37,066 nt of DNA from a virus. Location: the IMG/VR virus record IMGVR_UViG_3300005096_000020, positions 1 through 37,066 of that record; one strand, 5' to 3'. Of the stretch, positions 1 to 37,066 are shown piece by piece; within the stretch, counting starts at the first letter, position 1, and every line of letters starts with the position of its first letter. A model generated the notes under the pieces. It was given only the letters and a program-made list of their open reading frames with translations, had not been told where the DNA came from and did no database searches. Both the position numbers and the translations under genes were made by a program.

Positions 1-272
1 GGCAAACCGATGTTCCTCTACTAACCACAGGTTGCGACACGACATCGGACCGTATTGCATGAACGTTCTGACCGGGTAGACCGGAAGCGATAAACCAGCT
101 CGACACGTTGTCAAGACCCGGCCATCGACGTCGATGTCACGTGTCGATTCCGATGTCAAGCTCCGGTGTCAAGTGTCGGTACCCGTGACCAAGAAGCGTC
201 CCAAGCACGTCCCGAGAGAAGATATGAGACTCCCCCGTCGCTCCCAAGACACCGGCCCCCACCCGGGTCCCA
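1..272. other. Host chromosome flank, left, no gene seen
   Basis: This is sequence downstream of the host tRNA-Asn gene (which is on the minus strand). I see no convincing coding region, no RNA gene other than the tRNA next to it, and no clear T-tract terminator. It is host rather than phage DNA because it lies outside the left attachment junction. Confidence 0.6.
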
Positions 273-342
273 TGGCTCCGGGGGTGGGACTTGAACCCAC
301 GACAAACGGATTAACAGTCCGCTGCTCTGCCAACTGAGCTAC
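273..342 (-). tRNA. tRNA-Asn(GTT), 3' part (bases 7-76), split by the prophage
   Basis: Read on the minus strand, this gives the D arm, an anticodon arm with loop CTGTTAA (anticodon GTT), the T arm with TTCAAGT, the 3' acceptor strand CCCCGGA, discriminator G and an encoded CCA (273-275). The 5' acceptor strand that should precede it is replaced by phage sequence that cannot pair (TATTCCG). The missing strand TCCGGGG is at 36893-36899 and pairs perfectly. Bases 1-9 from the right end plus bases 10-76 here make exactly 76 nt. As it stands this copy cannot fold into a working tRNA, so the host presumably has another tRNA-Asn gene. Confidence 0.93.
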
Positions 343-605
343 GGAATAGCTTCGAACTCGTAGGTGCGGTCCACCTCGACTCCGAGCGCCTCCAAGATTA
401 CCGAGGCGGGCACCGTACAGAGCGCCGACAGTGCCGGGACGTAGTCGATCGATGGTCGGACCGATCCCTTCCATGCCGTGTATGCGGGTGCTGACACTCC
501 GCACATCTCGGCTGCTTTGCGTGCCGAGATCCCTCGCTCGTCCTCTGCCTGTTCGAGTAGTTCACCCAGTGGTGATACATATCTGTGGAGCATTGGGGCT
601 GCCAT
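339..605 (-). CDS. CI-like phage repressor, prophage (truncated) form with attP in its 3' end
   Basis: An 88-residue XRE-type helix-turn-helix protein. The DNA-binding fold spans about residues 20-73, with the recognition region around GVSAPAYTAWKG. The ATG at 605 has a good ribosome site (GGGAGG, 6 nt upstream). It should bind the operator at 668-678 and hold the lytic genes off. The stop codon TAG (339-341) is made from tRNA bases 8-10, so the gene ends exactly at the junction. Joining the phage ends gives a 105-residue viral form with the extra tail YRESAYRALVIPFSRTA, whose stop overlaps the integrase start. The repressor role is inferred from fold, position and divergence from a Cro-like gene; no binding data are implied. 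Confidence 0.85.
   Translation of the reverse strand: MAAPMLHRYVSPLGELLEQAEDERGISARKAAEMCGVSAPAYTAWKGSVRPSIDYVPALSALCTVPASVILEALGVEVDRTYEFEAIP
340..342 (-). other. Left attachment junction (core GTA)
   Basis: Minus-strand reading is phage ATTCC, then GTA, then host GCTCAG. The shared core with the right junction is only these three bases, which correspond to tRNA positions 7-9. The phage half is the 3' end of the repressor gene; the host half is the tRNA D arm onward. Confidence 0.85.
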
Positions 606-646
606 GTTCGCCTCCCAGCTTGTCGCCTGTTCGTATTGCCACCCTC

Positions 647-676
647 ATCGTAAGCACAAACTACAAAACTTGACAA
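647..676 (-). promoter_or_regulatory. Repressor promoter
   Basis: On the minus strand TTGTCA (676-671) and TACGAT (652-647) are separated by 18 bp. Transcription would begin near 640 and give a leader of about 35 nt containing the repressor ribosome site. The -35 box overlaps that of the opposing promoter almost base for base. Confidence 0.6.
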
Positions 677-678
677 GT
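668..678. promoter_or_regulatory. Probable operator, palindrome ACTTGACAAGT
   Basis: This 11-bp palindrome (5-bp arms around one central base) covers the -35 boxes of both divergent promoters. A dimeric HTH protein bound here would block both. Symmetry and position are seen directly; that the repressor and the Cro-like protein bind it is inference. Confidence 0.5.
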
Positions 679-698
679 AGATATCGTGGGTGTAAGGT
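670..698 (+). promoter_or_regulatory. Early lytic promoter for the Cro-like gene
   Basis: A consensus TTGACA (670-675) is followed after 17 bp by TAAGGT (693-698), which fits the actinobacterial TANNNT -10 box. The expected start site is 705-706, the first base of the ATG at 706. The transcript is therefore probably leaderless; no ribosome site is present upstream of that ATG. Confidence 0.7.
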
Positions 699-705
699 TC
701 GCTTT

Positions 706-873
706 ATGCCAAGTCAACCTCCAACTCGGGAACGTGTCCTCACCTACACAGCCCAGGGACTCACACCTCGCGAGATCGCACGCATCCTCGAGTGCTCCGT
801 CCAAAACGTCTACCTCCACCTCAAACACGCCGGCGTCAAACCTGCACAAGCAACGAAGGTTGAGACGCCGTGA
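706..873 (+). CDS. Cro-like small helix-turn-helix protein
   Basis: A 55-residue protein made almost entirely of one helix-turn-helix (about residues 8-42; core GLTPREIARILECSVQNVYL), like the HTH of LuxR or sigma region 4. It is divergent from the repressor and is the first gene of the rightward transcript, the place of Cro in lambdoid phages and of the Cro-like gene in BPs-type phages. It probably competes for the same operator and favours lytic growth. ATG 706 is chosen because the -10 box places the start site at or next to it. It could instead serve as an excisionase-like DNA-bending factor; no other excisionase candidate was found. Confidence 0.7.
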   Translation: MPSQPPTRERVLTYTAQGLTPREIARILECSVQNVYLHLKHAGVKPAQATKVETP

Positions 874-1073
874 CACTCTTCGGTGACTGCCGGGGGGAGC
901 TCCTCTCGCGCTCTTCACGCTCCGGGCAGTCACCGGACACTCTTCGGGAACCATCACGTGCGGCCTTCTCCGGGTCTTCCTTTCCGCGTGATGGTTCCCG
1001 AACACCGTTCCGTGGCCTGCCGCCAGGTGCATCATGTCCAGCAGTCATCGCCGGCAGGCCACGGACACCCGTC
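872..1073 (+). other. Array of three evenly spaced long hairpins with 9-nt linkers
   Basis: Hairpin 1 has an 11-bp perfect stem (881-891 with 925-935) plus an inner 5-bp stem (896-900 with 919-923). Hairpin 2 has 14 bp plus a GT and a GC pair (945-960 with 985-1000). Hairpin 3 has 13 bp (1010-1022 with 1052-1064). The units are 55, 56 and 55 nt. Each is preceded by a 9-nt linker: GACACTCTT (872-880), GACACTCTT (936-944) and AACACCGTT (1001-1009). Stem sequences are unrelated to one another. There is no T tract, so these are not intrinsic terminators. The array lies directly after the Cro-like gene on the early transcript, where phages often place antitermination sites. Function unknown. Confidence 0.8.
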
Positions 1074-1129
1074 TCGTGGCTCATCATCCTCCTCACGCCC
1101 GCCTACAACCTCAAAATCGGCGGCTCCTG

Positions 1130-1822
1130 ATGACGGAAACGATCGAGAACCATGTCGAGATAACTCTGCACGACTTGCTCAACATCGCCGCGTTGCGGCA
1201 CGTCGCGAGGAAGGCAACTCGAGACGAGTCGCCATTGCTCGCCGGTGTCCATGTCCGCAACGAGTCGCCTGCTGAGACGATCTGGTGCGAAGCAACGAAC
1301 AGTGTCGCAATGGCTCGCCGCATGGTTCTGGCACGGGCAGCGGCCCCTGACATCGAGTGGGACGCAACTGTGTCTTCTGACGACCTCAAGCATTCATGTG
1401 CCGCCTTCATGGCCCGCGCCGACACAGACGACCCGCAGCTCGCACCGGTGTTCTGCACGTTCGTTCGCGACAACGAAGACGAACCGGCTGGGATCAACCT
1501 CACACTTGGCCGGCACAAACGGTCCCTGTTCGGTGATGAGCCGCCGCTCGCGATGTTCTATGTGCGGTCCGTATCGACGGCGCCATATCCGGATCTCCTC
1601 GGCTTGGAAGCCCGGGCCCTCAAGGAGTCGTTGTCTGACGAACCGGTCTCCTACTCCTCGACTCGGCTCGCTGAGATCACGCTTGCGACAGGTATGAAAG
1701 ATGCCGTCATTCGACTCTCAACATTTGGTGCGAAGCACGCTGTTCGTGTGGAACTCGACCGTGACGATCAATGGTGGGGCCTGCTCATGCCTGTCAGATC
1801 AGACCGGGATGAAGAATCGTGA
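1130..1822 (+). CDS. Possible DNA sliding-clamp-like (DnaN-like) protein
   Basis: A 230-residue soluble protein. The pattern LLAGVHVR followed by ATNSVAMARRMV, and a C-terminus ending in WWGLLMPVR, resemble the first-domain signature and the terminal MPxR of bacterial beta clamps. The protein is shorter than a three-domain clamp (about 370 residues), so it would be two domains or a distant relative. It is the first gene after the hairpin array and starts the early operon. ATG 1130 is chosen over an upstream in-frame ATG at 1034, which would place coding sequence inside hairpin 3. The family call is a weak similarity judged by eye. Confidence 0.45.
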   Translation: MTETIENHVEITLHDLLNIAALRHVARKATRDESPLLAGVHVRNESPAETIWCEATNSVAMARRMVLARAAAPDIEWDATVSSDDLKHSCAAFMARADTDDPQLAPVFCTFVRDNEDEPAGINLTLGRHKRSLFGDEPPLAMFYVRSVSTAPYPDLLGLEARALKESLSDEPVSYSSTRLAEITLATGMKDAVIRLSTFGAKHAVRVELDRDDQWWGLLMPVRSDRDEES

Positions 1823-2169
1823 TCGCACAGATCGAAGCGGGAGAGATCACACGTGGTGACGTAGTGCTCGTTGGGAGAGATCAGCGCCGCGTCGAGCGTA
1901 TCGACCGGTGCAAGTCGTCTCGGACGGATCTCCACATCGTCTGGCAGCGAGGCAACGTCCCGCTCTGTATCCGCCCTGAAGCCGTCGTCGACGTGTTCCA
2001 CGAGCCACTCATCACGAAGCAACACATCGTCACCTTCACCGCAAACATCGAATCCTTCAAGACAGCGGTGGCACTTGCAGCGCAAGCCTTCGACGAATCC
2101 TTCGAACGCGTCAAACAGACAATCGCCGGCACCAAGGAGGACACACCGTGGCACGCCTCATCAGAGTGA
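1819..2169 (+). CDS. Hypothetical early protein
   Basis: 116 residues, GTG start overlapping the previous stop as GTGA. The N-terminal half (residues 10-60, including RGDVVLVGRDQRRVERID) looks like a small beta-barrel that could bind nucleic acid. The C-terminal part (70-105) is helical. No known family recognised. It is translationally coupled to the genes on both sides. Confidence 0.65.
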   Translation: MIAQIEAGEITRGDVVLVGRDQRRVERIDRCKSSRTDLHIVWQRGNVPLCIRPEAVVDVFHEPLITKQHIVTFTANIESFKTAVALAAQAFDESFERVKQTIAGTKEDTPWHASSE

Positions 2170-2314
2170 AACACCACCGACGCAGCATCGGCAAGCAATG
2201 CCTCCACTGCACCCGCCCAGCAACCATCACCGCGGTCCGCAAAGAACGATCCGGCCACCGACTCTCCGTCTGGTACTGCGACGACCACCTCACCAAAGCA
2301 CGAGAGGTATACGC

Positions 2315-2318
<4 letters not shown>
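2148..2318 (+). CDS. Small zinc-finger-like protein
   Basis: 56 residues from GTG 2148, with a strong ribosome site AAGGAGG seven bases upstream. It overlaps the preceding gene by 22 nt, and its TGA overlaps the next ATG. Residues C18 and C21 (CLHC) and C44, H47 (CDDH) form a plausible four-ligand zinc site. The protein is very basic (RVKHHRRS near the N-terminus), which suits nucleic-acid binding. Function unknown. Confidence 0.65.
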
Positions 2319-2994
<676 letters not shown>

Positions 2995-2998
<4 letters not shown>

Positions 2999-3174
2999 TA
3001 CACGGCTGCGATAGGACGGGCTGCTCGAGGCCGGCTTCGATGCACATCCGGTTCGACCGGTACCTCGCGACGTACCCGATCACTGTGGCGTGTCTGCAGC
3101 ATGCTCAATGGTGGGTCCGTGGTTTCGACAGTGTCCGTATTGGACGTGCTGTCCCGCTCGGCGTTGATCAATGA
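2995..3174 (+). CDS. Small zinc-binding protein
   Basis: 59 residues from GTG 2995, overlapping the previous TGA as GTGA and the next ATG as ATGA. Cysteines C5 and C10 with C33 and H36 (CLQH) could hold one zinc ion. The C-terminal half is rich in aromatic and basic residues. Not assigned to a known family. Confidence 0.6.
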
Positions 3175-3440
3175 CGACTGTTGTCGATACGCGTGGCGTG
3201 ACGAAGCCGACTGCTCTCAAAGCACTCTCGTTGCTCCTCGGATATGTCCCTGTGTGCGGCACCGAAATGGTGACGGCCGGTGTCGGGTATCGATACTCAG
3301 CACGGGTCGGCGATCTACGGACGGCCGGCTTCGAGATCATGTCTCAGCCGTGCACCGTTGCCTCTCATGGCCACACGTCGCGGATCTACGAGTTCCTCCT
3401 GGTCCCTGACGACCTGATGCTCTTCGAGGAGGCCGTGTGA
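3171..3440 (+). CDS. Small winged-helix-like protein
   Basis: 89 residues. The order of helix, helix, YRYSARVGDLRTAGFEI and a C-terminal beta hairpin (SRIYEFLLV) matches small phage winged-helix proteins that read a choice of DNA or regulate replication genes. ATGA overlap with the gene before and GTGA overlap with the gene after. It resembles the protein at 6461-6751 in layout (helical N-terminus, then a dLr..G type core). Function inferred only from the fold. Confidence 0.55.
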   Translation: MTTVVDTRGVTKPTALKALSLLLGYVPVCGTEMVTAGVGYRYSARVGDLRTAGFEIMSQPCTVASHGHTSRIYEFLLVPDDLMLFEEAV

Positions 3441-3658
3441 CGCAGAAACAGATCGTCATGCTGTGCGTCAAGACCCGCCGTGGCCGGCTGCACCGCTTCA
3501 AGAAACGCGACGTCGCAGCAGCCACGGGTGATGCACAGTTCTACCTCGACAACGCAACCGACCAACGATCCGAGTACTGGTACCGATGCGAAGTCTGGCT
3601 CGAGGTTGCTGACATGCCGCCATTCCAACGTATCGAACTCGACGAGGTATCTGCGTGA
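3437..3658 (+). CDS. Hypothetical early protein
   Basis: 73 residues, GTG start inside a GTGA overlap. A basic N-terminus (KTRRGRLHRFKKRDV) is followed by an acidic, aromatic half (YWYRCEVWLEVADMPPFQRIELDEV). No recognised family. It lies directly before the replication gene and is probably co-translated with it. Confidence 0.6.
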   Translation: MTQKQIVMLCVKTRRGRLHRFKKRDVAAATGDAQFYLDNATDQRSEYWYRCEVWLEVADMPPFQRIELDEVSA

Positions 3659-4260
3659 CGACGATAGCTCCAACAGTCTCAGCACAACATGAACCCTTCG
3701 TCCAGATCCCCAACTGGATCGAGTTCCACATAGACCTCACTCACGCCGACGTACGCGTATGGGCAGCCTTGAAGCACTTCTGGAACCGACGCACCGGACA
3801 GTGCAACCCGTCACATCAGACGATCAGCAATCTGTGCCGCGTCTCAACGTCACAGATCCGAAACAAGTCGATCCCGAAGCTCGTCGAAGTCGGCGCCCTC
3901 GTCGTGAAACCCGACCTGAAAGGCGGTCAACGATCACACCACTACGAGCTCAGATGGACCCCACCAACCGCTAGTCACTCAGAGACTAGCGGTCCCGACC
4001 GCGCGTCACTCAGAGACGCGGGCGCGTCACTCAGTGACTACCCAGGCGCGTCACTCAGTGACTACGAACAAGAACAACCAGAAAAAGAAACGCGCGCGAG
4101 GCACACCGCCGCCGATCGAGCTCGCTCAAAGCTCGCCGGCGGCTGGCACGTATGGAGACCAGGCAAGGACGGAGACTGCCGCGTCTGCCACCGACCATTC
4201 TCAGATCACGACCAGGGCACCCTCGACACCAGCCAAGACACAGGCGAGGCGACACGATGA
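3655..4260 (+). CDS. Winged-helix replication protein carrying the origin iterons
   Basis: 201 residues from GTG 3655. Residues about 15-105 form a winged helix-turn-helix typical of phage replication initiators (IPNWIEFHIDLTHADVRVWA, then NPSHQTISNLCRVSTSQIRN). Residues 105-140 are a low-complexity linker with repeated GASLSDY, coded by the iterons at 3970-4065. The C-terminus has a CRVC motif. In lambda, the O protein is built the same way: N-terminal HTH that binds iterons lying in its own gene, linker, and a C-terminal part that recruits the helicase machinery. Neighbours are a DnaA-domain-IV-like HTH protein and other early genes. No helicase or polymerase gene is present, so host enzymes are probably recruited. 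Confidence 0.7.
   Translation: MTTIAPTVSAQHEPFVQIPNWIEFHIDLTHADVRVWAALKHFWNRRTGQCNPSHQTISNLCRVSTSQIRNKSIPKLVEVGALVVKPDLKGGQRSHHYELRWTPPTASHSETSGPDRASLRDAGASLSDYPGASLSDYEQEQPEKETRARHTAADRARSKLAGGWHVWRPGKDGDCRVCHRPFSDHDQGTLDTSQDTGEATR
3970..4091 (+). repeat. Probable replication origin: four palindromic iterons plus an A-rich tract
   Basis: Four copies of GTCACTCAG(A/T)GAC lie at 3974-3986, 4005-4017, 4026-4038 and 4050-4062, spaced 31, 21 and 24 bp. Each is a palindrome: copy 1 has 7-bp arms (GCTAGTC/GACTAGC), copy 2 has 6-bp arms (CGCGTC/GACGCG), and copies 3 and 4 have 6-bp arms (GTCACT/AGTGAC). Copies 3 and 4 are identical over 21 bp (4021-4041 and 4045-4065). An adenine-rich strand (4066-4091) follows. 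This is the organisation of lambda ori within gene O. Confidence 0.75.
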
Positions 4261-4571
4261 CGCCACGCACACTCGACACATTCGACAACCTCACAACCAC
4301 CTTCGCAAACGTCGTCGACATCCCAACATGGCTCCTCACCGACCCAACCGTCAAAGCGCGGTCCACGGTTCGTCGTCGCCGGCATCTGGTCTGGTGGCTC
4401 GTCGTCAAAGAGCAGATTCCCGTGAACGATGTCGCTGATCGGTTCGGGATGTCGCGGGTCACCGTTTGGCGTGCCGTTGGGAATCATCGCCGGACGACAC
4501 GAGACCCGAATCCGTGGACGAAGGAGTGTGCCCGTGTTGAGCAGACGATCAGGGAGTTGTTGACATCATGA
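4257..4571 (+). CDS. Helix-turn-helix protein, DnaA domain IV-like
   Basis: 104 residues, ATGA overlaps on both sides. Residues 38-80 (RRRRHLVWWLVVKEQIPVND, then VADRFGMSRVTVWRAVGNHR) resemble the DnaA C-terminal DNA-binding domain or a TrpR-type HTH. It directly follows the gene holding the iterons, so it may bind near the origin or regulate the operon. The protein lacks an AAA+ domain and so is not a full DnaA. Confidence 0.6.
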   Translation: MTPRTLDTFDNLTTTFANVVDIPTWLLTDPTVKARSTVRRRRHLVWWLVVKEQIPVNDVADRFGMSRVTVWRAVGNHRRTTRDPNPWTKECARVEQTIRELLTS

Positions 4572-5017
4572 AGCGTACAGCGAAACACACAAGCGACCTG
4601 ATGGCTCAGGCAGAGCGCAAGATCAGCCGTCTCGAGACCGAGAACCGGAAGCTGAAGTCTGATGCTGCAGCGAACCCGTTCAAACGAACCGACCTCAACC
4701 TCGATGCACTCTCAACGTTCCTCCACGAGTACGGCGCTCTCGTCGACGCGACCGACCCGATACGTGGCCGCCGCATAGATCCGGGCGGCCCATCTGCGGA
4801 GCAAGACCCTGAGTATGTGGCGACTGAATGGAAGCGAGCGAACCTCGCATCGGTCGACCATGATCTGAGAACACTCACATCGAAGATCCAGGCAGCGTTG
4901 GGGACGCCTCACGGTGAGCGCGTCACGATCGACGCCGACGGAAAATGCGTAGCGTGTGGACGCCAGACACGTCGCAGACGCACCGAGGTGTGGCGGGCAC
5001 AGGACGGTCACGTATGA
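4568..5017 (+). CDS. Hypothetical protein with N-terminal coiled coil and zinc-type Cys pair
   Basis: 149 residues. Residues 10-35 (AQAERKISRLETENRKLKSD) are a strong coiled coil. Residues 130-136 contain CVACG, a Cys pair that could bind metal if the protein dimerises. ATGA overlaps upstream and downstream. Its place just after the replication genes suggests an accessory role, but nothing specific is visible. Confidence 0.6.
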   Translation: MKRTAKHTSDLMAQAERKISRLETENRKLKSDAAANPFKRTDLNLDALSTFLHEYGALVDATDPIRGRRIDPGGPSAEQDPEYVATEWKRANLASVDHDLRTLTSKIQAALGTPHGERVTIDADGKCVACGRQTRRRRTEVWRAQDGHV

Positions 5018-5307
5018 TCCGTTTCGCTGTCACCGTCTGGCTCCTCGCTGTCTCGGTCGCGACTGTGCGGCTCGTCGAGGTCGATCCGTGGATGATCCCG
5101 ATCACGCTCGTCACTGTCGCTGTCGTCGCGATCTATGCGCATCTCGACACGAAGAGGCAACGCACCATCGCCGAGGCACTCACCCAGGTCAAGGCCGGCC
5201 GCTGCCCGAACTGTCCGCATCCGATCGAGTGGCACAACCGCGACAACCGTGACAGGTGCCTCGACTGCGACTGCTCGTCGGTGAGCGTCGACCCGTGGGG
5301 ACGATGA
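5014..5307 (+). CDS. Small membrane protein with C-terminal zinc ribbon
   Basis: 97 residues from ATG 5014 (TGA of the previous gene overlaps). Two hydrophobic segments, about residues 2-21 and 28-46, are separated by a short loop with VDP. The C-terminal part has CPNC (about 64-67) and CLDCDC (about 82-87), enough ligands for a zinc ribbon facing the cytoplasm. No known family recognised. Confidence 0.6.
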   Translation: MIRFAVTVWLLAVSVATVRLVEVDPWMIPITLVTVAVVAIYAHLDTKRQRTIAEALTQVKAGRCPNCPHPIEWHNRDNRDRCLDCDCSSVSVDPWGR

Positions 5308-5522
5308 TGGACACGCCTGTCTCGTTGCTGTGCCGTGAACGGCTCCCTTCCGGGTTCATCCTGTTCGCTGTCGGCCCAGGCCTCTCTCACACCGCCTACG
5401 TCGTCGCCGCACGAGACGATGTAGGCAACACGACTCCGGCCAAGCGGCTGCCATTGGTGTGCGGAAAACCGGCTGGACACGACGACGGCGAACATCAGGC
5501 GGCAGTCAGGTGGCCAGCATGA
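5304..5522 (+). CDS. Hypothetical protein
   Basis: 72 residues from ATG 5304 (a second ATG follows at 5307). The middle (GFILFAVGPGLSHTAYVVAA) is hydrophobic, and CGKPAGH near the C-terminus is a possible metal-binding turn. ATGA overlaps at both ends fix it in the early operon. Function unknown. Confidence 0.5.
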   Translation: MMDTPVSLLCRERLPSGFILFAVGPGLSHTAYVVAARDDVGNTTPAKRLPLVCGKPAGHDDGEHQAAVRWPA

Positions 5523-5827
5523 TCGTCAAAGCTCCCTGCGACCACGGCCGATACGGCACCCATCTGACGTTCACCCGACGGCTCCTGTCGATCCTGTGCA
5601 ACGGCGGCACCCCAATCGTCATCCCCGACGAGATCCACACGCCACGCACGAACGGCGCATCCCTCGAGGACAACCTCCACATGTACGCAGACTGGTTCGC
5701 CGACCGCTACGCCGACGAACCCGACAACGAACCGAGAGACGACCTCACCTCGGCAGCTGAACTCATCGCGGCACTCCGCCCGGTCAGCCGCCTCATACTC
5801 AACCAAGCAACAGGCGGCCAGAGATGA
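5519..5827 (+). CDS. Hypothetical protein
   Basis: 102 residues from ATG 5519. Residues 1-45 contain CDHGRYGTHLTFTRRLL, then PIVIPDEIHTPRTNG. The C-terminal half is acidic and helical. No family recognised; overlaps with both neighbours by four bases. Confidence 0.5.
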   Translation: MIVKAPCDHGRYGTHLTFTRRLLSILCNGGTPIVIPDEIHTPRTNGASLEDNLHMYADWFADRYADEPDNEPRDDLTSAAELIAALRPVSRLILNQATGGQR

Positions 5828-6468
5828 ACACAGCGAACCCTATCACCACCATCGCAACCAAAGCCGGCCAGCGGTCCACCGCAGCGGATCCGCTCCTCAC
5901 ACAGCTCGGCATCACGAGACCTGACGTGCGCCGTGTCGTGAAGCTCCTCAGCGAAGCCGAAGACATCCGGTGGCAGCTCGGCGACGCACTCGCTTCGATC
6001 ATCCCGGACCCGGCAGACAAGAAGCATCGGGCAGCGCAGAACCGCAACCCTGACTCTGTGCTGGGCCGCTGCCGCACACTGTCGAAGATCCTCTGGATCG
6101 ACTACGGACTCGAAGCCACCCCACATCACTTGTACACGGTCAGGCTCACAGCCAAGGCGTGGCCATCGAAGAACCACCGCAGACTCGCATCGTTCACGAC
6201 ACTGACCGTTCTCAACGCCCTCGACAACCGCGCCGAGATCCTCAACCGCCTCATCCTCGAACACGGCCGAGCAACACAAGCACTCGCCGTCACCGCAGTG
6301 CGGTCCCTACGAGCCGGCAACAAGAACCTACCCAGTGCCTATCAACTGTCCTGGGTCGTGCGGTCCGACGTGAAGGAAGAGTTCGTCGCAGCTGCGAAAC
6401 GGGCAGGTTTGACGTCTGCTCAGGCATGTGAAGAGGCGCTCTCCGATTGGACCCGTCGACATGCCTGA
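5824..6468 (+). CDS. Helical phage protein of unknown function
   Basis: 214 residues, nearly all helical, with several short helix-turn-helix-like pairs (QLGITRPDVRRVVKLLSEAE; HLYTVRLTAKAWP). The layout recalls actinobacterial ParB/RacA-like or DUF6192-type proteins that sense DNA, but I cannot confirm this. ATGA overlap with the gene before; eight-base overlap with the gene after. Confidence 0.5.
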   Translation: MNTANPITTIATKAGQRSTAADPLLTQLGITRPDVRRVVKLLSEAEDIRWQLGDALASIIPDPADKKHRAAQNRNPDSVLGRCRTLSKILWIDYGLEATPHHLYTVRLTAKAWPSKNHRRLASFTTLTVLNALDNRAEILNRLILEHGRATQALAVTAVRSLRAGNKNLPSAYQLSWVVRSDVKEEFVAAAKRAGLTSAQACEEALSDWTRRHA

Positions 6469-6751
6469 CACGAAACGGCGCTGGGTGAACCGAGGGTCGA
6501 TCGCTGACCGTGTCTTGCAGATCCTCGAGGCTGACGGCGGCTGGTTCACCGTCGCTGCCCTCCATTGTGAACACGAGCTCCGCTTCTCACCGGTGAACAT
6601 CGAATCGCTTCAAAGGGCGATCAGGAGGCTCCTGGATGCAGGCTTCGCTGAGAGACGCCACGTCGAATACATCGACTACTCAGACCCAAAAGGCACGAAC
6701 TTCATACATCCACAACTCCACATCCGAGCGAACACCCGCGTGACGACATGA
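6461..6751 (+). CDS. Small winged-helix DNA-binding protein
   Basis: 96 residues from ATG 6461. Residues 12-75 (SIADRVLQILEADGGWFTVA, then SLQRAIRRLLDAGFAERRHV) form a clear winged helix, with the wing near residues 70-88. It probably regulates phage genes or assists replication. The start overlaps the previous stop by 8 bases; an in-frame ATG 33 bases upstream is less likely because it lies deeper in the previous gene. Confidence 0.6.
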   Translation: MPDTKRRWVNRGSIADRVLQILEADGGWFTVAALHCEHELRFSPVNIESLQRAIRRLLDAGFAERRHVEYIDYSDPKGTNFIHPQLHIRANTRVTT

Positions 6752-7023
6752 CCATCACCCTCGCCACCAGAAAACAAATCAGACAGCGGTCCCGGGGCAG
6801 ATGTGAGTGGCCGCTGTGTGTGTCTCCTGCTGTGCAGGTGGCCCATATTCGTGGGAAGGGTATGGGCGGCAACCCGGACGGGTCAAGGGATATCGTTTCG
6901 AATCTGGCCCATCTGTGTCTGTTCCACCACGACCTGTTGGACGGTCGTCGTCGGATGGATCTGTGGGAGGTCGAGTCGCTCCTCCTCGAGGTGATCGCGA
7001 AGAGGGAGCCGGCACCGTGTTGA
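6748..7023 (+). CDS. HNH endonuclease, early
   Basis: 91 residues. Motifs run in order: CEWPLC (residues 19-24), VAHIRGKGMGG (31-41), N-x-x-HLCLFHHDLLDG (about 52-66). These supply the two Cys pairs or metal ligands and the HNH catalytic residues. The protein could cut host or competitor DNA or process replication intermediates. It is a second HNH gene, distinct from the packaging-linked one at 13813. Confidence 0.8.
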   Translation: MTITLATRKQIRQRSRGRCEWPLCVSPAVQVAHIRGKGMGGNPDGSRDIVSNLAHLCLFHHDLLDGRRRMDLWEVESLLLEVIAKREPAPC

Positions 7024-7415
7024 CGTATCAGGGGCTCCAGTCGGAGATGCTTCGCTTGTCGAGCCTCCTCGATTCCGGCATTGAGACTCTCATCCAGTTC
7101 TCCCGCGATTTCGCCGTTGCGGAGGACACGTACCGAATGGCCCGCGCCCGGGCGTATCTCGCTTCGTCTGGGACGGTCGATGAACGCAAGGCACAGGCCG
7201 ATCTCGCCACATCCACCGAACGCCTCGAGTCGCACACACTCGACGGTCTCCGCCAGGCAGCACTCGAAGCGGTCAGGTCGCGCCGTCAGCAGATCTCGGC
7301 GTTGCAGTCTTTGGCCGGCGCTTTCCGTGCCGAGGCCGAGTACGGACGTACGAGCCCAGACATTGCGGAGCATGGCCGCTCAAGACCAGACATCTATGAG
7401 GGAGGAACACGATGA
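7017..7415 (+). CDS. Helical phage protein of unknown function
   Basis: 132 residues from GTG 7017 (TTG 7020 is an alternative). It is predicted to be all helical with a long coiled coil (about residues 20-110; ERKAQADLATSTERLESHTL). Similar proteins occur in early regions of actinophages with no assigned role. Seven-base overlap with the HNH gene, GTGA-type coupling after. Confidence 0.55.
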   Translation: MLTYQGLQSEMLRLSSLLDSGIETLIQFSRDFAVAEDTYRMARARAYLASSGTVDERKAQADLATSTERLESHTLDGLRQAALEAVRSRRQQISALQSLAGAFRAEAEYGRTSPDIAEHGRSRPDIYEGGTR

Positions 7416-7762
7416 CAGCCGACACCGAGATCGACACCATCATCGCCGGAGTCGACCTGGCCGGCCGAGCCGGGGCAACCAACATCGAGTTCGGATACCT
7501 CGACGACACGAAGCGGTCCCAGGATGCCCGCTGGTGGGCCAAAGCAACGTTCCAGGGCGCAGTCTTGATGGTCGAAGACCAGCCATCGCCAGACACCGCT
7601 GTCGAAGCGCTCGCGGTCCGTATCTGCTCGGGGGCAGTGTGCACTCATTGCGGCTGCGAGGTCTCGATCGATGGGTTCCCCTTCAGCGATGACGGCTTCT
7701 GCCGCTGGCGCCGAGTCGGAAGACAGTGGATCCGTGGCTGTGAAAGCAAGGAGGCACCATGA
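7412..7762 (+). CDS. Conserved phage zinc-binding protein
   Basis: 116 residues. The C-terminal half has CTHCGC (about 77-82), FCRW (about 96-99) and a terminal WIRGC, a metal-binding signature seen in many actinophage proteins of unknown function. The N-terminal half (AGATNIEFGYLDD, WWAKATF) looks like a small alpha/beta domain. Coupled by ATGA to the small gene that follows. Confidence 0.6.
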   Translation: MTADTEIDTIIAGVDLAGRAGATNIEFGYLDDTKRSQDARWWAKATFQGAVLMVEDQPSPDTAVEALAVRICSGAVCTHCGCEVSIDGFPFSDDGFCRWRRVGRQWIRGCESKEAP

Positions 7763-7917
7763 CCCCGTCTTGGGAACCGAGGCAACGTCTTCCGTGGTGG
7801 CTGTGGCGCATCGCATGCACACTCTTCCGCCGCCACTTCTGGTACCCGTTCAACGCGGCCGGCTGGTCGTACTGTCGCTGCTCCAGACCACTCCACTACG
7901 ACAAGGACACACCATGA
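7759..7917 (+). CDS. Small Trp/Arg-rich protein
   Basis: 52 residues from ATG 7759, with a strong AAGGAGG ribosome site. Four of its first 17 residues are Trp (W5, W13, W14, W16), followed by basic residues and a YCRC motif. TGA overlaps the next ATG. No family known; composition suggests membrane-surface or nucleic-acid association. Confidence 0.55.
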   Translation: MTPSWEPRQRLPWWLWRIACTLFRRHFWYPFNAAGWSYCRCSRPLHYDKDTP

Positions 7918-8264
7918 CCGCTACAGCAGGCTTCTTCATCGGCATCATCTGGACCATCGCGGTCCTCCTCATCGCCCGCAGACTGATACACCTCGACGCG
8001 CGTGGTACCCGGAGAGTGTCGGAGCCCATCACATTCCATACTGGCGGCACCATCACCAGGAAGACTCTCGCCAGGTTGGAGGTCGGTGAGGACGTCCATC
8101 CACTCATACTGCCAGATAGGCCAGAGACAACGCCACAGCACATCACACCCGGAGTGAAGCGCTCCGGTGGATGCTTCCACGGTCTGCTCCCTGAGGATGT
8201 CGGCCGTCTGCGCCGATGGTGGCTGTCACGCCGTGACGCACGGCTTCACCGGAGGTGTTCCTGA
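7914..8264 (+). CDS. Small membrane-anchored protein
   Basis: 116 residues from ATG 7914. One membrane segment spans about residues 3-22 (ATAGFFIGIIWTIAVLLIA), followed by a basic cytoplasmic tail with HITPGVKRSGG and an Arg-rich C-terminus. It shares one base with the start of the next gene. Function unknown. Confidence 0.55.
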   Translation: MTATAGFFIGIIWTIAVLLIARRLIHLDARGTRRVSEPITFHTGGTITRKTLARLEVGEDVHPLILPDRPETTPQHITPGVKRSGGCFHGLLPEDVGRLRRWWLSRRDARLHRRCS

Positions 8265-8611
8265 TGAGACGTCCTGACCTCGTTTGGGTCGGTGCCAGGC
8301 CGTACACCGTGACGTACAGCAACGACGCGATCCGACTCAAGTCGGCTGACAGTCAGAAGGACCTCCTCGGGACCACGAACCATCACTCGCTCGAGATCAT
8401 CATCGACGACGCTCCTGCAGAGCAGGTGATCCGCGACACGTTGCTCCACGAGGTGCTGCACTGCCTTTGGGAAGACGCCGGGATCCGGGAAATGGAGCTG
8501 ACCGAGGAAGAGCTCGTTGGATCTCTCACACCAAGACTGATATCAGTGCTGCGTGTGAACCCGGCGCTCAGGACGTACCTGGCAGCCTCATCGGACGATC
8601 ACCGTGAGTAG
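8264..8611 (+). CDS. HExxH metallopeptidase-like phage protein
   Basis: 115 residues. LLHEVLHCLWEDAG (about residues 65-78) contains HExxH, the zinc site of gluzincin-type peptidases such as SprT and ImmA/IrrE relatives. The preceding beta strands (HSLEIIIDD) fit a minimal peptidase fold. ATG 8264 is chosen for the GGAGG at 8251-8255. A protease in this operon might cleave a regulator, but no partner can be named. Confidence 0.65.
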   Translation: MRRPDLVWVGARPYTVTYSNDAIRLKSADSQKDLLGTTNHHSLEIIIDDAPAEQVIRDTLLHEVLHCLWEDAGIREMELTEEELVGSLTPRLISVLRVNPALRTYLAASSDDHRE

Positions 8612-9074
8612 CTACGCATCACAGACAACGGTGTCGGCAGACAAGTCCCGTTCCGAGATCGAAGCAACCCTCCGCCGCTTCGGAGCCGACCAATTCATGT
8701 ACGGATGGGAAAAGACACACGCCGTGATCCAGTTCAGGGCACAGCAACGACTCATCAGGTTCGTCCTCGAACTCCCCAACCGCGACGACCCACGCTTCAC
8801 CCTCACACCCACCGGAAAGAAACGACGCACACCCGACGCCATGCTCAAAGCCTACGAACAAGCAACCCGCTCAACCTGGCGGTCCCTTGCTTTGGTCATC
8901 AAGGCGAAGCTCGTCGCGGTGGATGACGGGATCGTGACGTTCGAGCATGAGTTCCTCGCACACATCGTCCTGCCGTCTGGAGACACAGTCGGGCGGTGGG
9001 CAATCCCGCAGGTCGCTACTGCATATGAGACGGGCGAGATGTTGCCGGCTCTACCAGGAGGACACGATGAGTGA
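8604..9074 (+). CDS. Conserved actinophage protein of unknown function
   Basis: 156 residues from GTG 8604. The signature (RFGADQFMYGWE; IRFVLELP; WRSLALVIKAKLVAVDDGIV; FLAHIVLPSGDTVG) is common among actinophage early proteins, where no role has been assigned. It overlaps its neighbours by 8 bases on each side. Confidence 0.65.
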   Translation: MSSYASQTTVSADKSRSEIEATLRRFGADQFMYGWEKTHAVIQFRAQQRLIRFVLELPNRDDPRFTLTPTGKKRRTPDAMLKAYEQATRSTWRSLALVIKAKLVAVDDGIVTFEHEFLAHIVLPSGDTVGRWAIPQVATAYETGEMLPALPGGHDE

Positions 9075-9399
9075 CAGACCGACAGTGCTCTACGACGAGG
9101 ACGGGCACCCGTCATGCGTCTCAGTCGAAGCAGCCGCAACGCCTCGACAGGCGGCGCGTATCGCGTTCACGTTGGCGTACGAGGGTGCGATCGAGGACTA
9201 CCTGTGTCTCTCCAACCTTGACGGTTATGAGCCTCATCGCCCTGCCTTGTCTCAGTACCGGGCATTCGTAAACGAGACCAAACGTGAATGGCTCTGTCCA
9301 ACGTCAGCGGACGGCTGGAACGACGTGACAGAGGTGTGGATGCCATGCAAGGGCGTCGGGTTGCCTGGCGCTGTCGAGTTCTGGCGGATACCGAAATGA
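9067..9399 (+). CDS. Hypothetical protein, copy 1 of a duplicated family
   Basis: 110 residues from ATG 9067. The N-terminal 36 residues (VLYDEDGHPSCVSVEAAATP, then RQAARIA) are nearly identical to the protein at 10135-10479, and both end in a similar W-rich segment (EFWRIPK versus EFWQLLP). The DNA starting CCGACAGTGCTCTACG is also almost identical, so the duplication is fairly recent. Function unknown. Confidence 0.6.
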   Translation: MSDRPTVLYDEDGHPSCVSVEAAATPRQAARIAFTLAYEGAIEDYLCLSNLDGYEPHRPALSQYRAFVNETKREWLCPTSADGWNDVTEVWMPCKGVGLPGAVEFWRIPK

Positions 9400-9590
9400 C
9401 GACACAAGACGAACGACCTCAGAGAGTTAAGACGACCGTGAGTGAGCGAGAACCGTTGAATCGACCGCCTCTCTGCAACCGAATCGGATGCCCATTGAAA
9501 GCGGAACGACTCACAACGATGGGACCGAGATGCGTCCCACATGGGAAAGGGCTCGCACAAAGACCATTGGAGATCGATGATGGACAGTGA
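9396..9590 (+). CDS. Small Cys/His protein
   Basis: 64 residues from ATG 9396 (ATGA overlap). C27 and C32 with C49 and H52 form a possible zinc site (CNRIGC, then CVPHG). Basic throughout. Sits inside the duplicated block between copy 1 of the 9067 family and the 9580 gene, with no counterpart in the second block. Confidence 0.5.
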   Translation: MTTQDERPQRVKTTVSEREPLNRPPLCNRIGCPLKAERLTTMGPRCVPHGKGLAQRPLEIDDGQ

Positions 9591-9864
9591 ACGACTCGAA
9601 CAGGCAGCCGAAGCACTGTGGGAAGCGGAGTCTCCAGTGCTTGGACTCCCGCAGCTATGGAGCGACCAGCCCGAGGACATGAAAGACGAGTATCGAGAGG
9701 CCGTACGTCGTGCCGTCGCTGCGTATCTCGGTGACGACGACGTGTACGTCAGCGACATGCCTGAGGATTGCGTGACGGCGTTGGCACCGGGGCAGTCGAT
9801 CGCGTGGCTTGTCGACAGCGGATACCTCGTCCCACTGAATCGGGAGGGCCCTGATGGTTGTTGA
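9580..9864 (+). CDS. Hypothetical protein, paired with the duplicated family
   Basis: 94 residues. ATG 9580 is preferred to ATG 9577 because GGAG (9569-9572) is then seven bases upstream. The opening SERLEQAAEALW and the later AAYLGDD are matched in the gene at 10476 (SERLERVAMMLC, AAYLGDD), so the pair 9067 plus 9580 looks duplicated as 10135 plus 10476. Function unknown. Confidence 0.55.
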   Translation: MDSERLEQAAEALWEAESPVLGLPQLWSDQPEDMKDEYREAVRRAVAAYLGDDDVYVSDMPEDCVTALAPGQSIAWLVDSGYLVPLNREGPDGC

Positions 9865-10138
9865 CGTTCGACGACAAGAGGGTCAGCCGTTCACCGAGCT
9901 CACATGCCTCGCGAACGAGATGTTGAAGGCCGTGGAGGATCGCCCCACGGTCAAGTCGATCGTGATGCTCTCTGACTGCGGTGACAACGGTATCGGGATC
10001 TCGGGGTGGGAGGACGATGTCGAGGCGATCACCTACATCTTCATCCATCTCCAAGCGATGTTCCGTGCTGTGGGCAAAGAGTTGCGGGTCATGACTCCCG
10101 ACGGGGTGCTCATCGATGGGATGGGAGACACAGGATGA
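9854..10138 (+). CDS. Hypothetical protein between duplicated genes
   Basis: 94 residues from ATG 9854. Mixed alpha/beta sequence (TVKSIVMLSDCGDNGIGISG) with no recognised family. It overlaps the 9580 gene by 11 bases and the 10135 gene by 4. Confidence 0.5.
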   Translation: MVVDVRRQEGQPFTELTCLANEMLKAVEDRPTVKSIVMLSDCGDNGIGISGWEDDVEAITYIFIHLQAMFRAVGKELRVMTPDGVLIDGMGDTG

Positions 10139-10479
10139 CGACGTGCAAAGAACGACCGACAGTGCTCTACGACGAGGACGGGCATCCGACTTATGTCTCT
10201 GTGGAGGCTGCGGCGACACCCCGGCAGGCGGCACGCATCGCCCTCTCTCTGATGCACGATGGTGCACTAGGAGAGTACGTCGGGATGACCGTCATCGACG
10301 AGGAGAACGGTGTGGCCCGCCCGATCCTGTCTGAGTATCGGGAACTCGTGGACAGTATCTGCCGGTGGTGGATGTACCCGACGCCGGGCACCGGTGAGAA
10401 CGAAGGCATCGAAGTGTGGTTCAGGTGTAACGGCCCCAGCCCTTCCCTTGCCGCTGAGTTCTGGCAGCTATTGCCATGA
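10135..10479 (+). CDS. Hypothetical protein, copy 2 of a duplicated family
   Basis: 114 residues from ATG 10135. Paralog of 9067-9399: the N-terminal third is nearly identical, the middle is diverged, and the C-terminus is similar. ATGA overlaps on both sides. Retention of both copies suggests diverged specificity or recent amplification. Confidence 0.6.
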   Translation: MTTCKERPTVLYDEDGHPTYVSVEAAATPRQAARIALSLMHDGALGEYVGMTVIDEENGVARPILSEYRELVDSICRWWMYPTPGTGENEGIEVWFRCNGPSPSLAAEFWQLLP

Positions 10480-10739
10480 CGACACACAGTGAACGACTCG
10501 AGCGGGTAGCGATGATGCTCTGTGTGAGGGATTGGTGCAGTTGTCCATACCAGCGAGCGCATCTGGTAGAGGCCAAGCACCTCATCGCAGCCTATCTCGG
10601 TGACGATGGACCGTTGCTAGCGATCAACAGAAAGCGTCTGGCTGGATACATCCACAGCGACAAGTCCCTGTTCCTCCAGACGTTGAAAGACCTTCAGAAC
10701 GCCGGTGTGATCGTCCGGTTGGGTGGGGGTGACTCGTGA
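10476..10739 (+). CDS. Hypothetical protein with winged-helix-like C-terminus
   Basis: 87 residues. The N-terminal part is related to the 9580 protein. Residues 45-87 (LLAINRKRLAGYIHSDKSLF, LQTLKDLQNAGVIVRL) look like a winged helix, a feature the 9580 protein lacks in the same form. Coupled by GTGA to the next gene. Confidence 0.5.
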   Translation: MTTHSERLERVAMMLCVRDWCSCPYQRAHLVEAKHLIAAYLGDDGPLLAINRKRLAGYIHSDKSLFLQTLKDLQNAGVIVRLGGGDS

Positions 10740-10891
10740 GTCACGTTCTTGAATGTGCTTCTTGTGGCGAGGAGCAACCGAAAGATGAGTGTCCATCGTC
10801 ACAGCGCTCGTGTGGGCATCACTGCAACTGCTCTTGGACGCAATCCATCTGCCACTGGTGTGGTGTCGAGTTCGGGGAGGACACCGAATGA
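10736..10891 (+). CDS. Cys-rich miniprotein
   Basis: 51 residues from GTG 10736, with nine Cys and three His (CASCGEEQPKDEC; CGHHCNCSW; CHWCG). The spacing suits a two-zinc cross-brace finger. It overlaps the neighbouring genes as GTGA and ATGA, and directly precedes the release-factor-domain gene. Function unknown; it may be an RNA- or ribosome-binding partner. Confidence 0.55.
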   Translation: MSHVLECASCGEEQPKDECPSSQRSCGHHCNCSWTQSICHWCGVEFGEDTE

Positions 10892-11229
10892 GCGATCGTG
10901 AACTCCTGTTTCGGCTCACCAAGAAGGACTTCCGTATCGAGCACATTCGGGGTTCTGGTCCTGGCGGGCAGCATCGCAACAAGTCCCATACCGGTGTCCG
11001 GATCACTCATCCTGCTTCTGGCGCTGTCGGTGTGGCAACAGACTCGAAGTCCCAGAAGGCGAACCGTCGTGCCGCGTTCAGACGCATGGCCGAGTCCGAT
11101 ACTTTCCGTACGTGGCATCGGGCTGAGTGTGCTCGCCTGGCGATGGATCAGTCCAAGGTGATGGCGAGGGTGGAGCGCATGATGTCGCAGGAGAACCTAC
11201 TCATCGAATATGGAGAGGTCGACTCGTGA
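10888..11229 (+). CDS. RF-1 domain (GGQ) peptidyl-tRNA hydrolase-like protein
   Basis: 113 residues with the class I release factor catalytic loop GSGPGGQHRNKSHTGVRITH (GGQ at 26-28) and a basic helical C-terminus, and without codon-recognition domains. This is the size and layout of ArfB/YaeJ-type ribosome rescue factors, which hydrolyse peptidyl-tRNA on stalled ribosomes. Similar genes occur in actinophages. Its role may be to rescue ribosomes during host shut-down. ATG 10888 overlaps the previous stop. Confidence 0.85.
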   Translation: MSDRELLFRLTKKDFRIEHIRGSGPGGQHRNKSHTGVRITHPASGAVGVATDSKSQKANRRAAFRRMAESDTFRTWHRAECARLAMDQSKVMARVERMMSQENLLIEYGEVDS

Positions 11230-11765
11230 AGGCTACAGCTGGAAGCTCGATGCCTGTCCGACAGGACGCGTCTTGTCAGTCATCGCCGTGTGATCTGTCG
11301 CAGCTGCCGGTCTGGGTGATGCTCGGTGGCTATGCGGGGAGTAAGCCCCGTGTGTTGCATCGGTCAGGCGTGGACGGTCTCGGGCTGCCTCATGCGAAGT
11401 GCGGATGGTCTCCATCCTGGGGAGACATCGTCCCTGCTCGTCTGATGAATCCTGCTCTTGTCCGTCCATGCAAGCGATGCTTCCCTGACTACCGGCAGCC
11501 TCTCCCTGTCGAATCTCCAACAGTCGGGGTGCGTGCGACGGTCACGATCGACACGTCACGACGCCAGGATCTCGAGAAGCGCCCGGTCGCAGTGTTCGGT
11601 ATCCGGTATCACTTCATGGAGCCTCTCAACGGAAACGACGACGCCTTCGTCCCGATCTGTGGAACAGGCGGCCTCCTCGCCGGGAAGGGCAGACTGCGCC
11701 CTGAGTCGGAAGCGACGGCGAATGGGTTCTCTCTCTGTCGGGGCTGTTCCGAGGCGACGCCGTGA
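11226..11765 (+). CDS. Hypothetical protein with paired Cys motifs
   Basis: 179 residues from GTG 11226. Cysteines fall in spaced sets (C17 and C22; CGW near 58; CKRC near 81; CGTGG; CRGC near the C-terminus), which suggests two related metal-binding modules. No family recognised. GTGA overlaps on both sides. Confidence 0.5.
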   Translation: MKATAGSSMPVRQDASCQSSPCDLSQLPVWVMLGGYAGSKPRVLHRSGVDGLGLPHAKCGWSPSWGDIVPARLMNPALVRPCKRCFPDYRQPLPVESPTVGVRATVTIDTSRRQDLEKRPVAVFGIRYHFMEPLNGNDDAFVPICGTGGLLAGKGRLRPESEATANGFSLCRGCSEATP

Positions 11766-12016
11766 TGACAGGTCAGATCCCGTTCCCTGGTGAGCTTGTA
11801 CCGACTCTCGCGATGGTGAGGGGCGACTCTGGACTGTGGGCGTGTACGTGGTGCGGCGCCTTGTTGTATACGACGCGTCCGTTGGCGAAGCCGGAGCTCG
11901 GTGTATGCCCTCAGTGTGCACGCACCGATGACACCGCTCAGTGGCGCAGAGTCACACTGCCGGACGGACCGTTCAAACCCGCAGAGGTCACGCGTCAAGG
12001 CGATGGTCAGGGATGA
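11762..12016 (+). CDS. Small zinc-ribbon protein
   Basis: 84 residues from GTG 11762 (ATG 11765 is an alternative). CTWCGALL (about 33-40) and CPQCARTDD (about 54-62) form a clear zinc ribbon. It precedes and overlaps the methyltransferase gene. Confidence 0.6.
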   Translation: MMTGQIPFPGELVPTLAMVRGDSGLWACTWCGALLYTTRPLAKPELGVCPQCARTDDTAQWRRVTLPDGPFKPAEVTRQGDGQG

Positions 12017-12495
12017 GGCTTGATCTCGACCTCGAATGGGACCATGCATCGAGCGATGTGTGGCTAACCCCCCCCATCGTCTTCGAAGCGCTCGGCATCG
12101 TCTTCGACTTGGACCCCGCATCGCCTCCTGGCGGCGTTCCTTGGATCCCGGCGACACGTCACTACTCAGAGATCGATGACGGACTCATCCAACCGTGGGA
12201 AGGCCGTGTCTGGTTGAACCCACCGTATTCCGATCCTCGACCATGGGTGGAGAGGCTTGCAATTCATGCTGACGGTGTCGCTCTGCTACCGGTCGATACC
12301 TCGACGGGTTGGTGGCATGACCAGGTCACCAGCGCAGCCATGCTCTGCTTCGTCAAGGGCCGGCTTCGGTTCATCCGTGATCTCGACGGTAGGAACCATG
12401 CAGCGTCTGCTTCTGTGCTCGTGGCGTACGGGGACGACTGCGCAGCTGCAGTACGGGACTGTGGACTTGGGTGGATCGTAAACAACCAGCCATAG
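12013..12495 (+). CDS. Phage Dam-type DNA N6-adenine methyltransferase
   Basis: 160 residues. The catalytic motif NPPY (69-72) lies in RVWLNPPYSDPRPWVERL. SSDVWLTPPIVFEALG and FDLDPASP at the N-terminus and FVKGRLRFI later are typical of the phage Dam family (DNA N-6-adenine-methyltransferase). It probably protects phage DNA from host restriction. No restriction enzyme gene is adjacent. Last gene of the zero-gap early operon. Confidence 0.85.
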   Translation: MRLDLDLEWDHASSDVWLTPPIVFEALGIVFDLDPASPPGGVPWIPATRHYSEIDDGLIQPWEGRVWLNPPYSDPRPWVERLAIHADGVALLPVDTSTGWWHDQVTSAAMLCFVKGRLRFIRDLDGRNHAASASVLVAYGDDCAAAVRDCGLGWIVNNQP

Positions 12496-12558
12496 CCCCA
12501 TTGCGGTCCCATATGAGTCTTCTCCGGCATCGCTGCTCATTGATCTTGCTCTTCACTG

Positions 12559-12564
12559 TATAGT
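12559..12564 (+). promoter_or_regulatory. Probable -10 box upstream of 12602
   Basis: TATAGT with a possible -35 TCATTG (12537-12542, 16-bp spacer). It lies in a 106-bp gap, the first real intergenic space after the early operon, and would give the next two genes their own transcript. Confidence 0.4.
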
Positions 12565-12601
12565 TTGGAGTGGAACGATTGGCTAGCTACTGGGGATCGA
12601 G

Positions 12602-12919
12602 ATGCACTCACGCACTTTCCGTCTGTTTCCGATGCCCTCGTTCGCATCTGGTGTCGCGAGGCTCCTGGACATCGGAGCGACATTCAACGAGTACAACGTC
12701 GATACAACAGGGCTCGTCGCTGATAGCAAGGCGTTGCGAGCCGATTGGGCCATGATAGGTTCAGATCTGGCTGCGGCAATGGTGACAATTCACGAATGCA
12801 CACGGATCTCAGAGGACACAAGATCAGCATCAGAAGAGCTCACCAAGGCATGGATGCCGTATCTCATGGTTGACCCCGAAGAAGACTGCGGTACGCAGAT
12901 GTCGTTGCAGGACGCATGA
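12602..12919 (+). CDS. Hypothetical protein
   Basis: 105 residues from ATG 12602. Predicted helical (ADSKALRADWAMIGSDLAAA), no motif recognised. It shares a transcript with the DUF2335-like gene, whose ATG overlaps its TGA, so the two probably work together. The separate promoter and position between early and late blocks suggest lysogenic or accessory (moron) expression. Confidence 0.55.
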   Translation: MHSRTFRLFPMPSFASGVARLLDIGATFNEYNVDTTGLVADSKALRADWAMIGSDLAAAMVTIHECTRISEDTRSASEELTKAWMPYLMVDPEEDCGTQMSLQDA

Positions 12920-13398
12920 CAGACGAAGAGACTCCTGGACTACACCCCCTCATCGAGCCTGATGGTGACGACACCTCAGTTGAGAGACCAGAGGTTGTTC
13001 TCGAGGTGCCACAGATGCAAGCGATCATGGAGATCGCCATGGAACGCTACAGCGGCCCCCTTCCTCACCCAAAGATCCTAAAGCAGTACGACGAAATCGT
13101 GCCAGGATCCGCTGAGCGCATAATCGCTCAATCAGAGAAGCAGACAGATCATCGAATCGCGATGGAATCACATGTTGTGACATCCGGCGAAACGAATGAG
13201 CGGATCGGAATGATCCTCGGGTTCTTGCTCGCCGTCCTTGCCATATGTCTTGCAGGGTTTGTCGTCTGGCTCGGTCAGCCAATCTTGGGCGTGACCATCT
13301 TTGTCGCCGAACTGGTTGTTCTCGCTGGTGTGTTTGTCTACGCCAAGACCAAAAGGGACTCTGAGCTTCACCGTCGCAGGCAGGATGGCGAGGAATAG
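12916..13398 (+). CDS. DUF2335-like membrane protein
   Basis: 160 residues. The central segment (GPLPHPKILKQYDEIVPGSA, then ERIIAQSEKQTDHR) and two C-terminal membrane spans (about 97-119 and 123-143) match DUF2335, a family of predicted inner-membrane proteins found in bacteria and phages. Function is not known. Its position in a separately promoted unit makes a lysogeny-related role, such as superinfection exclusion, possible but unproven. Confidence 0.7.
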   Translation: MTDEETPGLHPLIEPDGDDTSVERPEVVLEVPQMQAIMEIAMERYSGPLPHPKILKQYDEIVPGSAERIIAQSEKQTDHRIAMESHVVTSGETNERIGMILGFLLAVLAICLAGFVVWLGQPILGVTIFVAELVVLAGVFVYAKTKRDSELHRRRQDGEE

Positions 13399-13465
13399 CT
13401 GTCGCTTGTCCGCTCAAGCTTCGTTCACCGTGATTGGCTAGCCATGAACGATGCAAATAACACAC

Positions 13466-13494
13466 TTGTAATACGCCCAATGTTGCGTTAACGT
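13466..13494 (+). promoter_or_regulatory. Probable promoter of the tRNA and late block
   Basis: TTGTAA (13466-13471), 17-bp spacer, TAACGT (13489-13494). It lies in the 146-bp AT-richer gap before the tRNA genes, the largest gap in the left half of the prophage. Transcription from here could run through the tRNAs into the HNH and terminase genes. Confidence 0.5.
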
Positions 13495-13544
13495 ACAAAT
13501 CAGTACGGTGAGGATTGCTACGAGCAGCCCTCGCCGTTCGTCGT

Positions 13545-13623
13545 TGCGGAGCAGTCAGTATCGGTGCTGAACCGGCCTCATAAGCCGACACCGGTGCGGG
13601 TTCGATTCCCGCCTCCGCTACCA
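13545..13623 (+). tRNA. Phage tRNA, anticodon CAT (Met-type or Ile2)
   Basis: Cloverleaf: acceptor pairs GCGGAG (13546-13551) with CTCCGC (13613-13618); anticodon loop CTCATAA; T arm GCGGG-TTCGATT-CCCGC; discriminator A; encoded CCA (13621-13623). The first pair is a T-T mismatch, which recalls initiator tRNAs, but the rest does not allow a choice between initiator, elongator Met and lysidine-modified Ile. The variable loop is longer than usual (7 nt). Confidence 0.75.
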
Positions 13624-13700
13624 CTCCGGTAGTAGCTCAACGGACAGAGCCACTGGTATCGCCCAGTAGATGTGGGTTCGAATCCCATCGTGACCGGAGT
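13624..13700 (+). tRNA. Unusual tRNA-like gene
   Basis: A perfect 7-bp acceptor (CTCCGGT with ACCGGAG), a D arm GCTC/GAGC and a T arm with TTCGAAT are present. The anticodon stem ACTGG/CCAGT is perfect but closes a 6-nt loop (TATCGC) instead of 7, and four extra bases (CGTG, 13689-13692) sit between the T stem and acceptor strand. If the first loop T is U33, the anticodon would read ATC. It may be a decayed tRNA, an unusual decoder or a tRNA-shaped RNA. Confidence 0.55.
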
Positions 13701-13702
13701 AT

Positions 13703-13785
13703 GGAAGGTGCCGCCGGACGGCTGGCAACGAGGCTCGAACCCTCGGGTACCTTGACGGGTAGGGGTTCGACTCCTCCACCTTCCT
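13703..13785 (+). tRNA. Phage tRNA-Ser(CGA)
   Basis: Type II tRNA with a long variable arm. Acceptor GGAAGGT/ACCTTCC is a perfect 7 bp; D stem GCC/GGC; anticodon stem CGAGG/CCTCG with loop CTCGAAC, giving anticodon CGA after U33. T loop TTCGACT. CCA is not encoded, and the discriminator is T rather than the usual G. It reads TCG codons. Confidence 0.8.
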
Positions 13786-13812
13786 CGATCCGGCGAGCAC
13801 TCGAGGTAGACG

Positions 13813-14199
13813 ATGGCACGCCGCATGTCGATACAACCATGCATCATCCCCGGCTGCCCGGTACTCACCAACGAGCCACGCTGCTCGAAGCACCAGACGA
13901 AACGTGACCGCAAGTTCAAGCGGAAGGAACGCGGCACCTCGGCGTCGCGCGGTTACGGATCCCAGTGGGTCCGGAAACGGAAACGGTTCCTCGACCACCA
14001 CGCTCCACGCGACAGCTTCGGACGTGTGATCTGCCAAGCATGCCGCCTCCCGATCTCAGGCTCGCCGCAGGTCGACCACAAGATCAGGCGTGCCGACGGC
14101 GGCTCCGATGATCCATCGAACCTCCAGGCTCTGCACCGTTCGTGCCACGGCAGGAAGACAGCGTCGAAGGACGGCGGCTTCGGCAACCCGAAGCGGTAG
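13813..14199 (+). CDS. HNH endonuclease linked to DNA packaging
   Basis: 128 residues. Zinc ligands CIIPGC (10-15) and CSKH, then CQACRLP, VDHKIRRADGG, NLQALHRSCHG form a full HNH domain. HNH genes directly before terminase are a known part of packaging machines in cos phages, where they help cut the ends. This supports a cos mechanism here. The N-terminal Cys pairs suggest an added zinc finger. Confidence 0.85.
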   Translation: MARRMSIQPCIIPGCPVLTNEPRCSKHQTKRDRKFKRKERGTSASRGYGSQWVRKRKRFLDHHAPRDSFGRVICQACRLPISGSPQVDHKIRRADGGSDDPSNLQALHRSCHGRKTASKDGGFGNPKR

Positions 14200-14431
14200 A
14201 GACAGCCAGACTGCTCGAACATCCGTTGTGGGCCAGCGTGACACTTTCGCAGCGAATACCGCCATGAAATGGGACGACGTACCCGAATCTGACCCCTGGA
14301 GGGGGTGGGGTACCACCCATAGGCGAGGCCGCAAGACCACGCATCTTTCTACCATCCCAACTCTGTACGGGTTCGGGGATTCTCAGGGATGGCCTAGAAG
14401 GTCGCCCGTGACTTGTACGGGAGAGGGCTTG
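14200..14431 (+). other. Non-coding stretch before terminase, probable cos region
   Basis: No gene is supported in these 232 bp. A hairpin GGGTGG-GGTA-CCACCC lies at 14303-14318 next to a G-rich run. The position between an HNH gene and the small terminase gene is where cohesive-end sites normally lie, but the cut site cannot be located by eye. Confidence 0.4.
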
Positions 14432-14866
14432 ATGCCTGGACCTGCACCCAAGGAATCGACCCAGCGAAGGCGACGTAACGTCCCGGCTTCTGGCGAGTGG
14501 ATCACCTTGCCATCACTGCCTTTTGAGGGTGAACGACCGAAGCTTCCCAGTCGCCTCTTGGATGGCAAGCGGCCGCTCCAGGCGACCCTCGACACCTGGG
14601 AGCATTGGTGGACATCACCGATGGCGCACATGTGGCAAAAAGCGGACTGGGATGGCCTTCTGCACCTGATCATCCTCATCGATGCCTACAACCGCAGAGC
14701 CGTCCTCGATCTTCTCAAAGAGATCAGGCTCCAGAAGGATATCTACGGGCTGACACCCAAGGGCCGCCTGTCGCTTCGATGGCGCCTCCCCGAGCTCGAC
14801 GACGGAGACCTCGAGCAGGACACATCACCGAAAGGCCGCTGGGACACCCTGCGCGTTGTCGGCTAG
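14432..14866 (+). CDS. Terminase small subunit
   Basis: 144 residues. It opens with MPGPAPKES, the typical start of small terminase subunits of the P27 type, and continues with a helical region rich in Trp (HWWTSPMAHMW) that would form the DNA-binding and oligomer core. It recognises phage DNA at cos and hands it to the large subunit. ATG 14432 is chosen for the upstream GAGAGGG site; an upstream in-frame extension is less likely. Confidence 0.75.
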   Translation: MPGPAPKESTQRRRRNVPASGEWITLPSLPFEGERPKLPSRLLDGKRPLQATLDTWEHWWTSPMAHMWQKADWDGLLHLIILIDAYNRRAVLDLLKEIRLQKDIYGLTPKGRLSLRWRLPELDDGDLEQDTSPKGRWDTLRVVG

Positions 14867-14869
14867 GCC

Positions 14870-16423
14870 GTGCCGTGGCGCGGCCCCCAATACCGAGGTG
14901 AGTATCCGAGCCTCGGATACCAGATGCTGCAATGGATCGAAGAGAACCTCGTCATCCCCGACGGCGAGCACCAGGGCGAACCGCTCGTGGCGACACCAGA
15001 ACAGGCGATCTTCACGATCCGTCTCTACCGCATCATCCCCAAGCGTGAGCGCCTGTACTACCGAGGCGGCCAGCTGATCAGGCCGAAGGGCTGGGGCAAG
15101 AGCCCATACGTCGCGGCTCTCTCATGGGCCGACGCTAAGGGGCCGTCAAGATTCTCAGGTTGGGATGCCGCCGGCGAGCCCGTCGGCCGGCCACCAGCAA
15201 CACCATGGGTGCAGCTCGCCGCAGTCGCCGAGGACCAGACTGCAAACACGTGGCTGTCACTCCTTGCGATGGCAGACGACGAAACAGCGCCACTCGTCCA
15301 CAACTACCCCGACATCGACGTCGGCCTGACACGCATCAACCTGGCCGGCGGCGGCCGCATCGAATACGTCACCTCGAGATCCGGCACCCGTGAAGGTCAA
15401 CGAACCACGTTCGCGATTCTCGATGAGACGCATCTGTGGTATCCGCACAACGGCGGCAAGAAGCTCTCCTCGACGATCCGTCGCAACGTAGCGAAGATGA
15501 ACGGCCTCGCCGTCGAGACGACGAACATGTACGCCCCCGGTGAATCGTCTGTTGCTGAGGAAACACACCGTGCAGGGATGGGAGACATCCTCGTCGACTC
15601 CGGGATCGAAGCACCGCACCTCTCGGACCTGTCCAAGAAGCGGCCCCTCCGCAAGGCACTCAACATCGCATACGGAGACTCGACACGGTTCGTCGACATC
15701 GACCGTCTCATTGCAGAAGTCAACGACCCGCGCGTCTCACCGAACGAGGCACGCCGCTACTACCTGAACCAGTGCGTCACCGGCGTCGATGCGTGGATGA
15801 ACCCTGAAACATGGGGGAAGCTCACAGCGGATCCCGACGAGCTCGCCGGCGACATCACGATCGGGTTCTCCGGGGCGAGACACTCTGACGGTGCTGCGCT
15901 CGTCGGATGCGACATAGCCACCGGGCACCTCTTCACGATCGCCGCATGGGAAGCATCCGGCCGTGACTGGCAACTCCCAACGAGGGAACTCGACGCTGCC
16001 GTCGACCAAGTATTCAAGAACCACACCGTCTCCCGCATGTACGCAAACCCGATGCATGGCATCTGGGACTCGTACATCGATCAGTGGATCGCCGACCAAG
16101 GGAAACGCATCGTCATCCGATGGTCGATCAGCCGTGAAGGCCCCTGGTCGCATGCGATCGCATCGTTCATGGCTGCCGTCAAGGCAGGCGACGCAATCTC
16201 CCACCCCGGCGACGAGCTCGCAACCAGACATGTCCTCAACGCACACACACGGCCAACGAAGCGGGCGAAGGACGACGACGGGAAGCCGATGCATCTCATC
16301 GAACGTGCACACCCCGAACGGTCGATCGCATGGGCACAAGCCGCGGTCCTTGCCTATGAGGCTCGAGGCGACGCCATCGCTGCAGGTGCGAAGAAGAGAC
16401 GTGGCAAAGCCCGAGGATTCTGA
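14870..16423 (+). CDS. Terminase large subunit
   Basis: 517 residues. The ATPase has a Walker A-like RPKGWGKSP (71-79) and Walker B FAILDETHLW (181-190, DE at 185-186). The C-terminal nuclease half includes GFSGARHSDGAALVGCD (332-348), the acidic metal site of the RNase H-like fold. It drives DNA into the procapsid and cuts it. GTG 14870 follows the small subunit stop by three bases, so translation is coupled. Confidence 0.9.
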   Translation: MPWRGPQYRGEYPSLGYQMLQWIEENLVIPDGEHQGEPLVATPEQAIFTIRLYRIIPKRERLYYRGGQLIRPKGWGKSPYVAALSWADAKGPSRFSGWDAAGEPVGRPPATPWVQLAAVAEDQTANTWLSLLAMADDETAPLVHNYPDIDVGLTRINLAGGGRIEYVTSRSGTREGQRTTFAILDETHLWYPHNGGKKLSSTIRRNVAKMNGLAVETTNMYAPGESSVAEETHRAGMGDILVDSGIEAPHLSDLSKKRPLRKALNIAYGDSTRFVDIDRLIAEVNDPRVSPNEARRYYLNQCVTGVDAWMNPETWGKLTADPDELAGDITIGFSGARHSDGAALVGCDIATGHLFTIAAWEASGRDWQLPTRELDAAVDQVFKNHTVSRMYANPMHGIWDSYIDQWIADQGKRIVIRWSISREGPWSHAIASFMAAVKAGDAISHPGDELATRHVLNAHTRPTKRAKDDDGKPMHLIERAHPERSIAWAQAAVLAYEARGDAIAAGAKKRRGKARGF

Positions 16424-16435
16424 CGGAGGTAGCCG

Positions 16436-17848
16436 GTGGAACAGTCATTCGTCACCGATGACGCTGTCATGATGCCTCCACTCGGAGACGCATCAGTAGA
16501 TACACGAACAGCCGCGGATCCACACGAACATGATGCTCTCCTGTGGCTGGCAAGACTCGAGAAGCAGCTCTCAACACAGGCTGCGAAGGCCGACAAGTTC
16601 CAGCGGTACTACGAAGGGGACCATCCGCTCCCCGAGCTGCCGTTCCGCAAGGACGTCCGGCACCGCTACGAGAAGAAGTTCCTCGACCTCCTCAAGAAGT
16701 CCCGATCGAACTGGATGCGTCTCGTCATCGACGCTGAGGCCGAACGCATGTCCGTCGAAGGATTCCGCTTCAAGGACGACAACTCAGACAGCGACGCATG
16801 GGCGATCTGGCAACGCAACCACCTCGACGCAGAGTCAGAGCAGGTCCACACCGAAGGCATCAAGTCAGGTACCTCGTTCGTCTCCGTATGGCCAGGTTCG
16901 AACGGTCCGATGCTGATGCCGGAACATCCGTCAGAGGTCACGATCGCGTACGAAGCCGGGAACCGGCGCCAGCGCTGTGCAGCACTCAAGCTGTGGAAGG
17001 ACGAATGGACTGGCGAAGAGTTCGCCACTGTCTACATGCCATCGTTCGTGGCAAAGTTCAAACGAGGCGGCACCGAGTGGGCTCGCCGTAACGTCAAGGG
17101 TGAGGACTGGCCGCTCCCGAACCCTCTCGGCGCGGTCCCGATCGTCTCGTTCCAGAACAGGCCGCAGATGATCACCGGCGGCGTGTCAGAGATCGACGAC
17201 GTCACCGATATCCAAGACCGTATCAACGCTGCACTGTTCGGCCGCATGCTTGCCATGGACTTCGCCTCGGCACCGCAACGCTGGGCAACCGGAATCGAGA
17301 TCGAAGAAGACGACGACGGGAACCCGATCACCCCGTTCGAGATCGCAGTCGATCGCCTCTGGACGTCGGAGGATCCGGACGCCAAGTTCGGGCAGTTCAA
17401 AGAGTCGGACCTTTCCGGGTACATCAAGGCCGTCGAACAGGACATCCAGCATCTTGCCGCGATCACACGCACACCGCCCCACTACCTCCTCGGCCAGTCC
17501 GGAGCGTTCCCATCTGGCGAGTCGCTGAAGTCCACCGAGACCGGGCTCGTAGCGAAGGTGCGGCGTCAGCAACGCTACTTCGGGGAAGCGTGGGAGGAAG
17601 TTCTCCGTCTCGCATTCAAAGCTGACGGTGACAAGCGCTCTGGGACGTTCGACGCCGAGACGATCTGGTCAGACCCAGAGTCACGCACCGAAGCGGAGCA
17701 CATCGATGCTGCCGTCAAGAAGCGGACTATCGGTGTACCCGACAAGCAGCTCCAAGAGGACATCGGCTACACGCCTCAACAGATCGCCCGCTTCCCCGAG
17801 ATGCTCGCAGCACAGACCGAAACACAACCCGGTACTCCCGTCGAGTAG
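16436..17848 (+). CDS. Portal protein
   Basis: 470 residues from GTG 16436, with GGAGG upstream. Size, position after terminase and internal signature (FQRYYEGDHPLP; NWMRLVIDAEAERMSVEGF; TRTPPHYLLGQSGAFPSGES) match SPP1 gp6-type portal proteins, which form the dodecameric ring through which DNA enters and leaves the head. Confidence 0.9.
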   Translation: MEQSFVTDDAVMMPPLGDASVDTRTAADPHEHDALLWLARLEKQLSTQAAKADKFQRYYEGDHPLPELPFRKDVRHRYEKKFLDLLKKSRSNWMRLVIDAEAERMSVEGFRFKDDNSDSDAWAIWQRNHLDAESEQVHTEGIKSGTSFVSVWPGSNGPMLMPEHPSEVTIAYEAGNRRQRCAALKLWKDEWTGEEFATVYMPSFVAKFKRGGTEWARRNVKGEDWPLPNPLGAVPIVSFQNRPQMITGGVSEIDDVTDIQDRINAALFGRMLAMDFASAPQRWATGIEIEEDDDGNPITPFEIAVDRLWTSEDPDAKFGQFKESDLSGYIKAVEQDIQHLAAITRTPPHYLLGQSGAFPSGESLKSTETGLVAKVRRQQRYFGEAWEEVLRLAFKADGDKRSGTFDAETIWSDPESRTEAEHIDAAVKKRTIGVPDKQLQEDIGYTPQQIARFPEMLAAQTETQPGTPVE

Positions 17849-17899
17849 CAAGCCAACGCAGACGTTCTGCGTTGTCCCACGAACCCTGGAGGTTGACCC

Positions 17900-18556
17900 G
17901 TGCCACCCGATCCGCCACCCGCCGACCCGCCGGCACCACCCGATCCGCCACCCGCCGACCCGCCGGCACCACCCGATCCGCCACCCGCCGACCCGCCGGC
18001 ACCGTCGACAACCCTCGAGGGAGACGCCCTCAAGGAGGAGCTCGCAAAGACACGGCGCGAAGCAGCGAAGTATCGCACGGAACGCAAGGCCGAACGCGAA
18101 CGGGCAGAAGCCCTCGAGAAGCAGCTTGCTGGCATCTCGAAAGCGATCGGTGTCGACGATCCAGAGCCGGATCCCGAGAAGCTCACAGCACAGTACGAGC
18201 AGGCTATGGCGAAGTTCCGCAAGGAACGCACCAGCAACGCCGTCGTCACTGCAGCAGCAGACCAAGGCGCAAACATCGAGATGATGAGGTACTACCTCAC
18301 CGGATCGGGAGCGCTCGAAGACCTCGACATAGAGGCAGAAGACTTCGCTGTCCAGGTGGCAGACAAGGTCAAATCCGCGATCGAGTCACACCCGGAGCTC
18401 AAGGCCGGGCAACTCGGCCCAGGTTCCGGAGATCAGGGCCCACGCGGAGGGGCGTCGCAGCTCACACGCGACGACCTGAAAGACATGGAACCAGAGCAGA
18501 TCGAAAAGGCACGCCAAGACGGACGCCTCGACACGCTCATGGGCAGAAACACCTGA
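17900..18556 (+). CDS. Capsid scaffolding protein with Pro-rich N-terminus
   Basis: 218 residues from GTG 17900. Residues 2-34 are three exact copies of PPDPPPADPPA. A coiled coil follows (about 40-85; EELAKTRREAAKYRTERKAE), then an acidic helical region and a C-terminal segment ending RLDTLMGRN. Coiled-coil scaffold genes lie just before the major capsid gene in many siphoviruses. The Pro-rich tail is an unusual addition. No protease motif seen. Confidence 0.75.
   Translation: MPPDPPPADPPAPPDPPPADPPAPPDPPPADPPAPSTTLEGDALKEELAKTRREAAKYRTERKAERERAEALEKQLAGISKAIGVDDPEPDPEKLTAQYEQAMAKFRKERTSNAVVTAAADQGANIEMMRYYLTGSGALEDLDIEAEDFAVQVADKVKSAIESHPELKAGQLGPGSGDQGPRGGASQLTRDDLKDMEPEQIEKARQDGRLDTLMGRNT
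17903..18001 (+). repeat. 33-bp tandem repeat, three identical copies
   Basis: The unit codes for PPDPPPADPPA and is repeated three times with no base difference. Lack of any silent change indicates recent expansion or gene conversion. Copy-number change would keep the frame and alter only the length of the Pro-rich scaffold tail. Confidence 0.95.
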
Positions 18557-18572
18557 ACAGAAGGAGCCGTAG

Positions 18573-19415
18573 ATGGCCATCACCAACTTCCTCGCGGAGA
18601 TCTGGGTAGCGAAGCTGCTCACCTCCCTCAAGAAAGACCTCGTGTACGGAGCGCGTGACGTCGCGAACCGTGACTACGAGGGCGAGATCGAAGAGTCCGG
18701 CGACACCGTCCGCATCACCTCGATCTCGGCACCCACGATCAGCACGTACACCAAGAACGTCACAGCGATCTCACCCGAGACGCTCACCGACGCTCAGAAG
18801 ACGCTGCTCATCGACCAGGCGAAGTACTTCGCCTTCGAGGTCGACGACATCGACAAGCGCCAGTCCGCTGGCAGCATGATGGAGGAAGCCTTCCAGGAGG
18901 CCGCCTACGGACTGCGCGACCTGGCCGACCAGTACATCGCCAGCCTGTACACCGGCGTTGACGCTGCGAACCAGCTCGGCACCGTGTCGATCACCACGGC
19001 AGCGCTCGCCTACACGGGTCTCAAGGACCTCAAGGTGAAGCTCGACGAAGCGAACGTGCCTCAGGAAGGCCGCTGGGCCATCGTCCCCCCGTGGTACCAC
19101 GGACTCCTCCTCGAGGAACCCAAGTTCGTCGACGCATCAGCGTCGGGATCCACAGACCCGATCCGCAACGGCATCGTCGGCCGTGCACTCGGTCTCTCCA
19201 TCCGCGTGTCGAACAACACGCCGAACCCTGTTGGTGACGACAACGTCGTCCTCGCCGGGTACCGGGGTGCGATCTCGTACGCCGAGCAGATCAACAAGGT
19301 CGAGGCGTACCGCCCCGAGTCTGCGTTCTCCGACGCACTCAAGGGCCTGCACCTCTACGGAGCGAAGCTCGTACGCACCAACGGTGCAGCGACACTGATC
19401 GCTTCCCAGACCTGA
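18573..19415 (+). CDS. Major capsid protein
   Basis: 280 residues with a strong AAGGAG site before ATG 18573. Position after the scaffold and the content (AKYFAFEVDDIDKRQSAGSM; RWAIVPPWYHGLLLEEPKF; VLAGYRGAISYAEQ) match P22-coat-type or related HK97-fold capsid proteins of actinophages. It forms the icosahedral shell. A 14-bp hairpin follows the gene. Confidence 0.85.
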   Translation: MAITNFLAEIWVAKLLTSLKKDLVYGARDVANRDYEGEIEESGDTVRITSISAPTISTYTKNVTAISPETLTDAQKTLLIDQAKYFAFEVDDIDKRQSAGSMMEEAFQEAAYGLRDLADQYIASLYTGVDAANQLGTVSITTAALAYTGLKDLKVKLDEANVPQEGRWAIVPPWYHGLLLEEPKFVDASASGSTDPIRNGIVGRALGLSIRVSNNTPNPVGDDNVVLAGYRGAISYAEQINKVEAYRPESAFSDALKGLHLYGAKLVRTNGAATLIASQT

Positions 19416-19423
19416 TCCGTAGA

Positions 19424-19460
19424 CCGGTGGAGGACAGTCGTCGTGGCTGTCCTCCACCGG
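19424..19460 (+). terminator. Strong hairpin after the capsid gene
   Basis: CCGGTGGAGGACAG (19424-19437) pairs perfectly with CTGTCCTCCACCGG (19447-19460) around a 9-nt loop. There is no T tract. It lies nine bases after the capsid stop and 26 bases before the next gene. It may be a partial terminator or an RNA stabiliser that raises capsid mRNA above downstream messages. Confidence 0.65.
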
Positions 19461-19485
19461 CATCCTCACATGGAGGTGGCCACCC

Positions 19486-19851
19486 ATGGCCCGAACAGCA
19501 ATCTCTCCATCAGTGTTCGTCGCCAACGCCAACCTCGCCGACCCGGCCGGGACAGCTGGCGACGCAACGAACAACCACATCGTCTCTGACGTCCCGTTCG
19601 ACGAGCTCGTACTCCGTGTCGTCAACGCAGACGCAGCCGGCATCACCGCAACGATCAAAGGCGGTCCCGGCAAGGCCGGTTTCGGTCTCGGTGCTGGAGA
19701 CAAGGCCGTCACCGTCGCTGCCGGCGCAACACAGTTCATCGGTCCGTTCGAGTCTGCCCGGTTCTCCCAGGCAGACGGATCCCTGTGGCTCGACCTGTCG
19801 GCAGACACGTCGGTCACCGTCACTGCATTCCAGCTGAAAGGTGCATTCTGA
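19486..19851 (+). CDS. Probable head decoration protein
   Basis: 121 residues, Ala/Gly/Thr-rich and predicted all beta (FDELVLRVVNADAAGITATI; DKAVTVAAGATQFIGPFES). Small beta-rich proteins directly after the capsid gene are commonly decoration or head-stabilising proteins. The assignment rests on composition and position. Confidence 0.5.
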   Translation: MARTAISPSVFVANANLADPAGTAGDATNNHIVSDVPFDELVLRVVNADAAGITATIKGGPGKAGFGLGAGDKAVTVAAGATQFIGPFESARFSQADGSLWLDLSADTSVTVTAFQLKGAF

Positions 19852-20093
19852 TGCCAGCCACAACCGTGAAGCTCAAGTCTGAGACAGGCGGCGTCCACAA
19901 GTTCGACGTCGAGAAGATCACAGAACCGATCGCACACCAGATCACCAACGGCGAACTCGTCCCCGTGTCCGCAGCCGACACGAAGAAGCTCCAGAAGGCA
20001 GGGATCGGCGCAGATCCCGACGCAGCCAACGAGCCCGAGGTCGACGAGCCAGCCAACGAGCCCGAGGTCGACGAGCCCGACGAGGAGTCGTGA
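19851..20093 (+). CDS. Small head protein with acidic repeat tail
   Basis: 80 residues. ATG 19851 shares one base with the previous stop. Residues 1-55 are a small beta domain; residues 58-80 are two near copies of ANEPEVDEP coded by a 24-bp direct repeat, ending in DEES. The acidic tail may bind the basic interior or exterior of the head. No family recognised. Confidence 0.55.
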   Translation: MPATTVKLKSETGGVHKFDVEKITEPIAHQITNGELVPVSAADTKKLQKAGIGADPDAANEPEVDEPANEPEVDEPDEES

Positions 20094-20094
20094 C

Positions 20095-20415
20095 ATGCCA
20101 CAGATCGTGAATGTCCCCGCCGACGCGACCCCGACCGTGGATCCGACGGTTGAGGAGTGTCAGGCGACGTTCGATGCTGCACAGGCAGCCCTCGACAAGC
20201 TCGTCGAGGAGCGTCGAGCGAAGCGGGACAAGATGTCGAAGACAGCGTTCCGAAGCTACAACGAAGACACCGCCGACCAGCAGCTTGATGTGCACAAGGC
20301 CGTCGACACCGCTGCGAAGGCCCTCGCACGTGCTCTGCGCAGCGCACCTGGCCAGACCGTGACGGTCGGCACAGCGACAGACAACGAGAACGCTCAGGGA
20401 GGCAATCATGGCTGA
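20095..20415 (+). CDS. Hypothetical structural-region protein
   Basis: 106 residues. N-terminal 18 residues are Pro/Thr-rich, and residues 20-85 are helical (ATFDAAQAALDKLVEERRAK). It overlaps the next gene by 8 bases. It probably belongs to the head-completion set; no specific family seen. Confidence 0.55.
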   Translation: MPQIVNVPADATPTVDPTVEECQATFDAAQAALDKLVEERRAKRDKMSKTAFRSYNEDTADQQLDVHKAVDTAAKALARALRSAPGQTVTVGTATDNENAQGGNHG

Positions 20416-20848
20416 CATCGTCCTGAACGACGCCCTCGGTCGTATCGCTGAGAAGGTCGCTGACGGCGCCGACCTCATCATCGTCCCGCTGTCTGCTGCA
20501 GACATCGACGCAACTGTGAAGGACGCCGGTCCCGATCTGGCGACTGTCCTCGGCTTGGCCGGTACGACGGAGCAGACCGGTTCGACGTGGGCCCGCAAGA
20601 CGATCCTGAACGCGTCGATCACACTCACCGTCGATGACGCTTCGGATCTGGTGAAGGTCATCATCCCCGATCAGACGTGGACAGCGCCTCTGGCCGGGAA
20701 CGACACGACCGACTTGCTGGTCTGTGAGGACGGCGCTTCGGACGCGGCACGTCCTGTGTTGACGATGCACGACTTCGTGGTTGGGACTGACGGCAACGAT
20801 GTCACTGCTGACTTCTCAGCGACGAATGGCTTCTGGAAGGCCAGCTAG
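20408..20848 (+). CDS. Hypothetical structural protein
   Basis: 146 residues, beta-rich (ADLIIVPLSAADIDATVKDA; KTILNASITLTVDDASDLVK). Its position among head genes and its composition suggest a virion component. No family recognised. Confidence 0.55.
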   Translation: MADIVLNDALGRIAEKVADGADLIIVPLSAADIDATVKDAGPDLATVLGLAGTTEQTGSTWARKTILNASITLTVDDASDLVKVIIPDQTWTAPLAGNDTTDLLVCEDGASDAARPVLTMHDFVVGTDGNDVTADFSATNGFWKAS

Positions 20849-20886
20849 CCGGCCCGGTTCCCTCGATGTGTGCAGGAGATGAGCCC

Positions 20887-20931
20887 ATGATGCCCTTTAT
20901 CTGGATTCATCGTTGCTCGGGGGCTGCCTGA
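20887..20931 (+). CDS. Possible 14-residue leader peptide
   Basis: ATG 20887 has a good ribosome site (AGGAG, 8 bases upstream), and the ORF MMPFIWIHRCSGAA ends in TGATG, sharing one base with the next start. The downstream gene has no equally good site of its own, so this mini-ORF may serve to bring ribosomes to it. It could also be chance. Confidence 0.35.
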   Translation: MMPFIWIHRCSGAA

Positions 20932-21770
20932 TGTCTGGCTGGCCGCTTGCCACCCGCGGGTTCGACGTTGTTGATACGAAGAACCTTGCCGTGTCGAGGT
21001 TCGACGACTCGAAGACGGTGACGGCAGGTGGAACGCCCCATACGAAAGGGGCATGGACTGAGGTTGTCGCGTCCACGTCGCAAGACACCTACGTGCTGGG
21101 TATCAACACGAAGAACACCTACGTGTCCGGCGCCGACACGTCAATGCTCCTCGACGTTGCCATAGGCGCAGCAGGGTCCGAGATCGTTGTGTTGGAGAAC
21201 ATGCTGTGCGGATTCCAGGCGGACTGGGGCAACCCGCAGGTCAACTTCTTCAACATGTACATACCTAAAGGGTCACGCATCGCGATGCGGACCCAGGCGC
21301 TTATCGCTTCCGACACAGTGATGGTCGGCCAGCTATTCGCAAACGGACCAGATTTCGTTACCGACAACCGCCAGTACGGGAATTGGGTCACCTATGGAGC
21401 TGACACTGCAACGAGCTCTGGTGTCTATGTGCAATCGGCCACGGCAAACATCAAGTACGTCTGGATTGAGATCACACCGTCGACCACAGCAGTGCACTCG
21501 ACGCTTGGCCTGTCCGTCCAGGGCAATGACAGTTCACTCAACCCGGGCGACATACTGTGCGACATCGGTATGGGTGCTGCCGGGTTTGAAGAGGTCATCG
21601 TCCCCGACATGTACATCTCATCATCAAATGCTGAACGCCTCTACCTTGGTGACAGGCCTCACATGATCTACCTGGGCCGCACCATCCCTATCGGCACACG
21701 CCTCGCTGTGAGGATGCAAGCTAGTGCTTCGACGCTAGAGATGATGGCTGCCCTGCATGGAGGTTTCTGA
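20931..21770 (+). CDS. Virion structural protein with duplicated beta domain
   Basis: 279 residues from ATG 20931. Two halves (about 25-150 and 155-279) align by eye: each has VLGI or IEIT, then a core such as LLDVAIGAAGSEIVVLENM or LCDIGMGAAGFEEVIVPDM, then IPKGSRIAMRTQA or IPIGTRLAVRMQA. This is an internal duplication of one beta-sandwich-like domain. It may decorate the virion or bind host surface sugars. Lower GC than its neighbours hints at separate acquisition. Confidence 0.6.
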   Translation: MSGWPLATRGFDVVDTKNLAVSRFDDSKTVTAGGTPHTKGAWTEVVASTSQDTYVLGINTKNTYVSGADTSMLLDVAIGAAGSEIVVLENMLCGFQADWGNPQVNFFNMYIPKGSRIAMRTQALIASDTVMVGQLFANGPDFVTDNRQYGNWVTYGADTATSSGVYVQSATANIKYVWIEITPSTTAVHSTLGLSVQGNDSSLNPGDILCDIGMGAAGFEEVIVPDMYISSSNAERLYLGDRPHMIYLGRTIPIGTRLAVRMQASASTLEMMAALHGGF

Positions 21771-22099
21771 TGGCTGTCACTGAGAACATAGGCGGCACAC
21801 AAACTGCCGTAATCGGAACCGAGCACACACTCGCCACGATCACAGCAGCAGGCACCTACCAGCTCGTTGTCGACCTGGCCAACCTTGCTGACGGAGACAC
21901 CGTAGAGCTGCGCATCAAAGTCAAGACACGATCAACCTCAGCCTCCCAGGAAGTGTTCTACGCAACATTCCCACACAGCCAGGGAACTGACGAAATCAAG
22001 CTCGCGCCACCTGTTCCCGCCCCGCACGAGTTCGTAGCGACACTGAAGCAAACAACAGGAACTGGCCGCGCATTCGTTTGGGCCATCTACGAGTACTAG
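21770..22099 (+). CDS. Small beta-rich virion protein
   Basis: 109 residues from ATG 21770, which shares one base with the previous stop. Predicted jelly-roll-like (TYQLVVDLANLADGDTVELR; EFVATLKQTTGTGRAFVWAI). Proteins of this kind occur in actinophage structural clusters. It is probably a partner of the 20931 protein. Confidence 0.55.
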   Translation: MAVTENIGGTQTAVIGTEHTLATITAAGTYQLVVDLANLADGDTVELRIKVKTRSTSASQEVFYATFPHSQGTDEIKLAPPVPAPHEFVATLKQTTGTGRAFVWAIYEY

Positions 22100-22110
22100 G
22101 GGCGTAGCCG

Positions 22111-23013
22111 ATGTCGACCATCTTCCGATTTTCGACTCCGGCAGTACACGCAGTAGGTGGTGCACCGCAGATCGTCACGATCGGGACAGCTACCGAGATC
22201 ACAGTTGCCGAGCCGGCAGCTGCCGTGAAGCCGATCCTCGAGCTCGTCTCAACCGCCGCCGAGACAGATGCCGCAGATCCGGCCATCGCCCTGAAGCCCA
22301 TCCAGGAGGTCATCTCAACCGCCGCCGAGGCCGACGCTGCGCAGCACGCCGCACCTGTGAAACCGATCCTGCTGCCGGTGACAGCAACTACCGAGACCAA
22401 TACGGCTCAACTAGCCGCCGCCTCCAAGCCAATCACCCCATCGCTTGGTGCAACATCTGAGGTAGATACCGCTGTCGCCGTCTCAGCTATCCAAGCCAGC
22501 GTCTACCCAGTCCTGGCCGCATCTGAGGCCGACACGTCGCAGCCCGTCACCGCGGTGAAGCCAATTACTGTCACGATCACCGAAGCACCAGAGCTCGACA
22601 TGTCGCAGCCTGTCGCCGCGGTGAAGCCAATCTTGGCAACCGTCGGTACCGCCGCCGAGATCGACACGTCACAGCCTGTCGCCGCGGTGAAGCCGATCGT
22701 CGTGACAGCATCGTTCGCGTCAGAGATCGACGCTGCCATCGCCGTTGCTGCGCTCAAGTCCAACGTCCTCCCCATCGGCACAGTCGTCGAGGCCAACACG
22801 TCACATCCTGTTCCCGCAGTGAAACCGATCGTCATCCTCGTCGCTTATGTGTCTGAGTCTGAGACAGGACAGACGATCGCTGTCGTGTATGGCACGTTCG
22901 CTGTCCGGTGGCGAGAAGGATCCGTCAAGACACAAACCACCGGCGCAGCACTCGTAGCAGCCCACATGTCTGGTGGCCTCTCTGCCACCTACGCGGAAGG
23001 GGATATCGCATGA
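22111..23013 (+). CDS. Structural protein built from eleven 22-residue repeats
   Basis: 300 residues. Residues 21-262 are eleven tandem repeats of exactly 22 residues, with consensus around TAAEIDTSQPVAAVKPI. Repeats 5, 9 and 11 lack the terminal KPI. The last 38 residues (FAVRWREGSVKTQTTGAALV onward) form a separate end. The repeats probably stack as a solenoid or fibrous beta element on the head or neck. It overlaps the next gene by 4 bases. Confidence 0.7.
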   Translation: MSTIFRFSTPAVHAVGGAPQIVTIGTATEITVAEPAAAVKPILELVSTAAETDAADPAIALKPIQEVISTAAEADAAQHAAPVKPILLPVTATTETNTAQLAAASKPITPSLGATSEVDTAVAVSAIQASVYPVLAASEADTSQPVTAVKPITVTITEAPELDMSQPVAAVKPILATVGTAAEIDTSQPVAAVKPIVVTASFASEIDAAIAVAALKSNVLPIGTVVEANTSHPVPAVKPIVILVAYVSESETGQTIAVVYGTFAVRWREGSVKTQTTGAALVAAHMSGGLSATYAEGDIA

Positions 23014-23858
23014 AGATCGACGTGACCCGAAACGCTGGCGACACGACCATCACACAGAAGTTCTTCGACGACGGCTCCCAGGTCGACCCTGGCACCATCA
23101 CCGTGACAGCAACCCGGGCTGACGGGACTGTGCTCGACTCCGGATCGTCGGCGGCCAAGACTGGGACTGGCGGCACAGCAGAGTTCGGCTACACCCTCCT
23201 CGCAGCATGGCTCACTCTCCTTGATCTCATCACGATCACATGGACCCGTGCAGACACTGGCGGCATCGTCACCGACCGGGTCGAGATCGTCGGTGGGCAA
23301 CTCTTCACGATCAACGACATGCGCACCTTCGACGACGGCGCCTTCTCTGACACCACAGACTTCACGAACGACGACATCGCCGACGTGCGCCGAGACGTCA
23401 CCGACTACCTCGAGCAGGCCACCGGCCAGTCATGGATCCCCCGTTTCGCCGACCTGACACTCTCCGGTGACGGCTCCGACGAACTCAAGGTTCCCCATCA
23501 CCACATCTCGACGGTGCTCGCCGCGTGGATCACCGACACCGCTCTGACTGCCGCTGAGCTCGCCGACCTCACCATCGACGGACGCTGCATCGTCCGTGAC
23601 ACGTCGTATTGGACGTCTGGACGCAGAAACGTCCGGATCCAGTACGAGTACGGCCGCCCATACCTCGACAACGGTGTCTCCCACATCGCGACTCTCCTCG
23701 CTGCCGACCGGCTGCAAGCAGCGAACGTCGAGTACGAAACAGAGTCGGTATCTGACGACGGCGTGACTGTGTCGTATGCCGAGGAGATCCCGAAGGTGAA
23801 ACGGTGGATCCGCGACAACACGTGGAAGCCTCGATCCGGTAGCGCGGTGATCCGGTGA
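23010..23858 (+). CDS. Probable head-tail connector with N-terminal Ig-like domain
   Basis: 282 residues. Residues 1-95 are beta-rich (DTTITQKFFDDGSQVDPGTI; DLITITWTRADTGG) like an Ig-like or BppU-type module. Residues 100-282 carry a helical connector-type region (DVTDYLEQATGQSWIPR; VSHIATLLAADRLQ). It sits where head completion proteins lie, before the tail terminator. Confidence 0.55.
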   Translation: MKIDVTRNAGDTTITQKFFDDGSQVDPGTITVTATRADGTVLDSGSSAAKTGTGGTAEFGYTLLAAWLTLLDLITITWTRADTGGIVTDRVEIVGGQLFTINDMRTFDDGAFSDTTDFTNDDIADVRRDVTDYLEQATGQSWIPRFADLTLSGDGSDELKVPHHHISTVLAAWITDTALTAAELADLTIDGRCIVRDTSYWTSGRRNVRIQYEYGRPYLDNGVSHIATLLAADRLQAANVEYETESVSDDGVTVSYAEEIPKVKRWIRDNTWKPRSGSAVIR

Positions 23859-24334
23859 GTGGCCCCACGACGACGTTCCCAGCGTTCGTCGACGCACTCA
23901 AAGCGAACCTCGAGACGCGATACGCCGGAACGTCCGGCTTGGAGCGGGTGAAGGTCTTCACCGGCCCGGTCACGCCCGGGGTGAAGGTCCCGTCCAAGAC
24001 TGTCGTGTTCGTCCGTGCCTCGAACGTTGATCGTGACCCTGAGGCGATGCCGTTAACGATGAAGGACGAGTACAACGTCACTGGCATCGTCACCGCATCC
24101 CAAGGCGGCCGGTCGAACCCTGACGGCACCGAAACCGCTGTCAAAGCAGTACGTGACGAGTGCCTCTCCTTGTTGAACGTCATCAACGACGAGCTGACAG
24201 CAGACGGTACCCAGTCCGGCACGGTGACGAGGGCCCACATCTCACGCACCGAGTGGGACCAGGGCGTGGATCCGTCCACGAAGAAACGTGTCTGCTCGGT
24301 CGAGTTCACCATCAAGGTCCGCGCCCGCGTCTGA
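23855..24334 (+). CDS. Probable tail terminator or neck protein
   Basis: 159 residues from GTG 23855 (GTGA overlap). An N-terminal helix (FPAFVDALKANLETRY), beta strands and a C-terminal strand (RVCSVEFTIKVRARV) fit lambda gpU-like tail terminators. Position between connector and tail tube supports this. Confidence 0.6.
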   Translation: MSGPTTTFPAFVDALKANLETRYAGTSGLERVKVFTGPVTPGVKVPSKTVVFVRASNVDRDPEAMPLTMKDEYNVTGIVTASQGGRSNPDGTETAVKAVRDECLSLLNVINDELTADGTQSGTVTRAHISRTEWDQGVDPSTKKRVCSVEFTIKVRARV

Positions 24335-24346
24335 AAGGACCCAACT

Positions 24347-24517
24347 GTGAAGATCCGATATGTAGGTCCCTACGCGTCCGTTCACGTCCCTGCTTTGGGC
24401 GTCGTTGTGGAGCGTGGCGAACAGATCGATGTTGAGAGAGGCACTGCCGAGTCACTGTGTGAGCAGGCGACATGGGAAAAGGTGCCGACCCGTTCCAAGA
24501 AAGGCACAAAGGAGTAG
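24347..24517 (+). CDS. Small protein before the tail tube gene
   Basis: 56 residues from GTG 24347, with AAAGGA upstream. Contains YVGPYASVHVPALGVVVERG and WEKVPTRSKK. Small proteins of this pattern precede the tail tube gene in many siphoviruses; no function is assigned. Confidence 0.65.
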   Translation: MKIRYVGPYASVHVPALGVVVERGEQIDVERGTAESLCEQATWEKVPTRSKKGTKE

Positions 24518-24520
24518 CCC

Positions 24521-25498
24521 ATGTCGTTCAAAGCCCAGTTCGGTACAGCAGAGGAATCAACGTGGGGCACCGGCGTCACTGTTGACCGGTTCCACGAGAT
24601 CCTGGCCGGTGAGACGCTTCAGCGCCGCCAGTCAGCCATCGCGACGCAGGGGCTCCGCCCCGGCACCAGGCATCAGCGTGGAGCATCGCGTGTCTTGACG
24701 CGCAACGACGCCGGCGGCAGTGTCCAGTTCGAGGTGATGGATCAGGGCTTCGGCAGGTTCTTCAAGCACATGCTCGGCGCGGTCGTAACGACCCAGCCTG
24801 ACGCTGCGAACTCCCCCACCGTGTACGCGCACACGTTCACACCTGGTGATCTGTCGGGCAAGTCGTTGACGTTGCAGAAGGGCATCGAGAAGACGGACGG
24901 CACTGTCCAGGCGTTCACGTATCACGGTGCGAAGATCCCGTCGTGGTCGTTCTCGATCGACAACGACGGCATCCTGCAGCTCGATCTCGAGTTCGATGCC
25001 AAGGAAGAGGTCACCAGCACTGCTCTCGCCGTGTGGTCAGTTCCGACACTCGTCCCGTTCCATTTCGCTCAGGGCACCCTGAAGGTCGATGCGTCAACGA
25101 TCGCGACGGTGTCGGCTGCGACGATGGCCGGCCAGAACTCGCTCAAGACCGACCGGTACTTCCTGGGGCAGTCCGGAACGAAGCTCGAGCAGCGTGAGAA
25201 CGAGTACCGGGGCGCATCTGGTGAGCTCACGGCAGAGTTCGAGAACCTCACCGACTTCTACGACCGGTTCAAGGCTGATACGTCGGCTGTGTTGGAGCTG
25301 CAGTTCGTCGGTGCCCTCATCTCGGACAACGAATACACGCAGCTGACGATCACGCACAAGGACGTCAGGTTCACCGGTGAGACGCCACAGATCGGCGGCC
25401 CGGATGTCCCCGAGGTCACGGTTCCGTGGGAGGCGTTCGAGGATGCTTCTGGCGACTCGGTCGAGATCGTGTTGCAGAACACGGAAACCACCCCGTAG
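24521..25498 (+). CDS. Major tail tube protein
   Basis: 325 residues. Start MSFKAQFGTAEESTWGTGVT, followed by FHEILAGETLQ and a two-part beta structure (SFSIDNDGILQLDLEF; LELQFVGALISDNEYTQLTI), is typical of siphovirus tail tube proteins of actinophages. It polymerises around the tape measure to form the tail. Confidence 0.85.
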   Translation: MSFKAQFGTAEESTWGTGVTVDRFHEILAGETLQRRQSAIATQGLRPGTRHQRGASRVLTRNDAGGSVQFEVMDQGFGRFFKHMLGAVVTTQPDAANSPTVYAHTFTPGDLSGKSLTLQKGIEKTDGTVQAFTYHGAKIPSWSFSIDNDGILQLDLEFDAKEEVTSTALAVWSVPTLVPFHFAQGTLKVDASTIATVSAATMAGQNSLKTDRYFLGQSGTKLEQRENEYRGASGELTAEFENLTDFYDRFKADTSAVLELQFVGALISDNEYTQLTITHKDVRFTGETPQIGGPDVPEVTVPWEAFEDASGDSVEIVLQNTETTP

Positions 25499-25506
25499 GG
25501 CTGTAG

Positions 25507-25917
25507 ATGCCCGAGCCAGCTGGCTTCGTCGTCGCGGTACAGGTTCATGGCCTGAAGGGACTCCAACAGGACTTCCGGACGGCCAGGAACCTGACGCCGC
25601 GTGCGATGACGAAGACAAACAAGGCCGTGGCCGCAGAGGTCGTTGTCCCAGCAGCGAAGCAGGAAGCACCCGAACGATCCGGAGACCTCGCAGCCTCAAT
25701 CCGTGCGTCCGGCAGGCAACTCGCAGGCCGAGTCGTCGCAGGCAAGAAGGCAGTCCCGTACGCAGGGCCGATCCACTTCGGATGGGCAAACAGACCACGC
25801 GGAGAAGGCCCAATCAGGCCGGACCCATTCCTGTACCGGGCGCTGGACAGGCGCCGAGACGAGGTCATCAACAGATATGAGAAAGCTGTAGATCAGTTGA
25901 TCCGCGAAAGCTTCTAG
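25507..25917 (+). CDS. HK97 gp10-like neck or tail component
   Basis: 136 residues. VHGLKGLQQDFRTARNL, APERSGDLAASIRAS and PYAGPIHFGW match the HK97 gp10 family. That gene normally precedes the tail tube gene; here it follows, a local rearrangement of the usual order. Confidence 0.75.
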   Translation: MPEPAGFVVAVQVHGLKGLQQDFRTARNLTPRAMTKTNKAVAAEVVVPAAKQEAPERSGDLAASIRASGRQLAGRVVAGKKAVPYAGPIHFGWANRPRGEGPIRPDPFLYRALDRRRDEVINRYEKAVDQLIRESF

Positions 25918-25929
25918 GAAGGGCGAGCG

Positions 25930-26211
25930 ATGCCAACCGAAGACACACAGACGAAGACTCTCGATACGTTGCTCGGGTTGACCGGACCGGAAACAGAGCT
26001 CCTTGAAGAGATCACCGGAAAGACGTTCGGCGCCATATCGGCTGAGCTCCTCGGAGATCCGAGAGAGATGTCCATCAGGACAGCGGTGGCAACTGCCTTC
26101 GTCATACGGCGACGCGTCGAGCCGGATATCACATGGGATGGGCATTGGGCTCTCCCTGTCGACGAATCCGTGGAGTGGCTCGTCCCGGAAGAGGCCAACC
26201 CGGAAGCCTGA
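25930..26211 (+). CDS. Tail assembly chaperone, short form
   Basis: 93 residues, acidic and helical (TKTLDTLLGLTGPETELLEE), lying directly before the tape measure gene. Such proteins (lambda gpG) coat the tape measure during tail assembly. A second open frame, -1 relative, continues past the stop. Confidence 0.75.
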   Translation: MPTEDTQTKTLDTLLGLTGPETELLEEITGKTFGAISAELLGDPREMSIRTAVATAFVIRRRVEPDITWDGHWALPVDESVEWLVPEEANPEA

Positions 26212-26423
26212 CGGCCCAGGCAACCAGAACGACCGCCTGGGCCATCGCATGTAGACGTGTCGGATACATCCCACCAGACGAGTTCAACGAACTGACGTGG
26301 CGACAAATTGCAGCGCTGATTGGAGGTGACGAATGGGCAGAGGCAACAGCTCCATCTACGTCACCATCCTCGGAAACGCGAAGCCTTTCTCCCGCTCTCT
26401 TCTCCGCGCACAGAAGTCACTAG
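26212..26423 (+). CDS. Tail assembly chaperone frameshift extension
   Basis: The -1 frame is open through the end of the short form and continues to TAG at 26423, coding for residues such as AIACRRVGYIPPDEFNELTW, a typical gpT-like segment. A -1 frameshift would make the G-T fusion. No canonical slippery heptamer is present; CCCGGAA occurs twice in phase (26184-26190, 26199-26205) and is the best candidate. The extension overlaps the tape measure start by 91 bases. Confidence 0.6.
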
Positions 26424-28801
26424 GAACGTTCGGCAAGTCAGTCTCATCGGCGTCGGGGATGGCAGGTGGAGCTGTGGCAGGTCTCGGCGTCGCAGCCGGC
26501 CTCGCAACCGTCGCAGTAGGGAAAGCGTTCCTCGATTTCGACGACCAGATGACGAAGTCGACCGCGATCATGGGCGACGTATCGGCAGACATGCGCGCCG
26601 ACATGGAGAAGACAGCAAGATCTGTCGCAAAGTCATCAACGTTCGGGGCCGGTGAAGCCGCAGAGGCCTACTTCTTCCTCGCATCGGCCGGTCTTGACGC
26701 GAGACAATCGATCGCTGCACTACCCAGGGTCACGAAGTTCGCTCAGGCAGGAGCGTTCGGTCTTGCCCGCGCCACCGACCTCCTCACCGACGCACAGTCG
26801 GCGCTCGGACTGACCGTCGACGACACGACCGAGAACATCGAGAACATGAACCGTGTCTCCGATGTCCTCGTCAAAGCCAACACCCTCGCCAACGCCTCCG
26901 TCGAGCAATTCTCCGAAGCCCTCACCACGAAAGCCGGCGCAGCACTCAAGACCGTCGGCAAAGACATCGAAGAGGGCGTAGCGGTCCTCGCAGCGTTCGC
27001 CGATCAGGGCATCAAGGGATCAGAGGCTGGCACAGCGCTCGGGATCGTGATGCGTGATCTCCAGACGAAGGCGATCAAGAACAAGGCCGCATGGCAGGAG
27101 ATGAACGTCGCAGCGTTCGATGCCAGCGGCGAGATGCTCAATATGGGCACCATCATCGGCGGTCTCGAGCAGTCACTCGAGGGGATGTCTGACGAGCAGC
27201 AGAAAGCAACACTGCTGCAGCTGGGGTTCTCCGACAAGTCAGTGTCGTTCATCCAGGCGCTCCTTGGCCAATCCGAGGCGATCGCCGACTACGAGACTGC
27301 TCTACGTTCTGCAGGCGGAGCTACCGAAGATGTAGCGAACAAGCAACTGACATCGTTCAAGAATCAGATCAGCGTCAACGTCATCGCCCCGCTCCAGGAC
27401 GCAGCGATCAGCGTCGGCAAGGTCTTCATACCGTCACTGGTCCGCATCGGATCCGCGATCGGGAACATCGCCCCATACCTCGTCGACTTCGCAACCGGCC
27501 TCGAGATCGTCATCGGCTACGTATCTGACATCCCAGATGTCGTCAAGATCGCGGTCCTCGCTATCGGTGGCCTGAAGCTCGCGATCACAGCGATCTCAGC
27601 GAACCCGGTCGTTGCCGGTCTCACGCTGGTCGCCGGTCTTGTGACCACGATAGGAATGAATGCCCGAGATGCTGAGGAGCGGGCGACCGATCTTGCAGAG
27701 GCCCTCCTAGAGATGGGCGACCAGGCACTGTTCAAGGCTGTCGCTGATGCTGCAAACGGATCCGACAGGCTGAGTGAGTCCATGGCCAAACTCGGCGTCG
27801 ATGTCGAGGATGTTGCGAACGCTATCAAGGGCGGCCGCGACGGGTGGCTGACATGGATCGACTCCCTCGACCGTGGCGACAGGAGCATCACGGCACAGGC
27901 AGGCCTCATCGGGTTTCTCAACACAGAGCTGATTGACCTGCGCACAGCGTATTTCAAAGCGACAGATGCGATAGCCGCTGACCGTAGGGAAACCGAACTG
28001 GCCACGATCAGCGACGAGCTCAGAGAAAAACGGATCCTCGCGAACAGGGACGCACTGGCAGAGCTCGTCGATGCGACAGGCGACGCTACCGGTGCAGCGC
28101 ACGAACAGACCGAGGCGATGTGGGATCTTGAGCGTGCGACATCGGCAGAGGAACAGGCACTGATCGATCTCGCAAACGAGCAAAGGAGGGCTGCCGACCC
28201 CCTCTTTGCGCTCAGAGATGCGCAGCAGCGATACAAAGAGCAGCTCGACACCCTCAACACCTTGCAGCAAGAAGGGAAGGAAGGAACCCAAGAGTACACC
28301 GACGCGCAACTCGCACTCATCGATGCGCAGGGGGAACTGAACGAGGCGAACATGCGTCTCGGAGCAGTCTCAGACGTTGCGGTCGAAGCGTTCGCCAAGA
28401 CAGCTCTCCAAGCAGGAATGTCTCGAGATCAGGTAGCGGAACTCGTCGAGATGATCCTCGGCTACAACGCACTCGACATCGACTCGAAGGACTTCAACTT
28501 CTCGGTCTCGGGTCAGGTCCCCTCGAAGATCATCACGACTGAAGCCGGCAAGGAACTCCCACTGTTCCACAGCGGCGGCCAACCGGGTGCGCTCAACAAC
28601 GACGAGATCGTGGCGAAACTAAAGAAGGGCGAAGTTGTCCGTACACCGGACCAAGAGGCCGCTCTCGCAGGCAACCTGGCGGCAGCACAAGCAGGTGGTC
28701 CCGTGAACGTCTACGTGATGCTGAACGACGACGTACTCGCCCGAGCGGTCCTTCCTGCGTTGACCGAGGACGTGCGCATCCATGTGGGGTCTGGAAGGTA
28801 G
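26333..28801 (+). CDS. Tail tape measure protein
   Basis: 822 residues with GGAGGTG before ATG 26333. TP901-type phage tail tape measure core: KSTAIMGDVSADMRADMEKT, then YFFLASAGLDARQS and LLTDAQSALGLTVDD. A membrane-like segment (about 395-440; VVKIAVLAIGGLKLAITAIS) lies in the middle, and a coiled coil near 600-690. Its length sets the tail length. Confidence 0.9.
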   Translation: MGRGNSSIYVTILGNAKPFSRSLLRAQKSLGTFGKSVSSASGMAGGAVAGLGVAAGLATVAVGKAFLDFDDQMTKSTAIMGDVSADMRADMEKTARSVAKSSTFGAGEAAEAYFFLASAGLDARQSIAALPRVTKFAQAGAFGLARATDLLTDAQSALGLTVDDTTENIENMNRVSDVLVKANTLANASVEQFSEALTTKAGAALKTVGKDIEEGVAVLAAFADQGIKGSEAGTALGIVMRDLQTKAIKNKAAWQEMNVAAFDASGEMLNMGTIIGGLEQSLEGMSDEQQKATLLQLGFSDKSVSFIQALLGQSEAIADYETALRSAGGATEDVANKQLTSFKNQISVNVIAPLQDAAISVGKVFIPSLVRIGSAIGNIAPYLVDFATGLEIVIGYVSDIPDVVKIAVLAIGGLKLAITAISANPVVAGLTLVAGLVTTIGMNARDAEERATDLAEALLEMGDQALFKAVADAANGSDRLSESMAKLGVDVEDVANAIKGGRDGWLTWIDSLDRGDRSITAQAGLIGFLNTELIDLRTAYFKATDAIAADRRETELATISDELREKRILANRDALAELVDATGDATGAAHEQTEAMWDLERATSAEEQALIDLANEQRRAADPLFALRDAQQRYKEQLDTLNTLQQEGKEGTQEYTDAQLALIDAQGELNEANMRLGAVSDVAVEAFAKTALQAGMSRDQVAELVEMILGYNALDIDSKDFNFSVSGQVPSKIITTEAGKELPLFHSGGQPGALNNDEIVAKLKKGEVVRTPDQEAALAGNLAAAQAGGPVNVYVMLNDDVLARAVLPALTEDVRIHVGSGR

Positions 28802-28804
28802 ACG

Positions 28805-30241
28805 ATGGCGCTGTCAGTCACGATCAACGGCACAGCAGTCAACGCATACGATTCGACGCTCCGCATCGATGACTCCGCTGAGGGCCGCTCTGTTGCGACG
28901 CTCCGCATCGAGACAGAGACGACGTTCGACGTTGAACGTCACCACCCGGTCGTTATCGCCGACGGTGCAACGACACTGTTCAAGGGCTTCGTCGACGTTC
29001 CGAAGGTGACCGTTGTCGGTCCCGGCGATGCACGCCGCGACATCGACATCAAGTGCTACGACCACACTGGCCTCGCTGACCGACACCTTGTGGCTGCGTC
29101 GTACACGTCCCAGACTGCTGCTGCGATCGTTCGTGACATCATCACCAACTGGTTGTCCCTCGACGGTGTCGCTGAGGACACTGTGGCAGGATCGATCGAT
29201 ACCGGCCCGACCGTTGAGCACGCAGTTTTCAACTACGTACCTGCGTCACGCGCGTTGGACCGTGTCGCGGAGATTGCTGGGTTCTTGTGGTGGATCGACT
29301 CTGACCGGTATCTGCATTTCGCTGCACGCGACAAGTACACGGCTCCGTGGGCGATCAGCTGGGACGACTGCGACCGTGGCGCACCGACCCTGACGAAACG
29401 GAACCCGAAGTACCGCAACACGCAGTACATCCGTGGCGGCACCGACATCACCGACCCTCAGGTCGAGAGTTTCAAGGGTGACGGCACCATCCAGACGTTC
29501 TCCACGGCGTACGTCGTGGCTCAGGTGCCGACGATCAAGGTCAACACTGTCGCTGAGACGGTCGGGATCCGCGGTATCGACTCCGGGAAGCAGTGGTACT
29601 GGAACAAGGGATCCAACGCTATCTCTCAGGAATCTACCGACACGCCGCTCGGCACGTCGGACATCCTCGAGGTGACGTACCGAGGCATGTTCTCCGTCGT
29701 CACAAAATCGACAGACGCTGCAGAGACGATCCGGATCAAGACCCTCGAAGGCACCGGTTCTGGCATCGTTGAAATGGTCGACGACGAACCCGAGCACGAC
29801 TCACGTGCGGCAGCGTTCCAATCAGGCTCCTCGAAACTTGCACGGTTCGCCCAGGACGGCGCCGTACTCAAATACACGACGACGAGATCCGGGCTCGCCG
29901 GCGGCCAACTCGTCACCGTGAACCTTCCCGAGCTCGGCCCAAACGGTGAGACGTTTCTGATCACGAATGTGACGACCGTCACCGTTGAAGGCGTCGTGTT
30001 CCACACCATCACAGCCGTCTCAGGGCCTGTCCGTACCGGGTGGGTCGAGTTCTTCCGGTTCCTCACTGACCGAGGCCAGGCCTTCGTGCTGCGCGAGAAC
30101 ATCACCGAAGACGAAGTCCTCACCATCCTGACATCCACATCAGAGGCATGGCCATGGACAGAGACCGTCACCCAGACCGTCACAGCATGCCCGTTGCCGG
30201 CCACGACGCTGTACCCGGCCACGACGCTGTACCCGTGCTGA
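28805..30241 (+). CDS. Baseplate hub or tail protein
   Basis: 478 residues. The N-terminal half (FKGFVDVPKVTVVG; CYDHTGLADRHLV; FLWWIDSDRYLHFAARDKYT) matches hub proteins of the gp27/gp44 type that lie after the tape measure gene. The C-terminus carries an 18-bp direct repeat (30197-30214, 30215-30232) coding for PATTLY twice. Confidence 0.65.
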   Translation: MALSVTINGTAVNAYDSTLRIDDSAEGRSVATLRIETETTFDVERHHPVVIADGATTLFKGFVDVPKVTVVGPGDARRDIDIKCYDHTGLADRHLVAASYTSQTAAAIVRDIITNWLSLDGVAEDTVAGSIDTGPTVEHAVFNYVPASRALDRVAEIAGFLWWIDSDRYLHFAARDKYTAPWAISWDDCDRGAPTLTKRNPKYRNTQYIRGGTDITDPQVESFKGDGTIQTFSTAYVVAQVPTIKVNTVAETVGIRGIDSGKQWYWNKGSNAISQESTDTPLGTSDILEVTYRGMFSVVTKSTDAAETIRIKTLEGTGSGIVEMVDDEPEHDSRAAAFQSGSSKLARFAQDGAVLKYTTTRSGLAGGQLVTVNLPELGPNGETFLITNVTTVTVEGVVFHTITAVSGPVRTGWVEFFRFLTDRGQAFVLRENITEDEVLTILTSTSEAWPWTETVTQTVTACPLPATTLYPATTLYPC

Positions 30242-30254
30242 GGAGGAGACCTTC

Positions 30255-30719
30255 ATGAGAGTCACCGAGTCGACACCATGGACGGGGATAGTCACCGTCA
30301 CGATCTTCCATCCCGACGGAACCGAAACCGTCGAAACGTTCCCGAACCTCATCACAGACGCCGGGAAGAACCTCATCGCTCAGGCGCTACGAGATACAGC
30401 GTTCGACGCTGAGATCAAATACCTCGCATGGGGCACAGGATCAACCGCCCCAGCAGCGAGCGACACGACCCTCGTTACAGAAGCCGGACGCAAACAGGTC
30501 ACATCTCAGACAGCAGGCGCAGGTGTCGGCGAGACCGACACTGTCACGTATCTCGGACCTGACGACGCGAATGTAGCGATCGCCGAGCTCGGCTGGTTCG
30601 CTGGTGCATCAGCCACTGCGACTGCCGACTCAGGGACACTCATCGCCCGGGTCCTGTACTCGAAAACGAAGACGAACAAGGAATCGATCCAAGTCGATCG
30701 AACCGACACGTTCGGATAG
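30255..30719 (+). CDS. Minor tail or baseplate protein
   Basis: 154 residues with GAGGAG before ATG 30255. NLITDAGKNLIAQALRD and YLAWGTGSTAPAASDTTL are typical of phage tail-fibre-region proteins in which a small beta domain attaches to the baseplate. Confidence 0.6.
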   Translation: MRVTESTPWTGIVTVTIFHPDGTETVETFPNLITDAGKNLIAQALRDTAFDAEIKYLAWGTGSTAPAASDTTLVTEAGRKQVTSQTAGAGVGETDTVTYLGPDDANVAIAELGWFAGASATATADSGTLIARVLYSKTKTNKESIQVDRTDTFG

Positions 30720-30727
30720 GAGACACT

Positions 30728-31498
30728 GTGGCGTACACCAAGACAACGTTCGTCAACGGGTCAGCTCCCGGCATCTCAGAGGCCGAGTTGAACAAGATCG
30801 GTACCGGCATCGAGGACGCCCACGCTGTCACCGACACCGTAGAGATCGGTGCGACAGCAGATCAGGTGATCACAGCCGGCGCCGGGCTTGTCGGTGGCGG
30901 CACCGGCGATGTGACGCTCGCACACGAAGACACCTCCGCTCAGGCATCGATATCGAACGCGCCCGGCACTGTCATCGAGGATGTCACTCTCGACACGTAT
31001 GGCCACGTCACCGCTCTCGGTTCGCGTAACCTGTCTCCGTCAGACATCGGTGCTGCAGCCTCGGCACACTCGCATGGCCATGACGATCTCACCGTCTTGA
31101 CTGCGTATCACGTGTCGAGCAGTGCAGCGAACATCGGTACCGGGATCACGCCACTGACGAAACAGCTCGTCATGCCGTCCGCTGGCCTCGTGAAGCTCGA
31201 ATGGGGATTCACCATCCAGCTCACCGATGTGTACGGCGCCGGCCCAGACGCAGCAGCAACGTTGAAGGTCCTTCCGCGCAACGACGGCTCCAACATGTCG
31301 ACGTACTTCCAAGTCACCGACTACCAGATCGGCCCACTCCTCACGGCGGTCAACGACTACTTCTTCATCTCAGGAGTAGCGTTCCAAGACTTCGCCGGCG
31401 CCGACACATCCACGTGGTCGATCTATGTGACGAAGACCTCCTCAGCGACGTTCAGCTTCGTGCGTGGCTATCTCCTCGTCACGGCGTTCCCGAAGTGA
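30728..31498 (+). CDS. Tail fibre-like protein
   Basis: 256 residues from GTG 30728. N-terminal attachment region (GISEAELNKIGTGIEDAH), a Gly-rich shaft with repeated short strands (GLVGGGTGDVTLAHED), an AAASAHSHGHDDL segment that could bind iron as in other fibres (HxH motifs), and a C-terminal beta domain (166-256). It probably contacts the host surface. Confidence 0.7.
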   Translation: MAYTKTTFVNGSAPGISEAELNKIGTGIEDAHAVTDTVEIGATADQVITAGAGLVGGGTGDVTLAHEDTSAQASISNAPGTVIEDVTLDTYGHVTALGSRNLSPSDIGAAASAHSHGHDDLTVLTAYHVSSSAANIGTGITPLTKQLVMPSAGLVKLEWGFTIQLTDVYGAGPDAAATLKVLPRNDGSNMSTYFQVTDYQIGPLLTAVNDYFFISGVAFQDFAGADTSTWSIYVTKTSSATFSFVRGYLLVTAFPK

Positions 31499-31601
31499 CA
31501 CGGCACACCTCGCTACGACCAACCACAGGCACTCCGTAAGCAGCCCCCGACGTGCGGCGGCTCGGCGACTGACAACGACAGCGAACTGGGAGACGAGACA
31601 C

Positions 31602-31805
31602 GTGACGCGTCCACAAGAACGCAAAGGGTTCGACCATGAGACACGGGTCGCTCTCCTCGAAACAGACATGGACGACATCTACGGAGATGTCGCATCTATC
31701 CGCCAATCGATCCAGAGGCTCACATGGGCAATGGCCGCCGCCGCTCTCAGCTTCGGGACATCAGCGCTCCTCCTCGCTTTGAACCTGTCCGTCATCAACT
31801 CGTAG
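31602..31805 (+). CDS. XhlA-like small membrane protein
   Basis: 67 residues from GTG 31602 (GGGAG nine bases upstream). A short coiled coil (residues 13-38) precedes one membrane span (about 42-63; WAMAAAALSFGTSALLLALN). This is the layout of XhlA-type holin partners. It precedes the endolysin gene. Confidence 0.6.
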   Translation: MTRPQERKGFDHETRVALLETDMDDIYGDVASIRQSIQRLTWAMAAAALSFGTSALLLALNLSVINS

Positions 31806-31860
31806 ACAGCGGCACACGTCGCCGCCCCGATCACCACGCATTGCCAGATAGGAGCCATCG

Positions 31861-32538
31861 ATGGAACGCCCACGCCTCGACGTCTATGCAGCAGAATGGG
31901 GATCACTAGTAGACATCCCCAACGATCCCGATTTCGCACCCCGCTACACACTCATCCACTGGGGTGGCCTCACGGCCCATATCCCACCCGAAGGCGAACA
32001 GGCACGGCTCCGCTCATGGCAACGGACCCACCTTGCGAGGATGAGCGACATTGCGTATCAGATCGCCGTGGGAGACTCCGGCCTCGCCTATGAAGGTCGG
32101 TCCTGGAGGTCTGGCGGCCATGTGAAGTGCTCACGCGACAAGACGCCCGAGGGCGACTCGTATTGCGACGCATCGGTCGGAATCGTCTGGATCGGTGGCC
32201 GCAACGCCGGCAAACCCTCGGATGCAGCGCTCAAGACGATGGGACGTCTCTGTAGAGACCTTGGGAACCCGGTCAAGAGCCACCGGACTGTCAAGGAGGA
32301 GAACGGATCCTGGACCGAATGCCCTGGCAACGACTGGATCAGATGGATTCTTGAGGAAGGATGGGCAGAAGACATGACCTCGGAAGAGACCTCAAACCCA
32401 GCGTTCCAGCCAGCATGGGACAAAGCGCGCGCCCAGGGCGTCTTCTCTCAGTGGACGAAACCGTCTGATGTCGTGACGGCTGAGAAGTTTGCAGTGTTCC
32501 TCGACCGGGCAGGCCTCCTCGAACAGCCAAACGGCTGA
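31861..32538 (+). CDS. Endolysin, N-acetylmuramoyl-L-alanine amidase
   Basis: 225 residues. The amidase_2/PGRP fold is seen in YTLIHWGG (first zinc His at 33), YQIAVGDSGLAYEGRSWRSG, and KSHRTVKEENGSWTECPGND. The C-terminal 45 residues (AWDKARAQGVFSQWTKPSDV onward) are a helical domain common in actinophage lysins. It cuts the peptide from the glycan chain at lysis. No signal peptide, so it needs a holin. Confidence 0.85.
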   Translation: MERPRLDVYAAEWGSLVDIPNDPDFAPRYTLIHWGGLTAHIPPEGEQARLRSWQRTHLARMSDIAYQIAVGDSGLAYEGRSWRSGGHVKCSRDKTPEGDSYCDASVGIVWIGGRNAGKPSDAALKTMGRLCRDLGNPVKSHRTVKEENGSWTECPGNDWIRWILEEGWAEDMTSEETSNPAFQPAWDKARAQGVFSQWTKPSDVVTAEKFAVFLDRAGLLEQPNG

Positions 32539-32586
32539 CACCTGCCAGGTACGCCACACATCTCGATCGACTGGGAGGTAGGGATC

Positions 32587-32826
32587 ATGGGCTTCTACGA
32601 GGACGTCAAACAGAGCAAACAGAAACAGCGCGGACCCAAGTGCAGCGTCGGGATGCTCCTACACACAGGAGATCCCGAATACGTCGAAGGGCTCCTGCAG
32701 GCCCTCGCAGATGAAACACTCGAACACGTACAGATCTCCAGTGTGCTCCGCGAGGATGGGCACGACATTCTCCAAGGAACAGTCCGCCGCCACCGTAGGG
32801 GCCTGTGCCGATGCCCAGCTTCGTAG
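32587..32826 (+). CDS. Small helical protein paired with the phosphoesterase
   Basis: 79 residues with GGAGG before ATG 32587. KCSVGMLLHTGDPEYVEGLL then LQALADETLEHVQISSVLRE is a helical DNA-binding-like sequence. It overlaps the start of the phosphoesterase gene by 16 bases. The pair recurs in actinophages with no assigned function. Confidence 0.6.
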   Translation: MGFYEDVKQSKQKQRGPKCSVGMLLHTGDPEYVEGLLQALADETLEHVQISSVLREDGHDILQGTVRRHRRGLCRCPAS

Positions 32827-33992
32827 AACGAGCGAGACAGCTCGGAGACACCTCCCCCGCTACCCACCGCGGGAAACGGTACCCGGACGGATGGCAGCCA
32901 CGCTCCGAAGTCGAAGACGGCATCGGCGGCTACATCGTCACAGAACCGTACCAAGACGGCACGGACCTCGACACGACAGCACTCTTCGAACTCCACAGCC
33001 TCAACCCAAACGCATGGACCATCACCCGCATGCGGTCCTCGAGGTGGCAGCAGCAGCGCCGCGGTGAGGATCCGGTGTGGTTGGCGGCGTCGCAGGTCTT
33101 CTTCGAGCCGGCTGCGAAGGTCCGTGCGGCGTCGATCGACGCTGACCGGGTGGTGGCACAGATTGCGAAGTGGCGGCCACGGGTACCGAAGGCGACGACT
33201 GATCGGTCGTTCTGGTCACCTGTTGGCGACACGCAGATCGGGAAGATCGAAGGCGGCGGCACTCCGGCAACTGTTGAGCGGTTCCTCACCGAAACGGGCC
33301 GCATGGTTGACCGGCAGCGCCGCATCAAGGCCGGCCATGTGTGGTTGCCGTGGCTCGGCGACTGTATCGAGGGCACCGTGTCGCAGCATGGCCGTGTCCG
33401 TGGCCGTCTCGATCTGACTGTCACCGAACAGGTCCGTGTTGTGCGACGTCTCGTGATGGCACAGATCAAAGCGTTCGCCCCAACAACGCAACGGTTGACG
33501 ATCGTCGCGATACCAGGCAACCACGACGAACCGTCACGCGACCTGTTCACTGTCGGCACCGACTCGTGGGCGCTCGACGCCATCTCAGCGGTCGCTGACG
33601 GTGTAGCTGAGAACACGGAGCTCGCCGGGAAGGTCGATTTCCTGTATCCGGATCGTGACACGCTCACCGTCACCGTCGACGACCACGATCTGCGGATCAC
33701 GATGGCGCATGGTCACCAGTTCCCGTCAAAGCAGTACGGCTATTGGCAGACATGGTGGGACGGCCAGATCCGCTCGAGGCTTCTCCCGGGCGACGCAGAT
33801 GTTCTCCTCGCTGCACACCGGCATCATCTCGAGGTGAAGGACTTCGGTGGTGGCCGTGTCTTCATCCAGATCCCTGCCCTCGATGGCGGGTCTCAACACT
33901 TCGACGACCGTGTCGGTGGCAACACATTGTCACGGATGGTGTCGTTCACCGTCGAGGAGGCACGCATCCGACGATTCGACCCGATCCTATGA
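32811..33992 (+). CDS. Calcineurin-like metallophosphoesterase
   Basis: 393 residues. Metal-site motifs in order: GDTQIG (139-144), LGDCIEG (182-188), GNHDE (236-240), GHQFP and AAHRHH. The N-terminal 110 residues are a separate domain. The fold is that of Mre11/SbcD nucleases and other phosphoesterases, so it may act on DNA ends. ATG 32811 is chosen; GTG 32805 is possible. Confidence 0.8.
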   Translation: MPSFVERARQLGDTSPATHRGKRYPDGWQPRSEVEDGIGGYIVTEPYQDGTDLDTTALFELHSLNPNAWTITRMRSSRWQQQRRGEDPVWLAASQVFFEPAAKVRAASIDADRVVAQIAKWRPRVPKATTDRSFWSPVGDTQIGKIEGGGTPATVERFLTETGRMVDRQRRIKAGHVWLPWLGDCIEGTVSQHGRVRGRLDLTVTEQVRVVRRLVMAQIKAFAPTTQRLTIVAIPGNHDEPSRDLFTVGTDSWALDAISAVADGVAENTELAGKVDFLYPDRDTLTVTVDDHDLRITMAHGHQFPSKQYGYWQTWWDGQIRSRLLPGDADVLLAAHRHHLEVKDFGGGRVFIQIPALDGGSQHFDDRVGGNTLSRMVSFTVEEARIRRFDPIL

Positions 33993-34069
33993 CACCAGCC
34001 GCAGTCATCTATCTCTCTACGTGCATTGCCGCCCTCGTCGCACTGTACGCAGCCGGGAGGCTCCCATGA
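33989..34069 (+). CDS. 26-residue membrane peptide
   Basis: ATG 33989 to TGA 34069, with ATGA overlaps on both sides. The whole chain (MTPAAVIYLSTCIAALVALY, then AAGRLP) is one membrane span. It lies in the lysis region, so it may assist the holin; alternatively it is only a coupling ORF. Confidence 0.5.
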   Translation: MTPAAVIYLSTCIAALVALYAAGRLP

Positions 34070-34191
34070 ACCGCTCCCCCACCAGGTGCCACTGCGGTAC
34101 ACCCTGGACCGTTCGCAAGACAATCCCGACACACGGAAAGCCCGTCATCGGCTACTGGTGCGCCCGATGCGACACCAAGAACAGGAAGTGA
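34066..34191 (+). CDS. 41-residue zinc ribbon protein
   Basis: ATG 34066 overlaps the previous TGA. CHCG (8-11) and CARC (32-35) form a minimal zinc ribbon. Basic, function unknown. Lies between the membrane peptide and the holin. Confidence 0.6.
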   Translation: MNRSPTRCHCGTPWTVRKTIPTHGKPVIGYWCARCDTKNRK

Positions 34192-34198
34192 ACCCCAT

Positions 34199-34504
34199 AT
34201 GGAACAGATCACTATCGACACGCTCCTCACCGTCACCGGGGTCACCCTCGTCGTCGGCGTCGTCCTCCAGGGGATCAAGGTCGTGTACCCACCGATTGGG
34301 AGGCAGTGGCTGCGCAGGCTCGCTCTCGGATTCGGTGTCGCCTTGATGATCGTGATGGCGGCAACGTCAGGAATCGAACCCGGCGTGAACGTCGTAGCGT
34401 TCTACGTCGTGGCAGCGATCAACGGTATCGTCGCTGGACTCGCAGCCGGCGCAGCGTTCGACACGATCAAGTACGGAGACAACCGTACGATCACCGGCAG
34501 CTGA
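34199..34504 (+). CDS. Holin-like membrane protein
   Basis: 101 residues with three hydrophobic segments (about 9-28, 40-58 and 66-88) and charged termini. Last gene before the terminator in the lysis region. It probably forms the membrane holes that release the endolysin. Confidence 0.65.
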   Translation: MEQITIDTLLTVTGVTLVVGVVLQGIKVVYPPIGRQWLRRLALGFGVALMIVMAATSGIEPGVNVVAFYVVAAINGIVAGLAAGAAFDTIKYGDNRTITGS

Positions 34505-34527
34505 ACACACCAACACGTAGTACAGAG

Positions 34528-34574
34528 GCCCTCCAGGCATCTCCTCTCGATCGAGGGGGCGCCTGGAGGGCTTT
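34528..34574 (+). terminator. Rho-independent terminator of the late block
   Basis: GCCCTCCAGGC (34528-34538) pairs perfectly with GCCTGGAGGGC (34561-34571), followed by TTT. An inner short stem lies in the loop. It closes the rightward structural and lysis transcript. Confidence 0.8.
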
Positions 34575-34780
34575 CGTGCGTCGAGACACGCTTCCCGTGT
34601 AGAGGCGACAGATTCTCCTTCCACGTCACGACCTAGACGCGTATCGTTGGCGACAGCCGACACGGTGAGGCACGGTAAAGCCTCGACAGCACCGATCCGG
34701 CTGCGTCTGCCACCGCACCTTTGAACGGGTCCAGCGGTCCAGACGCGCAGCAACAGTGGCAGACACCCAACCGACACGTA

Positions 34781-34786
34781 CATAAT
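34781..34786 (+). promoter_or_regulatory. -10 box of the exonuclease-BRCT gene
   Basis: CATAAT (consensus 5 of 6). No good -35 is visible. The expected start site is about 34793-34796, at or beside GTG 34796, so the message is probably leaderless. Confidence 0.5.
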
Positions 34787-34795
34787 GCCGACACA

Positions 34796-35710
34796 GTGGA
34801 GCTCACACACCTCGCAGCAATCGACTTCGAGACAGCAACCCCGCAACGCTCATCCGCCTGCGCAGTCGCACTCGCGGTCCCACACGATGACGGTTCCATC
34901 GATACTCAGTCTTGGCTTCTGCAACCACCAGACAACGAATACGCTGACATCAACATCGGGATCCACGGCATCCACCCCAGCGACACATCCAACGCTCCGA
35001 CACTCCTCGACGTGTGGCCACAGATCGACAGCCTCATCGCAGACCGGATCCTCGTCGCACACAACGCCGCGTTCGACATGTCTGTACTCTCGAGCTCATA
35101 CGCTCTCCATGCCGACGCGCTCCCACGGCCGTACCAGTACCTGTGCACACTCCACCTCGCCCGAATCGTGTGGCCTGACCGCGACTCGCACAAGCTCGTC
35201 GACATCGCCGAAGATCTCGGACTCGACACGACCGACCACCACAACCCACTGTGGGACGCATGGGCAGCGGTCCAGGTTGCTGAAGCACTGATCGCAGCGT
35301 GTAGCGTCGAGACACTCACCGGCGTTGCCGGGTTGCATGGATTCGGTCCGTTGACCCTCGGAGCCGCAATGCAGCAGCATCGATCCGGTCATGTGAAAGC
35401 GTCGTCGATGGTCCCCGACAGCGTCGTCGATGGCAGCCACCCGCTGTATGGCCAGCTGGTCGTCATCACCGGGTCACTCCCAAACGGAATGTCGAAACGT
35501 CAAGCGTATCAACAGGTGGTCAACGTCGGTGGCCGTGTCGCAGATAACGTGTCGCGCAAGGTCGACATCCTTGTCGCAGACGGCATCGAGTCACGCCGTG
35601 ACGGAAGCAGGCGCCTGTCAGGGAAGCTGAAGAAAGCCACAGAGCTCGCCGAGCAGGGACATCCGATTGTGCTGATGGAAGCCTCAGAGTTCCTGAGACT
35701 CCTCGGCTGA
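34796..35710 (+). CDS. DnaQ-like 3'-5' exonuclease with C-terminal BRCT domain
   Basis: 304 residues. DEDD exonuclease motifs: DFET (10-13), HNAAFDMSVL (89-98, D94) and HHNPLWDAW (148-156). Residues about 217-304 (YGQLVVITGSLPNGMSKRQA; VNVGGRVADNVSRKVDILVA) are a BRCT domain. Such proteins trim or proofread DNA ends. GTG 34796 is chosen because the exonuclease fold begins at once and a -10 box lies just upstream. It is outside the late transcript, so it may be expressed in the lysogen. Confidence 0.8.
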   Translation: MELTHLAAIDFETATPQRSSACAVALAVPHDDGSIDTQSWLLQPPDNEYADINIGIHGIHPSDTSNAPTLLDVWPQIDSLIADRILVAHNAAFDMSVLSSSYALHADALPRPYQYLCTLHLARIVWPDRDSHKLVDIAEDLGLDTTDHHNPLWDAWAAVQVAEALIAACSVETLTGVAGLHGFGPLTLGAAMQQHRSGHVKASSMVPDSVVDGSHPLYGQLVVITGSLPNGMSKRQAYQQVVNVGGRVADNVSRKVDILVADGIESRRDGSRRLSGKLKKATELAEQGHPIVLMEASEFLRLLG

Positions 35711-35722
35711 TCCTGGCGGTCT

Positions 35723-35953
35723 CTACCCCACTGGCCGTCTGAACACTGCGATCGTGATCTCGCGGTGCTCCTTCGATTTCCGCACCTTCCCTGTCACGGG
35801 GACAGGCGCCATCTGAACGAACTCCCAGCCTTGCGCTGCGAGCTCGTTGAATCGCATCCCGACACCAGCAGCGACCCCCTGGGATCTCGATGTCGTCTTT
35901 CCAAGCATCTTCTCGTCGAGAGCGACGGCCTCAGTCCTGTATTCGAACACCAT
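35723..35953 (-). CDS. DUF4177-like small protein
   Basis: 76 residues from ATG 35953, with GAGGGG eight bases upstream. MVFEYRTEAVALDEKMLG, then FNELAAQGWEFVQM and ITIAVFRRP match the small beta-alpha DUF4177 pattern. It follows the integrase by 16 bases on the same strand, so the two are likely co-transcribed. Function unknown. Confidence 0.65.
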   Translation of the reverse strand: MVFEYRTEAVALDEKMLGKTTSRSQGVAAGVGMRFNELAAQGWEFVQMAPVPVTGKVRKSKEHREITIAVFRRPVG

Positions 35954-35969
35954 TGTGGATCCCCTCTGT

Positions 35970-36842
35970 TCAGGCGACGTACTGCAACGAGTCGACAGCA
36001 CGACGCAACCTCTGCGCGTTCACGCGCGTGTAGATTCTCGTCGTATTCGGGTCCGCGTGTCGAGCGAACTCCTGAGCCGCCCTCAGATCGCCTGTAGCGT
36101 CGTTGATCGTCGCGATGGCAGTATGACGCAGACGGTGAGGAGAGAGCCCATCTACCCCTGCCAATGTTCCTACACGCCCGACCCAGTGCCCGACTGTCCC
36201 AGCCGATACATGTGCCGATGAGCGGCCGGGGAACACCCACGGAAACGCACCCATCCGACCCTTGAGCTCAGACGCCAACACTGGATGCACCGGCAACACC
36301 GCTTCCACGTCGCCTTTCCCCAACACGGTGTACCACTCGAAGCCACGATCGAACCGGTCCCACCGTGCCCGAGCGATTTCCTCACGCCGCAACCCGAGAT
36401 ACAACCCGAACAGCACAGCAGCCCCATCAGGCCACAACCCCAAAGCAGCCCGGGCAAGTGCAGCAGCATCGTCGGGCTCGAGCGCACGTGACACTCCACG
36501 TTTCTTCGGCGGCACCCGTATCGCTCCAACCGGTGCAGACACGCCGAGCTCGTCGAAGAAGTGCCGCAACGCTACCCGGTGCTGCCGCCTCGACGTCGCT
36601 GTCTGCGGAATCGATTGGGCGTAGATCGCGAGGTCCAACGCACTCGGGCTCGAAATGTCGACGTCTTCATCGACAGCGTATGTGATCCACCGCTCGGCTG
36701 CCCGCCGATACACTTCGATTGTGCGCTCGGCTAAACCGAGCGCGTACAGGTATTCAACGAACGAGTCCACGACCACCACCCCTTGCTTTCCCCCCGCATT
36801 ATCGGAAGCAGTGGTGACGAGCTTGAGCGCGGAACGTTTCAC
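35970..36842 (-). CDS. int: Tyrosine integrase, arm-less XerC/D-size
   Basis: 290 residues. Core-binding domain about 22-110, catalytic domain 118-285. Active-site residues: R152 (GLRREE), K176 (GKGD), H236 and R239 (HRLRH), H262 (RHADP), Y271 (RIYTR). No N-terminal arm-binding domain, as in simple XerC/D-like integrases. GTG 36842 has no ribosome site; in the free phage it overlaps the repressor stop (GTGA), so translation would be coupled. In the prophage that coupling is lost. It recombines attP in the repressor gene with attB in tRNA-Asn. Confidence 0.92.
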   Translation of the reverse strand: MKRSALKLVTTASDNAGGKQGVVVVDSFVEYLYALGLAERTIEVYRRAAERWITYAVDEDVDISSPSALDLAIYAQSIPQTATSRRQHRVALRHFFDELGVSAPVGAIRVPPKKRGVSRALEPDDAAALARAALGLWPDGAAVLFGLYLGLRREEIARARWDRFDRGFEWYTVLGKGDVEAVLPVHPVLASELKGRMGAFPWVFPGRSSAHVSAGTVGHWVGRVGTLAGVDGLSPHRLRHTAIATINDATGDLRAAQEFARHADPNTTRIYTRVNAQRLRRAVDSLQYVA

Positions 36843-36893
36843 GCGGTGCGAGAGAACGGGATGACGAGCGCACGGTATGCCGATTCGCGATAC
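36839..36893 (-). pseudogene. Detached 3' end of the viral-form repressor gene
   Basis: Continuing the repressor frame from CCG across the core GTA gives codons for YRESAYRALVIPFSRTA and a TGA (36841-36839) that overlaps the integrase GTG. In the prophage this piece has no start codon of its own and is not expressed as repressor. It becomes the C-terminus only when the ends are rejoined on excision. Confidence 0.85.
36891..36893 (-). other. Right attachment junction (core GTA)
   Basis: Minus-strand reading is host TTCCGGG, GTA, then phage TCGCGAATCGG. Together with the left junction this gives attP ATTCC-GTA-TCGCG and attB CCGGG-GTA-GCTCA. Confidence 0.85.
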
Positions 36894-36899
36894 CCCGGA
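36891..36899 (-). tRNA. tRNA-Asn, 5' part (bases 1-9)
   Basis: TCCGGGG plus TA: the first acceptor strand and bases 8-9. It pairs perfectly with CCCCGGA at 277-283. The host tRNA promoter upstream (to the right) would now transcribe into the integrase region. Confidence 0.88.
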
Positions 36900-36929
36900 A
36901 GGTGTTCAACACGATGGTGAACGGCCCGG

Positions 36930-36935
36930 AGGATA
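36930..36935 (-). promoter_or_regulatory. Possible -10 box of the host tRNA-Asn promoter
   Basis: TATCCT on the minus strand, 31 bases upstream of tRNA base 1. No clear -35. If real, it now points at the integrase gene. Confidence 0.3.
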
Positions 36936-36981
36936 CCACCGCGGCTGCCCAACCCCTTGTGGGCGTGCGGGCCGCTCCTGC

Positions 36982-37066
36982 CTACTTCGAAGAGATCGAC
37001 AGCGTGAGCGCCGCAAGCAGACCGTCGGGGTCATCCGTCCCGATGCGGAAGGTCTTCCCGGACGAA
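36982..37066 (-). CDS. C-terminal end of a host protein (partial)
   Basis: The last 28 or so codons of a minus-strand gene entering from beyond the window: SSGKTFRIGTDDPDGLLAAL, then TLSISSK and TAG (36984-36982). The FRIGTDDPxGLLAAL pattern is typical of the ends of actinobacterial membrane or PH-like proteins, but too little is present for a firm call. It marks host DNA. Confidence 0.5.
   Translation of the reverse strand, partial: SSGKTFRIGTDDPDGLLAALTLSISSK

Follow-up and report, generated by a model that had tools for sequence, protein, structure and literature searches.

Integration-dependent immunity is established for the mycobacteriophages of Clusters G, I, N and P (PMC4557955) and has been described, or at least predicted, in Gordonia phages (PMC4929511, PMC5559632) and in the Bifidobacterium prophages Bb423phi2/689b-1 (PMC6109161). 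The principle is already known, also outside Mycobacterium, contrary to the preliminary description of the locus studied here, which had recognized no case beyond the mycobacteriophages and had named as an example Giles, a phage that is not among the integration-dependent groups listed in PMC4557955. In BPs, Brujita and the M. abscessus prophages, the repressor (rep) and integrase (int) genes form one unit, attP lies inside rep, and attB lies in a tRNA gene (PMC4557955, PMC9262239, PMC8092301). The family described below shares this layout and, like the BPs type, has a stop codon supplied at attL, a longer viral form of the repressor that usually ends in -AA, an apparently armless tyrosine integrase and a divergent Cro-like gene. 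In the BPs type, however, the core of about 35 bp is the 3' end of the tRNA gene, antisense to rep, and the tRNA keeps its promoter, whereas in the present family the core is short and corresponds to the 5' end of the tRNA in the sense orientation, the stop codon is U8-A9-G10 of the tRNA, the tRNA loses its promoter, and the integrases mostly lack -AA. The family thus appears to represent a variant of the known principle, defined by the sense orientation at the tRNA 5' end.

The 3'-end antisense arrangement was found in all nine known phages that we checked (Brujita, Obliviate, Jeanie, Butters, Ewald, WST1, Babsiella and Walrus, and Clown by eye); overlap of attB with a tRNA 3' end is usual, although not universal, and the present family departs from it. 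Obliviate, Jeanie/McGonagall and the Bifidobacterium prophages follow the same principle outside Mycobacterium, but Obliviate and Jeanie use the tRNA 3' end in antisense, and their integrases are about 31% identical or less to those of the family. The M. abscessus attB-12 and attB-13 prophages, also integration-dependent, have a core that extends into the 5' end of a protein gene, so that, as is predicted for the family, transcription of the downstream host gene has to start within the prophage (PMC8092301); unlike in the family, their targets are protein-coding genes and the stop codon is not a tRNA base triplet. Finally, in the tRNA-dependent lysogeny of Fionnbharth and Gaia, as in the present family, the core is short and lies within a tRNA gene, and the tRNA at attL of our record is broken, but there the core falls in the 3' half of the tRNA and a cognate phage-encoded tRNA is required (PMC10865867), whereas the relatives G304 and G113 keep intact tRNAs. 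No description of the sense arrangement at a tRNA 5' end was found in the literature that we searched, which included few subscription papers.

The window, that is, the whole stretch of DNA analyzed, is a 37,066-base IMG/VR virus record that contains one complete prophage with short host flanks. The prophage (positions 342–36892, about 36.5 kb) is siphovirus-like, with terminase, portal, capsid and tape measure genes, and has no nucleotide relatives among isolated phages. Among its other features are a tandem repeat at 2686–2840 (as many as 13 copies of TCGGGCTTGGGC or its variants) within an ORF, where it codes for Arg-Ala-Trp-Ala-like repeats; a 33-base repeat in three identical copies at 17903–18003, in a Pro-rich scaffold-like protein; and, near the integrase end, a DEDDh exonuclease with a BRCT-like C-terminal part (34721–35710).

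The left flank (1–272) is the host DNA downstream of a tRNA-Asn gene, and the right flank (36893–37066) is the host DNA upstream of the same gene, comprising the tRNA leader and promoter, which now precede int. At the right end the minus strand reads host ...GAACACCTTCCGGGGTA and then phage TCGCGAATCGG..., and the attR core (36891–36900, minus strand) consists of host TTCCGGGG followed by TA, with the leader and promoter side of the tRNA beyond. Joining the host sides of the two junctions yields TTCCGGGGTAGCTC..., a perfect tRNA-Asn; in the joined sequence, TTCCGGGGTAGCTCAG..., the acceptor strand TCCGGGG pairs with CCCCGGA of the same tRNA. The entire 74-base tRNA-Asn is present in four metagenome-assembled genomes (MAGs) of Acidimicrobiia/Actinomycetes, and in one of the four, a related Acidimicrobiia MAG, locus L006 is an empty site, with both window flanks lying side by side around an uninterrupted tRNA (48 bp upstream at 85% identity; the tRNA and downstream sequence, 154 bp, at 88%). 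Because L006 holds the empty site, it confirms independently what was observed in the window. No direct repeats of 12 bp or more were found between the prophage ends, so the core must be short. At attL, the remnant of the core (339–346, minus strand) reads TTCCG---TAG, whereas comparison with attR, the host locus L006 and the relatives L074 and L072 leads to the expectation of TTCCGGGGTAG.

The repressor gene, encoding an XRE-like HTH protein of 88 aa, occupies positions 605–339 on the minus strand; it is phage-coded down to 342, ends ...EFEAIP, and takes its TAG (341–339) from bases 8–10 of the host tRNA-Asn. When the phage sides are joined (left end at 342; right end from 36,892 reading down), the frame continues from ...EAIP into YRESAYRALVIPFSRTA before a stop, adding 17 codons, so that the viral form in the record measures 105 aa. 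At attR lies the part of rep that integration has cut off, its 3' end (36839–36892, minus strand), from TAT at 36892–36890 to the stop TGA at 36841–36839. Both central claims of the preliminary description, namely that attP lies inside the repressor gene, which integration truncates at the TAG from tRNA bases 8–10, and that the two forms comprise 88 and 105 residues, were therefore reproduced, the former from the junctions together with the empty site and the latter from the record itself; what that description had missed are the sense orientation at the tRNA 5' end, the family-wide stop at bases 8–10, the loss of the tRNA promoter and the three-base lesion at attL, and these four are the novel points of the present analysis.

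The integrase (35970–36842, minus strand) is the next ORF downstream of rep; the earliest codon at which it could start, a GTG at 36,842, overlaps the stop codon of rep. It is a tyrosine integrase (PF00589, 2e-16; PF02899, 3e-5; phrog_1 integrase) ending in -YVA, with SAM-like core-binding and catalytic domains only; no arm-type domain was found in it. As in the known systems, then, a tyrosine integrase without an arm-binding domain adjoins rep. The closest integrases of isolated phages are 27–31% identical (at most about 31%) and include those of Butters, Babsiella and prophiT36-2a, all from known integration-dependent groups. Upstream, rep gives weak HMM matches (HTH_3, E=3.5e-4; HTH_31, E=4.8e-4, both under the curated cut-off), and a single-sequence AF2 model contains five helices at pLDDT 60, too weak for a fold search. 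Neither single-sequence nor two-row profile searches of viral contigs recovered close relatives of this repressor, and only one genome (G102) holds one; a homologue with 44% identity occupies the same place at L074:1551-1868. A candidate rep promoter, P_rep (TTGTCA-18-TACGAT; 647–676, minus strand), precedes the gene, and a candidate operator at 669–677, CTTGACAAG, occurs once in the window and again in the intergenic region between rep and the HTH gene of L074. Divergent from rep is a small HTH-like (Cro-like) ORF of 55 aa (706–873, plus strand, inside ORF 478–873; counterpart at L074:1956-2153), preceded by a promoter-like TTGACA-17-TAAGGT spotted by eye at 670–698. Together, rep, the divergent ORF and the shared 9-mer are predicted to make up the usual repressor/Cro-like control region.

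A single in-frame extension proves little, and the argument is carried by the family. Four close integrases emerged when 138 genomes belonging to the same order were searched; profiles built from these identified eight, then more IMG/VR contigs, plus one genome, G304. The search of related phages for rep genes spanning attP, as the preliminary description had proposed, thus succeeded, with 22 further members: G304, with both junctions on one contig; G113, with junctions on two contigs; and 20 loci in the unintegrated form. Throughout, an HTH ORF located directly upstream of the integrase gene runs through a core resembling a tRNA 5' end and terminates just or slightly before int, so that attP lies inside the repressor ORF in the 20 unintegrated loci as it does at the window junctions. 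The integrases, of about 265 aa and apparently armless, end mostly in -DYL, and only that of L082 carries a tag-like C-terminus (-KAA); such a tag is typical of the BPs type without being universal, and several M. abscessus systems accepted as integration-dependent do without it (PMC8092301). In L082 and L104 the core was not identified, in L177 and L178, with 39% integrases, the arrangement is absent, and a pattern search found no attL matching the attR of G096 (L025).

In 21 of the 23 members (the window, G304 and G113 included), the codon formed by tRNA bases 8–10 lies in the reading frame of the HTH repressor and is turned into TAG by integration; the probability of this by chance would be about 1e-8 if the members were independent, an overstatement given that they are related. 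Among the unintegrated loci, tRNA base 8 falls on codon position 1 in 18 of 20, and in those 18 the attP codon is TAT, TGG, TTG, TCG or TCT and never TAG. The two remaining loci, L084 and L095, retain TAG in attP in another frame; for L084, a tRNA-Phe like that of G304 would stop the frame at TGA in the anticodon region. At attL of G304:C73, a 41.6-kb contig, the repressor ends ...GATVNGDTVG at the TAG of an intact tRNA-Phe, and at attR YRASAGQRPRVPASARVIPGLAAAAA and a stop precede int, the viral tail being ...VIPGLAAAAA. In G113, an intact tRNA-Val provides the TAG that follows ...SPGNYAKGV in the prophage form, and the other contig carries SRNSILATVAA and a stop at attR. Three prophages, at tRNA-Asn, tRNA-Phe and tRNA-Val, therefore read alike at both junctions, with a shorter repressor whose stop is supplied by the host at attL. 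The converse state is represented by G014:C40 (L072, L073), a 33.8-kb, circular-looking phage contig with a 77-base terminal overlap and an intact attP, which was binned with a host whose tRNA-Asn is intact. The true tRNA 5' ends TCCGGGGTAGCTC, GCCGGGTTAGCTC, GGGCGTTTAGCTC, GGGGCTATAGCTC and GCCCCTGTAGCTC are all present in genomes of the group, and TAG occupies bases 8–10 in 95 of 132 tRNA predictions (some loci being counted more than once). At least seven groups of repressors unlinked by blastp share the arrangement. Given that most tRNAs offer T8-A9-G10, an integrase that targets the 5' end would provide any upstream repressor with a ready stop codon, which may explain how one integrase family came to be combined with so many unlinked repressors.

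These findings make it likely that the window and its family encode an integration-dependent immunity switch of a distinct type. The sequences show that rep and int form one transcription unit in the phage, that the 3' end of rep contains attP, and that the attP core corresponds to the 5' strand of the acceptor stem in a host tRNA (TTCCGGGGTA in the case of tRNA-Asn). Recombination at this end of the tRNA, as the three prophages show, fuses rep in frame to it; the conserved U8-A9-G10 of the tRNA is then read as the stop codon TAG, and the last 17–18 codons of rep remain at attR, before int. By analogy with BPs (PMC4557955), and given the -AA tails, the phage form with its ssrA-like tail would be degraded and confer no immunity, and the trimmed prophage form would be stable and repress the lytic promoter; immunity would thus come from the short form. 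If correct, this would extend integration-dependent immunity to phages of Acidimicrobiia, of which apparently none have been cultured.

The phage core would also be expected to rebuild the tRNA, as is seen in G304 and G113, where it is intact at the junction, but not in the window record, where it is broken. Here the host tRNA-Asn(GTT) is represented by bases 8 to the 3' end (273–341, minus strand; ARAGORN, 273–345), and the acceptor 5' strand as recorded lacks three G that are present both at attR and in the host, bases 5–7 being absent; no cloverleaf can form, the Rfam match is restricted to model positions 7–64, and the fold energy is -23.0 kcal/mol compared with -32.0 for the intact host sequence. 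Such a lysogen would be abnormal, its tRNA unable to fold, unless the record is wrong or a second tRNA-Asn exists. No second tRNA-Asn is present in the record and none is encoded by the phage according to ARAGORN and Rfam; each of the four genomes with the identical tRNA contains a single full tRNA-Asn match, which in MAGs is not proof. The tRNA cluster of the phage itself (13545–13786) comprises a tRNA-Met-like gene, an odd tRNA-like sequence (13628–13696) with a 6-nt anticodon loop, missed by ARAGORN, and a tRNA-Ser(CGA), so that a cognate tRNA-Asn of the kind required by Fionnbharth and Gaia is lacking. At L055 (G102:C186), ten tRNA genes are arrayed within one short stretch, perhaps from a large phage binned with the MAG.

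Probably, the missing GGG reflects either an assembly error or decay of this copy, with inactivation of its tRNA once the phage had integrated. The record is its sole source, and GGGG occurs at attR and in all tRNA-Asn-type relatives, the attP of which contains TTCCGGGGTA or TCCGGGG, although loss of three bases from a four-base run is atypical of assembly errors and a lysogen devoid of tRNA-Asn should not live. In either case this copy alone is concerned, and the immunity switch is unaffected. An improbable alternative is that the phage truly shares with its host a core of only 3 bp (GTA), that the absence of GGG is native to its attP, and that integration breaks the tRNA-Asn, a reading that excludes an attP of the form TTCCGGGGTATCGCG. 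The record as it stands has GGG at attR and not at attL, as such a core would produce, and tRNA-dependent lysogeny indeed involves short cores with only about three conserved bases (PMC10865867); on this reading, however, TTCCG beside the junction on the phage side would be a coincidence, and the integrase of L074, 69% identical to that of the window, uses TTCCGGGGTA. The spacing of the inverted core-type arms points the same way. These arms are CGCGATA-TGGGGC-TATCGCG in L079, CGCGTTA-AGCCGGGT-TATCGCG in L078 and AGCGATA-TTCCGGGG-TATCACC in L074, and the distance between them is mostly 8 bp in the members (8 in L074, 6 in L079), whereas the recorded window would have 5. The lack of a phage-encoded tRNA-Asn, with one tRNA-Asn in the relatives, further weighs against a breaking integration. 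Because of the GGGG in the attP of the relatives, the arm spacing and the otherwise coincidental TTCCG, loss of GGG after integration or in the record appears more likely than an attP natively without it. No further attP sequence of this phage, which could settle the matter, turned up in our search; the attP junction of the window phage is expected to span GCTATTCCGGGGTATCGCG. Neither the frame nor the TAG depends on this question, and the intact forms are probably 106 aa in the phage and 89 aa in the prophage rather than 105 and 88.

Instability of the viral form, put forward with reserve in the preliminary description, gains support from the family as a whole; for the window the degron is only putative, because its tail ends in the non-canonical -RTA. 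Sixteen of the 23 viral repressors end in -AA (VPAA, QAA, PLAA, VAA, SAA, PAA and so on), compared with a background of 20 among 281 long ORFs that were called mechanically on the same DNA (binomial, about 7e-14 under independence, which overstates the excess as the members are related). Degradation of proteins with tagged C-termini by ClpXP is established ssrA biology, and the tmRNA tags of seven host genomes of the group end in ALAA or AMAA; the -AA ends of the viral repressors being similar, host proteases should recognize them. The six other exceptions end in LVS, PAV, DVA (2) and EAV (2). We regard the -RTA of the window as a caveat and not as a refutation, because some accepted integration-dependent systems of M. 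abscessus also lack -AA (PMC8092301). That the tails are no degrons at all, with trimming altering DNA binding or multimerization or being neutral, and selection merely keeping the frame open through the Int site, would accommodate the seven tails without -AA, as well as the need for the DNA between the arms to serve Int; it is nonetheless unlikely, as -AA ends are far above background and the tails, 6–82 codons long and varied in sequence, converge at the C-terminus. Least credible is an ordinary prophage end at which rep merely adjoins attP, the extra codons being read through by chance and having no regulatory meaning, since, unremarkable as the 17-codon extension of the window would be by itself, the family data disfavor it, with the same frame at tRNA base 8 in all but two members, no TAG in the 18 in-frame attP forms, and the -AA tails and arrangement recurring across unlinked repressor groups.

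The integration-dependent switch, with its core at the tRNA 5' end, has a further predicted consequence, namely that integration would move an essential tRNA under phage transcription. The host tRNA promoter is left at the other end, before int, and, judging from the geometry, transcription of the tRNA would start at P_rep or at a promoter within rep, such that an essential host tRNA and phage immunity would share one transcript; RNase P cleavage at tRNA +1 would fall just before the rep stop codon. It is conceivable, although we put it at slightly less than even, that the prophage in this way captures the tRNA, which, having lost its own promoter, would be made from a rep transcript that has its stop codon within the tRNA; processing by RNase P would then compete with translation for the same RNA. 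If so, cleavage before translation would leave a rep mRNA without a stop codon, and a cell that lost rep transcription would be starved of the tRNA, so that survival of the host would be tied to the lysogenic state. By eye, TANNNT occurs 8–16 nt before the tRNA in about 8 of 21 members and is absent in the window (TACGAG). In G304:C73 (L241, L242), the phage sequence and the displaced host promoter both contain GGCGCTACGGT 23 nt before tRNA-Phe, and the copy in rep is a possible substitute -10 element; a promoter embedded in the 3' ends of rep genes is kept here as an idea only.

Other elements appear to exploit the same tRNA-Asn from its opposite end. Locus L006 (1–240) carries the C-terminus of a different integrase at the 3' side of the gene, belonging to an element that seems to use that end, and G002:C1:49380-49427 (L014) is a 48-bp exact copy of the 3' part of tRNA-Asn, probably left behind as an attachment site by an element that uses the 3' end.
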